43,424 nt of DNA from Acidobacteriota bacterium (GTDB lineage: Bacteria > Acidobacteriota > Terriglobia > Terriglobales > Acidobacteriaceae). The stretch is from contig QIAU01000161.1 in the NCBI GenBank assembly GCA_003225055.1, positions 1-43,424 of the forward strand, in the 5' to 3' direction. The translations under genes and the position numbers were made by a program. Under the pieces are notes generated by a model. That model was given only the letters and a program-made list of their open reading frames with translations, had not been told where the DNA came from and did not search any database. This document shows positions 1 to 43,424 of this stretch, piece after piece (position 1 is the first letter of the stretch; each line of letters opens with the position of its first letter).

Positions 1-912
1 CTTGGCGTCGACGATGTCCTTACGGGCGGGCCCCGTGTCCCCTGGCAAGAAGACGATTTGCGCGCGCTAACCGCCAACCTCAAAGCAGGCGGGCTCACTC
101 TCGGCAACATGATGATCGTCGGCTTCCCGAAAACGCTGTATGGCAGACCGAAACGCGACGAGGAGATCGATAAAGTTCGGCAATCCATTAGAGCCGCCGG
201 AAGAGTCGGACTGCCGGTCATCGAGTACAACTTTTATGCTCACCGACTGGTCGAAGGCTACTACGCCGAAACGGGAAGGGGCGGCGCAGGCCTCACGGCC
301 TTCGATTACGATCGCGTGAAAAATCTGCCTCCTCTGCCCGAAGAGGGCACGCACAACCTTGAAGAAATGTGGAGCAACATAACCTATTTTCTTAAAGCCG
401 TGATTCCCGTCGCCGAAGAAGCCGGAGTGCGTTTGGCTCTCCACCCTAATGACCCGCCTGCGCCCTTGAGTCGCGGATCGGAGCAGATTATGGGAAGCCT
501 GGAAGGATGGAAGAGGCTCGTCGACATCGTGCCCAGCAAGTGCAACGGCATCACTTTCGATTGCGGCGTGAGTCGCGAGATGGGTCACGATCCTGTAGAA
601 ATTTGCCGCTATTTCGGGAGCAGGGACGTCATCAATCACGTGCACTACCGCAATGTTCGCGTGCAGCGGCCCAACGAAAAATACACCGAAGTCTTCATCG
701 ACGAGGGCGTGAACGACATGTTTGCGGTGATGAAAGAATTAGTCCGGCAGAAATATTCGCGGCTCGTCTATCCCGAACACCCTCGTGCCATCGACTATGA
801 CCGCGACCGGCCGGATTTCAAGCCTTACTATCCTGGCGGCGGGGGCTACGCTGCGCAGGCGTTCAACGTGGGATACACCAGAGCAATGATACAAGCGGCC
901 CTGGCTTCGTAA
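1..912 (+). CDS. uxuA: Mannonate dehydratase, 5' end cut off by window edge
   Basis: The reading frame is open from base 1 to the TAA at 910-912, so this is the C-terminal ~303 residues. D-mannonate dehydratase converts D-mannonate to 2-keto-3-deoxygluconate in hexuronate catabolism, in the cytoplasm, using a TIM barrel with a bound divalent metal. Visible family features are the LALHPNDPP block, the ITFDCGVS block, HVHYRNV and the late YPEHPRAIDYDR block, which carry the expected His, Asp and Cys metal/substrate positions. No signal peptide can be judged because the start lies outside. The broken altronate dehydratase at 25130-25390 would be the parallel galacturonate-branch enzyme. Family assignment is secure; activity on mannonate itself is inferred. 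Confidence 0.9.
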   Translation, partial: LGVDDVLTGGPRVPWQEDDLRALTANLKAGGLTLGNMMIVGFPKTLYGRPKRDEEIDKVRQSIRAAGRVGLPVIEYNFYAHRLVEGYYAETGRGGAGLTAFDYDRVKNLPPLPEEGTHNLEEMWSNITYFLKAVIPVAEEAGVRLALHPNDPPAPLSRGSEQIMGSLEGWKRLVDIVPSKCNGITFDCGVSREMGHDPVEICRYFGSRDVINHVHYRNVRVQRPNEKYTEVFIDEGVNDMFAVMKELVRQKYSRLVYPEHPRAIDYDRDRPDFKPYYPGGGGYAAQAFNVGYTRAMIQAALAS

Positions 913-1019
913 TACGTCATCGCCAACAGGCTCATCGCTGTCCGCGTGCAGACAGCCAATTCCGTAAGCGAACAGCGCGTTGCCAGGATCGATATAGCCC
1001 TATCCTCCGCTCAGCTCCG

Positions 1020-1147
1020 GCTGATTATAACCGCGGCGGCGGGCGCGGGGCGCGCCCTTCCCGGTCAGTCCTGGAGTATGGCACTGTACCCTGGGGGAAA
1101 GATCCACGTTGAGACGAATCACCTTCCCCCCAAGGAGGCAACTCGAC
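1020..1147 (+). other. Non-coding left flank of the IS110 transposase
   Basis: GC-rich stretch between uxuA and the IS110 transposase start. It contains a self-complementary pair, CTGGGGGAAAG near 1090-1100 and CTTCCCCCCAAGG near 1123-1135, that could form a stem just ahead of the start codon. In the IS110 family the non-coding end of the element is known to encode the structured bridge (seek) RNA. Whether this flank does so is inference; the element's left boundary cannot be fixed from one copy. Confidence 0.3.
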
Positions 1148-1418
1148 ATGAGTAGCAACATCAAGTATATCGGGCTCGACGTTCATAAAGAAACGATTTC
1201 GATTGCCGTACTGAATGGCGCCGGGAAGCTGGTGATGGAGTCCATCATCGAAACCAAAGCGGCTACCCTTCTGCAGTTCCTGCAGGGTCTGCGGGGAGAG
1301 CTGCATGTGACCTTAGAAGAAGGAACCTGGGCGGCCTGGCTGTACGATGTGCTCAGGCCCCACGTGCACGAAATCGTGGTCTGCAATCCGCGCCGCAATG
1401 CCTTATTGAAAGAGGGCA
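1148..1418 (+). pseudogene. IS110 family transposase, N-terminal part (interrupted)
   Basis: ATG at 1148 follows an AAGGAGG-type ribosome site. The frame encodes the RuvC-like DEDD half of an IS110 transposase: the first acidic residue in YIGLDVHKETISIAV, the second in LEEGTWAAWLYD, then VVCNPRRNALLKEG. Homology stops at 1418, where the next expected residues (NKNDKVDARKL) are missing. They resume at about 1932, after an inserted segment. The frame itself continues into the insertion and stops at 1469-1471. Together with 1932-2681 it would make a normal IS110 transposase of about 340 residues, so the element was intact before the insertion. Confidence 0.88.
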
Positions 1419-1931
1419 GCTTACGCTGTGCAGTGCATAAGCTGCCAAATGCGTTGTATATTCTTACGTAGACCGACGGACTCAGCGACGACCGATCTCC
1501 AATCCAGCCTAAGAGATCCAACAACCTTGTAGACAACGCAACTCCGCATAATCGTGTGGTCTTTCTCGGTCCGAACACACCATCGATTTGCGCTGACGGC
1601 GAGTCAGGCCTAGAGGTGTTTCCCGAGAGAAAACCTCCATGGTGCTCGGAGCCGCCTGATGAAAGATCTCCGTTGTCGTTACTGTCAGCAGGTCTTTCAA
1701 TCCTCTGCTTATCATCCTCAACAAACGGTCTGCAACCAGCCCGCATGCCAGCACCAACGCCAGGGTGATTATCATGCCTCCCAAGCTACGCTCGGGACGT
1801 TTCAAGGCCACCGACAAACTGATCGAATCGCTGAAGTCGCTCTCCGTTATGCAGAGCAAAAACAGGTCAAAGTGGCACCCTGTAAGGTCTGACCTCCGTA
1901 ACTCTCCCTAACAATACGCAACGCATTTGGG
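1419..1931. mobile_element. Small inverted-repeat element nested in the IS110 gene
   Basis: This ~510 bp block separates the two halves of the IS110 transposase. Its ends are imperfect inverted repeats of ~26 bp: CCAAATGCGTTGTATATT at 1445 on the left, matching the reverse complement of 1905-1930 on the right (CCAAATGCGTTGCGTATT), with the first 12 bases identical. About 26 bp (1419-1444), itself nearly palindromic, lies outside the left repeat. It carries no transposase, only a short Cys-rich frame at 1659-1892. It looks like a non-autonomous element or the internally deleted remnant of one. No clear target duplication is visible. Confidence 0.65.
1659..1892 (+). CDS. Short Cys-rich zinc-ribbon-like protein, probably truncated
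   Basis: 77 codons with an N-terminal CRYC, a second CNQPAC and a following CQHQRQ segment spaced like a small zinc-binding fold. I associate this RCRYCQ...Q.VC....CQ pattern with small passenger proteins carried by insertion elements, but cannot name a family. After residue ~40 the sequence becomes low in recognisable features and ends near the element's right repeat, suggesting internal deletion. No strong ribosome site is seen. It is the only coding content of the nested element, so it may be a passenger relic rather than a working gene. Confidence 0.4.
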   Translation: MKDLRCRYCQQVFQSSAYHPQQTVCNQPACQHQRQGDYHASQATLGTFQGHRQTDRIAEVALRYAEQKQVKVAPCKV

Positions 1932-2681
1932 AACAAGAATGACAAGGTGGATGCGCGCAAGCTCTCCGAGTTACTCCGCGCCGGACTGCTGCGCCCGGTC
2001 TACCACGGAGAAAATGGCCTACGAACGCTGCGCGAGTTAGCGCGCAGCTATTCCACCCTCAGCAAGGACATGACGCGAGTGATGAATCGCCTCAAGGCCC
2101 TATACCGAGGCTTGGGCATTTCCTGTGGGGGTATCCAAGTCTATGATCCGCGTTATCGCGAGCAATGGCTGGAGAAGATCCCGGAAGCTGGCGTGCGCCG
2201 CCGAGCGGAGCTCTTCTATGGTCATCTGGATGGATTGCATGCCTTGCGGCAACAAGCGCGACGGGAATTGTTGAGCGAGAGCCGGAGGCACAAAGCATCG
2301 AAAAAGCTTCGCGAGATTCCCTGTATCGGTCCGATTCGTGCCGCGCTATTAGTGGCGCTGATGCAGACGCCGCATCGCTTCCGCAGCAAGCGGCAGCTTT
2401 GGAACTATAGTGGCCTGGGGGTTACGACGCGTGACAGTGCGCAATACCGCTATGTACGCGGACAACTGCAGCGTTCCAAAAAACCGCAGCAGCTTCGTGG
2501 CCTGAACCAAAACCACAATCACCAGATGAAGGAGATTTTCAAGAGTACGGCTACCAGCGCTACTCGTTGTGCAGGACCATTCCAGGATTTCTACGCGAGA
2601 TTGCTGGCCAAAGGCATGGAGCCCGACATGGCTCAGCTCACGCTGGCCCGCAAGATCGCGGCGATAACTTTGACCATTTAG
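1932..2681 (+). pseudogene. IS110 family transposase, C-terminal part
   Basis: Continues the gene begun at 1148. It resumes with the NKND.VDARKL motif (the third acidic block of the DEDD domain), passes through a helical linker and reaches the Transposase_20 domain: IPCIGPIRAALLVALMQTPHRF, then WNYSGLG with the conserved catalytic serine, then LNQNHNHQMKEIFK. It ends normally at 2681. A frame opens at GTG 1947 but lacks a ribosome site, so this half is probably not translated by itself. Because catalytic residues are split between 1148-1418 and here, the copy is inactive in cis. Confidence 0.88.
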
Positions 2682-3289
2682 AAGAAAGGAGACCGTTTCG
2701 ACGCCAATCAACTAAATCAACTGAACGTGCAAGCAGCTTGAGCGTCGTAAGCAACCCCAGCTGATCTCTGGGCTCATGGTGGTGGCCAATCGGTTCTTAT
2801 GATGCTCGGGTTCGAGGGAGAGTATCTAGGAAGGAATTAGGCATTGGTGTGCCGTTCGTCGGCACGAGTCTCCAATTCGATCCTATGCCCCTTCGGATAA
2901 CCCAACAAAGCTATCGGCCTCGAGTCTCGGATAGGATCATGGTTGGCAACTTAAGGTTTAGCCAACGCTTCAAGCTTGCGCAGCTTCGGGAACTGAATGG
3001 CGTCGAGCGCCACCGCATCATGAAACAGTCGGCTTGGGACCAGCAACTGGGGTTGGACTCGCCGCTACGCGGCGTGTTTAAGGCGGTTAACTCCAAAACC
3101 CTTCGTGGAAAGAGGCGGGGCTGGATGCAATCGGCCAAATTCCTGCCTCTGGCGAGGGGAGGGGAAAATATTTCTCTTGACTTCCCTTTTTATAGGATGC
3201 ATTCCGCGCTCACCAAACGGTTTTTAACGACTCGCGGCCCACCGCCACCCATCCTCTTCCGGTCCCTGTGGCCATTTTTGCGGCTGTTG
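2682..3289. other. Stretch without a recognisable gene
   Basis: Open frames exist on both strands (for example a plus frame opening at 2849 and a minus frame 2911-3138), but none shows a family motif, signal peptide or ribosome site I can support. The stretch lies between the IS110 right side and the recombinase remnant and is probably mobile-element debris. Confidence 0.4.
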
Positions 3290-3644
3290 CTACATCACGT
3301 ACTTCGGCTGGTAGAGACGGTCGATGACCGACTTGATCTGAGACGTCTCGGGATGAACGTAGCCCCATCGTCGTATTCAGGCTCTGGTGCGCCATGACTT
3401 CTTTGACTAGGCCCGGATTTCTCATCTCCGCCATTGTGACTGTGCCGAAGGTGTGCCTCGCACAGTACAGCTGAGGCCGTTCGGAATCCCGACTTTCCGA
3501 GTAATCTTCCTGAACAGGTGCTCGGTCCCGCTTAGTTCGGTGTTGCCTGAGCACGACTCTTTCGAGGGGGTACACCCAACCTTCAGCAGATCTTTTCTGT
3601 TTCTGATGGCGATCGTTGAGTAGGGTGATAACGCGCTCGCTCAC
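3290..3644 (-). pseudogene. Tyrosine recombinase (phage-type integrase), frameshifted C-terminal fragment
   Basis: The minus strand encodes the end of a tyrosine recombinase: a MSERV.TLL segment near 3610-3644, then LYCARHTFGT (catalytic Arg-x-x-Arg/His box, near 3460), then EVMAHQSLNTTMG. At about 3362 the frame slips by one base. In the next frame the sequence continues YVHPETSQIKSVIDRLYQPKYVM and stops at 3290-3292, supplying the nucleophilic Tyr and the tail. The N-terminal half is also scrambled and cannot be followed past ~3660. It is inactive unless the slip is an assembly error, and shows that an integrative element once occupied this spot. Confidence 0.75.
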
Positions 3645-3682
3645 CGGTTCCGGAGACCCAGCGTCGAGTCAATCCCGCCTTC

Positions 3683-3885
3683 TCTGGAATGAAAACGACA
3701 GAAGCGGTTCCAGGAAGGGCGCAAGCTGCGGCGCTATCGTCGGCGCAGGAAAATCGAGCGCACCATGGCAGGCGCGGTAACTTCCGGGGTCTGCAGGTGC
3801 GGCAAGACCGTATCCGGCGGATGTTTGAGGGGTTTTGTCATGTGGCGTGTCTGTTCATCACGCTGAGATGTTTTCGAAACCAATT
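3683..3885 (+). pseudogene. IS5-type transposase, C-terminal remnant with frameshifts
   Basis: Pieced from two frames. Near 3705-3770 the plus strand reads RFQEGRKLRRYRRRRKIERT, and after a shift near 3770 it reads NFRGLQVRQDRIRRMFEGF followed by HVACLFITLR. This is the typical end of IS5-family DDE transposases (RRYRRRWKVER..AWL.NFRRL...GF.H.A...I.LR), including the catalytic Glu in the KIER block. Upstream domains are missing and another shift lies near 3700. It is a decayed tail only. Confidence 0.65.
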
Positions 3886-4090
3886 CCAGGACCGTTTGCC
3901 GCTGGGTGCGCGCTCGTCACCATGCCTGCAGCTTGAGCCAGTCCCGGCTATAGCCCCGCCGCTCCGAACACTGCAGTCCATACGGCACTCTTGAGAATGG
4001 ACGACTTCAATGACAACCCTTCGCCGGCGGCAGGCGTTATACAATGTCTTTCCCAGAACGAGAGCCTCACACGAAACGAGAATCACGGCC

Positions 4091-5515
4091 ATGGATCGGC
4101 GGGTTTTCCTCAAAGGTACTGGTAAAGCAGTGACACTCGGGGCAGCGACGTTGGCGTTGGGCGGCAAAGTGCTGGGCGCGAACGATCGCGTGCGCATCGC
4201 GGTGTGCGGAGTGCGTGGCCGCGGACACGATCACATCCGCGGTTTCCACAAAGTCCCCGGCGTAGAGATAGTGGCCCTGTGCGACGTCGATGAGAACGTA
4301 CTGAACCGCCGTCTCGCCGAGGTGGAAGCGCTCGGCGTCAGTCGACCGAAAGCCTTTGTCGATATACGCAAGCTGCTCGAGGACAAGGATGTTGACGCCG
4401 TCTCGATCGCCACGCCAAACCACTGGCACTCGCTCATTGCCATTTCGGCCTGCCAAGCCGGCAAGGATGTCTACGTCGAGAAGCCGGCATCGCATAACTG
4501 GTGGGAGGGGCGGCAACTGGTGGAGGCGGTGCGCAAGTACAACCGCATTTGCCAGCACGGCAGCCAGGCACGTTCCAATCCCGGCATGATCGAGGCGATT
4601 CGGCACGTTCGCGGAGGGCTGATCGGCGACGTTTACTTGGCGCGCGCTCTCTGCTACAAGTGGCGGGCTTCGATCGGGCACGCAACGCCGGAGCCTGTCC
4701 CCGCCGGCGTGCACTATGATCTTTGGACCGGTCCCGCACCTCTCAAACCGTTCACCCGTAATCGCTTCCATTACAACTGGCACTGGATCTGGGATACCGG
4801 CAACGGGGAGGTCGGCAATCAGGCAATTCACGAGATCGATATCGCGCGCTGGGGCCTGGGCGTAAACTTTCCGGTGCAGGTCTTAGCAGGGGGCGGCCGT
4901 TTCCTGTTCGATGACGACCAGGAGACGCCGAACGTTGTCAGCGCGACCTTCTGCTTCGAAGATTCCTCCGGCAAGCGCAAGATGATGGAACTGGAGGTGC
5001 GGCCTTGGATCACGAATCACGAGGCAGAGATCGGCACTGGAGCGTACAAGAGTTCCGGCCCGCCGCCGGCAGGACTGGCCACCCCGCCAAGCACGCCAAG
5101 ACCTCAGCCTGCGGGTGCTAATCAGAGCGGGCCGGTTGGTCCCGTGGACGCCAAGACGAACACGATCGGCAACATCTTCTATGGCTCGGACGGTTACCTG
5201 GCAATCGACACCTACGACGCTTACAAATCGTGGCTAGGGAATCAGGCCCGACCGGGACCCTCGGGCAAGGGCGATGGCGACCACTTCGCCAACTTTGTCG
5301 ATTGCGTTCGCAGCCGCCGGGCAGAGAACATCCATTCGCCGATTGAGGAGGCACATATCTCCTGTACCCTCCTCCATCTGGCCAATGTTTCCTACCGGCT
5401 CGGTCGGACGCTCAACTACGACCCATCCAGCCAGCAAGTGGTTGGCGACGATGAAGCGAACCGCATGCTGCGTGGCTCGTATCGCGCGCCTTACGTCGTT
5501 CCAGAAGCAGTCTGA
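4091..5515 (+). CDS. Tat-exported Gfo/Idh/MocA family oxidoreductase
   Basis: ATG at 4091 (474 aa) is chosen because it opens a twin-arginine signal, DRRVFLKGTG followed by a hydrophobic stretch to about residue 30; the frame is open further upstream but without a better start. A Rossmann NAD(P) site follows (IAVCGVRGRGHDH, then VALCDVDENVL). The family EKP motif sits in VYVEKPASHN near residue 131, and a GNQAIHEID block near 245 contains the usual catalytic His. These enzymes oxidise, reduce or epimerise sugars and cyclitols; exported versions are common in Bacteroidota and Acidobacteriota. A Pro/Gly-rich loop lies near residues 320-350. The next gene begins 12 bp downstream, so the two are probably co-transcribed. 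Substrate unknown. Confidence 0.88.
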   Translation: MDRRVFLKGTGKAVTLGAATLALGGKVLGANDRVRIAVCGVRGRGHDHIRGFHKVPGVEIVALCDVDENVLNRRLAEVEALGVSRPKAFVDIRKLLEDKDVDAVSIATPNHWHSLIAISACQAGKDVYVEKPASHNWWEGRQLVEAVRKYNRICQHGSQARSNPGMIEAIRHVRGGLIGDVYLARALCYKWRASIGHATPEPVPAGVHYDLWTGPAPLKPFTRNRFHYNWHWIWDTGNGEVGNQAIHEIDIARWGLGVNFPVQVLAGGGRFLFDDDQETPNVVSATFCFEDSSGKRKMMELEVRPWITNHEAEIGTGAYKSSGPPPAGLATPPSTPRPQPAGANQSGPVGPVDAKTNTIGNIFYGSDGYLAIDTYDAYKSWLGNQARPGPSGKGDGDHFANFVDCVRSRRAENIHSPIEEAHISCTLLHLANVSYRLGRTLNYDPSSQQVVGDDEANRMLRGSYRAPYVVPEAV

Positions 5516-5527
5516 CGGGAACGGCTG

Positions 5528-6370
5528 ATGGCGACGAGACGACAGTTCCTGGCTGCGATCGCGGCTACGACGCTGTGCGCGGCGGCATCGGCGAAGCCAA
5601 GGCGTGTCACCATAGGCGTATGCTCGCGCGACGTGGTCGCGGCAGCGAAATTCGGCTTCGACTATGTCGAGCCTGCCGCGGCCGACATCGCGGCCATGAG
5701 CGATGACGATTTCCGGCAGTTCAGGGAAACCGTGCTGTCGTCCAGCATCCGTTGCCACGCCTTTAACAGCTTCATCCGGCGCAAGGACCTGGTCGTGGTG
5801 GGAGAGCAACTACCGCTTGAGGAACTGCGAAAATACGTGGAGGGCTGCCTCGCGCGTTGCCGCAGCCTGGGCGCCTCAGTGGTAGTGTGGGGCAGCGCCG
5901 GCTCGCGCAACGTTCCCCAGGGTTTCTCGCGCGATCGGGCGAACGAGCAGATTGCCGAGTTCCTGCGTATGGCCGGCGACCTAGCACGCCGGCACGAGAT
6001 CGTGTTGGCAATCGAGCCGCTCCGCCGGCAAGAAAGTAACATTCTGAATAGCGGCGCCGAGGCGCTCGCAATGGTGCGCCGCGTCAAGCATCACAATGTG
6101 CGGATGATTATTGATTACTTTCATCTGCGCGAGGAGCACGAAGACCCGCAAATCCTGGCCACGGCGCGACGCGAGATCGTACACCTGCACTTTGCCAACC
6201 CGCACGGCCGCCTGTGGCCACACACCCTGACGGAGGATGGCGAGTACACGACATTTTTTCGGCTACTGAAAAGGACCGGCTATTCTGGCGGCATTTCGAT
6301 CGAAGGACGTGGATCGTTCGAAAAAGACGGGACGGCCAGCTTGGCCTTTTTCCGGCAGGCCCTCGCGTAA
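5528..6370 (+). CDS. Tat-exported sugar phosphate isomerase/epimerase-like TIM barrel
   Basis: 280 aa, starting ATRRQFLAAIAATT, a short Tat-type signal ending in an AASA cleavage-like site. The rest is a xylose-isomerase-like (AP endonuclease 2) TIM barrel: the FGFDYVEP opening strand, the VVVWGSAGSRN strand, LAIEPLRR carrying a metal-binding Glu, IIDYFHLREEHED carrying Asp/His, IVHLHFANPHG with the metal His, and GGISIEGRG at the end with the last Glu. Members isomerise or epimerise keto-sugars. It lies 12 bp after the oxidoreductase at 4091 and probably acts on the same or the next intermediate. Substrate cannot be read from sequence. Confidence 0.85.
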   Translation: MATRRQFLAAIAATTLCAAASAKPRRVTIGVCSRDVVAAAKFGFDYVEPAAADIAAMSDDDFRQFRETVLSSSIRCHAFNSFIRRKDLVVVGEQLPLEELRKYVEGCLARCRSLGASVVVWGSAGSRNVPQGFSRDRANEQIAEFLRMAGDLARRHEIVLAIEPLRRQESNILNSGAEALAMVRRVKHHNVRMIIDYFHLREEHEDPQILATARREIVHLHFANPHGRLWPHTLTEDGEYTTFFRLLKRTGYSGGISIEGRGSFEKDGTASLAFFRQALA

Positions 6371-6420
6371 CATGACATTCTGACGGTCCTTCGAGCGGTT
6401 CAAAAGAGGCTTACTCGGCG

Positions 6421-6961
6421 ATGGAGGAACGGAAGACCCGCGTTTGTTCTTCATGCACTTTTGGGCGAACGGTAGCAGTTGTCGTCTGCTTAATGTTGGG
6501 CACCGGCACATTGCCAAAAGAATTGTTGTTCGCCGACAGCCAGACGGAAACCTACCAATTACACATGCCAGTCCCGCAAGTGGCGCAAGCTGCTAACGGC
6601 GAGCAAGTCAGAATTATGGGAAGCGGTTTATTCTCCTTCAACCCGAAAAGCACGAATGTCTCAGGTACGTACACCAGTGGAGCCAGCGGCAGCGGTACTT
6701 GGGTTGCCACTCAGCTGCTGAGTTTTGTGCCTTACGGCTGTCGATCGGCTCCCAATGAAGCCTTCTGCGGTGGCAAGCTTATGCTGCGTGTCCTGCTCAC
6801 AGACGCAACATCTGGCAGCAATTCGAAGGTGTTCTGTCGGTGTTCTGCCTGATCGGAAATCCGCCGGCCAGCGCCGAGGAGGGTGCCCGCTTGGACATCA
6901 TCGGCGTCAACAATTTCAACCAGATTGTCAGCGGGGGAAATTTCGACCTAAAAACGACGTA
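6421..6961 (+). pseudogene. Secreted protein of unknown function, frameshifted
   Basis: ATG at 6421 opens a frame with a hydrophobic segment (residues ~15-37) resembling a signal peptide, then a Gly/Ser/Thr-rich beta-type region and LMLRVLLTDA. Near 6823 the frame slips by one base. In the neighbouring frame it continues FEGVLSVFCLIGNPPASAEEGARL, then DIIGVNNFNQIVSGGNFDLKTT and TAG at 6959-6961. Reading through gives a coherent protein of about 180 residues with paired Cys. No family recognised. It is followed directly by the terminator at 7012. It is either a recent pseudogene or a base-call error. Confidence 0.5.
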
Positions 6962-7011
6962 GTGGACTCTCAACGGCAGGCGAGGTTTATCGCTTAAGGA
7001 ACGACGAAAAT

Positions 7012-7046
7012 AAAGGAGCGGGAAGCCTGTCTTCGCGCTCCTTTTT
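7012..7046. terminator. Bidirectional intrinsic terminator
   Basis: AAGGAGCG at 7013-7020 pairs perfectly with CGCTCCTT at 7036-7043, with a 15-base loop. On the plus strand the stem is followed by a T run (7042-7046), and on the minus strand by TTTATTTT. It lies between convergent genes, the broken secreted orphan (plus) and the selenoprotein candidate (minus), and can serve both. Confidence 0.8.
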
Positions 7047-7598
7047 CTATTGGGCCGATGAAGCGGCGCTCGCTCTGTTTAACATTTCCTTGAGACGTTC
7101 GTTCAGTTGCGTCACAATCCGGTAAACTGGCCCATCATCGAATACTGGACCCGCCTCACCCCATCCATTGCGAGGTGCGTACACGGCGGCGATGTCCCAC
7201 AAGTGCCCTGCGTCCTCGCAGCAGCTTGGATCATTTCCATGAAATTGCTTCAACTGCTGCTTCACCTGAGCGGCAACCAAATGGTTCTTGTCCCAGAACT
7301 GCACCGCGCGCGAATCGGAGACACGCTTCAGCGTTGGTCGAGTTGGTCGGTCCCAGTCGGTCGGAAGCATCGGCTCCCGAACCACAAACACTCGAACCGA
7401 TGCAGAATGAGCTTGCTCCAAAATGCGTTCCACTGCAGAGGCCCCCTGCAGACATTTTGGTCAAGTGGGCGAGACGAGCAGCAGGATGCGCGTGTCTGCA
7501 TTGGCAGCGTCAAAGCTTTTGCGGAACTCCTCAAGATTGGCTTGACTGAGCGAGACCAATGGGCGCTCTGGGGAGCTAGGTAACAACCGTTTGAGCAT
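7047..7598 (-). CDS. Thioredoxin-like selenoprotein candidate with in-frame UGA (UxxC)
   Basis: Read through one in-frame TGA at 7461-7463, the minus strand gives a coherent 183-residue protein from ATG 7598 to TAG 7047. It runs SLSQANLEEFRKSFDAAN, then DTRILLLVSPT, then X-PKC where X is the TGA codon, then LQGASAVERILEQ, VRVFVVREPMLPTDW, FWDKNHLV, a CCEDAGHLWDIAAVY block and a short tail. In the thioredoxin-fold relatives I know of this type, the X position is the first Cys of CxxC, so TGA replaces exactly the redox residue. A stable hairpin starts on the very next base (see 7418-7460). No other stop or frameshift occurs in the frame. Start choice is tentative, since no good ribosome site precedes 7598. 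Without selenocysteine machinery the gene would be a two-piece pseudogene. Confidence 0.6.
7418..7460 (-). promoter_or_regulatory. SECIS-like hairpin immediately after the UGA
   Basis: On the minus strand the TGA (7463-7461) is followed at once by CCAAAATG, then a single T, CTGCAG, a loop GGGGCCT, CTGCAG, seven unpaired bases, and CATTTTGG. CCAAAATG/CATTTTGG (8 bp) and CTGCAG/CTGCAG (6 bp) pair perfectly. The apical loop begins with G residues about 15 bases after the UGA and a lone U lies below the upper stem. This resembles bacterial SECIS elements such as that of E. coli fdhF (G-rich loop, unpaired U, similar distance). Function as a SelB target is inference. Confidence 0.6.
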
Positions 7599-7795
7599 GA
7601 ACAACGGGTCGGCCCGCCGACTGTGCGGCGACCGTCGAAGGAGCAGATGTCTCGATCTTGTGACGCGGAGGCGGCCACGAACTGGAAAATGATGATGATG
7701 TCGCCGCGGCTAAGGAGTGGTCATCGGACAAGGTGAGGAAAGGACTACCTGCTTAGATGGTAAGGCGCACATCCTCCAAACGGGGAAACAACTGC

Positions 7796-8371
7796 CTATT
7801 GCGCGACCCTTCTCTCGATGCGCCGGTCGGGAATCAGCCACATGATGGCGACAATGACGTAGCCAGCGGCGGCGATCCACGGCTGCACGAACGCCAGCGG
7901 AATCGCTGCCGCGTAAATAGCTATTGAGATTTTGCCCTTTCTGTCGCTTCCAATAGATGTGGCCAAAGTTGAACCGTGTCCATGAATTCTGATGAGAGCC
8001 CGTGTCAGGATGAAATATGCGCTGGCCGCCAGCAACAGAACGATCCCGTACACGGCAACAGGCCACGAGTCGAGGTGATTCTCACCCATCCAAGCGGTAG
8101 TAAATGGAACCAGCGACAGCCAGAACAGCAGGTGCAAGTTGGCCCACAGAGTTGCACCGTTCACGCGCTGAGTTGCGTGCAGCAGGTGATGATGATTGTT
8201 CCAATAAATTCCGATGTAAACGAAGCTCAGGACGTAGCTCAGGAAAACAGCTATCACTGGCCTTAGGTCCGCGAGACTGGTTCCACCCGGTGATTTCATC
8301 TCCAGCACCATGATCGTGATGATCACGGCGAGAACCCCGTCGCTGAACGCTTCCAGGCGGCTTTTATTCAT
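7796..8371 (-). CDS. TMEM175-family (DUF1211) membrane protein, putative potassium channel
   Basis: 191 aa from ATG 8371, which directly follows a strong AGGAGGAGG ribosome site; the frame is open further upstream without one. The first helix carries the family signature FSDGVLAVIITIMVLEMK, matching the F-S-D motif that lines the pore in TMEM175 channels. More hydrophobic helices follow (VFLSYVLSFVYIGIYW, LWANLHLLFWLSLVPF, VAVYGIVLLLAASAYF, IAIYAAAIPLAFV, AGYVIVAIMWLI). The HHHLL segment after helix two is typical. Bacterial members form tetrameric K+-permeable channels. It is a single gene, facing the same way as its neighbours on both sides. Confidence 0.85.
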   Translation of the reverse strand: MNKSRLEAFSDGVLAVIITIMVLEMKSPGGTSLADLRPVIAVFLSYVLSFVYIGIYWNNHHHLLHATQRVNGATLWANLHLLFWLSLVPFTTAWMGENHLDSWPVAVYGIVLLLAASAYFILTRALIRIHGHGSTLATSIGSDRKGKISIAIYAAAIPLAFVQPWIAAAGYVIVAIMWLIPDRRIERRVAQ

Positions 8372-8536
8372 CCTCCTCCTTGCATCGTGCCATCGCCCAC
8401 AATGATTGATCGCAGGCGCCGCGAGTTTCGTGAAATCGTCGGCTTTTGGATTCTTCAAGCACGCTCCGCACCCGAGCGGAAAGTGCTTTCAGTTGAATTT
8501 GTCAGCTGTGTCATTTACAGCTCAGAACAGCATGAA

Positions 8537-9403
8537 TTACACGTGTCCCATTCTGCCTGCCCGGTAATCCTCGAAAGCCTGACGCAGTTCGGCCTCTGTG
8601 TTCATCACAAACGGGCCGTAGCTGGCAACCGGCTCGTTGATCGGCTCTCCGCTCAATACCAGAAGCAACGATGGTTCCTTCGCGGCGAGCTCGATACTTT
8701 CTCCTAATGAACTGAGAGGCGCGATCTGCGCTTCCCCTCGCAGGGCAGATGCACCATTCACAACAACGTTTCCTCGCAGCAACACAATCGCGGAATTCTG
8801 GCCTGCTGGCAGACTGAGTTCGCCACGTCCACCCGGGTCCAGACGCACATCGAAGACATTGACTCGGGTGAAAGTTTTCGCAGGTCCCTTGATACCTTTC
8901 AATTCGCCCGCAATGACACGTGCGTATGCACCATTTCCAAGCTCCACACGAGGAATCTGTGCATTCACGATGCCCTGATAGCGAGGCTTGGACATTTTCT
9001 GCGCTGCCGGAAGGTTCACCCACAGTTGCACCATTTCAAAGTCGCCACCCTTTCGCGTGAACTCCTTTCCGTGCATTTCTTCATGGACTACACCGGAAGC
9101 GGCAGTCATCCATTGAACGTCGCCGGGATTGATCGTGCCCGCGTTTCCGCCGGAATCGCGGTGATCGAGACTGCCCTGATAGGAGATTGTCACCGTCTCA
9201 AAACCGCGGTGCGGATGCTCTTCAACACCGCGTGGACGGGTTGCTGGTTTAAAGTGCGCAGGACCGGCATAGTCCAGCATCAGGAAAGGGCTCAATTCCG
9301 GCACTCCTTGCGACGGAAAGACTGTTCGCACCGGGAAGCCATCCCCTACCCAATGCGATGATGCCGCCCCATAAATTCCCAAAACCCGTTTTCGTTCTGA
9401 CAT
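8537..9403 (-). CDS. Pirin family protein
   Basis: 288 aa, bicupin. The N-terminal cupin has the metal-binding HPHRGFETVT block near residue 63 and GDVQWMTAASGVVHEEM near residue 95, together giving the three His and one Glu that hold Fe in pirins. The C-terminal cupin has the usual VLLRGNVVVNG strand and SLLLVLSGEPINEP. Bacterial pirins often act as quercetinase-like dioxygenases or redox sensors. ATG at 9403 is preceded by AAAGGAG, which lies inside the last codons of the MarR gene; the spacing is 3 bp. That arrangement indicates an operon regulated by the MarR protein. Confidence 0.9.
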   Translation of the reverse strand: MSERKRVLGIYGAASSHWVGDGFPVRTVFPSQGVPELSPFLMLDYAGPAHFKPATRPRGVEEHPHRGFETVTISYQGSLDHRDSGGNAGTINPGDVQWMTAASGVVHEEMHGKEFTRKGGDFEMVQLWVNLPAAQKMSKPRYQGIVNAQIPRVELGNGAYARVIAGELKGIKGPAKTFTRVNVFDVRLDPGGRGELSLPAGQNSAIVLLRGNVVVNGASALRGEAQIAPLSSLGESIELAAKEPSLLLVLSGEPINEPVASYGPFVMNTEAELRQAFEDYRAGRMGHV

Positions 9404-9406
9404 GAT

Positions 9407-9907
9407 TTAACTCCTTTCCTTGCTTGCTTGTTGGTTCTGAATCCTGCTGCCTTTAGTGACGGTGCGAGCCTCTACCGTATGCCCGAGCTTGCGCAGCAGG
9501 TTCGCCAGGACCTCTTTCTCTGGCTTATCAAGAGAGGAGAACGCCGCCTCCATATCGTGCGCGTGACCCGCAAACACTTGGCGAATTAGCTTCGCTCCTT
9601 GCGCTGTCAGACAGACGATGCGAGAGCGGCGGTCCGATGCGGTAAATCTCCGTTCAACCCAACCGCGACGTTCCAGTCGGTCCACCGCCGCCGTCATGGA
9701 TCCGCTGGTAAGAAGGACTTTCTTTCCGAGAGCGCTCACTGGAAGGGGCCCCTTATGCAAAAGCGCTTCGAGCACTCCGAAATCGCTCAAACACAAACCT
9801 GTGGCCCGTACACTGCGGTGCGCTTGCGTTTCTACAGCCTTGGTTGCTTTCCATAGCAGCAGCCAGAGGTGGATTCCACTCCTGTTGGAACTTAAGTTCG
9901 GTCGCAT
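9407..9907 (-). CDS. MarR family transcriptional regulator of the pirin operon
   Basis: 166 aa from ATG 9907; the longer open frame upstream has no better start. Winged-helix pattern: LCLSDFGVLEALLHKGPLPVSALGKKVLLTSGSMTAAVDRLERRGWVERR, then SDRRSRIVCLTAQGAKLI, with the recognition helix in SGSMTAAVDRLE and the wing in SDRRSR. It lies directly upstream of the pirin gene and is probably co-transcribed. MarR proteins next to pirin genes are typically derepressed by quinones or electrophiles. The palindrome at 9951-9962 is a likely operator. A close paralogue (HKGPL.IS...LL.SGSMTAA.DRLE.RG) is the frameshifted gene at 36432-36906 beside doxX. Confidence 0.88.
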   Translation of the reverse strand: MRPNLSSNRSGIHLWLLLWKATKAVETQAHRSVRATGLCLSDFGVLEALLHKGPLPVSALGKKVLLTSGSMTAAVDRLERRGWVERRFTASDRRSRIVCLTAQGAKLIRQVFAGHAHDMEAAFSSLDKPEKEVLANLLRKLGHTVEARTVTKGSRIQNQQASKERS

Positions 9908-9950
9908 TGGAAAATCCTGGGGTCTTTTATTGTAGCTCGATGTATAGATG

Positions 9951-9962
9951 CTTGATATCAAG
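9951..9962. promoter_or_regulatory. Perfect palindrome, likely MarR operator
   Basis: CTTGATATCAAG, a perfect 12-base palindrome 44 bp upstream of the marR start, with AT-rich promoter-like sequence (CATCTATACAT, then TACAAT) between it and the gene on the minus strand. It resembles known operators of MhqR-type MarR repressors, which are dyads centred on ATAT or AATT. Autoregulation of the marR-pirin operon is inferred. Confidence 0.5.
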
Positions 9963-10463
9963 GTAAAGATGCAGAACCGGTTCCGGAGCGTGATCTTATA
10001 GACAAACGAAAGGAAAAGATATAAAAAGAAACTGGCTTTTTGGGCGTAGCTCGGATTGGGTTTCTTCGCACGCGTGATCATCCCATTTCGGCGAGCGGAC
10101 ATGGCTCGATTTGGCGTCGCAGCAATTGGAAAAGCAGCACTCCCTGGAGGGAATCCCCCAGCTGGCGAGAAACTCATACACTCTGGAAGCGTCAACATCC
10201 ATGCCTGTTCCGATCGCTATGCCTTTGCTCGCGCGGCCCAAATAAACGCGCTTCGGCGCCACCCCTGGGAGGCTTTCGGAAGGCACCACCGCCGCGGTGG
10301 CCGCGGCAAGGGACAGGGCGAGAGTTTCTCCTTTCCCGATTGGCGTGAAGTAGCGGTTCAGGACAAACCAGGGTACCGAAAAATTAAAAGCCTTCCCAGA
10401 GGATTACGATCTGGGAATATATGGCATCCGCGAAGTACATGTGATCTGCGAAAGGAGAGCCCC
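9963..10463. other. Intergenic region upstream of the TonB receptor
   Basis: Divergent region between marR (minus) and the receptor (plus). The receptor frame is open back to 10056, but codon content there is unlike the receptor and a good ribosome site occurs only before GTG 10464. A GC-rich dyad (CCGCGGTGGCCGCGG) lies at 10291-10305. No RNA gene or riboswitch recognised. Confidence 0.45.
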
Positions 10464-13400
10464 GTGAGAAGAACCATTTTGTTTATGGCCTTCACTTGCC
10501 TGATCAGCACCGCCCTCACCACACTGGCGCAAGTCGACACTGCGTCGGTAGTCGGGACTATTCGAGATTCGAGCGGAGCCGTTCTTGCCGGTGCCACGGT
10601 GACGGCAACGAACGTTGATACTGGCGTGAAGACGGCGGTCCAAAGCGGTCCGGACGGCAACTACGTCATTACTCCGCTGAAGATCGGGAACTATTCTCTT
10701 TCGGCCGAGGCCAGCGGATTCCGCAAGGAAGTGCGCCAGAGCATAGTTCTGAATGTGCAGCAAAGCATTCGGCTTGACTTCAACCTGCAGGTTGGATCGG
10801 TGACCGAGACCACTAGCGTGATCGGTGAACCGCCCTTGCTGGAGACCGAGGCAGCCGCATTGGGCGATGTGGTCGCGGCCCAGCAAGTCGAGGAGTTGCC
10901 CTTAAATGGACGACGCTATACGGACCTGGCTACCCTCACTGCAGGAGTCGCCAAAATAACAGAGGGACCGGTTAACGGCGCACAAACGCCGACCAACGGG
11001 AATGCTGGGGGAAGTTTCTCGGTCAATGGAACTCGCGGTGATCAGAATAACTTCATTCTGGACGGAATCGATAACAACTCCAACGACAACGGGGATGTGG
11101 CGATAGTCAGCAGCGTCGATGCAATCGCTGAATTCAAGGTCCAGACATCGAACTACTCGCCCGAATTCGGCCGCAGCGGCGGAGCCGTAGTCAACGCCAC
11201 GACGAAGTCGGGGACCAACAAGTTTCACGGGAGCGCCTGGGAGTTCCTGCGCAACGAGGCATTGGACGCCCGGGGATACTTCGAGTCGCCGAGTGACAAG
11301 AAGGCGCCGTACAAGCAGAATCAGTTTGGCGGTACGCTTGGCGGGCCGATCATTAAGCAGAAGGTGTTCTTTTTTGGTGACTATGAGGGCACGCGCATTA
11401 ACTCCGCGCAAACTGTCTTCGAGACTGTCCCCAGCGTGGCTGAGACTACAGGTGATTTCAGCGATCTGCTCGGCCCGAAATCGGGTGTGGATGCGCTGGG
11501 CAGGCCGGTCTACCAGGGTGAAATCTTTAATCCTGCTACCACACGCACTGTGAATGGATCCACGGTGCGAGACGGTTTCGGGTTTGATCCTACGACGGGT
11601 CTCGCTATCCCAGGACAGGCCAACATCATTCCTAAACAGTACCTGGATAGCATTGCCCTGAACTACGCGAGTCTCTACCCGGCGCCGAACGTCCCAGGCG
11701 CGCAGGGCAACAACTACCGAGTGAACGCGCCGGGCACACACCGTGTGGACCAGACGGATGCGAGAGTCGATGAGAATATCTCGTCTAAAATCCAGCTTTT
11801 CCAACGTTTTACTCTGGTTCAGGATCATCGCTTTCAAGCCCCGCCATTTCGGGGACCTGCTGATGGAGGTAATTACAACACCGGCAATCGTCCTTTGCAT
11901 AACCGCGGTCTTGCCCTCGGCTACACCCATACGGTTAGCCCGAAGCTGGTGAACGACCTTCGCTACGGTTTCAACCGCATTTACTACATTTCTAATTCTC
12001 CTACTTACGGCCAGCACTACCCACCGGCAGGCTTCCAGGTGCCGGGTGTCCCGAACGACCCATCGGTAAATGGACTGACACGGTTCGCGCCCAACGGATA
12101 TCGGGGACTCGGTGAGCCCCTGTTCACGCCGACCACGGTTATCAGTCAAAGTTTCCAGCTGAACGACACGGTCAGTCTTGTGCACGGAAAGCACATGATC
12201 AAGGTGGGACCTGAGATCCGCTGGGACCAGTTCAACATGCAGCAGATCGCGCAACCGCGCGGGAATTTATCTTTCAGCGGTCAATTCACCGCCGTAGATC
12301 CTGGCAATCAAATGGGTAGCGGCAATAGCATCGCAGACATGCTCCTGGGCCTTCCGGTTTCTGCAAAAATTTCGACCGTTACCTTCTTTCATAACCGCCA
12401 GCATACTTACGGCGCATTCGTAGAGGACAGTTACAAGGTCCTGCCGAACCTAACTCTGGATCTTGGGTTGCGTTACGACTACGCTACTGCGGTTTACGAT
12501 GCCAAGCATCGGCAGAGCAATTTCGACTACACCAAAGGAATTATTGTTCCTGCCGGTACGCCGGGCTACCCCAAGAATCTGGCCACAACTGATAAATATG
12601 ACTTCGCACCGAGAATTGGGCTGTCCTATCGTCCGTTCCAATCGCGCCCGATGGTGATTCGCGCGGGGTACGGGCGCTTCTTCACCTTCCAGGAAATCCG
12701 CACGGGCGATCCCCTGCAGCTCGCTTACAATCTCCCGTTCTTCTTTGAGCCTACGTTCCAAAGCGATGGCCTGACCCCCTCTCAGGTGACACTAGCCACC
12801 GGGTTTCCTGCGCTTGGTCCCAGCCAGGCGCCGTTCGCCGGGGTTACCAGCCAGGACTGGAATCCCCATACCGCTGTTTATGACGAGTGGAATCTCAACA
12901 TCGAATACCAACTGCCAGGGCAAATCGTGATTTCTCCGGCATATGTAGGCACGAAAGGGACTCACCTGCAGGTTCTCATGGACCGCAACCAGATTCCGAT
13001 TGCAAGTCCCACTTTCGACCAGTCTCGGCGGCCCTACCCGCAGTACGGCCCGTTCACTAGCATCTCTAATCGCGGCAATTCAACCTATCACGCCATTCAG
13101 CTCAAGGCGGAAAAGCGTACGAGTCATGGTCTGTACTTCTTGAGCGCGTTTACTTACAGCAAGGCCATCAACGACCAGCCGGAAATTTGCTGCAACGCGC
13201 CCTGGCCGCAGGACAGCTACAATCTTCAGGCGGAAAAAGGGCTGGCCGACTTTGATAATCGCGAGCGTTGGGTTACGAGCGTCGATTATGAACTGCCAGT
13301 CGGCAGGGGCAAGCCGTTCCTGAACCAAGGCGGAGCTCTGGGCAAGATTCTTGGCGGATGGCACATCGGTGGAATTGTTACCTTCCGTTCGGGTTTCCCT

Positions 13401-13799
13401 TTCTCGCCGGCCATGGGCTACGATCCGACTAATACCGGTTCTCAGGGGCTGCTGCGCACAGATCAAATTGGCAGCGGCCATCTGGCGCATCCCAGCCCCA
13501 ACTTATGGTTCAACATAGGTGACTTTCCGGTGCCCGCGTGTTATTGCTTCGGCAACGCACACAAAAATGTGCTGGAAGGACCCGGCGAAAAGAGCGCCGA
13601 CGTGTCCGCGCGAAAGTTCTTCAACCTCAGCGAGCAGGTTCGCCTGGAATTCCGCGCAGAATTCTTTAATGCCTTCAACCACGCTGTCTTTTCTCAGCCG
13701 GATAACTACATCACCGATGGCCCGGGCGCCGCTGGCGTTATCACCGGCACGGTAATACCACAACGTCAGATTCAGTTTGCTCTAAAGCTGCAGTTCTAG
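10464..13799 (+). CDS. Oar-like TonB-dependent receptor with carboxypeptidase-regulatory-like domain
   Basis: 1111 aa from GTG 10464, preceded by AAAGGAG. A signal peptide (RRTILFMAFTCLISTALTTLAQ) is followed by a carboxypeptidase regulatory-like beta-sandwich at about residues 25-105 (VVGTIRDSSGAVLAGATVT.TN..TG). A plug domain follows (ELPLNGRRYTDLATLTAGV, FSVNGTRGDQNNFILDGIDNN, AEFGRSGGAVVNATTKSGTNKFHGSAWEF), then a long beta-barrel ending in LKLQF with the terminal aromatic residue of outer-membrane proteins. This architecture is the Acidobacteriota Oar/SusC-like type without a SusD partner. It opens a run of exported enzymes, so import of oligosaccharides released by them is the natural inference; the ligand is unknown. 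Confidence 0.92.
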   Translation: MRRTILFMAFTCLISTALTTLAQVDTASVVGTIRDSSGAVLAGATVTATNVDTGVKTAVQSGPDGNYVITPLKIGNYSLSAEASGFRKEVRQSIVLNVQQSIRLDFNLQVGSVTETTSVIGEPPLLETEAAALGDVVAAQQVEELPLNGRRYTDLATLTAGVAKITEGPVNGAQTPTNGNAGGSFSVNGTRGDQNNFILDGIDNNSNDNGDVAIVSSVDAIAEFKVQTSNYSPEFGRSGGAVVNATTKSGTNKFHGSAWEFLRNEALDARGYFESPSDKKAPYKQNQFGGTLGGPIIKQKVFFFGDYEGTRINSAQTVFETVPSVAETTGDFSDLLGPKSGVDALGRPVYQGEIFNPATTRTVNGSTVRDGFGFDPTTGLAIPGQANIIPKQYLDSIALNYASLYPAPNVPGAQGNNYRVNAPGTHRVDQTDARVDENISSKIQLFQRFTLVQDHRFQAPPFRGPADGGNYNTGNRPLHNRGLALGYTHTVSPKLVNDLRYGFNRIYYISNSPTYGQHYPPAGFQVPGVPNDPSVNGLTRFAPNGYRGLGEPLFTPTTVISQSFQLNDTVSLVHGKHMIKVGPEIRWDQFNMQQIAQPRGNLSFSGQFTAVDPGNQMGSGNSIADMLLGLPVSAKISTVTFFHNRQHTYGAFVEDSYKVLPNLTLDLGLRYDYATAVYDAKHRQSNFDYTKGIIVPAGTPGYPKNLATTDKYDFAPRIGLSYRPFQSRPMVIRAGYGRFFTFQEIRTGDPLQLAYNLPFFFEPTFQSDGLTPSQVTLATGFPALGPSQAPFAGVTSQDWNPHTAVYDEWNLNIEYQLPGQIVISPAYVGTKGTHLQVLMDRNQIPIASPTFDQSRRPYPQYGPFTSISNRGNSTYHAIQLKAEKRTSHGLYFLSAFTYSKAINDQPEICCNAPWPQDSYNLQAEKGLADFDNRERWVTSVDYELPVGRGKPFLNQGGALGKILGGWHIGGIVTFRSGFPFSPAMGYDPTNTGSQGLLRTDQIGSGHLAHPSPNLWFNIGDFPVPACYCFGNAHKNVLEGPGEKSADVSARKFFNLSEQVRLEFRAEFFNAFNHAVFSQPDNYITDGPGAAGVITGTVIPQRQIQFALKLQF

Positions 13800-13982
13800 C
13801 CGGTTTCTCGCCCAGGGGATTGCTGACCGAAAACAATGCCCGGGCCGGAAGCGCTTGTAGGTTCCGATCCGCTGTCGCAGACCTGGTGCGACCCAGGAGA
13901 GGATTGGTGTCTTAGCACGCGCGCACCCAGGCAGGTCAGATAAAGCCGATCGCACGAACACCGGGGAAGGAAGGAGGACATA

Positions 13983-15566
13983 ATGTCCATGCAGCGCAGA
14001 GACTTCCTGAAAACGAGTGTTGCATTGGCAGTCGCTGCCGAACTCGGGACGAGCCAAGCGCATGGATTAGTCCGCGCGCATAACTGGAGCGGATATGATT
14101 TTGGCTCCGGGCCGCCGGTGAGCGACCGTCTGAACCAGGGGCCCTTCCCCCAGTACCCGCCCGATGCCGTGATCCCCACCGATGAAGTGGTGATGACCAC
14201 CACCCCCTCCGAGGAAGTTGTGCCCAACTACGGAAAGGGTCTGATCACATACATCACCGCCGACATGGGTACGGATGAAATCAAATCGCACAACATCCCG
14301 GAAACAATTGAAGAGCTGGTTCGGTTTCCACTTGGACAGCAGCTGTACATACGCCCGACATGGCGGGAAGTGCAGTCGCGACCCGGTCGGCTGGAGTTCC
14401 CGGATTATTTGAAACTCGTTTTCGAACTGGCGAAGAAAAACAACAAGCGCATCGGCCTGCGCATTCAGATGAGCGCGCCAGACTATACCCACGCGCCTGC
14501 ACTGCCGGATTTCGTGCTCAATAAGGTCCCAAAGGTGGATCTGGTACTTAGCCCCATTGAAAGCAGCGCGGCGGCACAAAGATACTTAACCAACCCGCAT
14601 GCGCGTTACCAGCCCCGGTTTGACGATCCATTCTTTCAACAGGTATTCAAAGAATTAGTGGGCCTTCTGGCGGCGGAGTTCAACGGTAGTCCCCTCATTG
14701 AGTTCGTAGACACCTTTATGTATGGGTTTTGGGGTGAAGGGCACACCTGGCCGTTCGCCAACAATCCTTTTCCCGATTACCAAACGGCGGAGCGGACCTG
14801 GATCGATATGCTCGAAGTTCAGCTGGAGAACTTCAGCAAAACCCCGTTGCTGACCAATACCCAGCCCGACTACAGCCGGGTTGGGAATTCAGAACTTGTG
14901 GACCGCACGGTTCGCAGCAATAACTGGATTCGAAGCGACACGATCTTCATCGAGAACGAACAGATCGAAGCCCTGAGTAATCGCCCGCCCTGGATAGCCG
15001 CGGTGCTGGAACAACCGCTTCCCGGCAAACCTCCTGATCCGCAAGCTGGGCACGAAGGCATATCGCCGGCGGAGAACATGATGGCGCATGTAATGGATGT
15101 AGGCCCGAATTACTGGTCGCTTTGGAACTTTCACCAGATAAACCCAAAGACTCTGCAGGCCTATTACCAGGCCTCGTCCGCATGGTTCGACCGGATCAAT
15201 CGCCGCATCGGATATCGCGTGAGACCGACGATGATCTGGGCTTATGACGATGGGGGCTATCTAGGACTGATCGCCGGGTTTGCCAACGATGGTATCGCCG
15301 GTGTCCCCGGAGTATTGCGGGTGACGGTAGAAAGCGAGGACGGGAAGCTGCTGAAGAGTGGCTGCCTGGATCCCGGGTACCCTCTGCCGGGCAAAATCCG
15401 GCAGGCGCAATTCGTGCTGCCGAAGGGAACCAAGTGGAAAGGTCTGAAACTGCGGGCGGAAATCGAAGTGAAGGCAATGCGCTACCCCGTGCGGTGGGCT
15501 TGTCACCAGAAACTGAACGAGGATGGCTCGCTCACTCTGCGTCCGAATCTGCGCCAAGAGGTCTGA
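13983..15566 (+). CDS. Tat-exported glycoside-hydrolase-like protein, paralogue 1
   Basis: 527 aa, ATG 13983 after GGAGG. Tat signal MQRRDFLKTSVALAVAAELG. The body looks like a TIM-barrel glycosidase: strands LYIRPTWREVQ, IGLRIQMSAP, FVDTFMYGFWGEGHTW and a C-terminal beta-domain GVPGVLRVTVESEDGK. The acidic residue in FWGEGH is a candidate catalytic acid. It is clearly paralogous along its whole length to the next gene (15622) and shares the YWGEGW-type motif with 17871. I know no precise name; it is related to DUF4832-type putative glycosidases. The position straight after the TonB receptor suggests a periplasmic step in glycan degradation. Confidence 0.75.
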   Translation: MSMQRRDFLKTSVALAVAAELGTSQAHGLVRAHNWSGYDFGSGPPVSDRLNQGPFPQYPPDAVIPTDEVVMTTTPSEEVVPNYGKGLITYITADMGTDEIKSHNIPETIEELVRFPLGQQLYIRPTWREVQSRPGRLEFPDYLKLVFELAKKNNKRIGLRIQMSAPDYTHAPALPDFVLNKVPKVDLVLSPIESSAAAQRYLTNPHARYQPRFDDPFFQQVFKELVGLLAAEFNGSPLIEFVDTFMYGFWGEGHTWPFANNPFPDYQTAERTWIDMLEVQLENFSKTPLLTNTQPDYSRVGNSELVDRTVRSNNWIRSDTIFIENEQIEALSNRPPWIAAVLEQPLPGKPPDPQAGHEGISPAENMMAHVMDVGPNYWSLWNFHQINPKTLQAYYQASSAWFDRINRRIGYRVRPTMIWAYDDGGYLGLIAGFANDGIAGVPGVLRVTVESEDGKLLKSGCLDPGYPLPGKIRQAQFVLPKGTKWKGLKLRAEIEVKAMRYPVRWACHQKLNEDGSLTLRPNLRQEV

Positions 15567-15621
15567 CGCGACCATTGGCTCATGAGGCCGACTTTCAACG
15601 GCAACGCGAGGAGGGAACGGA

Positions 15622-17289
15622 ATGCACAGGCGAGATTTTCTCAAGGCCGGAGCAGTTCTGGCAGGAACAAGCAGTCTGATTGCATCACGGCCGATGTGGG
15701 CGGATGTAGAGGACCACAAGTGGGAAGGCTATGACTTCGGTTGCCCGAAAGTAACCAACCGCCTCGATCAGGGCCCGTTCGGAGTCACGCAGGACCAAGG
15801 CTGGTTCACAATCTTTACCACGCAGCCCTCCCGCGATCACATCCGAAATTTCGGCACTGGTTTTGTGGGCTATGCGTGGGAAGAGAACGGTCCAGCGCTA
15901 CCGGTGCAATGCGGAAAAGAAACGCTGGAACAGGCTGTAGAAAAAATGGCGTCGCTGCCTTTCACGGATGTGTTGTACATCCGTTGCGATTGGCGCGATG
16001 TGCAGACCAGTCCCGGCAAGCTGGACTTGTCGCCAGTTTGGGCGGCTACCTTCGATGCCGCCAAGCGCCACAGCCTCGGTGTCGGGTTTCGTATCCAGCT
16101 TTCCAGTCCGAACATCCAGCCACAAAAGCTCGCACTTCCAGACTTTCTACGCGTGAAAGTTCCCGTGGCTAACATCGGCCACAAATCTAAAGCACACCGC
16201 GTCGATTTCGATTTTTGTGAGCCTCGCTATGACTCGCCCGAGTTTCAGAAGGCTTTTACCGAGTTGAACGAATTGCTCGCCGAGCGCTTCGACGGTGACC
16301 CGCACCTGGAATTCATGGATCTCATGATGTATGGCTTCTGGGGTGAAGGTCACACCAATGACTTGCCCAATCCGTTTCCAGATTACTTAACTGCTGAGAA
16401 GACGTTCGTCCACATGACGGAGTTGCAGATCAGTGCATGGAAGAAAACTCCTCTGGCCGTCAACGCGCAGCCCGATATCAGCAACGTCGGCAACCGTCAG
16501 GTGCAGGACTTGGCTGTGCGCTCGGGATGCTGGTTGCGGTCGGACAGTCTGATTATGGACGAGCCGATCCAGATCGAGGAGCTTGGGCATCGGCCACCAT
16601 GGATTGCGACCATACTCGAAGATGGCGGAAATCGTCACTATGTGCTCCCTGAGTTTGCGGCTGAGGAGAAAGCTTGTCTAAGCAAGCTGTCACCCAAAAT
16701 GCTGACTTTTGTGGGGAGGGACGACGAGACTCAGTCTGGAGATGACTACCCTCACCGCGTCGGCGGACCCATGGACCGGCCGTATCGCGAGAGTGCGGGT
16801 TACCATGCGCTGGACATCGGTACAAACTACTTCGGCCTCTGGACAGAGGCAGATAATGTCCGCCGCTACTACGAGAAATACCCCGACTCGCTCCGCGCGA
16901 TGGAGCAAAGCCTTGGATACCGCGTACGCCCGTCCCTAGTCTGGCAGAGGAAACGTTATGACACGATGGAATTAATTGTGGGTATCGTCAATGACGGCGT
17001 GGCCGGAGTGCCCGGGGTGTTGGGTGTGTACGCGGAGACTCCGGATGGCAAGGTGAAAGTCGGCGGAAATCTTGATGCAGGCCAGCCCTACGCGTGCAAG
17101 CTACGTCAGGCCTCTCTCATTTTGCCGAAGGGCTTGGACGGGCAGCAGATTAACCTGCGTGCTGAATTGGAAGTCAAAGGTGTGCGGCGACAAGTTCGTT
17201 GGGCTTGCTACGAAAAGACTAATCCAGACGGTTCACTGACCATACGCCTGAAAAAAGGCAGCGATACCAATTGGGCAAAAGGAGTATAA
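15622..17289 (+). CDS. Tat-exported glycoside-hydrolase-like protein, paralogue 2
   Basis: 555 aa, ATG 15622 after GGAGGGAA. Tat signal MHRRDFLKAGAVLAGTSSL. It is colinear with 13983: KWEGYDFGCPKVTNRLDQGPF here against NWSGYDFGSGPPVSDRLNQGPF there; LYIRCDWRDVQTSPGKLDL against LYIRPTWREVQSRPGRLEF; MMYGFWGEGHTNDLPNPFPDY against FMYGFWGEGHTWPFANNPFPDY; HRPPWIATILED against NRPPWIAAVLEQ; and a shared end RQVRWACYEKTNPDGSLT against YPVRWACHQKLNEDGSLT. It therefore arose by tandem duplication and divergence, with an insertion around residues 340-390 in this copy. The FWGEGH acid is conserved. Enzyme activity not known. Confidence 0.75.
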   Translation: MHRRDFLKAGAVLAGTSSLIASRPMWADVEDHKWEGYDFGCPKVTNRLDQGPFGVTQDQGWFTIFTTQPSRDHIRNFGTGFVGYAWEENGPALPVQCGKETLEQAVEKMASLPFTDVLYIRCDWRDVQTSPGKLDLSPVWAATFDAAKRHSLGVGFRIQLSSPNIQPQKLALPDFLRVKVPVANIGHKSKAHRVDFDFCEPRYDSPEFQKAFTELNELLAERFDGDPHLEFMDLMMYGFWGEGHTNDLPNPFPDYLTAEKTFVHMTELQISAWKKTPLAVNAQPDISNVGNRQVQDLAVRSGCWLRSDSLIMDEPIQIEELGHRPPWIATILEDGGNRHYVLPEFAAEEKACLSKLSPKMLTFVGRDDETQSGDDYPHRVGGPMDRPYRESAGYHALDIGTNYFGLWTEADNVRRYYEKYPDSLRAMEQSLGYRVRPSLVWQRKRYDTMELIVGIVNDGVAGVPGVLGVYAETPDGKVKVGGNLDAGQPYACKLRQASLILPKGLDGQQINLRAELEVKGVRRQVRWACYEKTNPDGSLTIRLKKGSDTNWAKGV

Positions 17290-17395
17290 CTGCCGCTCTA
17301 TGAGTTCAGTCGGCCGGTGGCACAACCACAGAACTGGCTTGCCGCGTGCGTGTACTGCAAGTGCACCTACTAAGCTGATTACAAAGTCCGTGCCG

Positions 17396-17858
17396 ATCGC
17401 AACTGAACTGGCGAAGATCACGTCGAATTAAGCGATGGCGAGAATGACTTCGCCTCCACACTCGGCGTTGGCGGCGTAGTGGGCACCCAGTTTGTGCTGC
17501 CCTCACTCGTACAGAAGAGAAGCAAGTCGGATCTGACGGCGGCGCGAGAGGCGGAATTCGGAAAATGGCTCGGCATCTATCAGGACAAAATGCTCTCGCA
17601 GGGCCAGTATCTCGGGCATCTTTATGACATCGGTTTTGACCAGCCCGAAACGCACGTCATTGGTCGAGATCAGACGATGTACTACGGCTTTTATGGCAAG
17701 CACCGAAAAGACCAGTGGAATTCCGTGGCCTTGAAGACGGCAAATACAGCCTGTATGACTACGTCAACGGCGTCAGTTTTGGGACTGTTCCCGGCAACAA
17801 GGCCCGGTTGCAGGTTGAGTTTGCTGGGCATTCGCTCCTGGAGGTGCGTCCGGAGTAA
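17396..17858 (+). pseudogene. Alpha-galactosidase-like (GH36-type) C-terminal remnant
   Basis: Only the end of a gene remains. From ~17405 the frame reads TGEDHVELSDGENDFAST, then LGVGGVVGTQFVLPSLVQKR, KWLGIYQDKMLSQGQYLGHLY, then QTMYYGFYGK. After a one-base slip near 17725 it reads RGLEDGKYSLYDYVNG and LQVEFAGHSLLEVRPE, with TAA at 17856-17858. The late GLEDGKY.LYDYVNG and SLLEV pattern is that of the C-terminal beta-domain of alpha-galactosidases. The catalytic barrel is absent, so it is non-functional. It sits between two putative glycosidases, so the locus has lost an enzyme. Confidence 0.6.
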
Positions 17859-17870
17859 CGGAGAACATCC

Positions 17871-19286
17871 ATGAAAAAGGTCTCGTGGTTAGTAGTACTT
17901 TCTTTCTTGACTAGCCTCTCCTATGCGCAGCGTGACACCGTGATCCTTCGCCCGGTCCCGATAGACGACGTGCTGATAAATCCTGGCATGGGAATCACCA
18001 CCTTCAACAGGTTCAATGGCGAAGAGTTAAATCCCCGGCTGGAATGGTCCGAAGCCGGGCCGGTGACGACGCTTCCGCAAGCTGCGAACAAACCCGATTT
18101 TCCGGACACGACTATTGCTTACCTCCGCTGGTACTGGGACGCGCTCGAACCGGAGCACAGAAAATTCCGCTGGGACATCATCGATCTCGCTCTCGAAGAG
18201 GCGCGAGCGCACGGTCAGACACTGGCGATGCGTCTGATGCCGTATTCGAATAAGGACCCACTTCCCGAGTGGTATCAAAAATCCGGTGCGCGGCGGGCCA
18301 ACAAACCCAGCGACAAGGACGGAGCTATCTGGCAGCCGGATTTCTCCGACCCTCTGTACCTGAAGTATTGGGGCGAGTTAGTGGCCGAAGCAGGAAAACG
18401 CTATGACGGTAATCCGTACCTCGACAGCGTGGACATCTCTTCTGTGGGCTACTGGGGTGAAGGCTGGAGTCCCTACATGCCAACGTTTCCTTACCAGAAG
18501 GCGCTCATAGACATCTGGTTCGACGCTTTTCCCCATACAACGCTGCTGATGAACTTTGACGAACAGCAAGCCTTAACGTACGGAACTAGCCGAGGCGCGG
18601 GGTGGCGGCTGGATTGTCTCGGCGACATGCGGCTGAAATCTGATGATGCTTACTTCGAGCCAGAGATGTTGGATATTTATCCGCAGCAGGTGGTGCGGGC
18701 TGGCATTCAGGATGTCTGGCAAAAGCGGCCGGTGTCGCTAGAGGTCTGCGGTACCGTTTCTGAATGGAAGAAAGATCATTTCGACGTGCACTACATCCTG
18801 GAGCAAGCGCTTCGTTGGCACGTCACTTCGGTAAACCTAAAATCGTCTCCCATTCCGGACGATTGGAAGCGTGAATTCGAAGCCTTCCAGAAGAAGATGG
18901 GATACCGCTTTCTGCTGCGTCGGTTGGAATATCCTAAAAGCGTTGCGGCTGGTTCTATGATGCCGATCCATATGTGGTGGCTGAACGCCGGTGTTGCCCC
19001 TGCTTATACGAATTTCCCGCTTGCGGTGCAGCTGCGGTCAGCAAAGGACAGCGCCGTTATCAACATTCCCGTGGATGTCAGAAAATGGCTTCCGGGAGAT
19101 GCTGTCTTCGATGGAACTCTTTACATCCCCAAGAGCCTGGCGGACGGCACCTACGAATTCCGGGTTGCCATGCTCGATCCTTGGAACGGCAAGCCTGCAG
19201 TGCGTTTCGCCATTGCCGGGCGAGACCCGGACGGCTGGTACAGCGAAGGGCAGATTCGCGTGAGTTCAAAGCAGCGTCCTCAATAA
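17871..19286 (+). CDS. Secreted DUF4832-type putative glycoside hydrolase
   Basis: 471 aa, ATG 17871 with GGAG just upstream; Sec-type signal KKVSWLVVLSFLTSLSYAQ. The mature N-terminus INPGMGITTF, then IAYLRWYWDALEPEHRKFRWDIIDLALEEAR and GQTLAMRLMPYS, are typical opening strands of a beta-galactosidase-like TIM barrel. VDISSVGYWGEGWSPY holds the likely acid residue. The C-terminal part (MPIHMWWLNAGVAPAYTNFPLAVQLR, then DGTYEFRVAMLDPWNG) is the beta-sandwich known as DUF4832. It shares the WGEG motif and general layout with 13983 and 15622 but uses a different export route. It starts 13 bp after the GH36 remnant and precedes the second Gfo/Idh/MocA gene by 23 bp, so is probably co-transcribed with it. 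Confidence 0.75.
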   Translation: MKKVSWLVVLSFLTSLSYAQRDTVILRPVPIDDVLINPGMGITTFNRFNGEELNPRLEWSEAGPVTTLPQAANKPDFPDTTIAYLRWYWDALEPEHRKFRWDIIDLALEEARAHGQTLAMRLMPYSNKDPLPEWYQKSGARRANKPSDKDGAIWQPDFSDPLYLKYWGELVAEAGKRYDGNPYLDSVDISSVGYWGEGWSPYMPTFPYQKALIDIWFDAFPHTTLLMNFDEQQALTYGTSRGAGWRLDCLGDMRLKSDDAYFEPEMLDIYPQQVVRAGIQDVWQKRPVSLEVCGTVSEWKKDHFDVHYILEQALRWHVTSVNLKSSPIPDDWKREFEAFQKKMGYRFLLRRLEYPKSVAAGSMMPIHMWWLNAGVAPAYTNFPLAVQLRSAKDSAVINIPVDVRKWLPGDAVFDGTLYIPKSLADGTYEFRVAMLDPWNGKPAVRFAIAGRDPDGWYSEGQIRVSSKQRPQ

Positions 19287-19309
19287 TCAGCCTCACGGAA
19301 AGGAGCCGC

Positions 19310-20731
19310 ATGAATCGGCGAACATTTATGAAGCAGGCTGGCGCCTCGCTGTTAGCAGCGTCGGTTGTGAAAGGCAGCACGGCCAGCTCTTATGCGCGCA
19401 TCCTGGGAGCGAATGGTCGAATCGTTCTCGGGCAGCTCGGTTGCGGACAGCGAAGCTCCGGTCGCGTGCACATGGCCCAGCTCGCTTCCGCGCAAACTCC
19501 TGTGGAAGTTGGGGCTGTATGCGATCTGTGGAGCCTGGCTCGGGAGGAGCGGGCCGCACAAGTAAGGAAGGCATTCAACCTCGAGCCGCAGCAATACCAA
19601 TACTCGGAGCAGATGCTGGCAAATAAGGATATCGACGCCGTGATGATTGCAACGGGCGATTTCCAGCATGCAAAGCTTTGTACGGATGTGGTGCGTGCCG
19701 GCAAGGACTGCTACGTGGAAAAGCCGTTCGCTAACGATCTTGATGAAGCCAAGGAGGCACGCGACGCCGCCAAACAGTCCAGGCAAGTGGTGGCCATAGG
19801 AACCCAGCATCGCAGCGAACCCTATCCGCTGGCGGTGCGCGATATCATTCGCTCCGGCAGAATCGAAAAAATTGTGCACATTGAGCAGGAGTGGAACGTG
19901 AATGAGGAACGCTGGCGTTTCGTCCCGAATGATGTCAGCATTTCCAGTGAAATGCTGATGGATACCAAAATGGAGTGGAAGCGCTGGATGACGGAGCGCA
20001 AGTCAAAGCTGCGCGAGGAGGATACAGACTGGAAGCGCTGGTTGCTGGGCAGACCTTACCGTTCCTTTGATCCTCACGTTTATCTCGAGTTTCGTCTTTA
20101 CAAGGATTTCTCGTCCGGTATCTTTGATCAGTGGCTAAGCCATGGCTGTGATCTTGTCCACCTGTGGACGGACGAGGCATATCCGGAAAGCGTGGTGGCC
20201 AGCGGGGGTATTTTCGTCTGGAATGACGGCCGTGAAAATCCGGACACCTGCACGGCCGTTGTCACGTACCCGAAAGGTTTTCTTTATACGTACAAAGCCA
20301 CGTTCGGTAACAGCTATCGCAGTTTCTCCAGGATTCAAGGACGGCACGGCACGATCGAGAACTATGGAGGCGAAGGGGCATCGTTGTTCGTCGTCTCCAA
20401 CGAAGGCGGAAGGGAGGAATTCGATCCGTTTGGATCTGGTCCCGTCTATCGCTCGGTTCCCTTGGTTCCACTGGCTCGGGAACAAGCCGAGGTGGTGCAT
20501 GTCCCCAACGGCGAGGCTCCGAGTTCACTGGGCACCGACGATGACAGCGTAGTTCATATGCTGAACTGGATCGCGGCGATGCGGGATCGAAAGCAGCCGA
20601 ATGCCACGGTGGACCATGGTTTTTCGCACTCTGTGGTCTGCATCATGGCTACGCAAGCATACTGGTCAGGCAAAAAACAGTACTGGAATCCCGTTAACGA
20701 GGCGATTCAGGAGCATCCCCCCAGGGCGTAA
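19310..20731 (+). CDS. Tat-exported Gfo/Idh/MocA family oxidoreductase (second copy)
   Basis: 473 aa from ATG 19310 after AAAGGAG; the frame is open much further upstream through the previous gene, but that part is a shadow. Tat signal NRRTFMKQAGASLLAASVV. Rossmann site LGQLGCGQRSSGRVH and VGAVCDLW, then IDAVMIATGDFQHAKL and the EKP motif in CYVEKPFAND near residue 137. The C-terminal dehydrogenase domain contains IFDQWLSHGCDLVHLW, with the conserved catalytic His. It is only distantly similar to the copy at 4091. It may oxidise a sugar released by the neighbouring hydrolases; exported members can carry tightly bound NAD(P). Substrate unknown. Confidence 0.87.
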   Translation: MNRRTFMKQAGASLLAASVVKGSTASSYARILGANGRIVLGQLGCGQRSSGRVHMAQLASAQTPVEVGAVCDLWSLAREERAAQVRKAFNLEPQQYQYSEQMLANKDIDAVMIATGDFQHAKLCTDVVRAGKDCYVEKPFANDLDEAKEARDAAKQSRQVVAIGTQHRSEPYPLAVRDIIRSGRIEKIVHIEQEWNVNEERWRFVPNDVSISSEMLMDTKMEWKRWMTERKSKLREEDTDWKRWLLGRPYRSFDPHVYLEFRLYKDFSSGIFDQWLSHGCDLVHLWTDEAYPESVVASGGIFVWNDGRENPDTCTAVVTYPKGFLYTYKATFGNSYRSFSRIQGRHGTIENYGGEGASLFVVSNEGGREEFDPFGSGPVYRSVPLVPLAREQAEVVHVPNGEAPSSLGTDDDSVVHMLNWIAAMRDRKQPNATVDHGFSHSVVCIMATQAYWSGKKQYWNPVNEAIQEHPPRA

Positions 20732-20899
20732 GTGACGGGACCGGTTTCCCTAGAGCTGTTTGCGAGTAGTTCGGCTGTGGATCCTTCATCCCGACGCACC
20801 TTCCAAGAGCGGAGTCATAACTCGTGTCGTGCCGGCGTTCAAGCTGTATGTTGCAGCCACTGACGGGCACGGTTGCTGATCTGACTGTCTGGAGGATCC

Positions 20900-22129
20900 G
20901 TGATTAATCGTAGGCAGTGGCTGTATGGAGCGGGAGTCTTGATGGGCGCGGCGGGATTGCCTGCCGGTGCGCAGGACGAGGAGAACGCGACATCGGAAGA
21001 ATCTTTTTCAACAATTTCTGGCAGCGTGCCCTTGCTCCTTTCTCAATTCGAACCCAAGAGCATGTTGCACGTGCGAGAGATGCGGGTTGAGCGCTCGCGC
21101 TATCCCGCAATTGATGTTCACACCCACATTTCCGTCTCGAAGAGATCCGAGAAAGGGGTTGAGCTCGCCGCCGAACGCCAGTACTTAGGAACCCCACAGG
21201 CACTGCTGGCAGTCATGGATCGCAAAAATATTCGCGCCATGGTGAACCTGACCGGTGGTTTCTACGAGGGCCTGGTAGACACGGTCAACAAGTATGACAA
21301 AGCTTTTCCTGGCCGCTTTTACGCGTTTACGGAACCCTGCTATCCACGATTCAAGGAACCGGATTATCCCAAGATTCAGGCGGATGCCATCGAACAGGCT
21401 AAGCGCGATGGCGCCAAGGGGCTGAAGATACTTAAGACCCTAGGCTTGTATTTACGCGAAAACATCACTTCCGGGACCCTGGTCAAGATCGATGATCCCA
21501 GATTTGATCCCATGTGGGATGCCTGCGGGCAACTGAACCTTCCCGTGGCTATCCACGTTTCCGATCCGATCGCGTTCTTCACGCCTACTGACCGCTTCAA
21601 CGAGCGCTACGAAGAACTGAATAATCACCCCGATTGGTCGTTTTACGATCATGATTTTCCCAGCAACGCTGAGTTGCTGGCCGCGCGCAACCGTGTCATA
21701 GCCAGGCATCCGAAAACTCAGTTTCTGGTATTGCACGTGGGGAACTTCGCCGAAGACCTGACCAACGTTGCCGAGAACCTGGACCGTTTCCCCCATATGG
21801 CCGTGGACATTGCGGCTCGGATCGGCGAATTGGGCCGTCAGCCCCGGACCGCACGCCGCTTCTTCGACAAATATCAGGACCGCATCCTGTTCGGGACCGA
21901 CGCCACGCCCCACGGCGACGAATTTCCGCAACAGGTCTTCGATGACCGGTTATACGAGATCTACTATCGTTTCCTGGAGACGGATGACGAGTACTTCGAT
22001 TACGCTCCCGCGAAGATTCCGCCACAAGGCCGCTGGAAGATCTATGGAATTGAGCTTCCCGATTCCATTCTCAAGAAGGTCTACTACGAGAACGCGGCGC
22101 GCTTGCTCCATGTCTCGATGAGCGCCTGA
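20900..22129 (+). CDS. Exported amidohydrolase family protein (TIM-barrel)
   Basis: 409 aa; GTG 20900 is preceded by GGAGG. The N-terminus INRRQWLYGAGVLMGAAGLPAG is a Tat-like signal. Metal-site features of the amidohydrolase superfamily: IDVHTH near residue 72, IHVSDP in the middle, FLVLHVGN, and ILFGTDATPHGDE near residue 331 with the catalytic Asp. The layout fits the amidohydrolase-2 group (decarboxylase/lactonase-like), whose members hydrolyse lactones or decarboxylate ring acids. In this cluster a sugar lactonase working after the oxidoreductase at 19310 is an attractive but unproven reading. The next gene starts 8 bp after the stop. Confidence 0.82.
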   Translation: MINRRQWLYGAGVLMGAAGLPAGAQDEENATSEESFSTISGSVPLLLSQFEPKSMLHVREMRVERSRYPAIDVHTHISVSKRSEKGVELAAERQYLGTPQALLAVMDRKNIRAMVNLTGGFYEGLVDTVNKYDKAFPGRFYAFTEPCYPRFKEPDYPKIQADAIEQAKRDGAKGLKILKTLGLYLRENITSGTLVKIDDPRFDPMWDACGQLNLPVAIHVSDPIAFFTPTDRFNERYEELNNHPDWSFYDHDFPSNAELLAARNRVIARHPKTQFLVLHVGNFAEDLTNVAENLDRFPHMAVDIAARIGELGRQPRTARRFFDKYQDRILFGTDATPHGDEFPQQVFDDRLYEIYYRFLETDDEYFDYAPAKIPPQGRWKIYGIELPDSILKKVYYENAARLLHVSMSA

Positions 22130-22136
22130 GTCGGAT

Positions 22137-22880
22137 ATGAGCACGGTATACCAAATACCCTGGGAAAGGAGCATGCATCTGGGTGTCGCGTGTTTCCTGC
22201 TTCTGGCATTGTGCTTGATCTGCGCCAAAGAATCCGACCGCAAAGCTGTCGTGTTCAGTACCCGAGCTGACGCCGATGTGAAGGTCGATACCGATCCGGC
22301 TTCGCCCCTCTGGCGCAATGCACATCCCGTATTTGCGGAGGTAGATAACCAGGGACGGCTTGAACCCGAATACCGGACCGAGGTGCGCTCGCGCTGGACC
22401 AAAAACAACATCTATTTCTTATTTATTTGCCCCTACAAACATCTGTACCTTAACCCGAGGCCGGATTCGCTACACGAAACCTACGAATTGTGGAATTGGA
22501 ATGTGGCTGAGGTGTTTATCGGCTCAAATTTTCAGAACATTAAGCGATACAAAGAATTCGAAATCTCGCCGCAGGGCGAGTGGATCGACTTGGATATCAA
22601 TGTCGACAACCCGCGTCACGAGGAAGGATGGGTTTGGAACTCTGGTTTTGAGCACGCGGCACGGATCGATGAATCCAAACACGTGTGGTATACGGCGATG
22701 CGCATCCCATTTGTGGCGCTTGATGTTCCCAAGGTGGCTGCTGGGCAACAGTTCCGGGTGAATTTCTATCGCACCGAAGGGCCACCGGGGGGTGGTAAAG
22801 AAGTCATGTGGCGACCTACGATGAGCAAAACTTTCCACGCGCCCGAGAGTTTTGGTCTCCTGAAACTCGTCGCGAAATAG
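22137..22880 (+). CDS. Carbohydrate-binding family 9-like secreted protein
   Basis: 247 aa if it starts at ATG 22137. A second in-frame ATG at 22173 begins MHLGVACFLLLALCLICA, a cleaner signal peptide, but its AAAGGAG lies only one base upstream, so I keep the earlier start as an outer limit. The body matches CBM9-like proteins: SPLWRNAHPVFAEVDNQG, VRSRWTKNNIYFLFICPYKHLYLN, then ELWNWNVAEVFIGSN, FEISPQGEWIDLDIN and MWRPTMSKTFHAPESFGLL. Such proteins bind glycans or sit beside exported glycosidases. It lies 8 bp after the amidohydrolase and closes the plus-strand operon. Confidence 0.82.
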   Translation: MSTVYQIPWERSMHLGVACFLLLALCLICAKESDRKAVVFSTRADADVKVDTDPASPLWRNAHPVFAEVDNQGRLEPEYRTEVRSRWTKNNIYFLFICPYKHLYLNPRPDSLHETYELWNWNVAEVFIGSNFQNIKRYKEFEISPQGEWIDLDINVDNPRHEEGWVWNSGFEHAARIDESKHVWYTAMRIPFVALDVPKVAAGQQFRVNFYRTEGPPGGGKEVMWRPTMSKTFHAPESFGLLKLVAK

Positions 22881-22945
22881 AACGGAACGATAGAGAGTTC
22901 GCTTTGCCGCTCGGCACAGCCGCCTCTCAATTTCTTACGACTCTT

Positions 22946-25066
22946 CTAATGAATATAAGCTCCGCCGGGTAGTAGCAGTTCGATCGGCCACATCTCCCGC
23001 TTCTGATCCACAAGATCGGACCAGTTGATCGGTTGTGCATCCGGCCGCGGCAAAAACTTCGTGTTGGGAAGAGTTTCGGAAATCAGTTTCGCCAGTGTAT
23101 ATCCATTGCCGTTGCCAGTAACGGCTAGTGCTAGTTCTGGCCCTGCTTTAAAATTAATCTCGAGAAAACGCCTCGCAATCTCTGCATCTTCCATCATCTG
23201 CAGAAGATACGGTCGGCCGGTCAGGATCGAATTGTAGACGTAATCCGACAGGACTCCCGAAACAGGACTTGCGTATGCCTGGTCGAAATCCAGTCGGGCT
23301 AAAGCAGGGTCATCGGGTGAGACTGCCTTATAAGGCATGCGCGTCTCGCCTAATCCACGGGGATCGATCGAAACAATGTCATAGCCGGTGTCCAGATATT
23401 GGGTGAGATCCGGCCAATCCTGCGCCATCGCCTTGCCCGCATTACCAAGCCAGAGTAGCACCGGTCGAGAGCGCTGCCCCAGCTTGTGAATCCATAGCAG
23501 CGGCATCTTCAGATAGCGGCTATGGTGCAGAACATATCTGTCGATGGCGACGTCGCCCCAAATCGAAGTTCCGGCCAATTGCGATTTTATTTCTCCCGAA
23601 GCCGGTGCAGCACCGTCATAACCGCTAAGGGTCCAGGAGCTGATTCCGGGGTACAGAGTGGAGTAGTAAATCGATTTCAGACTGATAGCAGCACGGCCCT
23701 TGTGCTGTCCGTAATAATCTCGAATCTCGTCCATAAGTGAGCGGGCATTGGGGAAATCCAGCATCACCTGCCCCGTGCGCGTGCATTGCAGGGTCTTTTC
23801 GTCCAGTTCCTTGAACGCGGGAGTGTCTGCTTGTTTCGGCACTCCATTGAAATGGTCGAGGAATTCGAACGCTGCTTCCTGGTTTTCGGGGGAGTACTCG
23901 TGACCGTGATAGCCCTGGTGGATGCCGATCTGATCCGCGTGCCCAAACCTGGTATAGAGCTGTGTAACCTCGCGCACGCTCTGGTGCGTGCCTTCTATGG
24001 GAAAGAAGTCGAGCACAGCGGCAGCCACGAAAACTGGCCGTGGATACATCATGAGCAATAGTCCTGGATGATCGATTCCTTCCGAGATCATGCCGTAAAG
24101 GTCTTGTTCTGGATCACTGTCGGGGTCCTGGAAGATGCGGTTGTAAACGCGCATGGGCAGAGCGGTGATGTAGCAAGAAGGCGCGGCGACCTTGATGCGT
24201 TTGTCGAGAGCGGCGATGTGAGCGGCCTGAAATCCTCCACCGCTGGTTCCGGTGATGCTGATCCGCTCCGGGTCCACATCGGTGCGCGTGAGCAAGTAAT
24301 CGAGTGCTCGAATGCCGTCCCAAATCTCCCAGCGAGCCAGATTCGTGCCTGCCAGATAGGCCAGATTTCCGACAATGGCATGCTCGCCACAAATCAGGTT
24401 GTAACGGCTCTTGCCTGCTTTCGCATCCCAGAATTGGCTGCGCTCGCCTTGTCCGACGGTATCCCAGGAGAGCACCACGTAGCCCCGCAGCGCCAGCTTT
24501 TGTCCCAAATCCTGGTAATGCAGCTTGCCGACGGCCGAGTGCCCGCTGGGAACCAGCACGGCTGGATGTTTTCTGGGGCCATCGTCGGGTACATACACCA
24601 GCGCCGTGACATATACTCCGGGAAGGCTTTCGAAAATCAACTTCTCTATATGAAACTCCTGCATCTGAATTCGCCCGGTGACACGCGGGTTCAGCGGCGT
24701 TTTTTCTGCCGGCAGACCTCCGAGCATCCTTAGGATACGTTCTCGCATGCTCTCTTGCGTACTGATCAGGTCCTGCTCTGAGCCGATAACTTGCCAAGAT
24801 TTGCGGCGTTCCTCGTCCTGACGCCAAGCGATTTCTGTCTGGTACTCCAGGTACTCAGTTATGGCCGGACCTTCTGCCTTCCTGGAAGGCAGAACCTGAA
24901 ACGCTTCCGGAGGTGGGGTTTGGGCGGCTGTTGCCAGCGCAAGGCACGCAACACAGAGCGCGACCTTCAGAGTTTGTTTCGTCCTCTCTGCCCAGCCGTG
25001 GTGGCCGGAGCTTACACGCCAATGGAATTTCAAAAGAATGCAACACACTTTAGCAAAACTGTCCAA
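22946..25066 (-). CDS. Large exported alpha/beta-hydrolase, acetyl xylan esterase-like
   Basis: 706 aa from ATG 25066. A hydrophobic stretch KVALCVACLALATAAQ near residues 34-50 looks like the signal peptide, so the true start is probably further in, but no other good start codon is visible. An esterase core spans roughly residues 130-430: HPAVLVPSGHSAVGK, GYVVLSWDTVGQGER, ISITGTSGGGFQAAHIAALD with the nucleophile near Ser275, PVFVAAAVLDFFPIEG, and IHQGYHGHEYSP as candidate for the His. A second hydrolase-like half follows (PVLLWLGNAGKAMAQDW, YDIVSIDPRGLGETRMPY). This tandem layout is typical of acetyl-xylan-esterase/peptidase-like proteins. It is convergent with the catabolic operon and likely removes acyl groups from the same substrate. 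Confidence 0.8.
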   Translation of the reverse strand: MDSFAKVCCILLKFHWRVSSGHHGWAERTKQTLKVALCVACLALATAAQTPPPEAFQVLPSRKAEGPAITEYLEYQTEIAWRQDEERRKSWQVIGSEQDLISTQESMRERILRMLGGLPAEKTPLNPRVTGRIQMQEFHIEKLIFESLPGVYVTALVYVPDDGPRKHPAVLVPSGHSAVGKLHYQDLGQKLALRGYVVLSWDTVGQGERSQFWDAKAGKSRYNLICGEHAIVGNLAYLAGTNLARWEIWDGIRALDYLLTRTDVDPERISITGTSGGGFQAAHIAALDKRIKVAAPSCYITALPMRVYNRIFQDPDSDPEQDLYGMISEGIDHPGLLLMMYPRPVFVAAAVLDFFPIEGTHQSVREVTQLYTRFGHADQIGIHQGYHGHEYSPENQEAAFEFLDHFNGVPKQADTPAFKELDEKTLQCTRTGQVMLDFPNARSLMDEIRDYYGQHKGRAAISLKSIYYSTLYPGISSWTLSGYDGAAPASGEIKSQLAGTSIWGDVAIDRYVLHHSRYLKMPLLWIHKLGQRSRPVLLWLGNAGKAMAQDWPDLTQYLDTGYDIVSIDPRGLGETRMPYKAVSPDDPALARLDFDQAYASPVSGVLSDYVYNSILTGRPYLLQMMEDAEIARRFLEINFKAGPELALAVTGNGNGYTLAKLISETLPNTKFLPRPDAQPINWSDLVDQKREMWPIELLLPGGAYIH

Positions 25067-25129
25067 TGCTTACGGTTACAAAAGAAGGGCATTAAAGAGA
25101 ACCAGAAGGATTGTTTCTGCGCTGCGCGA

Positions 25130-25390
25130 GCCACTGGCAGTCGCGACGACTTTCTGTCCCGCGGCAATGTGCTGATCGCGCTGACGACGCTGAGACGCGG
25201 GAAAACGGTCGAGTTTGGCGGGTTCACGCATTCACTACTCTCCGATGTTTCGGCGAAACACAAATTCGCAACTGCAGAGATCCCGTCCGGCACTTACATT
25301 ATCATGTAGGGCCTTGTCGTGGGAAAGGCGGGAAGGCCTATTCGTCGCGGCGAATCGCTGACCACAAAAAACATCTATAACCAGGCCTGA
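25130..25390 (+). pseudogene. uxaA: Altronate dehydratase N-terminal (SAF domain) fragment, broken by TAG
   Basis: The plus frame reads NVLIALTTLRRGKTVEFGG, then KHKFATAEIPSGTYIIM, then TAG at 25307-25309, and in the same frame GLVVGKAGRPIRRGES and LTTKNIYNQA before TGA at 25388-25390. This is the SAF domain of the UxaA/GarD dehydratases (pattern V.VAL..L..G..V......VPAKHKFA....G..I.MYG..VGKA...I..GE.LTT.N). The expected Tyr codon is a stop, and no catalytic domain follows. It is a decayed fragment; its start overlaps the esterase's 5' region on the other strand and cannot be fixed. Confidence 0.6.
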
Positions 25391-25398
25391 GCTTCGTT

Positions 25399-25774
25399 GT
25401 GGAACTTTGGGGTGTCCGGTATCAAGTGAAGGACGTTCAACGCTCAGTCGCCTTCTACCCAACAACTCGGCTTCAAACTCGACCAGCAGAGTTTGCTCGC
25501 TTTTGCGCAGGTCTCGATAGGAAATCTAAAGCTTATTCTTAGTGGCCCTGGGGCTTCCGGTTCTCGTCCCATGCCCGACGGTCGTCAGCAAGAGCCGGGT
25601 GGGTGGAACCGCGTGGTTCTTCAAGTATCTGATCTTCCTGCCCGGATTGCGGTGTTGAAGAAGGCGGGCCTCCATTTGCGCAATGAAATGGAGGTGGGCC
25701 CCGGAGGTAAACAAGTCCAACTCGAAGATCCTGACGGGAATCCAGTCGAACTGTTCGAACCGGCGCGACGATAG
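25399..25774 (+). pseudogene. VOC (glyoxalase/bleomycin resistance) family protein, frameshifted
   Basis: GTG 25399 opens VELWGVRYQVKDVQRSVAFY, the first beta-alpha-beta of a VOC domain. Near 25458 the frame slips, then reads TQQLGFKLDQQSLLAFAQVS, a middle segment NRVVLQVSDLPARIAVLKKAG, and the end VGPGGKQVQLEDPDGNPVELFEPARR. The final DPDGNPVELFEP is diagnostic, with the metal-binding Glu. Reading through gives a normal-length protein of about 125 residues, so a single indel, real or from assembly, breaks an otherwise intact gene. Confidence 0.7.
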
Positions 25775-26204
25775 TTCGATTTCGGCCACTTCTGCAAGTG
25801 CGCCATTCCGCTTTCGTCACTTCCGCCAGCAAGCAACTCCATGTCGCGGCTAAAGCAAGGTGAGCAGGCGGGGGTTCAGACTGGGTAACACACTAGGTAA
25901 CAACCGTGCCTAAATCTGCTCGTTTGTGCTCATGAAAATCCTGGGAAACCGTTGAAACCATTTGTTTGTGGTTGTTGATTCGAAAACAGTAGGTTGAAAG
26001 TTCCTTCCGGCTCACCAATTCCTTTGTTTTCAACGGATCACGTCTGAAGGGGCAGATTGAACTTGGAACTGCATTCTGGCAATGCACATGTGTCCCCGTG
26101 CAAATGAAATCGGCATCCGTGGTCGTCGATTTCCGGTTAAGCACGTAATCCAGGAGCAGTTCGGCAGTTGAGAACTCAAGTCCAGGAAGTCACGTTCCAC
26201 AATC
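25775..26204. other. Stretch without a supported gene
   Basis: Short frames on both strands lack family motifs and ribosome sites. A 15-base string, CTAGGTAACAACCGT at 25893-25907, also occurs at 7576-7590 inside the selenoprotein candidate; I give it no meaning. Confidence 0.4.
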
Positions 26205-26729
26205 CTACCTCTCAGTACCAATCTGGACCGGACGCCGATCGCAGCGATTACGGATGACCGACGATCCTCTGCGCGCCCTGCAGCCCCGGAGTTTGCGGCA
26301 GGCGAATTTAGAAGGCGGTTGGGCGTGACCTTGGTTTCCAGTTGCCGTTGCCGCAAGTCCGGTCTTTGAATTCTGTCGGTCGTAGAGGCGCTGGTTCACG
26401 AGTTGAATCAGGAATGCAGCAATCAAGGGCAGAATCGGAACGTACGACGCCCACTCAAGAGCGTCCCATAGTCCGTTGTAAGGGAGGTGAAAGAAGCGCC
26501 AAAAGAACCGCCAAAAGAACCGTAAAACGAGAATCCACGGGACAACAAAAAGGACGAAATAGGGGCCAATCCGCACCGATCGCGGTACCGGCAATATTTT
26601 TTGACCTTCGGACGAAAGATTGAGGACAGAGCGGCGAAAAGTGTCATGATAGAAATGAGCACCGGAAGAGAATGGTGAAAGAAGTATAGTTCCCGGCTGC
26701 TCAGACACTTCGAGGTTCTCGAGAGGCAC
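26205..26729 (-). CDS. Hypothetical membrane protein with Trp/Phe-rich repeat
   Basis: 174 codons, not recognised. The middle holds two hydrophobic segments, VRIGPYFVLFVVPWILVLRFF and YVPILPLIAAFLIQLV, separated by FWRFFWRFFHLPYNG, where a short tandem DNA repeat (AAAAGAACCGCC type) produces the WRFF duplication. The C-terminal ~60 residues are Arg/Cys-rich and look unlike a normal protein end, so the frame may be damaged there. The start codon is non-ATG and no ribosome site is clear. It lies downstream of the second TonB receptor on the same strand, beyond a hairpin. It could be a real small membrane protein or chance. Confidence 0.35.
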   Translation of the reverse strand: MPLENLEVSEQPGTILLSPFSSGAHFYHDTFRRSVLNLSSEGQKILPVPRSVRIGPYFVLFVVPWILVLRFFWRFFWRFFHLPYNGLWDALEWASYVPILPLIAAFLIQLVNQRLYDRQNSKTGLAATATGNQGHAQPPSKFACRKLRGCRARRGSSVIRNRCDRRPVQIGTER

Positions 26730-26750
26730 AGGCGCTCAATTCGAGCGCCT
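26730..26750 (-). terminator. Hairpin after the second TonB receptor gene
   Basis: AGGCGCTC and GAGCGCCT form a perfect 8 bp stem with a 5-base loop, 22 bp past the receptor stop codon on the minus strand. No T run follows, so it is either a weak or factor-dependent terminator or a transcript-stabilising hairpin. Confidence 0.45.
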
Positions 26751-26771
26751 CCCGCGAGAGCTGGTGTTAAT

Positions 26772-29700
26772 TTAGAAGGTATACTTTGCCGAAACTTGCA
26801 TTTTGCGAGGTTCGCTGGAAAGGGAGCGACCGGCATCGCTCACCACCAGCGGATCGACGACCCCGAAACTCGGATTTGTGTATCGGTTACTCGCGGGTTC
26901 GTCATAATGAACGGAGTTGGTGACGTTCTGAGCCTCAAGCCTCATCTCAAGTGCTTGTGACTCGGTTATGCGGAATTTCTTTCCCAGAGACATGTTCAGG
27001 GTCTTATATCCAGCGAGGCGGAAAAAATTTCGGCCGACGTTGCTGAACTGCCCAGGGCCCGGAGTGGAAAATTTCGCAATCTGGTCGGGTGTGAGATAGG
27101 TGAGCTTTCCCGTCGCTGGATCGCGGTGAATCTGGAACATATTGGGAGAGCAGCCGCTACAATCAGCCACCGTACGCACGATGCTACTGAGCGTATAGTC
27201 GCTGCTGCCGGAAAAAATCGTTGTTGGACGGCCGCTTTCCATGATGGCGAAGCCGCCAATCTCCCATCCCCCCACGATGCGATCAAGGACTCCGTTCAAG
27301 CTCTGGCCCCAGCGTTTGCCGTGTCCAAAGGGAAGTTCGTAAACCCAGATCCCCTGAAACAGATGGGCGATGTCGAAGTCGGACGGGGCGTAGTTCCATC
27401 GGCGATGGTCCAGATCGACGGGCGTGCTGGAGGCGCCGAAGGGTGTGGATTGGACAGCAACCACGGTAAAAGTGGGATCAAAGGAACGAGTATCGAGCGA
27501 TTTGGACCAGGTGTAGGCTGCCTGCATAGTGAGGCCGTTTGAGAAAGCACGGCGGAGTTGCGTTTGTAGCGCGTTGTAGGTGGAGAAATCGTGGCTGTCC
27601 AGGACTACGAAACCACCCGGACTGGAAGGAAAGAATCCTGAGAACTGGGGGTAGGAGTAGAAGAAAGTTGGCCCCAGACCGGCGGCGACATCGACACCGT
27701 TTTGCTCAAGGCTCGCAGCCATTCCAGCGACCCGACCATTAACAAGTTGGCTGTGGTAAGGATTGCCGCCATTAGGGTCGAACAGCCAAGCTGAGCCGGT
27801 CGCGTCCTGGGAAGGACGAATTGAATACCCGGGTACGGCCTGCATGAGTTGATCCATCAGCGGACTGTCATTTCCAGCAGCCACCGAATTAAATGCGTTG
27901 AGGAACCCGTTGCTTCGAATCTTGGCTTGATTGGCATCGTAGGCGCCGTAAAGGTGCACGGCTTTGCGGCCAAGGTAATTCATTTCCAGCACGAACTTTT
28001 GCGGCAGTTCGTGCTGGATTCCGAAGCTCCACATATAAGTTTGGGGAGGTGTCCAGTTGGGATCAACTACCGTAATAGCGTTGTTGCTGAAGGGCGGCGG
28101 GGTTCGAAGTTGGGTGGGGGTTTGAACCAGATCTCGCGCAATGACACAATCGAAAACGGTGGGCGTGAGTGTGCTTAGCCGTCCGTCCGTGCCGCCGCAA
28201 CTACTGGTTCCAGCCGCGAAGGTGGTGTCTGAGATTTGCGTGCTCAGCCCCGGCATGTTCTGGAAAATAGCCGAAGAAAGGGAGAAGGTGTTGATGCGAT
28301 CATAGGCGATACGGAAATTGCCGCGGATGGAGGTTTTCGCATTGCCGTGAAGGTCCCAAGCGAATCCGATCGAGGGCCCAAAGCTCTTGAGAGCATCTTT
28401 GTAAAGGCTGCCCGGAAGCCAACTCAGATTGTCGCTGCTGAATCCCCAACCGATGGGACCGTTGGGCCGAAGCATGTTGTCGGCACGAGTGACGCGCGGG
28501 GAGAGTTTGACTTCCCAGCGCAAACCGAGGTCTAGCACAAAATTGGGCCGGACCCGCCACGTGTCCTGACCGTAGAAGTCGTACTCCGGCATGCGGAAAT
28601 CGGCATGCAGGAGTGTTCCCGGCGGCGCCCAAGTGCTGGGATCCTGCGCCACGATACCTTGCTGAATGGCGCCTACGCGTCCCAGCAGATCGTTGATGAA
28701 GCCCTGCAGGTCAACTGCGTCTTGGCCTTGATCGATGTTGAGGGTTCCGTACTTGTACGCGGTGGGATCGGGCTGGTTGACCGTGGGGTCGAAGTTGATG
28801 GCCGGCGCGGCGTCGAGATTGCCAATGCTCCCCCGCTTATCAATGTGTCGCTGATAGCGGAAGTTGATGCCCCATTTAAAGGCATGTGGGCCGCGCTGGT
28901 GGGACATGTTGTCCACTAACTGATACGTGGTCAGGACGCGGGCGTTGCCTACGTAGTTTTGCAGCGGAACCGACATGCAGGCGAGACCAAACTGTGCACA
29001 AATTGGATCCGCGAAGAAGTCAAAGGGCGGGTTGTGGTTGAAGTTCGGGTCCGGGTTGGCAAAATTGAAAGAGAACCGGCTCATCCCCAGCACGAATTCA
29101 TTGAGCATGCGGGGATTCATCGACCAGCGCCAGTTTACAGCCAGGTTTTTAGGGGCGCGATACGTATCCACCACGTTGGAAAAGCCCGGAAGTACCGGCA
29201 GCCCTCCGTTAACCGTATCGCCTAACGTGTTCTGGTGACCTGCGGACCAGCGCACGAACACACTGTGCGCGGCGTTAAACGTGTGGTCTACACGAACCGT
29301 ATAGTCCAATTGCTTTTCGTGCTCGGCGGCCAGCCAGCTGAAACCGGCGACGTTGAGACCATCGCCAATCGTGTAATTGTTGGGAGCAGGAATCTTGGAT
29401 CCATGAACCATGGCCTGCACGCTGGGATCGAGCCCAAGTCCGAGCGGATCGTTTGCCACCACGTTGTAGGAGTCAACCGTAACCCCCGGCGTGGGATTGC
29501 CGCTGGCATCAACGGTTGCGTTCGAGGTTCCTGCCGCGGCATTGAAGCATGAGCCGGAATACCCTGTCTGACAAATCGGCGAACTCTGGTCAATAAACCG
29601 CAGCGTTCCGTTCCGGGCCTGCGGTGTGAATACGGCAGCGGTATTTATCGTAGTGAGTAGAGTCCGCAACCATTGGAAGTTAGCGAAGAAAAAGGTCTTG

Positions 29701-30608
29701 TCCTTCTTGATGGGCCCGTCCAGGGCAAAACCGTAGATTTTTTGAATAAATTGCGGCCGCACCAAACCTGCCTCAATGTTTTCCGGAGCGTTCGCATTGA
29801 AGCCGGGAGTTTGGTAGAAGAAGTACCCAGAGCCGTGAAAATTGTTGGTCCCGGCCCGGGTGACCATTTCCACTTGGCCTCCACTGTTACGGCCAAACTC
29901 AGCCGTCGGATTGCTGGTAAGGACACGGAATTCCGCCAGCATGTCGGGATTGGTACGCAAGGGAGAGAAGTTAGCTCCGCCAGCACTGGTTTCATTGATA
30001 TCGATTCCGTCAAGCGTGTAGTTCCAGGCACGATCGCGCGCACCATTTACGTAGACACCGCCACCCGCGATGTTGGGACCCCCGCGGTTAAAGCCACCGG
30101 GATCCACCACGCCTGGTTCAAGTTCCACCAGCGACAGTGTGTTTCGTCCGCGCGTGGTTACAATGGGCAGCGTGTTCAGCGCGACGTTGTCGAAGAGATT
30201 GCCCAGGTTGCCCGAGGTGGAAGTTTGTACCAATTCGGCTGATCCGTTTACCTCTACCCGCTCGGAAATTGCCCCAATCTCAAGCACAGCGTTGATGACT
30301 GCCGGTTCGCCGATGGTAACCACGTTCCCCGAGGAGTCGAAAGTCTTGAACCCCGTCACGACCACTTCGAGCTTGTAAATGCCCGGTTTTACGGCGTCGA
30401 AGACGTAACTGCCAGCCGAAGTGGTCTTGGCGGTAAAGGAAACATTGGTGTCTTGGTTAGTCAGCGTGACAGATGCGCTTGGAATGACTGCCCCCGTCTT
30501 ATCTTGCACGACACCGGTGACACGGGAGGTGACCTGACCCATGCCGTGCAAGCTTGCCAGTAGAAGCATGAGCAACATCAGCGGTGAACCTGTGAATGAG
30601 CGTTTCAT
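26772..30608 (-). CDS. Second Oar-like TonB-dependent receptor
   Basis: 1278 aa. ATG 30608 has GGAGG seven bases upstream; the frame is open beyond it without a better start. Signal peptide KRSFTGSPLMLLMLLLASLHGMGQ. The carboxypeptidase-regulatory-like domain spans about residues 27-105 (VTGVVQDKTGAVIPSASVTLTN). The plug segment includes LPIVTTRGRNTLSLVELEPGV, YVNGARDRAWNYTLDGIDINE and PTAEFGRNSGGQVEMVTRAG, followed by a long barrel ending VSAKYTF with a terminal Phe. It is the same class as the receptor at 10464 but not a recent duplicate. It is transcribed away from a PadR-type gene at 30872. Ligand unknown; no dedicated hydrolase is adjacent. Confidence 0.92.
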   Translation of the reverse strand: MKRSFTGSPLMLLMLLLASLHGMGQVTSRVTGVVQDKTGAVIPSASVTLTNQDTNVSFTAKTTSAGSYVFDAVKPGIYKLEVVVTGFKTFDSSGNVVTIGEPAVINAVLEIGAISERVEVNGSAELVQTSTSGNLGNLFDNVALNTLPIVTTRGRNTLSLVELEPGVVDPGGFNRGGPNIAGGGVYVNGARDRAWNYTLDGIDINETSAGGANFSPLRTNPDMLAEFRVLTSNPTAEFGRNSGGQVEMVTRAGTNNFHGSGYFFYQTPGFNANAPENIEAGLVRPQFIQKIYGFALDGPIKKDKTFFFANFQWLRTLLTTINTAAVFTPQARNGTLRFIDQSSPICQTGYSGSCFNAAAGTSNATVDASGNPTPGVTVDSYNVVANDPLGLGLDPSVQAMVHGSKIPAPNNYTIGDGLNVAGFSWLAAEHEKQLDYTVRVDHTFNAAHSVFVRWSAGHQNTLGDTVNGGLPVLPGFSNVVDTYRAPKNLAVNWRWSMNPRMLNEFVLGMSRFSFNFANPDPNFNHNPPFDFFADPICAQFGLACMSVPLQNYVGNARVLTTYQLVDNMSHQRGPHAFKWGINFRYQRHIDKRGSIGNLDAAPAINFDPTVNQPDPTAYKYGTLNIDQGQDAVDLQGFINDLLGRVGAIQQGIVAQDPSTWAPPGTLLHADFRMPEYDFYGQDTWRVRPNFVLDLGLRWEVKLSPRVTRADNMLRPNGPIGWGFSSDNLSWLPGSLYKDALKSFGPSIGFAWDLHGNAKTSIRGNFRIAYDRINTFSLSSAIFQNMPGLSTQISDTTFAAGTSSCGGTDGRLSTLTPTVFDCVIARDLVQTPTQLRTPPPFSNNAITVVDPNWTPPQTYMWSFGIQHELPQKFVLEMNYLGRKAVHLYGAYDANQAKIRSNGFLNAFNSVAAGNDSPLMDQLMQAVPGYSIRPSQDATGSAWLFDPNGGNPYHSQLVNGRVAGMAASLEQNGVDVAAGLGPTFFYSYPQFSGFFPSSPGGFVVLDSHDFSTYNALQTQLRRAFSNGLTMQAAYTWSKSLDTRSFDPTFTVVAVQSTPFGASSTPVDLDHRRWNYAPSDFDIAHLFQGIWVYELPFGHGKRWGQSLNGVLDRIVGGWEIGGFAIMESGRPTTIFSGSSDYTLSSIVRTVADCSGCSPNMFQIHRDPATGKLTYLTPDQIAKFSTPGPGQFSNVGRNFFRLAGYKTLNMSLGKKFRITESQALEMRLEAQNVTNSVHYDEPASNRYTNPSFGVVDPLVVSDAGRSLSSEPRKMQVSAKYTF

Positions 30609-30871
30609 AAGATTGCCTCCGTCGAAGTAAAAGAACACTCTTGCACTCTTTGCATCAGAGGGAAATGTCCGGAGAAGACGGGTCGGCGTACGGACCGGGC
30701 CGGCATCGCTCTCTCGGTAAGGACAGATATCGCGCGAAATGATCGCAGGCAGCAAGCTGTTCGTCAAGCGATGCGCGCGATTCGCCAGGGCCAAACCTTA
30801 TTCTGTTCACCCCGAGTGACAAGAGATACGCCAGTTGACAAATCCTTTAGCTGATACTCCAATATGTGTCT

Positions 30872-31276
30872 ATGCCATATATATCCGAGGCAATATTCGA
30901 TCGGGAGCTCAAGAAGGGCAGCGCCGAGCTGCTCATTCTTTCTCTGATTGAGCACCGTCCCCGACACGGTTACGAGATCAGCAAGCTAATAGAGAAGCGG
31001 TCGAATGGGGTGTTGAGATTCAATGTGGCCTCCTTCTATCCCTTGCTCTATCGCCTCGAAAAGCGCGGCTTCATTGAAGGCCATTGGGTAGATACCGATT
31101 TTCGCGGCATAAGTCTGCGCCTGGCTGGAACCACTTGGTGGTTGGCTTTGACCAAGCCCTATGAGTACGCTCTTGTTTCACGCCTGCCTACTTCATTGGA
31201 AATATGCCGCCGCCGACTAGACACGGTGCGGACGAGAGTCGAGGGATGGAGCAGGGAAGTGTTTGCACTTGTGTAA
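30872..31276 (+). pseudogene. PadR family regulator with intact HTH but aberrant C-terminus
   Basis: ATG 30872 (or GTG 30866) opens a good PadR winged helix: ELKKGSAELLILSLIEHRPRHGYEISKLIEKRSNGVLRFNVASFYPLLYRLEKRGFIEGHW. From about residue 72 the expected continuation (an Arg-rich YYRLT..G wing and a C-terminal helix) is replaced by unrelated sequence running into a DUF1223 remnant on the opposite strand. The DNA-binding part could still be made, but the dimerisation helix is gone. It is divergent from the TonB receptor at 30608 with a 263 bp intergenic space, the usual arrangement for a local regulator. Confidence 0.6.
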
Positions 31277-31530
31277 CGTGAGCGTGCAAAATATTCGAGG
31301 CGTCTGCCGAGATCGACGACAAATAGACAGGAATCTTTGGAACGCCCAAGGCCTTGGTCGGAATTGCTAGCATCGAACTCGCTGGTCCCATCCATCCACC
31401 ACCATTTGCGGAGTGTAGACGCTAGCCAAGCCAAGGCGCTTGGCATACGCAGTTTGCCTCTGACTGTAGAAGCTGGCAGAGTACGGGTCCCTTCCATCCG
31501 ATATGGTTCCAGTAGTCGACGATCGCTGTG
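31270..31530 (-). pseudogene. DUF1223 family fragment, first copy
   Basis: The minus strand reads a [10 protein letters not shown]-like block, then [30 protein letters not shown], then in shifting frames FDASNSDQGLG and ALGVPKIPVYLSSISADASNILHAHV. This is the middle and end of a DUF1223 (secreted thioredoxin-like) protein, with at least two frameshifts and no N-terminus. About 165 bp (31356-31521) is a near-identical direct repeat of 38551-38716. Confidence 0.55.
31356..31521. repeat. Direct repeat, copy 1 (DUF1223-derived, ~165 bp)
   Basis: Matches 38551-38716 in the same orientation with a few substitutions and single-base indels (by eye, more than 90 percent). It includes the unbroken run from TTTGCGGAGTGTAGACGC to GCAGAGTACGGGTCC apart from one base. 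The copies lie about 7.2 kb apart. Confidence 0.75.
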
Positions 31531-31929
31531 GTGATTCACACTGTGGACGTAGCCCCACCCACGAGCGTGTTCGGTATGAAGCTCCACACCGGCACACCGG
31601 CACACGACTTGAGTCTCTGAACGTTCTGTGACTCTGTCACTTCTCTCAGCGATCTGAGTCTTACGCCTAGACAACGAACCGAAGAAAAGATGCTGGTGCT
31701 CGGTTCGCGGGAGGTTACTATGGCGATGCCGATTCAATTTCATGTTCCGCCGGGCTTCAAACCGGCGAAGAGGCAGTGGGTGCCTCTGGAACAACGTGCA
31801 AGATCATCGAGTTCCAGAGTGCCGCCATACAGAAGTCTGCCTAGGCACGGGGGAGAACACTGTGCTGGCTCTATTGTCGCGGTCCATCGATGTACGATGC
31901 AGTGACCGTACTTCACAGAGGAGCATTTT

Positions 31930-32499
31930 ATGGAAGCTAGTCGGGCTTTGTTCATCCCGGTGATCCTGGGCACAGCCAGAGTGGGCCGTATGAGCCTGCA
32001 CGCAGCTCGGCTCGTCACCGGGGAACTGAGCAAGTGCGTGGGCGTTGAGACCGACCTCATCGATATCGCAAAGCTTCCCCTACCCACGAACGATGCGGGC
32101 GAGGCCATTAAGCAAGCCGACTTTTCCGCCAACATGAGCAAGGCTGACGCGTTGGTAGTCGTGTCGCCGGAGTACAACCACGGCTACTCCGGTCTTTTGA
32201 AGCATGTCTTGGACAGTTGTCTCAAAGAATACATTCATAAGGCTGTCGGCATAGTAGGGGTATCAGCCGGACCGTTTGGCGGAACCAGAGTAATTCAGAA
32301 CTTGCTACCGGTAATGCGCGAGCTTGGGTTGGTCACGATTTTCTGGGATGTAAATTTCTCGAGTGTGCAGAAAGTGTTTACCGAGGACGGAAGACTCCTC
32401 GATGAGTCCTACATTCGGCGTATCGACAAGTTTTTGAAAGAACTCATCTGGATGGCGAAGACGCTACGCCAGGGTCGTGAGCAAATATCTCTGGACTGA
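31930..32499 (+). CDS. NADPH-dependent FMN reductase family protein
   Basis: 189 aa, ATG 31930 after GAGGAG. Flavodoxin-like fold: VILGTARVGRMSLHAARLV supplies the phosphate-binding loop for FMN, DLIDIAKLPLP follows, and ALVVVSPEYNHGYSGLLKHVLDS carries the SPEYNHGY signature near residue 80 that stacks on the flavin ring. IVGVSAGPFGGTRV is the third FMN loop. Members reduce FMN, quinones, azo dyes or metals with NAD(P)H. It precedes a small zinc-ribbon gene by 15 bp, so the two may form an operon. Confidence 0.9.
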   Translation: MEASRALFIPVILGTARVGRMSLHAARLVTGELSKCVGVETDLIDIAKLPLPTNDAGEAIKQADFSANMSKADALVVVSPEYNHGYSGLLKHVLDSCLKEYIHKAVGIVGVSAGPFGGTRVIQNLLPVMRELGLVTIFWDVNFSSVQKVFTEDGRLLDESYIRRIDKFLKELIWMAKTLRQGREQISLD

Positions 32500-32514
32500 T
32501 CTCGGGAGACAAGG

Positions 32515-32706
32515 ATGGCTGCTGTGGCCAACACTGACAAGATGATCTGCCCGAGCTGCAGAGTGGAGATGAACCATCACTGCGACAAGCTTGTGTACAC
32601 CAGCCACCCACAAGATGCTGGGCAGAGCGATCCGAACCTAGGCGGAATCATCGAGGAGTTTCATACCTGTCCCAAGTGTGGCGGTGGCGCCTCGCGGCAC
32701 GCTTAG
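32515..32706 (+). CDS. Small zinc-ribbon protein
   Basis: 63 aa with CPSC near residue 12 and CPKC near residue 53, the two knuckles of a zinc ribbon, separated by a His-rich loop (NHHCDK, YTSHPQ). ATG 32515 has GGGAGAC upstream, spaced 15 bp after the FMN reductase stop. Not a named family to me. Co-transcription suggests it accompanies the reductase, but the function is unknown. Confidence 0.6.
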   Translation: MAAVANTDKMICPSCRVEMNHHCDKLVYTSHPQDAGQSDPNLGGIIEEFHTCPKCGGGASRHA

Positions 32707-32821
32707 GTACGTAGCAGCATCCGCGCCGAGCAATGCGAATACCCTTGGTGGTGGATCAGGTTGAACCGATTTCCGCTAGAGGTTTTCTGTGTCGGTCTGA
32801 CTTCGCTTCAGGGAGACCAAC

Positions 32822-32968
32822 ATGACGATTGCCGTATCTTCATCACCAGCGATGGGCCCTCTCGTTTGCGCGATTACTCTACTCATCGTTGGGCTTTGCC
32901 CGGCACAACCTCGGTCTGACAAGTCTGAGAAAACCATTCATATGCCGAGCTCGGGTGGAGAGTGCTGA
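32822..32968 (+). CDS. Very short putative secreted peptide
   Basis: 48 codons: ATG 32822 with GGGAG upstream, a hydrophobic stretch PLVCAITLLIVGLCPAQ resembling a signal peptide, then a short polar tail ending GGEC. The tail runs into the tRNA-Cys remnant, so the original gene was probably cut there. Could be a relic. Confidence 0.35.
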   Translation: MTIAVSSSPAMGPLVCAITLLIVGLCPAQPRSDKSEKTIHMPSSGGEC

Positions 32969-33016
32969 TTGCAACAGCAGCTGGCGGCGGGGGTTCGAGT
33001 CCCTCCCTGGCCACCA
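32945..33016 (+). pseudogene. tRNA-Cys (GCA) remnant lacking the 5' acceptor strand
   Basis: The 3' part of a tRNA is clear: T arm GGGGG-TTCGAGT-CCCTC at 32985-33001, acceptor strand CCTGGCC and encoded ACCA ending at 33016. Upstream there is a D-arm-like GAGCTCGGGTGGAGAG and GCTGATTGCAACAGCAGC, which would be a normal Cys anticodon arm if two bases (AT) were restored after TTGCAA. The 5' partner of the acceptor, GGCCAGG, is absent. It is a non-functional tRNA copy of the kind left at integration sites. Confidence 0.5.
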
Positions 33017-33327
33017 TATCTTATTACTTGCATGTGGTTGCAATCGAGAGCGCAACTTCTGCATCTCTGTCTTTCTCGTCTACTGATCCTGAACTGCTGA
33101 CAAGCAAATCTAATCTCATCAATGAAATACGCTCCGGTAGAGCGCAGCCCAGATGGGCTTGGCGTCGCCCGCCATGAGCGGCCGGGACCATGAGGAGGAT
33201 GACCTACACTACTTGCACAGAAGATTTAAGATCCGAACGGGACGAGACGCGATTCGTTTTCTCTAAGCCTGCCAGGTGGCGTAGACTTCGTGGTCGCCCG
33301 CGCAGACTTTGGAGTTTTGTCGACGAT
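33017..33327. other. Intergenic stretch after the tRNA remnant
   Basis: About 310 bases with no gene, hairpin or repeat that I can support. Confidence 0.4.
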
Positions 33328-34701
33328 TCAATTTGATGTGCCTAATTTGCGGGGGTCCTGTGTGGCATCCACGTACTCGGTCGAAGATGGTCCGAAACCT
33401 GTGATCTGAACGACAACGGGTTCATTACCAGTTTCTGCGAAATGACTTCGGAAAGGCGGTTCGGTGTAAAAACTCCCTGGCGGTAGAGCCTTCAGCTTCG
33501 TCTCATCAAACCTATCGCCATACCCGATATGCCATGTTCCGGAGATCACGGTCGCAACCCTGTCATCGCGATGGGAGTGCGCAACGATGCGCGTGTGAGC
33601 CGGCACGCGAAGCATGATTGTATACACACCTGCCTGGTCTGGATTGCCCTTCAGAACAATGGTCTCGATACCGCCGACGCCGGAGCTTCCGCTGCCCGGA
33701 TTGCCGACTTGCGGGAACTTATATTCGGCGGGAGTAAATCGCTCTTCGCCCGAATCGCCGCCAGCACCGCCTGCAACTGTGTGATCAACGGGCGGGCCGT
33801 CAAGAAATTTCCGAATCAGCGCCACAGTGTAAGCCGGTCGCTCTTCCATGAGCCAATGTCCTGAGCCTGCGACGACCTCCTCCTGGACGTTGGTCGCTAC
33901 GTGACGCATGATCACAGCCTGGAGGGGACCGAAGGACTTCTCTCCCCCTACCGCCATCACAGGCATAGTTAGCTCGGTTTGCTCGAAGATCTTATTGTCC
34001 TTCGCATCCTGGGAGAACGCGGTAAATTGCGCGAACCCGGCTCGCATTCCACCCGGTTGCGCATAAGTGGCGGCAAAGAAGTTCCTGGTGTCTTCGTCCG
34101 GCTTACTCGGATCGGCCGTAAAGTCATTCCATATCCGGTCAAAGTAGATGCGCTCACGGCCTGCCACCAGCCGTTCCGCATCCGGTCCATGAAAGTTGAA
34201 ATGCCAAACTCCGGGGTTTTGGAGAATCTCGTTCCAGGGATCAATCCCAGGAATTGGTGCGTCCATAACAACCAATCTCTCAACTTTATCGGGGTAAATT
34301 GCGGCGTAGGCGTATGCGACCATGTTGCCGATGTCGTGCGCAACAACAAATGTCTTGTCGTATCCCAACGAGATCACAACGGCGCGCATATCCTTGGCCT
34401 GAGTCTTCTTGTCGTAGCCATCAGCGGGTTTGGAGGATCGCCCGATGCCGCGGAGGTCCGGCACCACCACCGTATGGTCCTTCATGAGGTCTGCGGCCAG
34501 AGGAGCCCACGAATCGCTATTTTCCGCGTACCCATGGATGAGAACCACCACTGGTCCGCTTCCTCCCCAGCGCACAAAAATGTCTGCCCCTTCCGGGCTG
34601 TGGATCGTTTTTGCTTGAAAGCTAGACGGCAAGGAGGGCTGAGCGTTGGTTAAAATCGCTGCCAAGGTTAAAAACGTAAGGGAGAGGAAACGTGGGATCA
34701 T
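33328..34701 (-). CDS. Secreted alpha/beta-hydrolase fused to a cupin domain
   Basis: 457 aa. Signal peptide MIPRFLSLTFLTLAAILTNA. Residues ~30-300 are an epoxide-hydrolase/dehalogenase-type alpha/beta-hydrolase: VVVLIHGYAENSDSW (oxyanion hole HG), VVVPDLRGIGRSSKP, and FVVAHDIGNMVAYAYA, where the nucleophile position is Asp (HDIG) rather than Ser. The catalytic His is in VVAGSGHWLMEERP. After a Gly-rich linker (AGGAGGDSGEERF) comes a cupin at ~345-450 with RIVAHSHRDDRVATVISGTWHIGYGD, carrying metal-type His residues, and SHFAETGNEPVVVQITG. Cupin fusions to this hydrolase class are unusual; the cupin could bind a metal or the product. Single gene. Confidence 0.87.
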   Translation of the reverse strand: MIPRFLSLTFLTLAAILTNAQPSLPSSFQAKTIHSPEGADIFVRWGGSGPVVVLIHGYAENSDSWAPLAADLMKDHTVVVPDLRGIGRSSKPADGYDKKTQAKDMRAVVISLGYDKTFVVAHDIGNMVAYAYAAIYPDKVERLVVMDAPIPGIDPWNEILQNPGVWHFNFHGPDAERLVAGRERIYFDRIWNDFTADPSKPDEDTRNFFAATYAQPGGMRAGFAQFTAFSQDAKDNKIFEQTELTMPVMAVGGEKSFGPLQAVIMRHVATNVQEEVVAGSGHWLMEERPAYTVALIRKFLDGPPVDHTVAGGAGGDSGEERFTPAEYKFPQVGNPGSGSSGVGGIETIVLKGNPDQAGVYTIMLRVPAHTRIVAHSHRDDRVATVISGTWHIGYGDRFDETKLKALPPGSFYTEPPFRSHFAETGNEPVVVQITGFGPSSTEYVDATQDPRKLGTSN

Positions 34702-35042
34702 GATATCTCCGTATTCGCCAACAATCGGCTGTTTCGGGACCAGGGTGTCGAACTCCGCGTGGCGTTACGGATTGTAGACGACACAGTTGATCAGGTGAAA
34801 ACATATAAAGGAAGTCACAGTCTTGCCGTTTGGCGCTCGGTTTGAAGTGAACGGGTCGCTGTTTCCCGAACCAGGTTTCCGACCGCCTGGCCATCACATC
34901 AGTTGCGGGAGAGGTATCGGACAGTTACTCGTCGATGCGCTCCGATTCGCACTATGACACAGTTACGGCGGAAAACGGAGGCAGCATGACTGGTCTTCGG
35001 AAAATCGTGGTTCCATTCCAAGGCTCTGGCACCCGAGGGATC
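34702..35042. other. Intergenic stretch between hydrolase-cupin and LLM genes
   Basis: About 340 bases holding the promoter side of the hydrolase-cupin gene and the end of the LLM gene. Only short frames without family features; no terminator hairpin with a T run seen. Confidence 0.4.
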
Positions 35043-36101
35043 TCAACCCCGCGGCGAAGATATAGCAGCGATCGCCTCCTTACGGACGATGGGAGCGACG
35101 CGGGTTCCCAGGAGCTCGATCGACCGTAACATCTTCTCATGGGGGAGCGCCGAGACGCCCATCTGGAACGTAATACGAGAAAGACCGCCGAGGGCTTCAT
35201 TCACATGCAGTACCTTCTGCGCGACCGTCTCGGCGTCGCCGATGAGTAGTGCGCCTGCCGGCCCCCGAAGAGCATCGAAGTGGATTCGCGTCGCTGGTGG
35301 CCAGCCGCGTTCTTTGCCGATCTCAGTAAACGTGTGGGCGTATCCTGGATAGAAATCGTCTGCAGCTTCCTGTGTGGTATCTCCAAGAAAGCCGATTGCG
35401 TGAAGTCCGACGGTGAGTTTCTCGGCGGAGTGGCCGGCGCGGCGCCCAGCTTCGCGGTAAAGGTCGATCAGAGGTCGAAATCGCTTGGGCTCGCCGCCAA
35501 TGATGGCGACCATCAGCGGAAGCCCGAGTGTCCCGGCACGCGCGAATGATGCGGGGGTTCCGCCGACCCCGACCCAAATGGGCAGAGGGTTCTGTAGGGG
35601 ACGAGGATAGACAGCCTGTCCCGTGAGAGGTGCCCGGTGCTTGCCACTCCAGCGAACATGGGTGTTATCGCGAACCTTCAGGAGGAGATCCAGTTTTTCT
35701 GCGAAAAGCGAATCGTAATCGTCCAGGTCGAAGCCGAAAAGCGGGAACGCCTCCACGGACGAGCCGCGCCCGGCGACAATCTCCGCACGTCCGTGGGAGA
35801 TGAGGTCCAGTGTGGCAAATTCCTGGAAGACGCGGACCGGGTCAGCAGCACTGAGAACAGTTACCGCGCTCGTCAGGCGAATGTTTTTTGTGCGCGTAGC
35901 CGCCGCGCCCAGGATGACCACTGGGGCTGAATCCACGAACTCGCTGCGATGGTGTTCGCCGACGCCAAAAACATCCAGACCAACCTGGTCGGCCAAAACA
36001 ATCTCTTCGAGTAGATTGTCCGCGCGACGAACTGGGCTGACGCTTACCCCAGTCGCCGGTTCAGAGATGACCGCTCCGAAGCTATCGACACCAATCTCCA
36101 T
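35043..36101 (-). CDS. LLM class flavin-dependent oxidoreductase
   Basis: 352 aa from ATG 36101 with AGGAG nine bases upstream. Luciferase-like TIM barrel: VLADQVGLDVFGVGEHHRSEF near the N-terminus contains the GEHH signature, followed by LGAAATRTKNIRLTSAVTVLSAADPVRVFQEFATLDLISHGRAEIVAGRGS, then NPLPIWVGVGGTPASFARAGTLGLPLMVAIIGG. Members use FMNH2 or F420 to oxidise diverse organics, and this type (with LIGDAETVAQKV late in the sequence) is often annotated as alkanal monooxygenase-like. Substrate and cofactor cannot be assigned. It lies on the same strand as DUF2934, marR' and doxX. Confidence 0.9.
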   Translation of the reverse strand: MEIGVDSFGAVISEPATGVSVSPVRRADNLLEEIVLADQVGLDVFGVGEHHRSEFVDSAPVVILGAAATRTKNIRLTSAVTVLSAADPVRVFQEFATLDLISHGRAEIVAGRGSSVEAFPLFGFDLDDYDSLFAEKLDLLLKVRDNTHVRWSGKHRAPLTGQAVYPRPLQNPLPIWVGVGGTPASFARAGTLGLPLMVAIIGGEPKRFRPLIDLYREAGRRAGHSAEKLTVGLHAIGFLGDTTQEAADDFYPGYAHTFTEIGKERGWPPATRIHFDALRGPAGALLIGDAETVAQKVLHVNEALGGLSRITFQMGVSALPHEKMLRSIELLGTRVAPIVRKEAIAAISSPRG

Positions 36102-36142
36102 GATTTGTGACTCCTGATATTCGTGACCGCGCATGTTCTCTC

Positions 36143-36373
36143 CTAGACGAGATCAATCCGAGCGTTGCTTACGGATCTTTCTGTCAGCTCTCTCCCAGCC
36201 AGAAACCAGGGCTCGAGATCATGTCCGTCCGCACGCCCACGATTGACATATATCTCGTATGCCCGCAGTCGGATCTCCTCCCGAGACGGGCCAGCGGGGC
36301 GCCGGTCCTGATCGCTGGATGTGCCGGTTGATCTCTTGACGGCCACTTTTGGTGCTTCTTTACGCGATTTCAT
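36143..36373 (-). CDS. DUF2934 domain protein
   Basis: 76 aa from ATG 36373 (the frame is open to 36466, overlapping the marR' gene). A Lys/Arg/Ser-rich head (KSRKEAPKVAVKRSTGTSS) leads into the DUF2934 motif SREEIRLRAYEIYVNRGRADGHDLEPWFLAGREL. This small helical domain is frequent in Acidobacteriota and rhizobia; its function is unknown, and the basic head suggests nucleic-acid contact. It ends 41 bp before the LLM gene. Confidence 0.75.
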   Translation of the reverse strand: MKSRKEAPKVAVKRSTGTSSDQDRRPAGPSREEIRLRAYEIYVNRGRADGHDLEPWFLAGRELTERSVSNARIDLV

Positions 36374-36431
36374 ATCTCTGGTGAATTCTTCTCGGATCTC
36401 GGGCGCCGAGGTTGTCGGTTGGCCTGCGACC

Positions 36432-36906
36432 TCATTGACGCTCTTGTACCGGCTGGCGCGCACCAAGTTTCTGCGCGGCGAGCAGCCCGAGTTTCTTGAG
36501 GGATCCGTAGACTTGTTGCTTCTCCTTAGCTGAGAGCGGTGACATTAGCTCCTCAAGGTCCTTGGCGTGCCTTTCGAAATACTCTGCCGCTATTCGTTCG
36601 CCTTCTTGCGTCAGTTGCACGATTCGCGCGCGCCGATCACTGGAGGTGGACTTCCGCACCACCAGTCCGCGTTTCTCGAGACGATCGATTGCCGCAGTCA
36701 TGGACCCGCTAGCCAGCAGGACTCTGTCCTGAATCGCTGAGATCGTAAGCGGACCTTTATGCAGCAGGCCTTCGAGCGCTGCTAGCCGTGAGGCACAGTC
36801 CTGCGTTTGTGATGCTCTGTTCAGCAAGGAGCCTTAAGGCGTGATGGCTCCGCGCCATCACCCACCACAGTCGTGGTGCGGTAATGCGATTTTTTGGCTG
36901 TTTCAT
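36432..36906 (-). pseudogene. MarR family regulator, frameshifted
   Basis: ATG 36906 opens KQPKNRITAPRLWWVMARSHHALRLLAEQSITNAGLCLT. Then the frame slips near 36785, and the adjacent frame gives ALEGLLHKGPLTISAIQDRVLLASGSMTAAIDRLEKRGLVVRK, SDRRARIVQLTQEGERI and a C-terminal helix to 36432. Joined, it is a normal MarR protein of about 155 residues, paralogous to the regulator at 9407. It starts 10 bp after doxX on the same strand, so doxX-marR was an operon. One missing base in GLCLT..AALEGL destroys it unless it is an assembly error. Confidence 0.75.
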
Positions 36907-36916
36907 ATGTTTGCGG

Positions 36917-37390
36917 TCAGGCAATTTGCACCCGGGCGGCATCCTTTGCCGGCGATGACAGCAGTCGGTCGATTGAAACTGCTCCGGCGCCGTGAATCAT
37001 CAAAAAAGTCGTAATCGCCAGCACGAGCAGGTGATACTCAAAACCCTCGCCCTTCTGTGCTCCCGTCCAGTTCATAAAGAGGCCGAACTGACGATGAACC
37101 ATCGCTATCGCAACGATCATATTGGAGAAGATTCCCAGCGCTGCGATTCGGGTCAAGAACCCGACAATCAGGCCAAGGCCGCCAAAAAATTCTGCAGAAA
37201 TCGCCAAGAATGCGAATACAGCCGGAATATGCATGACGCTGGTGAAAAAGCCCATAGTCCCGCTGAAGCCGTATCCACCAAACCAGCCCAGCATTTTCTG
37301 AGCGCCATGGGCGAAGAAGATCACTCCAAGCGCGAAGCGAAGGGTAGCTGTCGCACGGTCATCGTCGGTGGCAATTAGTTTGCGAATCAT
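36917..37390 (-). CDS. DoxX family membrane protein
   Basis: 157 aa, ATG 37390 with AAAGGA upstream. Four hydrophobic helices with the DoxX pattern: TLRFALGVIFFAHGAQKMLGWFGGYGFSGTMGFF, PAVFAFLAISAEFFGGLGLIVGFLTRIAALGIFSNMIVAIAMV, then FEYHLLVLAITTFLMIHGAG. DoxX/DoxD-type proteins are small inner-membrane proteins linked to thiol or quinone redox balance and frequently sit under MarR control, as here with marR' directly downstream. The upstream sequence contains TATCCTGATA at 37450-37459, a weak dyad that could be an operator. Confidence 0.9.
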   Translation of the reverse strand: MIRKLIATDDDRATATLRFALGVIFFAHGAQKMLGWFGGYGFSGTMGFFTSVMHIPAVFAFLAISAEFFGGLGLIVGFLTRIAALGIFSNMIVAIAMVHRQFGLFMNWTGAQKGEGFEYHLLVLAITTFLMIHGAGAVSIDRLLSSPAKDAARVQIA

Positions 37391-37694
37391 GGGAAAGTCC
37401 TTTCATTAAGGCTCTCTGCCTGTGTTCGCCAGCCATCCTATAAGATGAAGTATCCTGATATAATGATTCTTTTTATCGAGGTTCTTCTAGGAATGTCAAC
37501 GGTTACGTAGCTGAACCAGGTGCCGAACCCCGGGCGTTGCCACGCACATATCTTTGCAGTCTCGCAGGTAACCGCGCCCGAAAGTTGAGCCATCAATCTC
37601 GTTGTCGGGGATGTCAAAATTCGGATGATTGAAGAAATCCCGTCCCCTGGCCACCCTGTTTTCTTGCCCGTCTCCGAGCTAACTGTTGACAGAG
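37391..37694. other. Intergenic stretch between doxX and higBA
   Basis: Holds the doxX promoter side and the start of the higBA promoter (TTGACA at 37686-37691). A segment near 37640-37660 ends in CCTGGCCACC, like a tRNA 3' end, but has no T arm, so I do not call a tRNA. Nothing else seen. Confidence 0.4.
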
Positions 37695-37720
37695 CGTATA
37701 GTGTATCTATACACTATACG
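37686..37720 (+). promoter_or_regulatory. higBA promoter with overlapping operator palindrome
   Basis: TTGACA at 37686-37691 and TATACA at 37708-37713 make a sigma-70-type promoter with a 16-base spacer. CGTATAGTGTA (37695-37705) and TACACTATACG (37710-37720) form a perfect 11-base inverted repeat with a 4-base centre, covering the spacer and the -10. Binding by the HigA antitoxin is the expected use. The presumed toxin start GTG 37722 would lie almost at the transcription start, implying a very short or absent leader. Confidence 0.7.
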
Positions 37721-37721
37721 A

Positions 37722-37999
37722 GTGATTAAGAGCTATCGGACAGGGGGCTGAAACGCTTTGCCGAGACCGGTTCTAAAGCCGGAATTCAGCCAAAACATGC
37801 CGACCGTCTTCGCAGACTTCTTACTGCTCTCGACGTGGCCAGCGTGCCGCAGGACATGGATGCACCAGGCAACAAATTGCATCCGTTGGAGGGAGGTCTT
37901 GCCCATCATTGGGTGGTAAGTGTCAGCGGCAATTGGCGACTCACATTCTCATTCGATGGGGAAGACGTGATCTTTGTCGATTACCAGGACTACCACTAG
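37722..37999 (+). pseudogene. higB: HigB-type RelE-fold toxin, frameshifted near the start
   Basis: GTG 37722 starts VIKSYRTGG and hits TGA. One base further in phase, the frame continues LKRFAETGSKAGIQPKHADRLRRLLTALDVA, then MDAPGNKLHPLEGGLAHHWVV, SVSGNWRLTFSFDGEDV and IFVDYQDYH, stopping at 37997-37999. This is the full HigB family signature (LHPL.G, SVSGNWR.TF, DY.DYH), about 92 residues when one base is added near 37739. In the correct frame no ATG, GTG or TTG lies between an upstream TAA (37727) and the toxin body, so no full toxin can start. HigB toxins are ribosome-dependent mRNA endonucleases. The stop is 11 bp before higA. Confidence 0.75.
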
Positions 38000-38010
38000 A
38001 GGTGAAGAAC

Positions 38011-38295
38011 ATGATTTTCAATCCTGCACATCCAGGCGAAGTTTTAAAGGACTACCTGGGCGACATCACCGTTGCCGAGGCCGCAAGGCGTTTAGGTGTC
38101 ACGCGGGCGCATCTTTCGCGGATTCTGAACGGAAGGGCGGGCATTTCCGCTTCCATGTCCTTGCGTCTTTCAGCGGCGCTGCGCACATCGCCCGACTTCT
38201 GGCTAAAGATGCAGATACAGCATGACCTCTGGCAGGAGCAGCAAAAGAAGCAGCCCAAGATACAGCCGTTTCGAAAAGCGGAGCTCTTGGCCTAG
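38011..38295 (+). CDS. higA: HigA-type antitoxin, XRE family HTH
   Basis: 94 aa from ATG 38011; AGAGGTGAAG lies upstream. It begins MIFNPAHPGEVLKDYLGDITVAEAARRLGVTRAHLSRILNGRAGISASMSLRLSAALRTSPDFWLKMQIQHDLW, which is the HigA/VapI family HTH with the usual HPGE start and the FWL.MQ..yDLW end. It neutralises HigB and represses the operon, probably through the palindrome at 37695-37720. The toxin partner is frameshifted, so this is an orphaned antitoxin unless the indel is artificial. It is intact and of normal length. Confidence 0.9.
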   Translation: MIFNPAHPGEVLKDYLGDITVAEAARRLGVTRAHLSRILNGRAGISASMSLRLSAALRTSPDFWLKMQIQHDLWQEQQKKQPKIQPFRKAELLA

Positions 38296-38304
38296 GAGCA
38301 AGGC

Positions 38305-38552
38305 TCCGAGATCCTGCGGGCTTCTGCTCCTCTTCGATGACCCAATCTAGCATGGGGGAGGTCCAGATCCCGCTATCCAATCCATAGGCCACCGGCGCCC
38401 AGTGTCGATGATGTCGGCAGTTGTTGGCGCGGCTGCTCGGTCAGATTTCGCGGTCGACAGGAACGATGGCCTTCCAAGAGACCCTCAACCCCGTAGCTTT
38501 CGTAGCGCGACAACCACTCCGATACCTTGCAGCGCGGCGCCTTGAGCCTAGT
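38305..38552 (-). pseudogene. IS630-type transposase N-terminal fragment
   Basis: The minus strand reads LKAPRCKVSEWLSRYESYGVEGLLEGH and RSCRPRNLTEQ, then after a slip VAYGLDSGIWTSPMLDWVIEEE. This is the HTH region of IS630-family transposases followed by the GP.AYG..SG.WT..m...VI.EE linker. The DDE catalytic domain is missing. Its upstream end falls inside the DUF1223 gene at a TA, the typical IS630 target, so it marks an insertion followed by deletion. Confidence 0.65.
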
Positions 38553-38716
38553 CGGAATTGCTACGAACGAACTTCGCTGGTCCCATCCCATCCACCACCA
38601 TTTGCGGAGTGTAGACGCTAGCCAAGCCAAAGCGCTTGGCATACGCAGTTTGCCTCTGACTGTAGAAGCTGGCAGAGTACGGGTCCTTCCAGCCGATATG
38701 GTTCCAGTAGTCGACG
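38551..38716. repeat. Direct repeat, copy 2 (DUF1223-derived, ~165 bp)
   Basis: Partner of 31356-31521, same orientation. Here the repeat ends abruptly at the IS630 fragment. Confidence 0.75.
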
Positions 38717-39043
38717 TGCCCGCTGAGCACGATCATTTCCGCGTCCGGTATGGGTTGCCAATCCAGCTTTTGCAGAAACCTGTCCGCTGGCGGACAGCTG
38801 GCGTGCCCCTCCGATGTGAAGAGTTCCACGAGCACCGGAGTACGAACATCCGACCCGCGGAGAAGGGTGCGGTGCGAGCGCCAATATCCAGGCCACTATC
38901 GAAAGCACGCCTATCACTGAAACAAGCGGAATTTTCCTTGTTGTCGCTGTCCTCCTGTCCTGGTGAGTGGATGTCCAAGCGGTATGAAAGATACGGCGTC
39001 CGGCCGCGGATTGGGTCGAAAAAGCGTAACTTTTGCCTATCAA
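38553..39043 (-). pseudogene. DUF1223 family secreted thioredoxin-like protein, truncated and frameshifted
   Basis: A transmembrane or signal segment [23 protein letters not shown] near 38850-38935 is followed, after a one-base slip, by [21 protein letters not shown], then [17 protein letters not shown] and [26 protein letters not shown]. This is the DUF1223 family. The normal redox pair in SEGC.SCPP has His in place of the first Cys here. The C-terminal third is replaced by IS630 sequence after 38552. It is divergent from msrA, a neighbour consistent with thiol redox functions. Non-functional. Confidence 0.65.
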
Positions 39044-39103
39044 CGGACTCTAATAAAAGTGGCCCTCGGAATTAACTTGCAAGGGACCACTAAGGGGTTT
39101 GTT

Positions 39104-39781
39104 ATGTCTGGCTTCTTTTCACGCTTGTCCGCAACGATCTTGGTGCTGACAGTTGCCGGAGTAACCGCCTGCAGCGCCGGGGACCGGGCGAACAACACTC
39201 TTCCAAGCCCAGCTGTCGACGCTCCAGTCGCGACCACCAAGGCCGAGCAGACGGCGGTTGTCGCCGGTGGCTGCTTCTGGGGAATTCAAGCTGTATTCCA
39301 ACATGTGAGGGGCGTGATCAGCGCAACGTCGGGATACGCCGGAGGCTCAGCCAAGACGGCGGAATACGAACTGGTCAGTACGGGGGAAACCGGTCATGCG
39401 GAGTCGGTGAAGATCATCTACGACCCGTCCAAAATCACCTACGGCCAGTTGCTTCGGGTCTTCTTCTCGGTGGCCCACGATCCCACGCAGTTGAACCGGC
39501 AGGGCCCCGACGAAGGCACCCAGTATCGTTCGTCCATTTTCTATGGCACCGACGACCAGAAGCGGATCGCCGAGACGTATATCGCACAACTCGAAAAAGC
39601 CAAGGTCTTCCAGCGCCCGATCGTGACCCAGGTAGTTCCATTGAAGGCTTTTTATCCAGCCGAGGCCTACCACCAAGACTATGCCGCGCACCATCCGAAC
39701 AGCCTATACATCGTGTACAACGATGCGCCGAAAGTTGCTCATCTTCGCGAGCAGTTTCCGGACCTCTACACCAGCAAGTAG
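39104..39781 (+). CDS. msrA: Exported peptide-methionine (S)-S-oxide reductase
   Basis: 225 aa from ATG 39104 after AAGGGG. A lipoprotein-type signal (LVLTVAGVTAC, lipobox VTAC) suggests membrane anchoring on the outside. MsrA core: VVAGGCFWGIQAVF with the catalytic Cys near residue 57, then SGYAGGSAKTAEYE, ETGHAESVKIIYDP, HDPTQLNRQGPDEGTQYRS and YHQDYAAHHP. It reduces methionine-S-sulfoxide in envelope proteins, drawing electrons from a thioredoxin-like donor. The msrB gene begins 20 bp after its stop, and the two form an operon. Confidence 0.93.
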   Translation: MSGFFSRLSATILVLTVAGVTACSAGDRANNTLPSPAVDAPVATTKAEQTAVVAGGCFWGIQAVFQHVRGVISATSGYAGGSAKTAEYELVSTGETGHAESVKIIYDPSKITYGQLLRVFFSVAHDPTQLNRQGPDEGTQYRSSIFYGTDDQKRIAETYIAQLEKAKVFQRPIVTQVVPLKAFYPAEAYHQDYAAHHPNSLYIVYNDAPKVAHLREQFPDLYTSK

Positions 39782-39801
39782 CACCTTAGGAGCAAGCGGC
39801 G

Positions 39802-40425
39802 ATGTTCGATTCTGATCTTGGAAGAGACGAAGGATCGGTGGTCCGGCGACGGGCGTTCCTGTTGACCTCTGCCTCGGCGCTTGCGGGCGCGATTCTATGG
39901 TCGCTGCGAAGGCCCAACCTTGTGCAAGGGAAGGCGGTAAAAGGGGCGTCCGAGGAAGTTACGATTGTTGAATTCTCCGATTCGGGAGAGCGACTGAAGA
40001 CGGTCCACGTAGCGAAAGTGGTCAAGCCGGAAGACGAATGGCGCAAGCAGCTGTCCCGGGGCGTTTTCGCAATCACTCGTCACTCTGACACCGAGTTGGC
40101 CTACTCCGGAGCGTACTGGAACCTCCACGAGAAAGGTCTCTACCGCTGTGTTTGCTGTGACAATGCACTGTTCACCTCGGACACGAAGTTCGATTCCGGA
40201 ACGGGTTGGCCGAGCTTCTGGGCGCCGATCGCGCGTGAGAACGTTCGAACTGCGCGAGACGCCAGCTTGGGCATGGTCAGAACAGCTGTCTCATGCACCG
40301 AATGTGACGCACATTTGGGACACGTATTCGACGATGGCCCAGAACCTACGGGCCTGCGCTATTGCATCAATTCAGCGTCCTTGAGATTCGTCGCGCGACA
40401 AGTGACAGCAAAATCTAGCAAGTGA
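39802..40425 (+). CDS. msrB: Tat-exported peptide-methionine (R)-S-oxide reductase
   Basis: 207 aa from ATG 39802 with AGGAG upstream. Residues 14-35 form a Tat signal (VVRRRAFLLTSASALAGAILW). MsrB core: GVFAITRHSDTELAYSGAYWNLHEKGLYRCVCCDNALFTSDTKFDSGTGWPSFWAPI, then VSCTECDAHLGHVFDDGPEPTGLRYCINSASLRFV. The four zinc Cys (CVCC-type and CTEC) and the catalytic Cys in RYCINS are present. It repairs the R-epimer in the envelope and complements msrA, immediately upstream. Confidence 0.93.
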   Translation: MFDSDLGRDEGSVVRRRAFLLTSASALAGAILWSLRRPNLVQGKAVKGASEEVTIVEFSDSGERLKTVHVAKVVKPEDEWRKQLSRGVFAITRHSDTELAYSGAYWNLHEKGLYRCVCCDNALFTSDTKFDSGTGWPSFWAPIARENVRTARDASLGMVRTAVSCTECDAHLGHVFDDGPEPTGLRYCINSASLRFVARQVTAKSSK

Positions 40426-40530
40426 GCGGGTGCAACAACGGCAGGCGTTCCAGTTTCTCAGGGTTGCTCACAATGGAGATGCTCCTGACACGGCCGTCAC
40501 GATGTCCAAGGTCAATACGCTCACGGCACG
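40415..40530 (-). pseudogene. ECF41-type sigma factor C-terminal fragment
   Basis: The minus strand reads VSVLTLDIV and, one base shifted, DGRVRSISIVSNPEKLERLPLLH before TAG at 40415. The DGRVR.IYIV.NP.KL..L pattern is the SnoaL-like tail of SigJ/ECF41 sigma factors. Nothing of the sigma domains remains. Confidence 0.5.
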
Positions 40531-40545
40531 CCCATTGCATTGGTG

Positions 40546-40783
40546 TCATGCGATTGGCCAAACAAGTAGCCAAGATGACGGGTACAGGGCAAACCCAGCT
40601 ATTACGCCGATCGTCGCAGCGTGTGACTCCTTCAGCCTTGCTGGATCAAGACCGTAGTGCTCGGCAATGGCTCGATTGCCGCTGAAGATGACAGGCTGGG
40701 GCTCTCCCCGGAAGCTGTGTCACGCGCACCGGGCCGGATTGCCGGACGATTTTCACGTTCGAGACGTACACGGCATCAGACAT
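40546..40783 (-). pseudogene. OsmC-like protein, N-terminal fragment with frameshift
   Basis: ATG 40783 has a strong GGAGG and opens SDAVYVSNVKIVRQSGPVRVTQLPG. After a one-base slip near 40710 it reads EPQPVIFSGNRAIAEHYGLDPARL and KESHAATIG, then diverges to TGA at 40546. The IAEHYG.DP....HAATI block is that of OsmC/Ohr-like proteins. Both redox Cys regions are missing, so it is inactive. Confidence 0.5.
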
Positions 40784-41211
40784 AAGGACCTCCGCTCAAG
40801 GATTGTAACCAACGAAATGATTCAGCAAGGGCTCAGAAGTTTCACGAACTACTTGTGCCGCCATCCTGTACCCTCCACAAACGCCTCGTAGATGGCGCCT
40901 TGGCGGTGTGACGTCCGTCAATTCACTGCGTTGCCGAGGTTGAACCTGCTTTCGCATCGGCTCGCAGTTTCGCTGCATTCGGTCAACACCAACCGAGATG
41001 CAGTCGACGAGCGAGAAGGACTTCGATTGTTTGGCGAGCACCGGAGCGAAGTCTCTGTTAAACGCCATGTTCGGGCAAATGGCTCAATATGACACCCAAG
41101 GTTGCTCCAGATGAAAATCATCAAACGTTACGTCCTGGGCCTTTTGCGTAGGCATCAGACGCACCGGAAAGCGCGAGATCGGCATTCTGAACATAAGGCC
41201 GAAGGAGATTC
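40784..41211. other. Stretch without a supported gene
   Basis: A minus frame at 40796-41068 and plus frames at 40892-41092 show no family features. The far end carries the AAGGAG of the frame at 41215. Confidence 0.4.
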
Positions 41212-41214
41212 ATG

Positions 41215-41571
41215 ATGAACGGATTCACAAGACGAACAAGAACAAGGCAAAAGCATCACCTCCAACTGCAGCTGACAACCCTATATCGCTTTGAAGAAAA
41301 GATCCCTTTCTCGGGCGAGACGAAGTTGATCGTCCCTAAGTGCAAGATCAAGCTCGTAGTCGTAGCTTTGGGAACACTCCGTGCATTGGAGAGTGGTCAG
41401 AGTGGCCACATTACTTACTTTACCGACTCGGGTAGTGGGCTCAAGAACTCATTGCGTTTTCCGGAGGAAAATGTCGCAGCTTACCGGTCTGCGGGTCGAA
41501 CCTGGAATACCAGAAATAAAATGCTGCTTGCGCACTTGCAAAAGGCTGCCGGAAATTCGGCTCAGCCGTAG
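41215..41571 (+). CDS. Hypothetical protein, possibly truncated
   Basis: 118 codons. The only support is a strong AAGGAGATTC before the paired ATG codons at 41212/41215. The protein is basic at the start and has a beta-type middle (ETKLIVPKCKIKLVVVAL). It overlaps the minus-strand frame at 41441-41680, and both cannot be fully real. No family recognised. Confidence 0.3.
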   Translation: MNGFTRRTRTRQKHHLQLQLTTLYRFEEKIPFSGETKLIVPKCKIKLVVVALGTLRALESGQSGHITYFTDSGSGLKNSLRFPEENVAAYRSAGRTWNTRNKMLLAHLQKAAGNSAQP

Positions 41572-41680
41572 AGATAATGTGCCACGAATGGGTGGCTTCT
41601 TCGAAAGAAATGGTGCATATGGTTTCACCTGCCTTGTTTGTAAAGTTCCTTTTTGGGGAGTTCGTTATCTTCGTGGACAT
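41441..41680 (-). CDS. Hypothetical small protein
   Basis: 79 codons from ATG 41680 with GTGAGG a few bases upstream. Composition looks protein-like (NKAGETICTISFEEATHSWHI, then FASAQAAFYFWYSRFDPQTGKL). Not recognised. It begins near the point where the AbiEii toxin breaks off and may be the gene into which that toxin was recombined. Confidence 0.35.
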   Translation of the reverse strand: MSTKITNSPKRNFTNKAGETICTISFEEATHSWHIISTAEPNFRQPFASAQAAFYFWYSRFDPQTGKLRHFPPENAMSS

Positions 41681-41891
41681 TTGGGACCTCACAAAATGCG
41701 ACTTGTATGATTCCCCGGTCGGAAAATTTAGCACGTACGCTAGGGGAGGTGCACCGGTTTGTAGGACGCCGTGTGTGACGCTCGGACAAAAGCTGGAGCA
41801 GGAATGTCAGCACGACTTCCTTCTCCGCGATCATGATGTCGCGAAGGCCAGAATCGGCGGAGTAGCGCTGCACCTGCGGCTGCGTGAGCAT
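41625..41891 (-). pseudogene. abiEii: AbiEii-type nucleotidyltransferase toxin, N-terminal fragment
   Basis: ATG 41891 starts two bases after the antitoxin stop codon. The first ~40 residues, MLTQPQVQRYSADSGLRDIMIAEKEVVLTFLLQLLSER, match the start of AbiEii toxins (domain DUF1814). The next expected block, FKGGTCL.K with the nucleotidyltransferase GG...D.D motif, is absent. From about 41770 the frame is unrelated sequence to 41625. Without its catalytic motif the toxin cannot work. Confidence 0.7.
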
Positions 41892-41893
41892 TC

Positions 41894-42763
41894 CTAGCCT
41901 TGCTTCCGGATGACTTTGCGCCGGCCGAGTCCGGCGCTGCCGTGCAGCTCTTCCCGCGGCACATTGACGAACAGGCGCCATGTCTTGTCATAGCCAATGG
42001 CCCCGTCTACCTCGTGCGCGCGCGCGGGATCGGTGCCGAGCCATGTCTTGCGGCTGTTCGCGGCCAGCCGGACCACGCGGTCGCGCACGGCGGGCGGGAT
42101 GTCGGCCTTGACGTGATCGACGAGCCACCCGAAGCGACGCGCGAGGGCGCCTGAATTGATACGTTCGAGATAATCGGCGGCTCTGGTCCAGTCGAACCGA
42201 CGGCTGGCAGTCGCCAGTATGGTGGCGGCCTCGCCCACCCCGCCGGCCAGTGCCGGGCGGTCGATGCAGTCGATGGCGGTCTTTTCGCGGTCGGAGATCA
42301 CGACCTTGTAGCCAAGCACGTCGACCGGCCCGAAGCCGAAAAACTTGCTCTCCGCCAGATTGACGATCCGGACCCGCGACTCCCCGACTTCGCGTTCCCG
42401 AAGCCGCACCGGCGTCACCACGAAGATCACCTTGCGGTGCTGCGTTGTCAGCCCGTAATGGGCGGCGGCGGTGCTGAAGCCAATGTAATAGGGATCGGCG
42501 ATGCGGCTGGATAGCGCCAGAAGATTGCTGTCGCCCAGGGCTTCCGGCCCCTGTTCCGGCGGTATAAGAAGATACTCGCCCCAGGTGGCCCGCTCCAGCC
42601 AGCCTTTGCGGCGCAGGGATTCGATAACATGGTCCGCAGCCTTGGTGCTGCCGCCGAGCAGGTCCAGAATCTCCGCCCGCGTGGCCTCACGGCGCCCCCG
42701 TTCGGTGAGCGCCAGCACGACCTTGCTTTCCTGCGTTGATAGGGAACGGGTTATGGATTCCAT
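41894..42763 (-). CDS. abiEi: AbiEi family antitoxin, type IV toxin-antitoxin system
   Basis: 289 aa from ATG 42763; the open frame continues upstream across the inverted repeat without a better start. The N-terminal winged helix is ESKVVLALTERGRREATRAEILDLLGGSTKAADHVIESLRRKGWLERATWGEYLLIPP. The C-terminal AbiEi domain reads YYIGFSTAAAHYGLTTQHRKVIFVVT, then VRIVNLAESKFFGFG and ISDREKTAIDCIDRP. AbiEi represses its own promoter by binding inverted repeats and counters the AbiEii nucleotidyltransferase. It is intact, while its partner at 41891 is truncated. GC content appears higher than its neighbours, which suggests recent transfer. Confidence 0.9.
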   Translation of the reverse strand: MESITRSLSTQESKVVLALTERGRREATRAEILDLLGGSTKAADHVIESLRRKGWLERATWGEYLLIPPEQGPEALGDSNLLALSSRIADPYYIGFSTAAAHYGLTTQHRKVIFVVTPVRLREREVGESRVRIVNLAESKFFGFGPVDVLGYKVVISDREKTAIDCIDRPALAGGVGEAATILATASRRFDWTRAADYLERINSGALARRFGWLVDHVKADIPPAVRDRVVRLAANSRKTWLGTDPARAHEVDGAIGYDKTWRLFVNVPREELHGSAGLGRRKVIRKQG

Positions 42764-42772
42764 GTGATTCTC

Positions 42773-42804
42773 TGTAACGAAACCCCCCGAAAAAGGGGGT
42801 TTTG
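42773..42804. promoter_or_regulatory. Proximal AbiEi operator-like inverted repeat
   Basis: TGTAACGAAACCCCCC and AAGGGGGTTTTG form an imperfect dyad about 10 bp upstream of the abiEi start. It is a degenerate copy of the perfect dyad at 42849-42885. Confidence 0.6.
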
Positions 42805-42848
42805 ATGAAGAATATAGCAACGTCGTCCCTCAGCAGTCAACAATAACA

Positions 42849-42885
42849 TGTAACAAAACCCCCTTAAAAAGGGGGTTTTGTTACA
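42849..42885. promoter_or_regulatory. Distal AbiEi operator-like perfect inverted repeat
   Basis: TGTAACAAAACCCCCTT and AAGGGGGTTTTGTTACA form a perfect 17-base inverted repeat around AAA, 86 bp upstream of abiEi. Two such repeats ahead of abiEi match the known mode of cooperative autorepression by AbiEi. It could also fold as a terminator hairpin. Confidence 0.65.
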
Positions 42886-43237
42886 CAATATTGCGTTCCA
42901 CAGTCCGATCCTATTCCTTGGAGTTTAGGAGCGATGCCAAAACGAGGCCTTGTCGGGTAGTTTCCCCGTTCTAGGAATTGCTAGGTGAGGAAAGGGCCTT
43001 TGGTCAGTGACCTCAAGATTGACCTTCTCCTTGCGCAATATGGACCTCTCCATTTAGCGCAACGTTGGCAGAAGGACCTCGCTGCTCGGGGAGTACGCTC
43101 CGCCGCTGCGAGCCAAGGTGGCACACATCGCCACTCTAAGGCGAGGGCCCGCAACCGGCTGACTGGAACGGTGACGGCGCGTTCGACCTAATACACCGAT
43201 CACGGCAGGATTCACGATGCTGTATGTCTTTGTGATC
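42886..43237. other. Stretch without a supported gene
   Basis: A plus frame opens at GTG 42985 (LKIDLLLAQYGPLHLAQRWQKDLAARG) and runs to 43191. It has no family features and no good ribosome site, so I do not call it. Confidence 0.35.
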
Positions 43238-43424
43238 ATGCAGGTCGGCCGCCGCCGCATTCGGCACGGGTTTTCTTCTGCTGTGGGTTGGACCTTTGTG
43301 CGTTGCTCAAACAGTGACAATTCGTATCATCAATGCTGACAATGGGCGTCCGCTGGAGAAGCAACACGTGTCGGTGTGCGAACCCGCGCCAGTGGTCGGG
43401 CCACTGTCACGATACGGTGATTTA
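43238..43424 (+). CDS. Start of a secreted beta-type protein, cut by window end, probably frameshifted
   Basis: ATG 43238 gives MQVGRRRIRH. One base shifted, near 43270, the next frame gives FLLLWVGPLCVAQTVTIRIINADNGRPLEKQHVSV and stays open to the window end. Together they look like a basic n-region, hydrophobic core and VAQ cleavage site of a signal peptide, followed by the first strands of an Ig-like or carboxypeptidase-regulatory-like domain. The second frame alone has no start codon. Confident only that secreted-protein coding begins here. Confidence 0.4.

Follow-up and report, generated by a model that had tools for sequence, protein, structure and literature searches.

Does the in-frame TGA of a thioredoxin-like gene from an Acidobacteriota bacterium mark a broken gene, or is it read as selenocysteine (Sec)? 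The question is raised by a stretch of 43,424 nucleotides (hereafter the window), in which the 183-residue translation of 7598-7047 on the minus strand holds a single internal stop, the TGA of codon 46 (7463-7461), in the context LLLVSPT-U-PKCLQGAS. An initial annotation made from the letters alone had seen one TGA in an otherwise coherent 183-codon frame, and the translation has no other lesion; it had also placed the UGA at the first-Cys position of a thioredoxin CxxC motif, which agrees with the SPT-U-PKC context and with the Cys that homologues carry there. Its further proposal, that the gene is decoded with selenocysteine, is supported by the comparative evidence, by the sel machinery of the genome and by conservation of both the UGA and the hairpin behind it; none of the refuting outcomes that the annotation had listed was observed, and we consider it very probable that the gene and its relatives form a Sec-decoding selenoprotein family. 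The features that enter the argument are given by their positions in the window:

7047..7598, minus strand: putative selenoprotein gene for a thioredoxin-fold protein with an SPT-U-PKC active site, 183 codons plus stop
7461..7463, minus strand: predicted Sec codon UGA (U46), first residue of UxxC; TGA at this position in 104 of 131 loci, duplicates included
7452..7454, minus strand: codon TGT of Cys49, second residue of UxxC; TGC or TGT in the TGA-type loci listed, except L149 (TGA)
7218..7223, minus strand: vicinal Cys pair C126-C127; the CC pair occurs mainly in Sec genes with an upstream MerT-like gene
7418..7460, minus strand: SECIS-type stem-loop directly 3′ of the UGA, supported by folding, compensatory pairing and a covariance model

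Reading frame, decoding machinery and stem-loop

A family HMM built without the window gene scores that gene at 166.5 bits, and in the family alignment conserved protein sequence flanks the in-frame UGA on both sides. A sequencing error behind the TGA was ruled out because the same TGA recurs in independent genomes. The initial annotation had proposed a search of the same genome for selA, selB, selC and selD, and all four are present: SelA scores 363.9 bits, SelB 355.6 bits in an open frame of 648 codons and SelD 347.8 bits, and the tRNA-Sec (69.4 bits) is called tRNA-SeC with anticodon tca (UCA) by ARAGORN. Across the phylum sample, selB (presence threshold, E 1e-60 or better) was found in 36 of the 37 genomes that carry the TGA-type gene versus 256 of 396 overall (hypergeometric P 8.8e-7, a value that ignores relatedness). 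The lone TGA-type genome without selB, G679, is 72% complete, and among the ten genomes having only Cys forms, nine carry selB and one (G239) does not. As a separate observation, the SelD gene of the window's genome (L034) is itself interrupted by an in-frame UGA where Sec usually lies in this protein, and its AG-U-ASKLSP sequence fits the UxxK motif given for Sec-containing SelD in Table 1 of PMC13188914.

Bacterial SECIS elements are described, in the accessible part of PMC1088965, as stem-loops directly 3′ of the UGA with a G in a small apical loop, and in the present family a stem-loop with G in its small loop lies immediately 3′ of the UGA and is under selection. In the window, CCAAAAUG (7460-7453) pairs with CAUUUUGG (7425-7418) in a lower stem of 8 bp, a lone U at 7452 stands between the lower and the upper stem, and the upper stem CUGCAG (7451-7446)/CUGCAG (7438-7433) closes the loop GGGGCCU (7445-7439); the strands thus pair as in the two-part hairpin of 8 + 6 bp, with a 7-base G-rich loop and a lone U, that had been read from the letters. 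The minimum free energy (MFE) fold keeps both stems, adds two pairs within the loop and pairs the lone U. For the 46-nt piece that starts at the UGA, the MFE was -19.4 kcal/mol (z -3.58; 1 of 200 shuffles was as stable), and a 54-nt piece gave a weaker signal (z -2.03; 8 of 200 shuffles). The folding stability of the window hairpin alone is moderate evidence against chance, and it is the conservation across the family that lifts the hairpin far above chance. The conserved element is the upper stem with its G-rich loop; judged by eye from the family folds, the 8-bp lower stem is seemingly not general.

We compared the in-register pairs of the upper stem with a null in which synonymous codons were shuffled within alignment columns, keeping every residue and the codon usage of each column. 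The 90 non-redundant TGA sequences (L149, which has UxxU, was excluded) had a mean of 6.23 of 7 pairs in this unfiltered set, nine of them having fewer than five; the null gave 5.54 (sd 0.055), and 0 of 2,000 shuffles reached the observed value. The mean folding energy of the TGA sequences was -10.2 versus -7.3 kcal/mol (sd 0.22) in 200 shuffles. The average was 3.0 of 7 pairs in ten Cys homologues and in 11 with other residues, and the Cys homologues do not have the hairpin. Compensatory changes, which the initial annotation had named as a check, are thus present beyond the synonymous-codon expectation. In a second alignment (A3; 67 TGA rows with at least 5 of 7 pairs and at most 85% alike, window and L149 excluded), both sides of a pair had changed in 78 cells versus 20.3 in shuffles; paired cells made up 93.6%, a figure inflated by this choice of well-paired rows, and it fell to 62% or less when the partner was shifted by 1 to 3 columns.

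A covariance model (R1) built from this alignment, and hence without the window, recovered the window hairpin at 7463-7424 with 47.2 bits (E 6.6e-9), the next-best match in the 43-kb window scoring 13.9 bits. Among 22 Cys or other-residue loci searched with the same model, the best E was 2.2. The element varies, because four divergent TGA members match the model poorly or not at all (L023, 20.8 bits; L025, 10.5 bits; L022, 8.5 bits; L149, no match). The codon-preserving null and the recovery of the hairpin with a window-free model rule out a chance hairpin, and on this comparative evidence the stem-loop is selected as RNA. An Rfam scan of the window gave nothing at gathering thresholds; at the hairpin it returned only two matches, to unrelated lncRNA families (E 1.5 and 4.9).

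Distribution of the family and exchange of its active-site residue

A profile of 11 members matched 65 of 399 Acidobacteriota genomes in a class sample and 50 of 396 in a phylum sample. The samples overlap in some genomes, and remote proteins account for a few weak matches. Three of the 50 phylum-sample matches are remote DsbA-like proteins, and a minority are Cys or other-residue forms. A GTDB-wide scan, which reaches close relatives only, returned five loci, all in Acidobacteria and all with TGA at the Sec codon. Among 100 related genomes, eight (the window's own included) had a match, each with TGA. The window protein had no match at E 0.01 among 72,556 plasmid records.

Most family members carry the motif [S/D]PTUxxC(L)xG, and Sec is the common and Cys the rare state. 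At the Sec column, 131 loci (duplicates included) have TGA in 104, Cys in 14 and another residue in 11, the column being absent from two; none of the 129 readable loci has Trp. The initial annotation had asked whether this column is Cys or UGA only, and the answer is yes for the large part formed by the TGA and Cys loci and no for the 11 loci with other residues. The Cys loci comprise 11 true homologues and three remote DsbA-like proteins (L111-L113). Among the other-residue loci, L095-L101 and L104 group in one clade, L103 lies outside it, and L105 and L106 are remote. In that clade (eight tree rows), other residues stand at the Sec/Cys position and in place of the second Cys, for example in SPTRPESLAGATA, and its members have no redox pair, no hairpin and no MerT-like neighbour. 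Two further loci deserve mention as observations in their own right. L149 (genome G665) has TGA at both active-site positions (UxxU, PTUPKU) and was missed by the hairpin model, and contig C1 of genome G583 carries three paralogues (L145, L148 and L110), of which two read TGA at the Sec column and the third reads TGT.

A tree was computed by a quick method with a midpoint root from 117 of 129 rows (97 Sec, 11 Cys and 9 other), after removal of duplicate and short rows and of the remote L105, L106 and L111-L113. The Cys forms are scattered on it, with eight changes, at least five of which are forced by well-supported branches; eight of the nine other-residue rows fall in one clade. This pattern suggests repeated change from Sec to Cys in a Sec-dominant family, a direction that is suggested only, because the tree is quick and its root a midpoint. 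As far as the accessible text of PMC1794560 goes, 33 Cys-to-Sec events in 17 families were counted there versus 15 Sec-to-Cys events in four; given these counts, the family would run against the usual direction for thiol oxidoreductases.

Predicted fold, cellular location and gene neighbourhood

Structure prediction from an 11-row alignment gave a thioredoxin-like fold (mean pLDDT 90.4, pTM 0.86), in which U46 lies between strand E36-42 and helix H47-63; the model puts the predicted Sec where the first long core helix of the thioredoxin fold begins. Foldseek had three matches below E 0.001, namely ResA, GPX8 and a thioredoxin-like protein. The best VIA match was 7djk (Z 13.8 over 135 residues, rmsd 2.8), followed by GPX8 (12.7), DsbE (12.3) and ResA (11.5), with DipZ- and DsbF-type chains in the Z range of 11 to 12.7. 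In sequence searches, the window protein had no Pfam match at E 1 and the 11 members matched no thioredoxin family at E 0.1; for the thioredoxin-clan families (Thioredoxin, Redoxin, AhpC-TSA, Thioredoxin_2 and others), neither the window protein nor any of the 11 members rose above a curated cut-off, and the 11 members reached the cut-off of no other Pfam family. No NCBIfam model (June 2026), NF045683 and NF047660 included, was above cut-off for these proteins either, the best E of the 11 members being 0.016. A known family as their identity was rejected for want of a match in Pfam, in NCBIfam and in a PDB sequence search whose best E was 0.22.

An N-terminal hydrophobic segment was found in 80 of the 93 Sec genes that could be tested (99 Sec genes in all), and a few other members have, by eye, a lipobox-like N-terminal end. 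With such ends, most members are most likely exported or anchored, and their domain would face the periplasm.

Among Sec genes whose upstream flank is 540 nt or longer, a MerT-like gene directly precedes 49 of 94, compared with 3 of 10 Cys genes and 0 of 9 other-residue genes. The MerT, MerR and DF profiles used here were built from the family's neighbours, and the 49 includes the founding members, whose adjacency to MerT is built in for that reason. In 20 regions of about 12 kb, 15 had a MerT-like match, all within 1.5 kb of the centre, the place of the family gene, and none farther away. Support that does not depend on these profiles came from curated models: when five MerT-like neighbours were scanned with them, two passed the Pfam MerT cut-off of 32.9 (47.6 and 67.7 bits) and one passed the MerC cut-off of 27.6 (46.0 bits); the neighbours of L013 and L161 scored 37 and 33 bits against merT_RC607 (cut-off 130) and were weak against the MerT and MerC models. 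Ten neighbours scanned yielded one MerA candidate, a MerA/glutathione-reductase-like protein in L013 that is below the MerA cut-off. Upstream on the same strand, a MerR-like gene was found in 24 and a homologue of the DF family (NF049942) in 17 of 61 loci; the flanks of some of these loci are short. Other neighbours, named by eye, are CusA-like, CDF-like and P-type-ATPase-like proteins. About half of the family can thus be placed in mer-type operons, an assignment in which few neighbours were scored with the curated MerT and MerC models, and mercury is not the sole setting of the family, because 45 of the 94 Sec genes have no MerT-like gene upstream.

Two neighbouring frames were also recorded. 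At L161, the frame 5312-5977, between the MerR-like and the Sec gene, matches NF049942, a family known for a predicted selenoprotein, with Cys in the motif, and its DF and MerT-like parts form one open frame. At L077, a DF-like frame about 485-815 nt after the Sec codon contains an in-frame TGA in FG-U-RIYRE, which may be another Sec codon or simply a stop.

The window gene belongs to a clade of 27 rows (SH-aLRT 97), of which 25 directly follow a MerT-like gene and 25 possess the added vicinal Cys pair. The CC pair occurs in 23 of the 49 Sec genes with an upstream MerT-like gene versus 2 of the 45 without (Fisher P 1.6e-6), and these two, the window copy and L123, are also the two members of the 27-row clade that have no MerT-like gene upstream. 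The window copy thus belongs to a mer-linked clade and is yet an orphan, with no MerT-like gene found and no membrane anchor. It has no N-terminal hydrophobic segment; mer-like genes gave no match better than E 3.5 in the window, which places the copy outside any mer operon, and a MerT-like gene was found in the window's genome neither with Pfam MerT nor with a profile that was positive in four of four comparison genomes. No Shine-Dalgarno sequence was evident by eye upstream of the ATG at 7598, and this start codon is uncertain. The only same-genus genome in the sample, G001, had no family match. Differences between the window copy and six relatives are concentrated at codon position 3 (0.56-0.61 versus 0.28-0.37 at position 2, the lowest, in all six pairs), and its end branch measures 0.55, next to 0.58 for L063 and 0.46 for L013.

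Two further observations concern the surroundings. Directly upstream on the same strand (7796-8458, minus strand) is a TMEM175-type potassium channel gene (PF06736, 102.8 bits). On the plus strand, two nearby and apparently broken frames (1109-1471 and 1947-2681) look like pieces of one transposase, which we take to be of IS110 type from its DVHKE-like start.

Competing readings and relation to known selenoproteins

In the mechanism that we propose, SelB with Sec-tRNA(UCA) would bind the hairpin just 3′ of the UGA at 7463-7461, and selenocysteine would be inserted at the first position of the UxxC active site. The product would present a selenolate-thiol pair at a thioredoxin active site, on a domain that probably lies on the periplasmic face in most relatives. 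A MerT-like gene precedes about half of the Sec genes tested and nearly all of those in the window's clade, many of them under a MerR-type regulator. It could be objected that the hairpin is a by-product of a conserved protein, its GAS-motif codons in particular, and that near-cognate suppression or decoding as Trp accounts for read-through of the UGA; the loop codons do encode the conserved residues CLxGAS. We regard this as exceedingly improbable, since the pairing exceeds a null that preserves residues and codon usage (0 of 2,000), the hairpin is absent from Cys homologues, the column holds Cys in these and Trp in 0 of 129 loci, and selB co-occurs with the TGA-type gene. A narrower objection would make the window copy a young pseudogene or 5′-truncated relic of a genuine Sec-decoding family, an orphan out of use. 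The missing hydrophobic segment and mer neighbours, the genome in which no MerT-like gene was found, the start with no visible ribosome-binding site and the same-genus G001 without a match all fit this objection, but the frame has no other lesion, the hairpin is complete, changes concentrate at codon position 3 (although most of that divergence is older than any recent decay) and the end branch is in the range of its neighbours L063 and L013; decay of the copy is accordingly improbable in our judgement, and if it had occurred it would leave the claim for the family untouched. If its unusual 5′ end is expressed, the window copy, having lost anchor and operon, would probably be a soluble UxxC oxidoreductase or metal-binding protein.

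What the family does is a question of a different order, and its mercury function is to be taken as a lead. The MerT-like adjacency in the window's clade makes a soft-metal role the likeliest ancestral role there: as a selenium-based relay for soft metals or for redox chemistry beside a transporter, the protein may have captured or reduced a thiophilic soft metal, Hg(II) for instance, or disulfides damaged by metal, with the selenolate as the high-affinity group, a proposal that we find plausible and hold tentatively. The family may instead consist of general thiol/selenol oxidoreductases of the periplasm, akin to TlpA/ResA and related to copper or cytochromes, for example, the MerT link being that of one sub-lineage. 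TlpA/ResA/DsbE and GPx chains among the fold neighbours, the 45 of 94 Sec genes with no MerT-like gene upstream and the CusA-like, CDF-like and P-type-ATPase-like neighbours named by eye favour this account, which is a real possibility about which we have some doubt, as it leaves aside the window's clade with its upstream MerT-like gene in 25 of 27 rows and its added vicinal Cys pair in as many. The most far-reaching form of the soft-metal proposal is an unlikely one: the family would be ancient and Sec-dominant in Acidobacteriota, and its members, anchored in the membrane next to MerT-like transporters, would relay Hg(II) or a different soft metal by their selenolate and so take the place of MerP with selenium chemistry. 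Sec would then be ancestral, and the Cys forms would be downgrades that arose later and more than once.

Read with the standard code, the family's genes would look broken or truncated, and Acidobacteriota appear to use selenocysteine in a family that is absent from the published lists examined. The family is easy to miss because its Cys homologues are rare; the authors of deep-Sep state, in the accessible part of PMC12013277, that their method may filter out selenoproteins without Cys homologues. Relatives of the window gene often adjoin mercury-transport-like genes in soil bacteria, and this mer-like setting offers a direct test of whether the strong affinity between selenium and mercury is used biologically in metal handling. 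With its scattered Cys forms and the clade in which neither active-site residue is kept, the family is well suited to a study of the direction of Sec/Cys exchange.

A search of the literature, including the accessible parts of PMC13188914, PMC9312934, PMC12013277, PMC1794560, PMC5029168 and PMC1088965 and with supplements, preprints and most subscription papers lying outside it, found no description of the family. Table 1 of PMC13188914 (2026) covers 119 selenoprotein families and subfamilies by names, domains and motifs rather than sequences, and in a comparison by these the family's motif was recognised in none of its entries. Its known UxxC thioredoxin-like selenoproteins include Trx, Prx-like, thiol:disulfide interchange (PF13098), DsbA/DsbG-like, SaoT (NF040730) and HUIPC-motif (NF047660) proteins. 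The present family resembles them in the Sec-first UxxC, the thioredoxin-type protein and the in-frame bacterial SECIS, and differs in having no sequence match to them, a motif of its own and Sec as the common with Cys as the rare state. Mercury-related selenoproteins are listed there as well, namely a putative mercuric transport protein with Sec (PF02411) and a metal-binding protein/putative mercuric reductase with UxxU; because the table holds many UxxC thioredoxin-like and mercury-linked selenoproteins, the kind is already known. NCBIfam has a further mercury-related entry, a MerT/CopZ fusion-like selenoprotein (NF045683).

With these mercury-related proteins the family shares selenocysteine in a mercury-type setting. 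To judge by their names, they carry Sec in a transporter, a fused domain or a reductase-like protein, whereas here it would be in a separate thioredoxin-fold protein, and the adjoining MerT-like gene reads Cys in the copies examined. MerP, the partner of MerT that binds Hg(II) in the periplasm and has a ferredoxin-like HMA fold, is similar in being probably periplasmic, in having a dithiol/selenothiol site and in adjoining a MerT-like gene; the family, with its predicted thioredoxin fold and UxxC, is at most a work-alike and not a member, and for the HMA domain the window protein had no Pfam match at E 1 and the 11 members none above cut-off. The DF family (seleno)protein NF049942, named 'hypothetical protein DF' in the accessible part of PMC12013277, shares operons with the family (two of two neighbours tested pass the cut-off) and is a different, shorter protein of about 104 aa with Cys in its motif in the copies examined. 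As judged from the sequence comparisons, the family is new within a known kind, and it stands out by its unusual dominance of Sec and its frequent link to mer genes.
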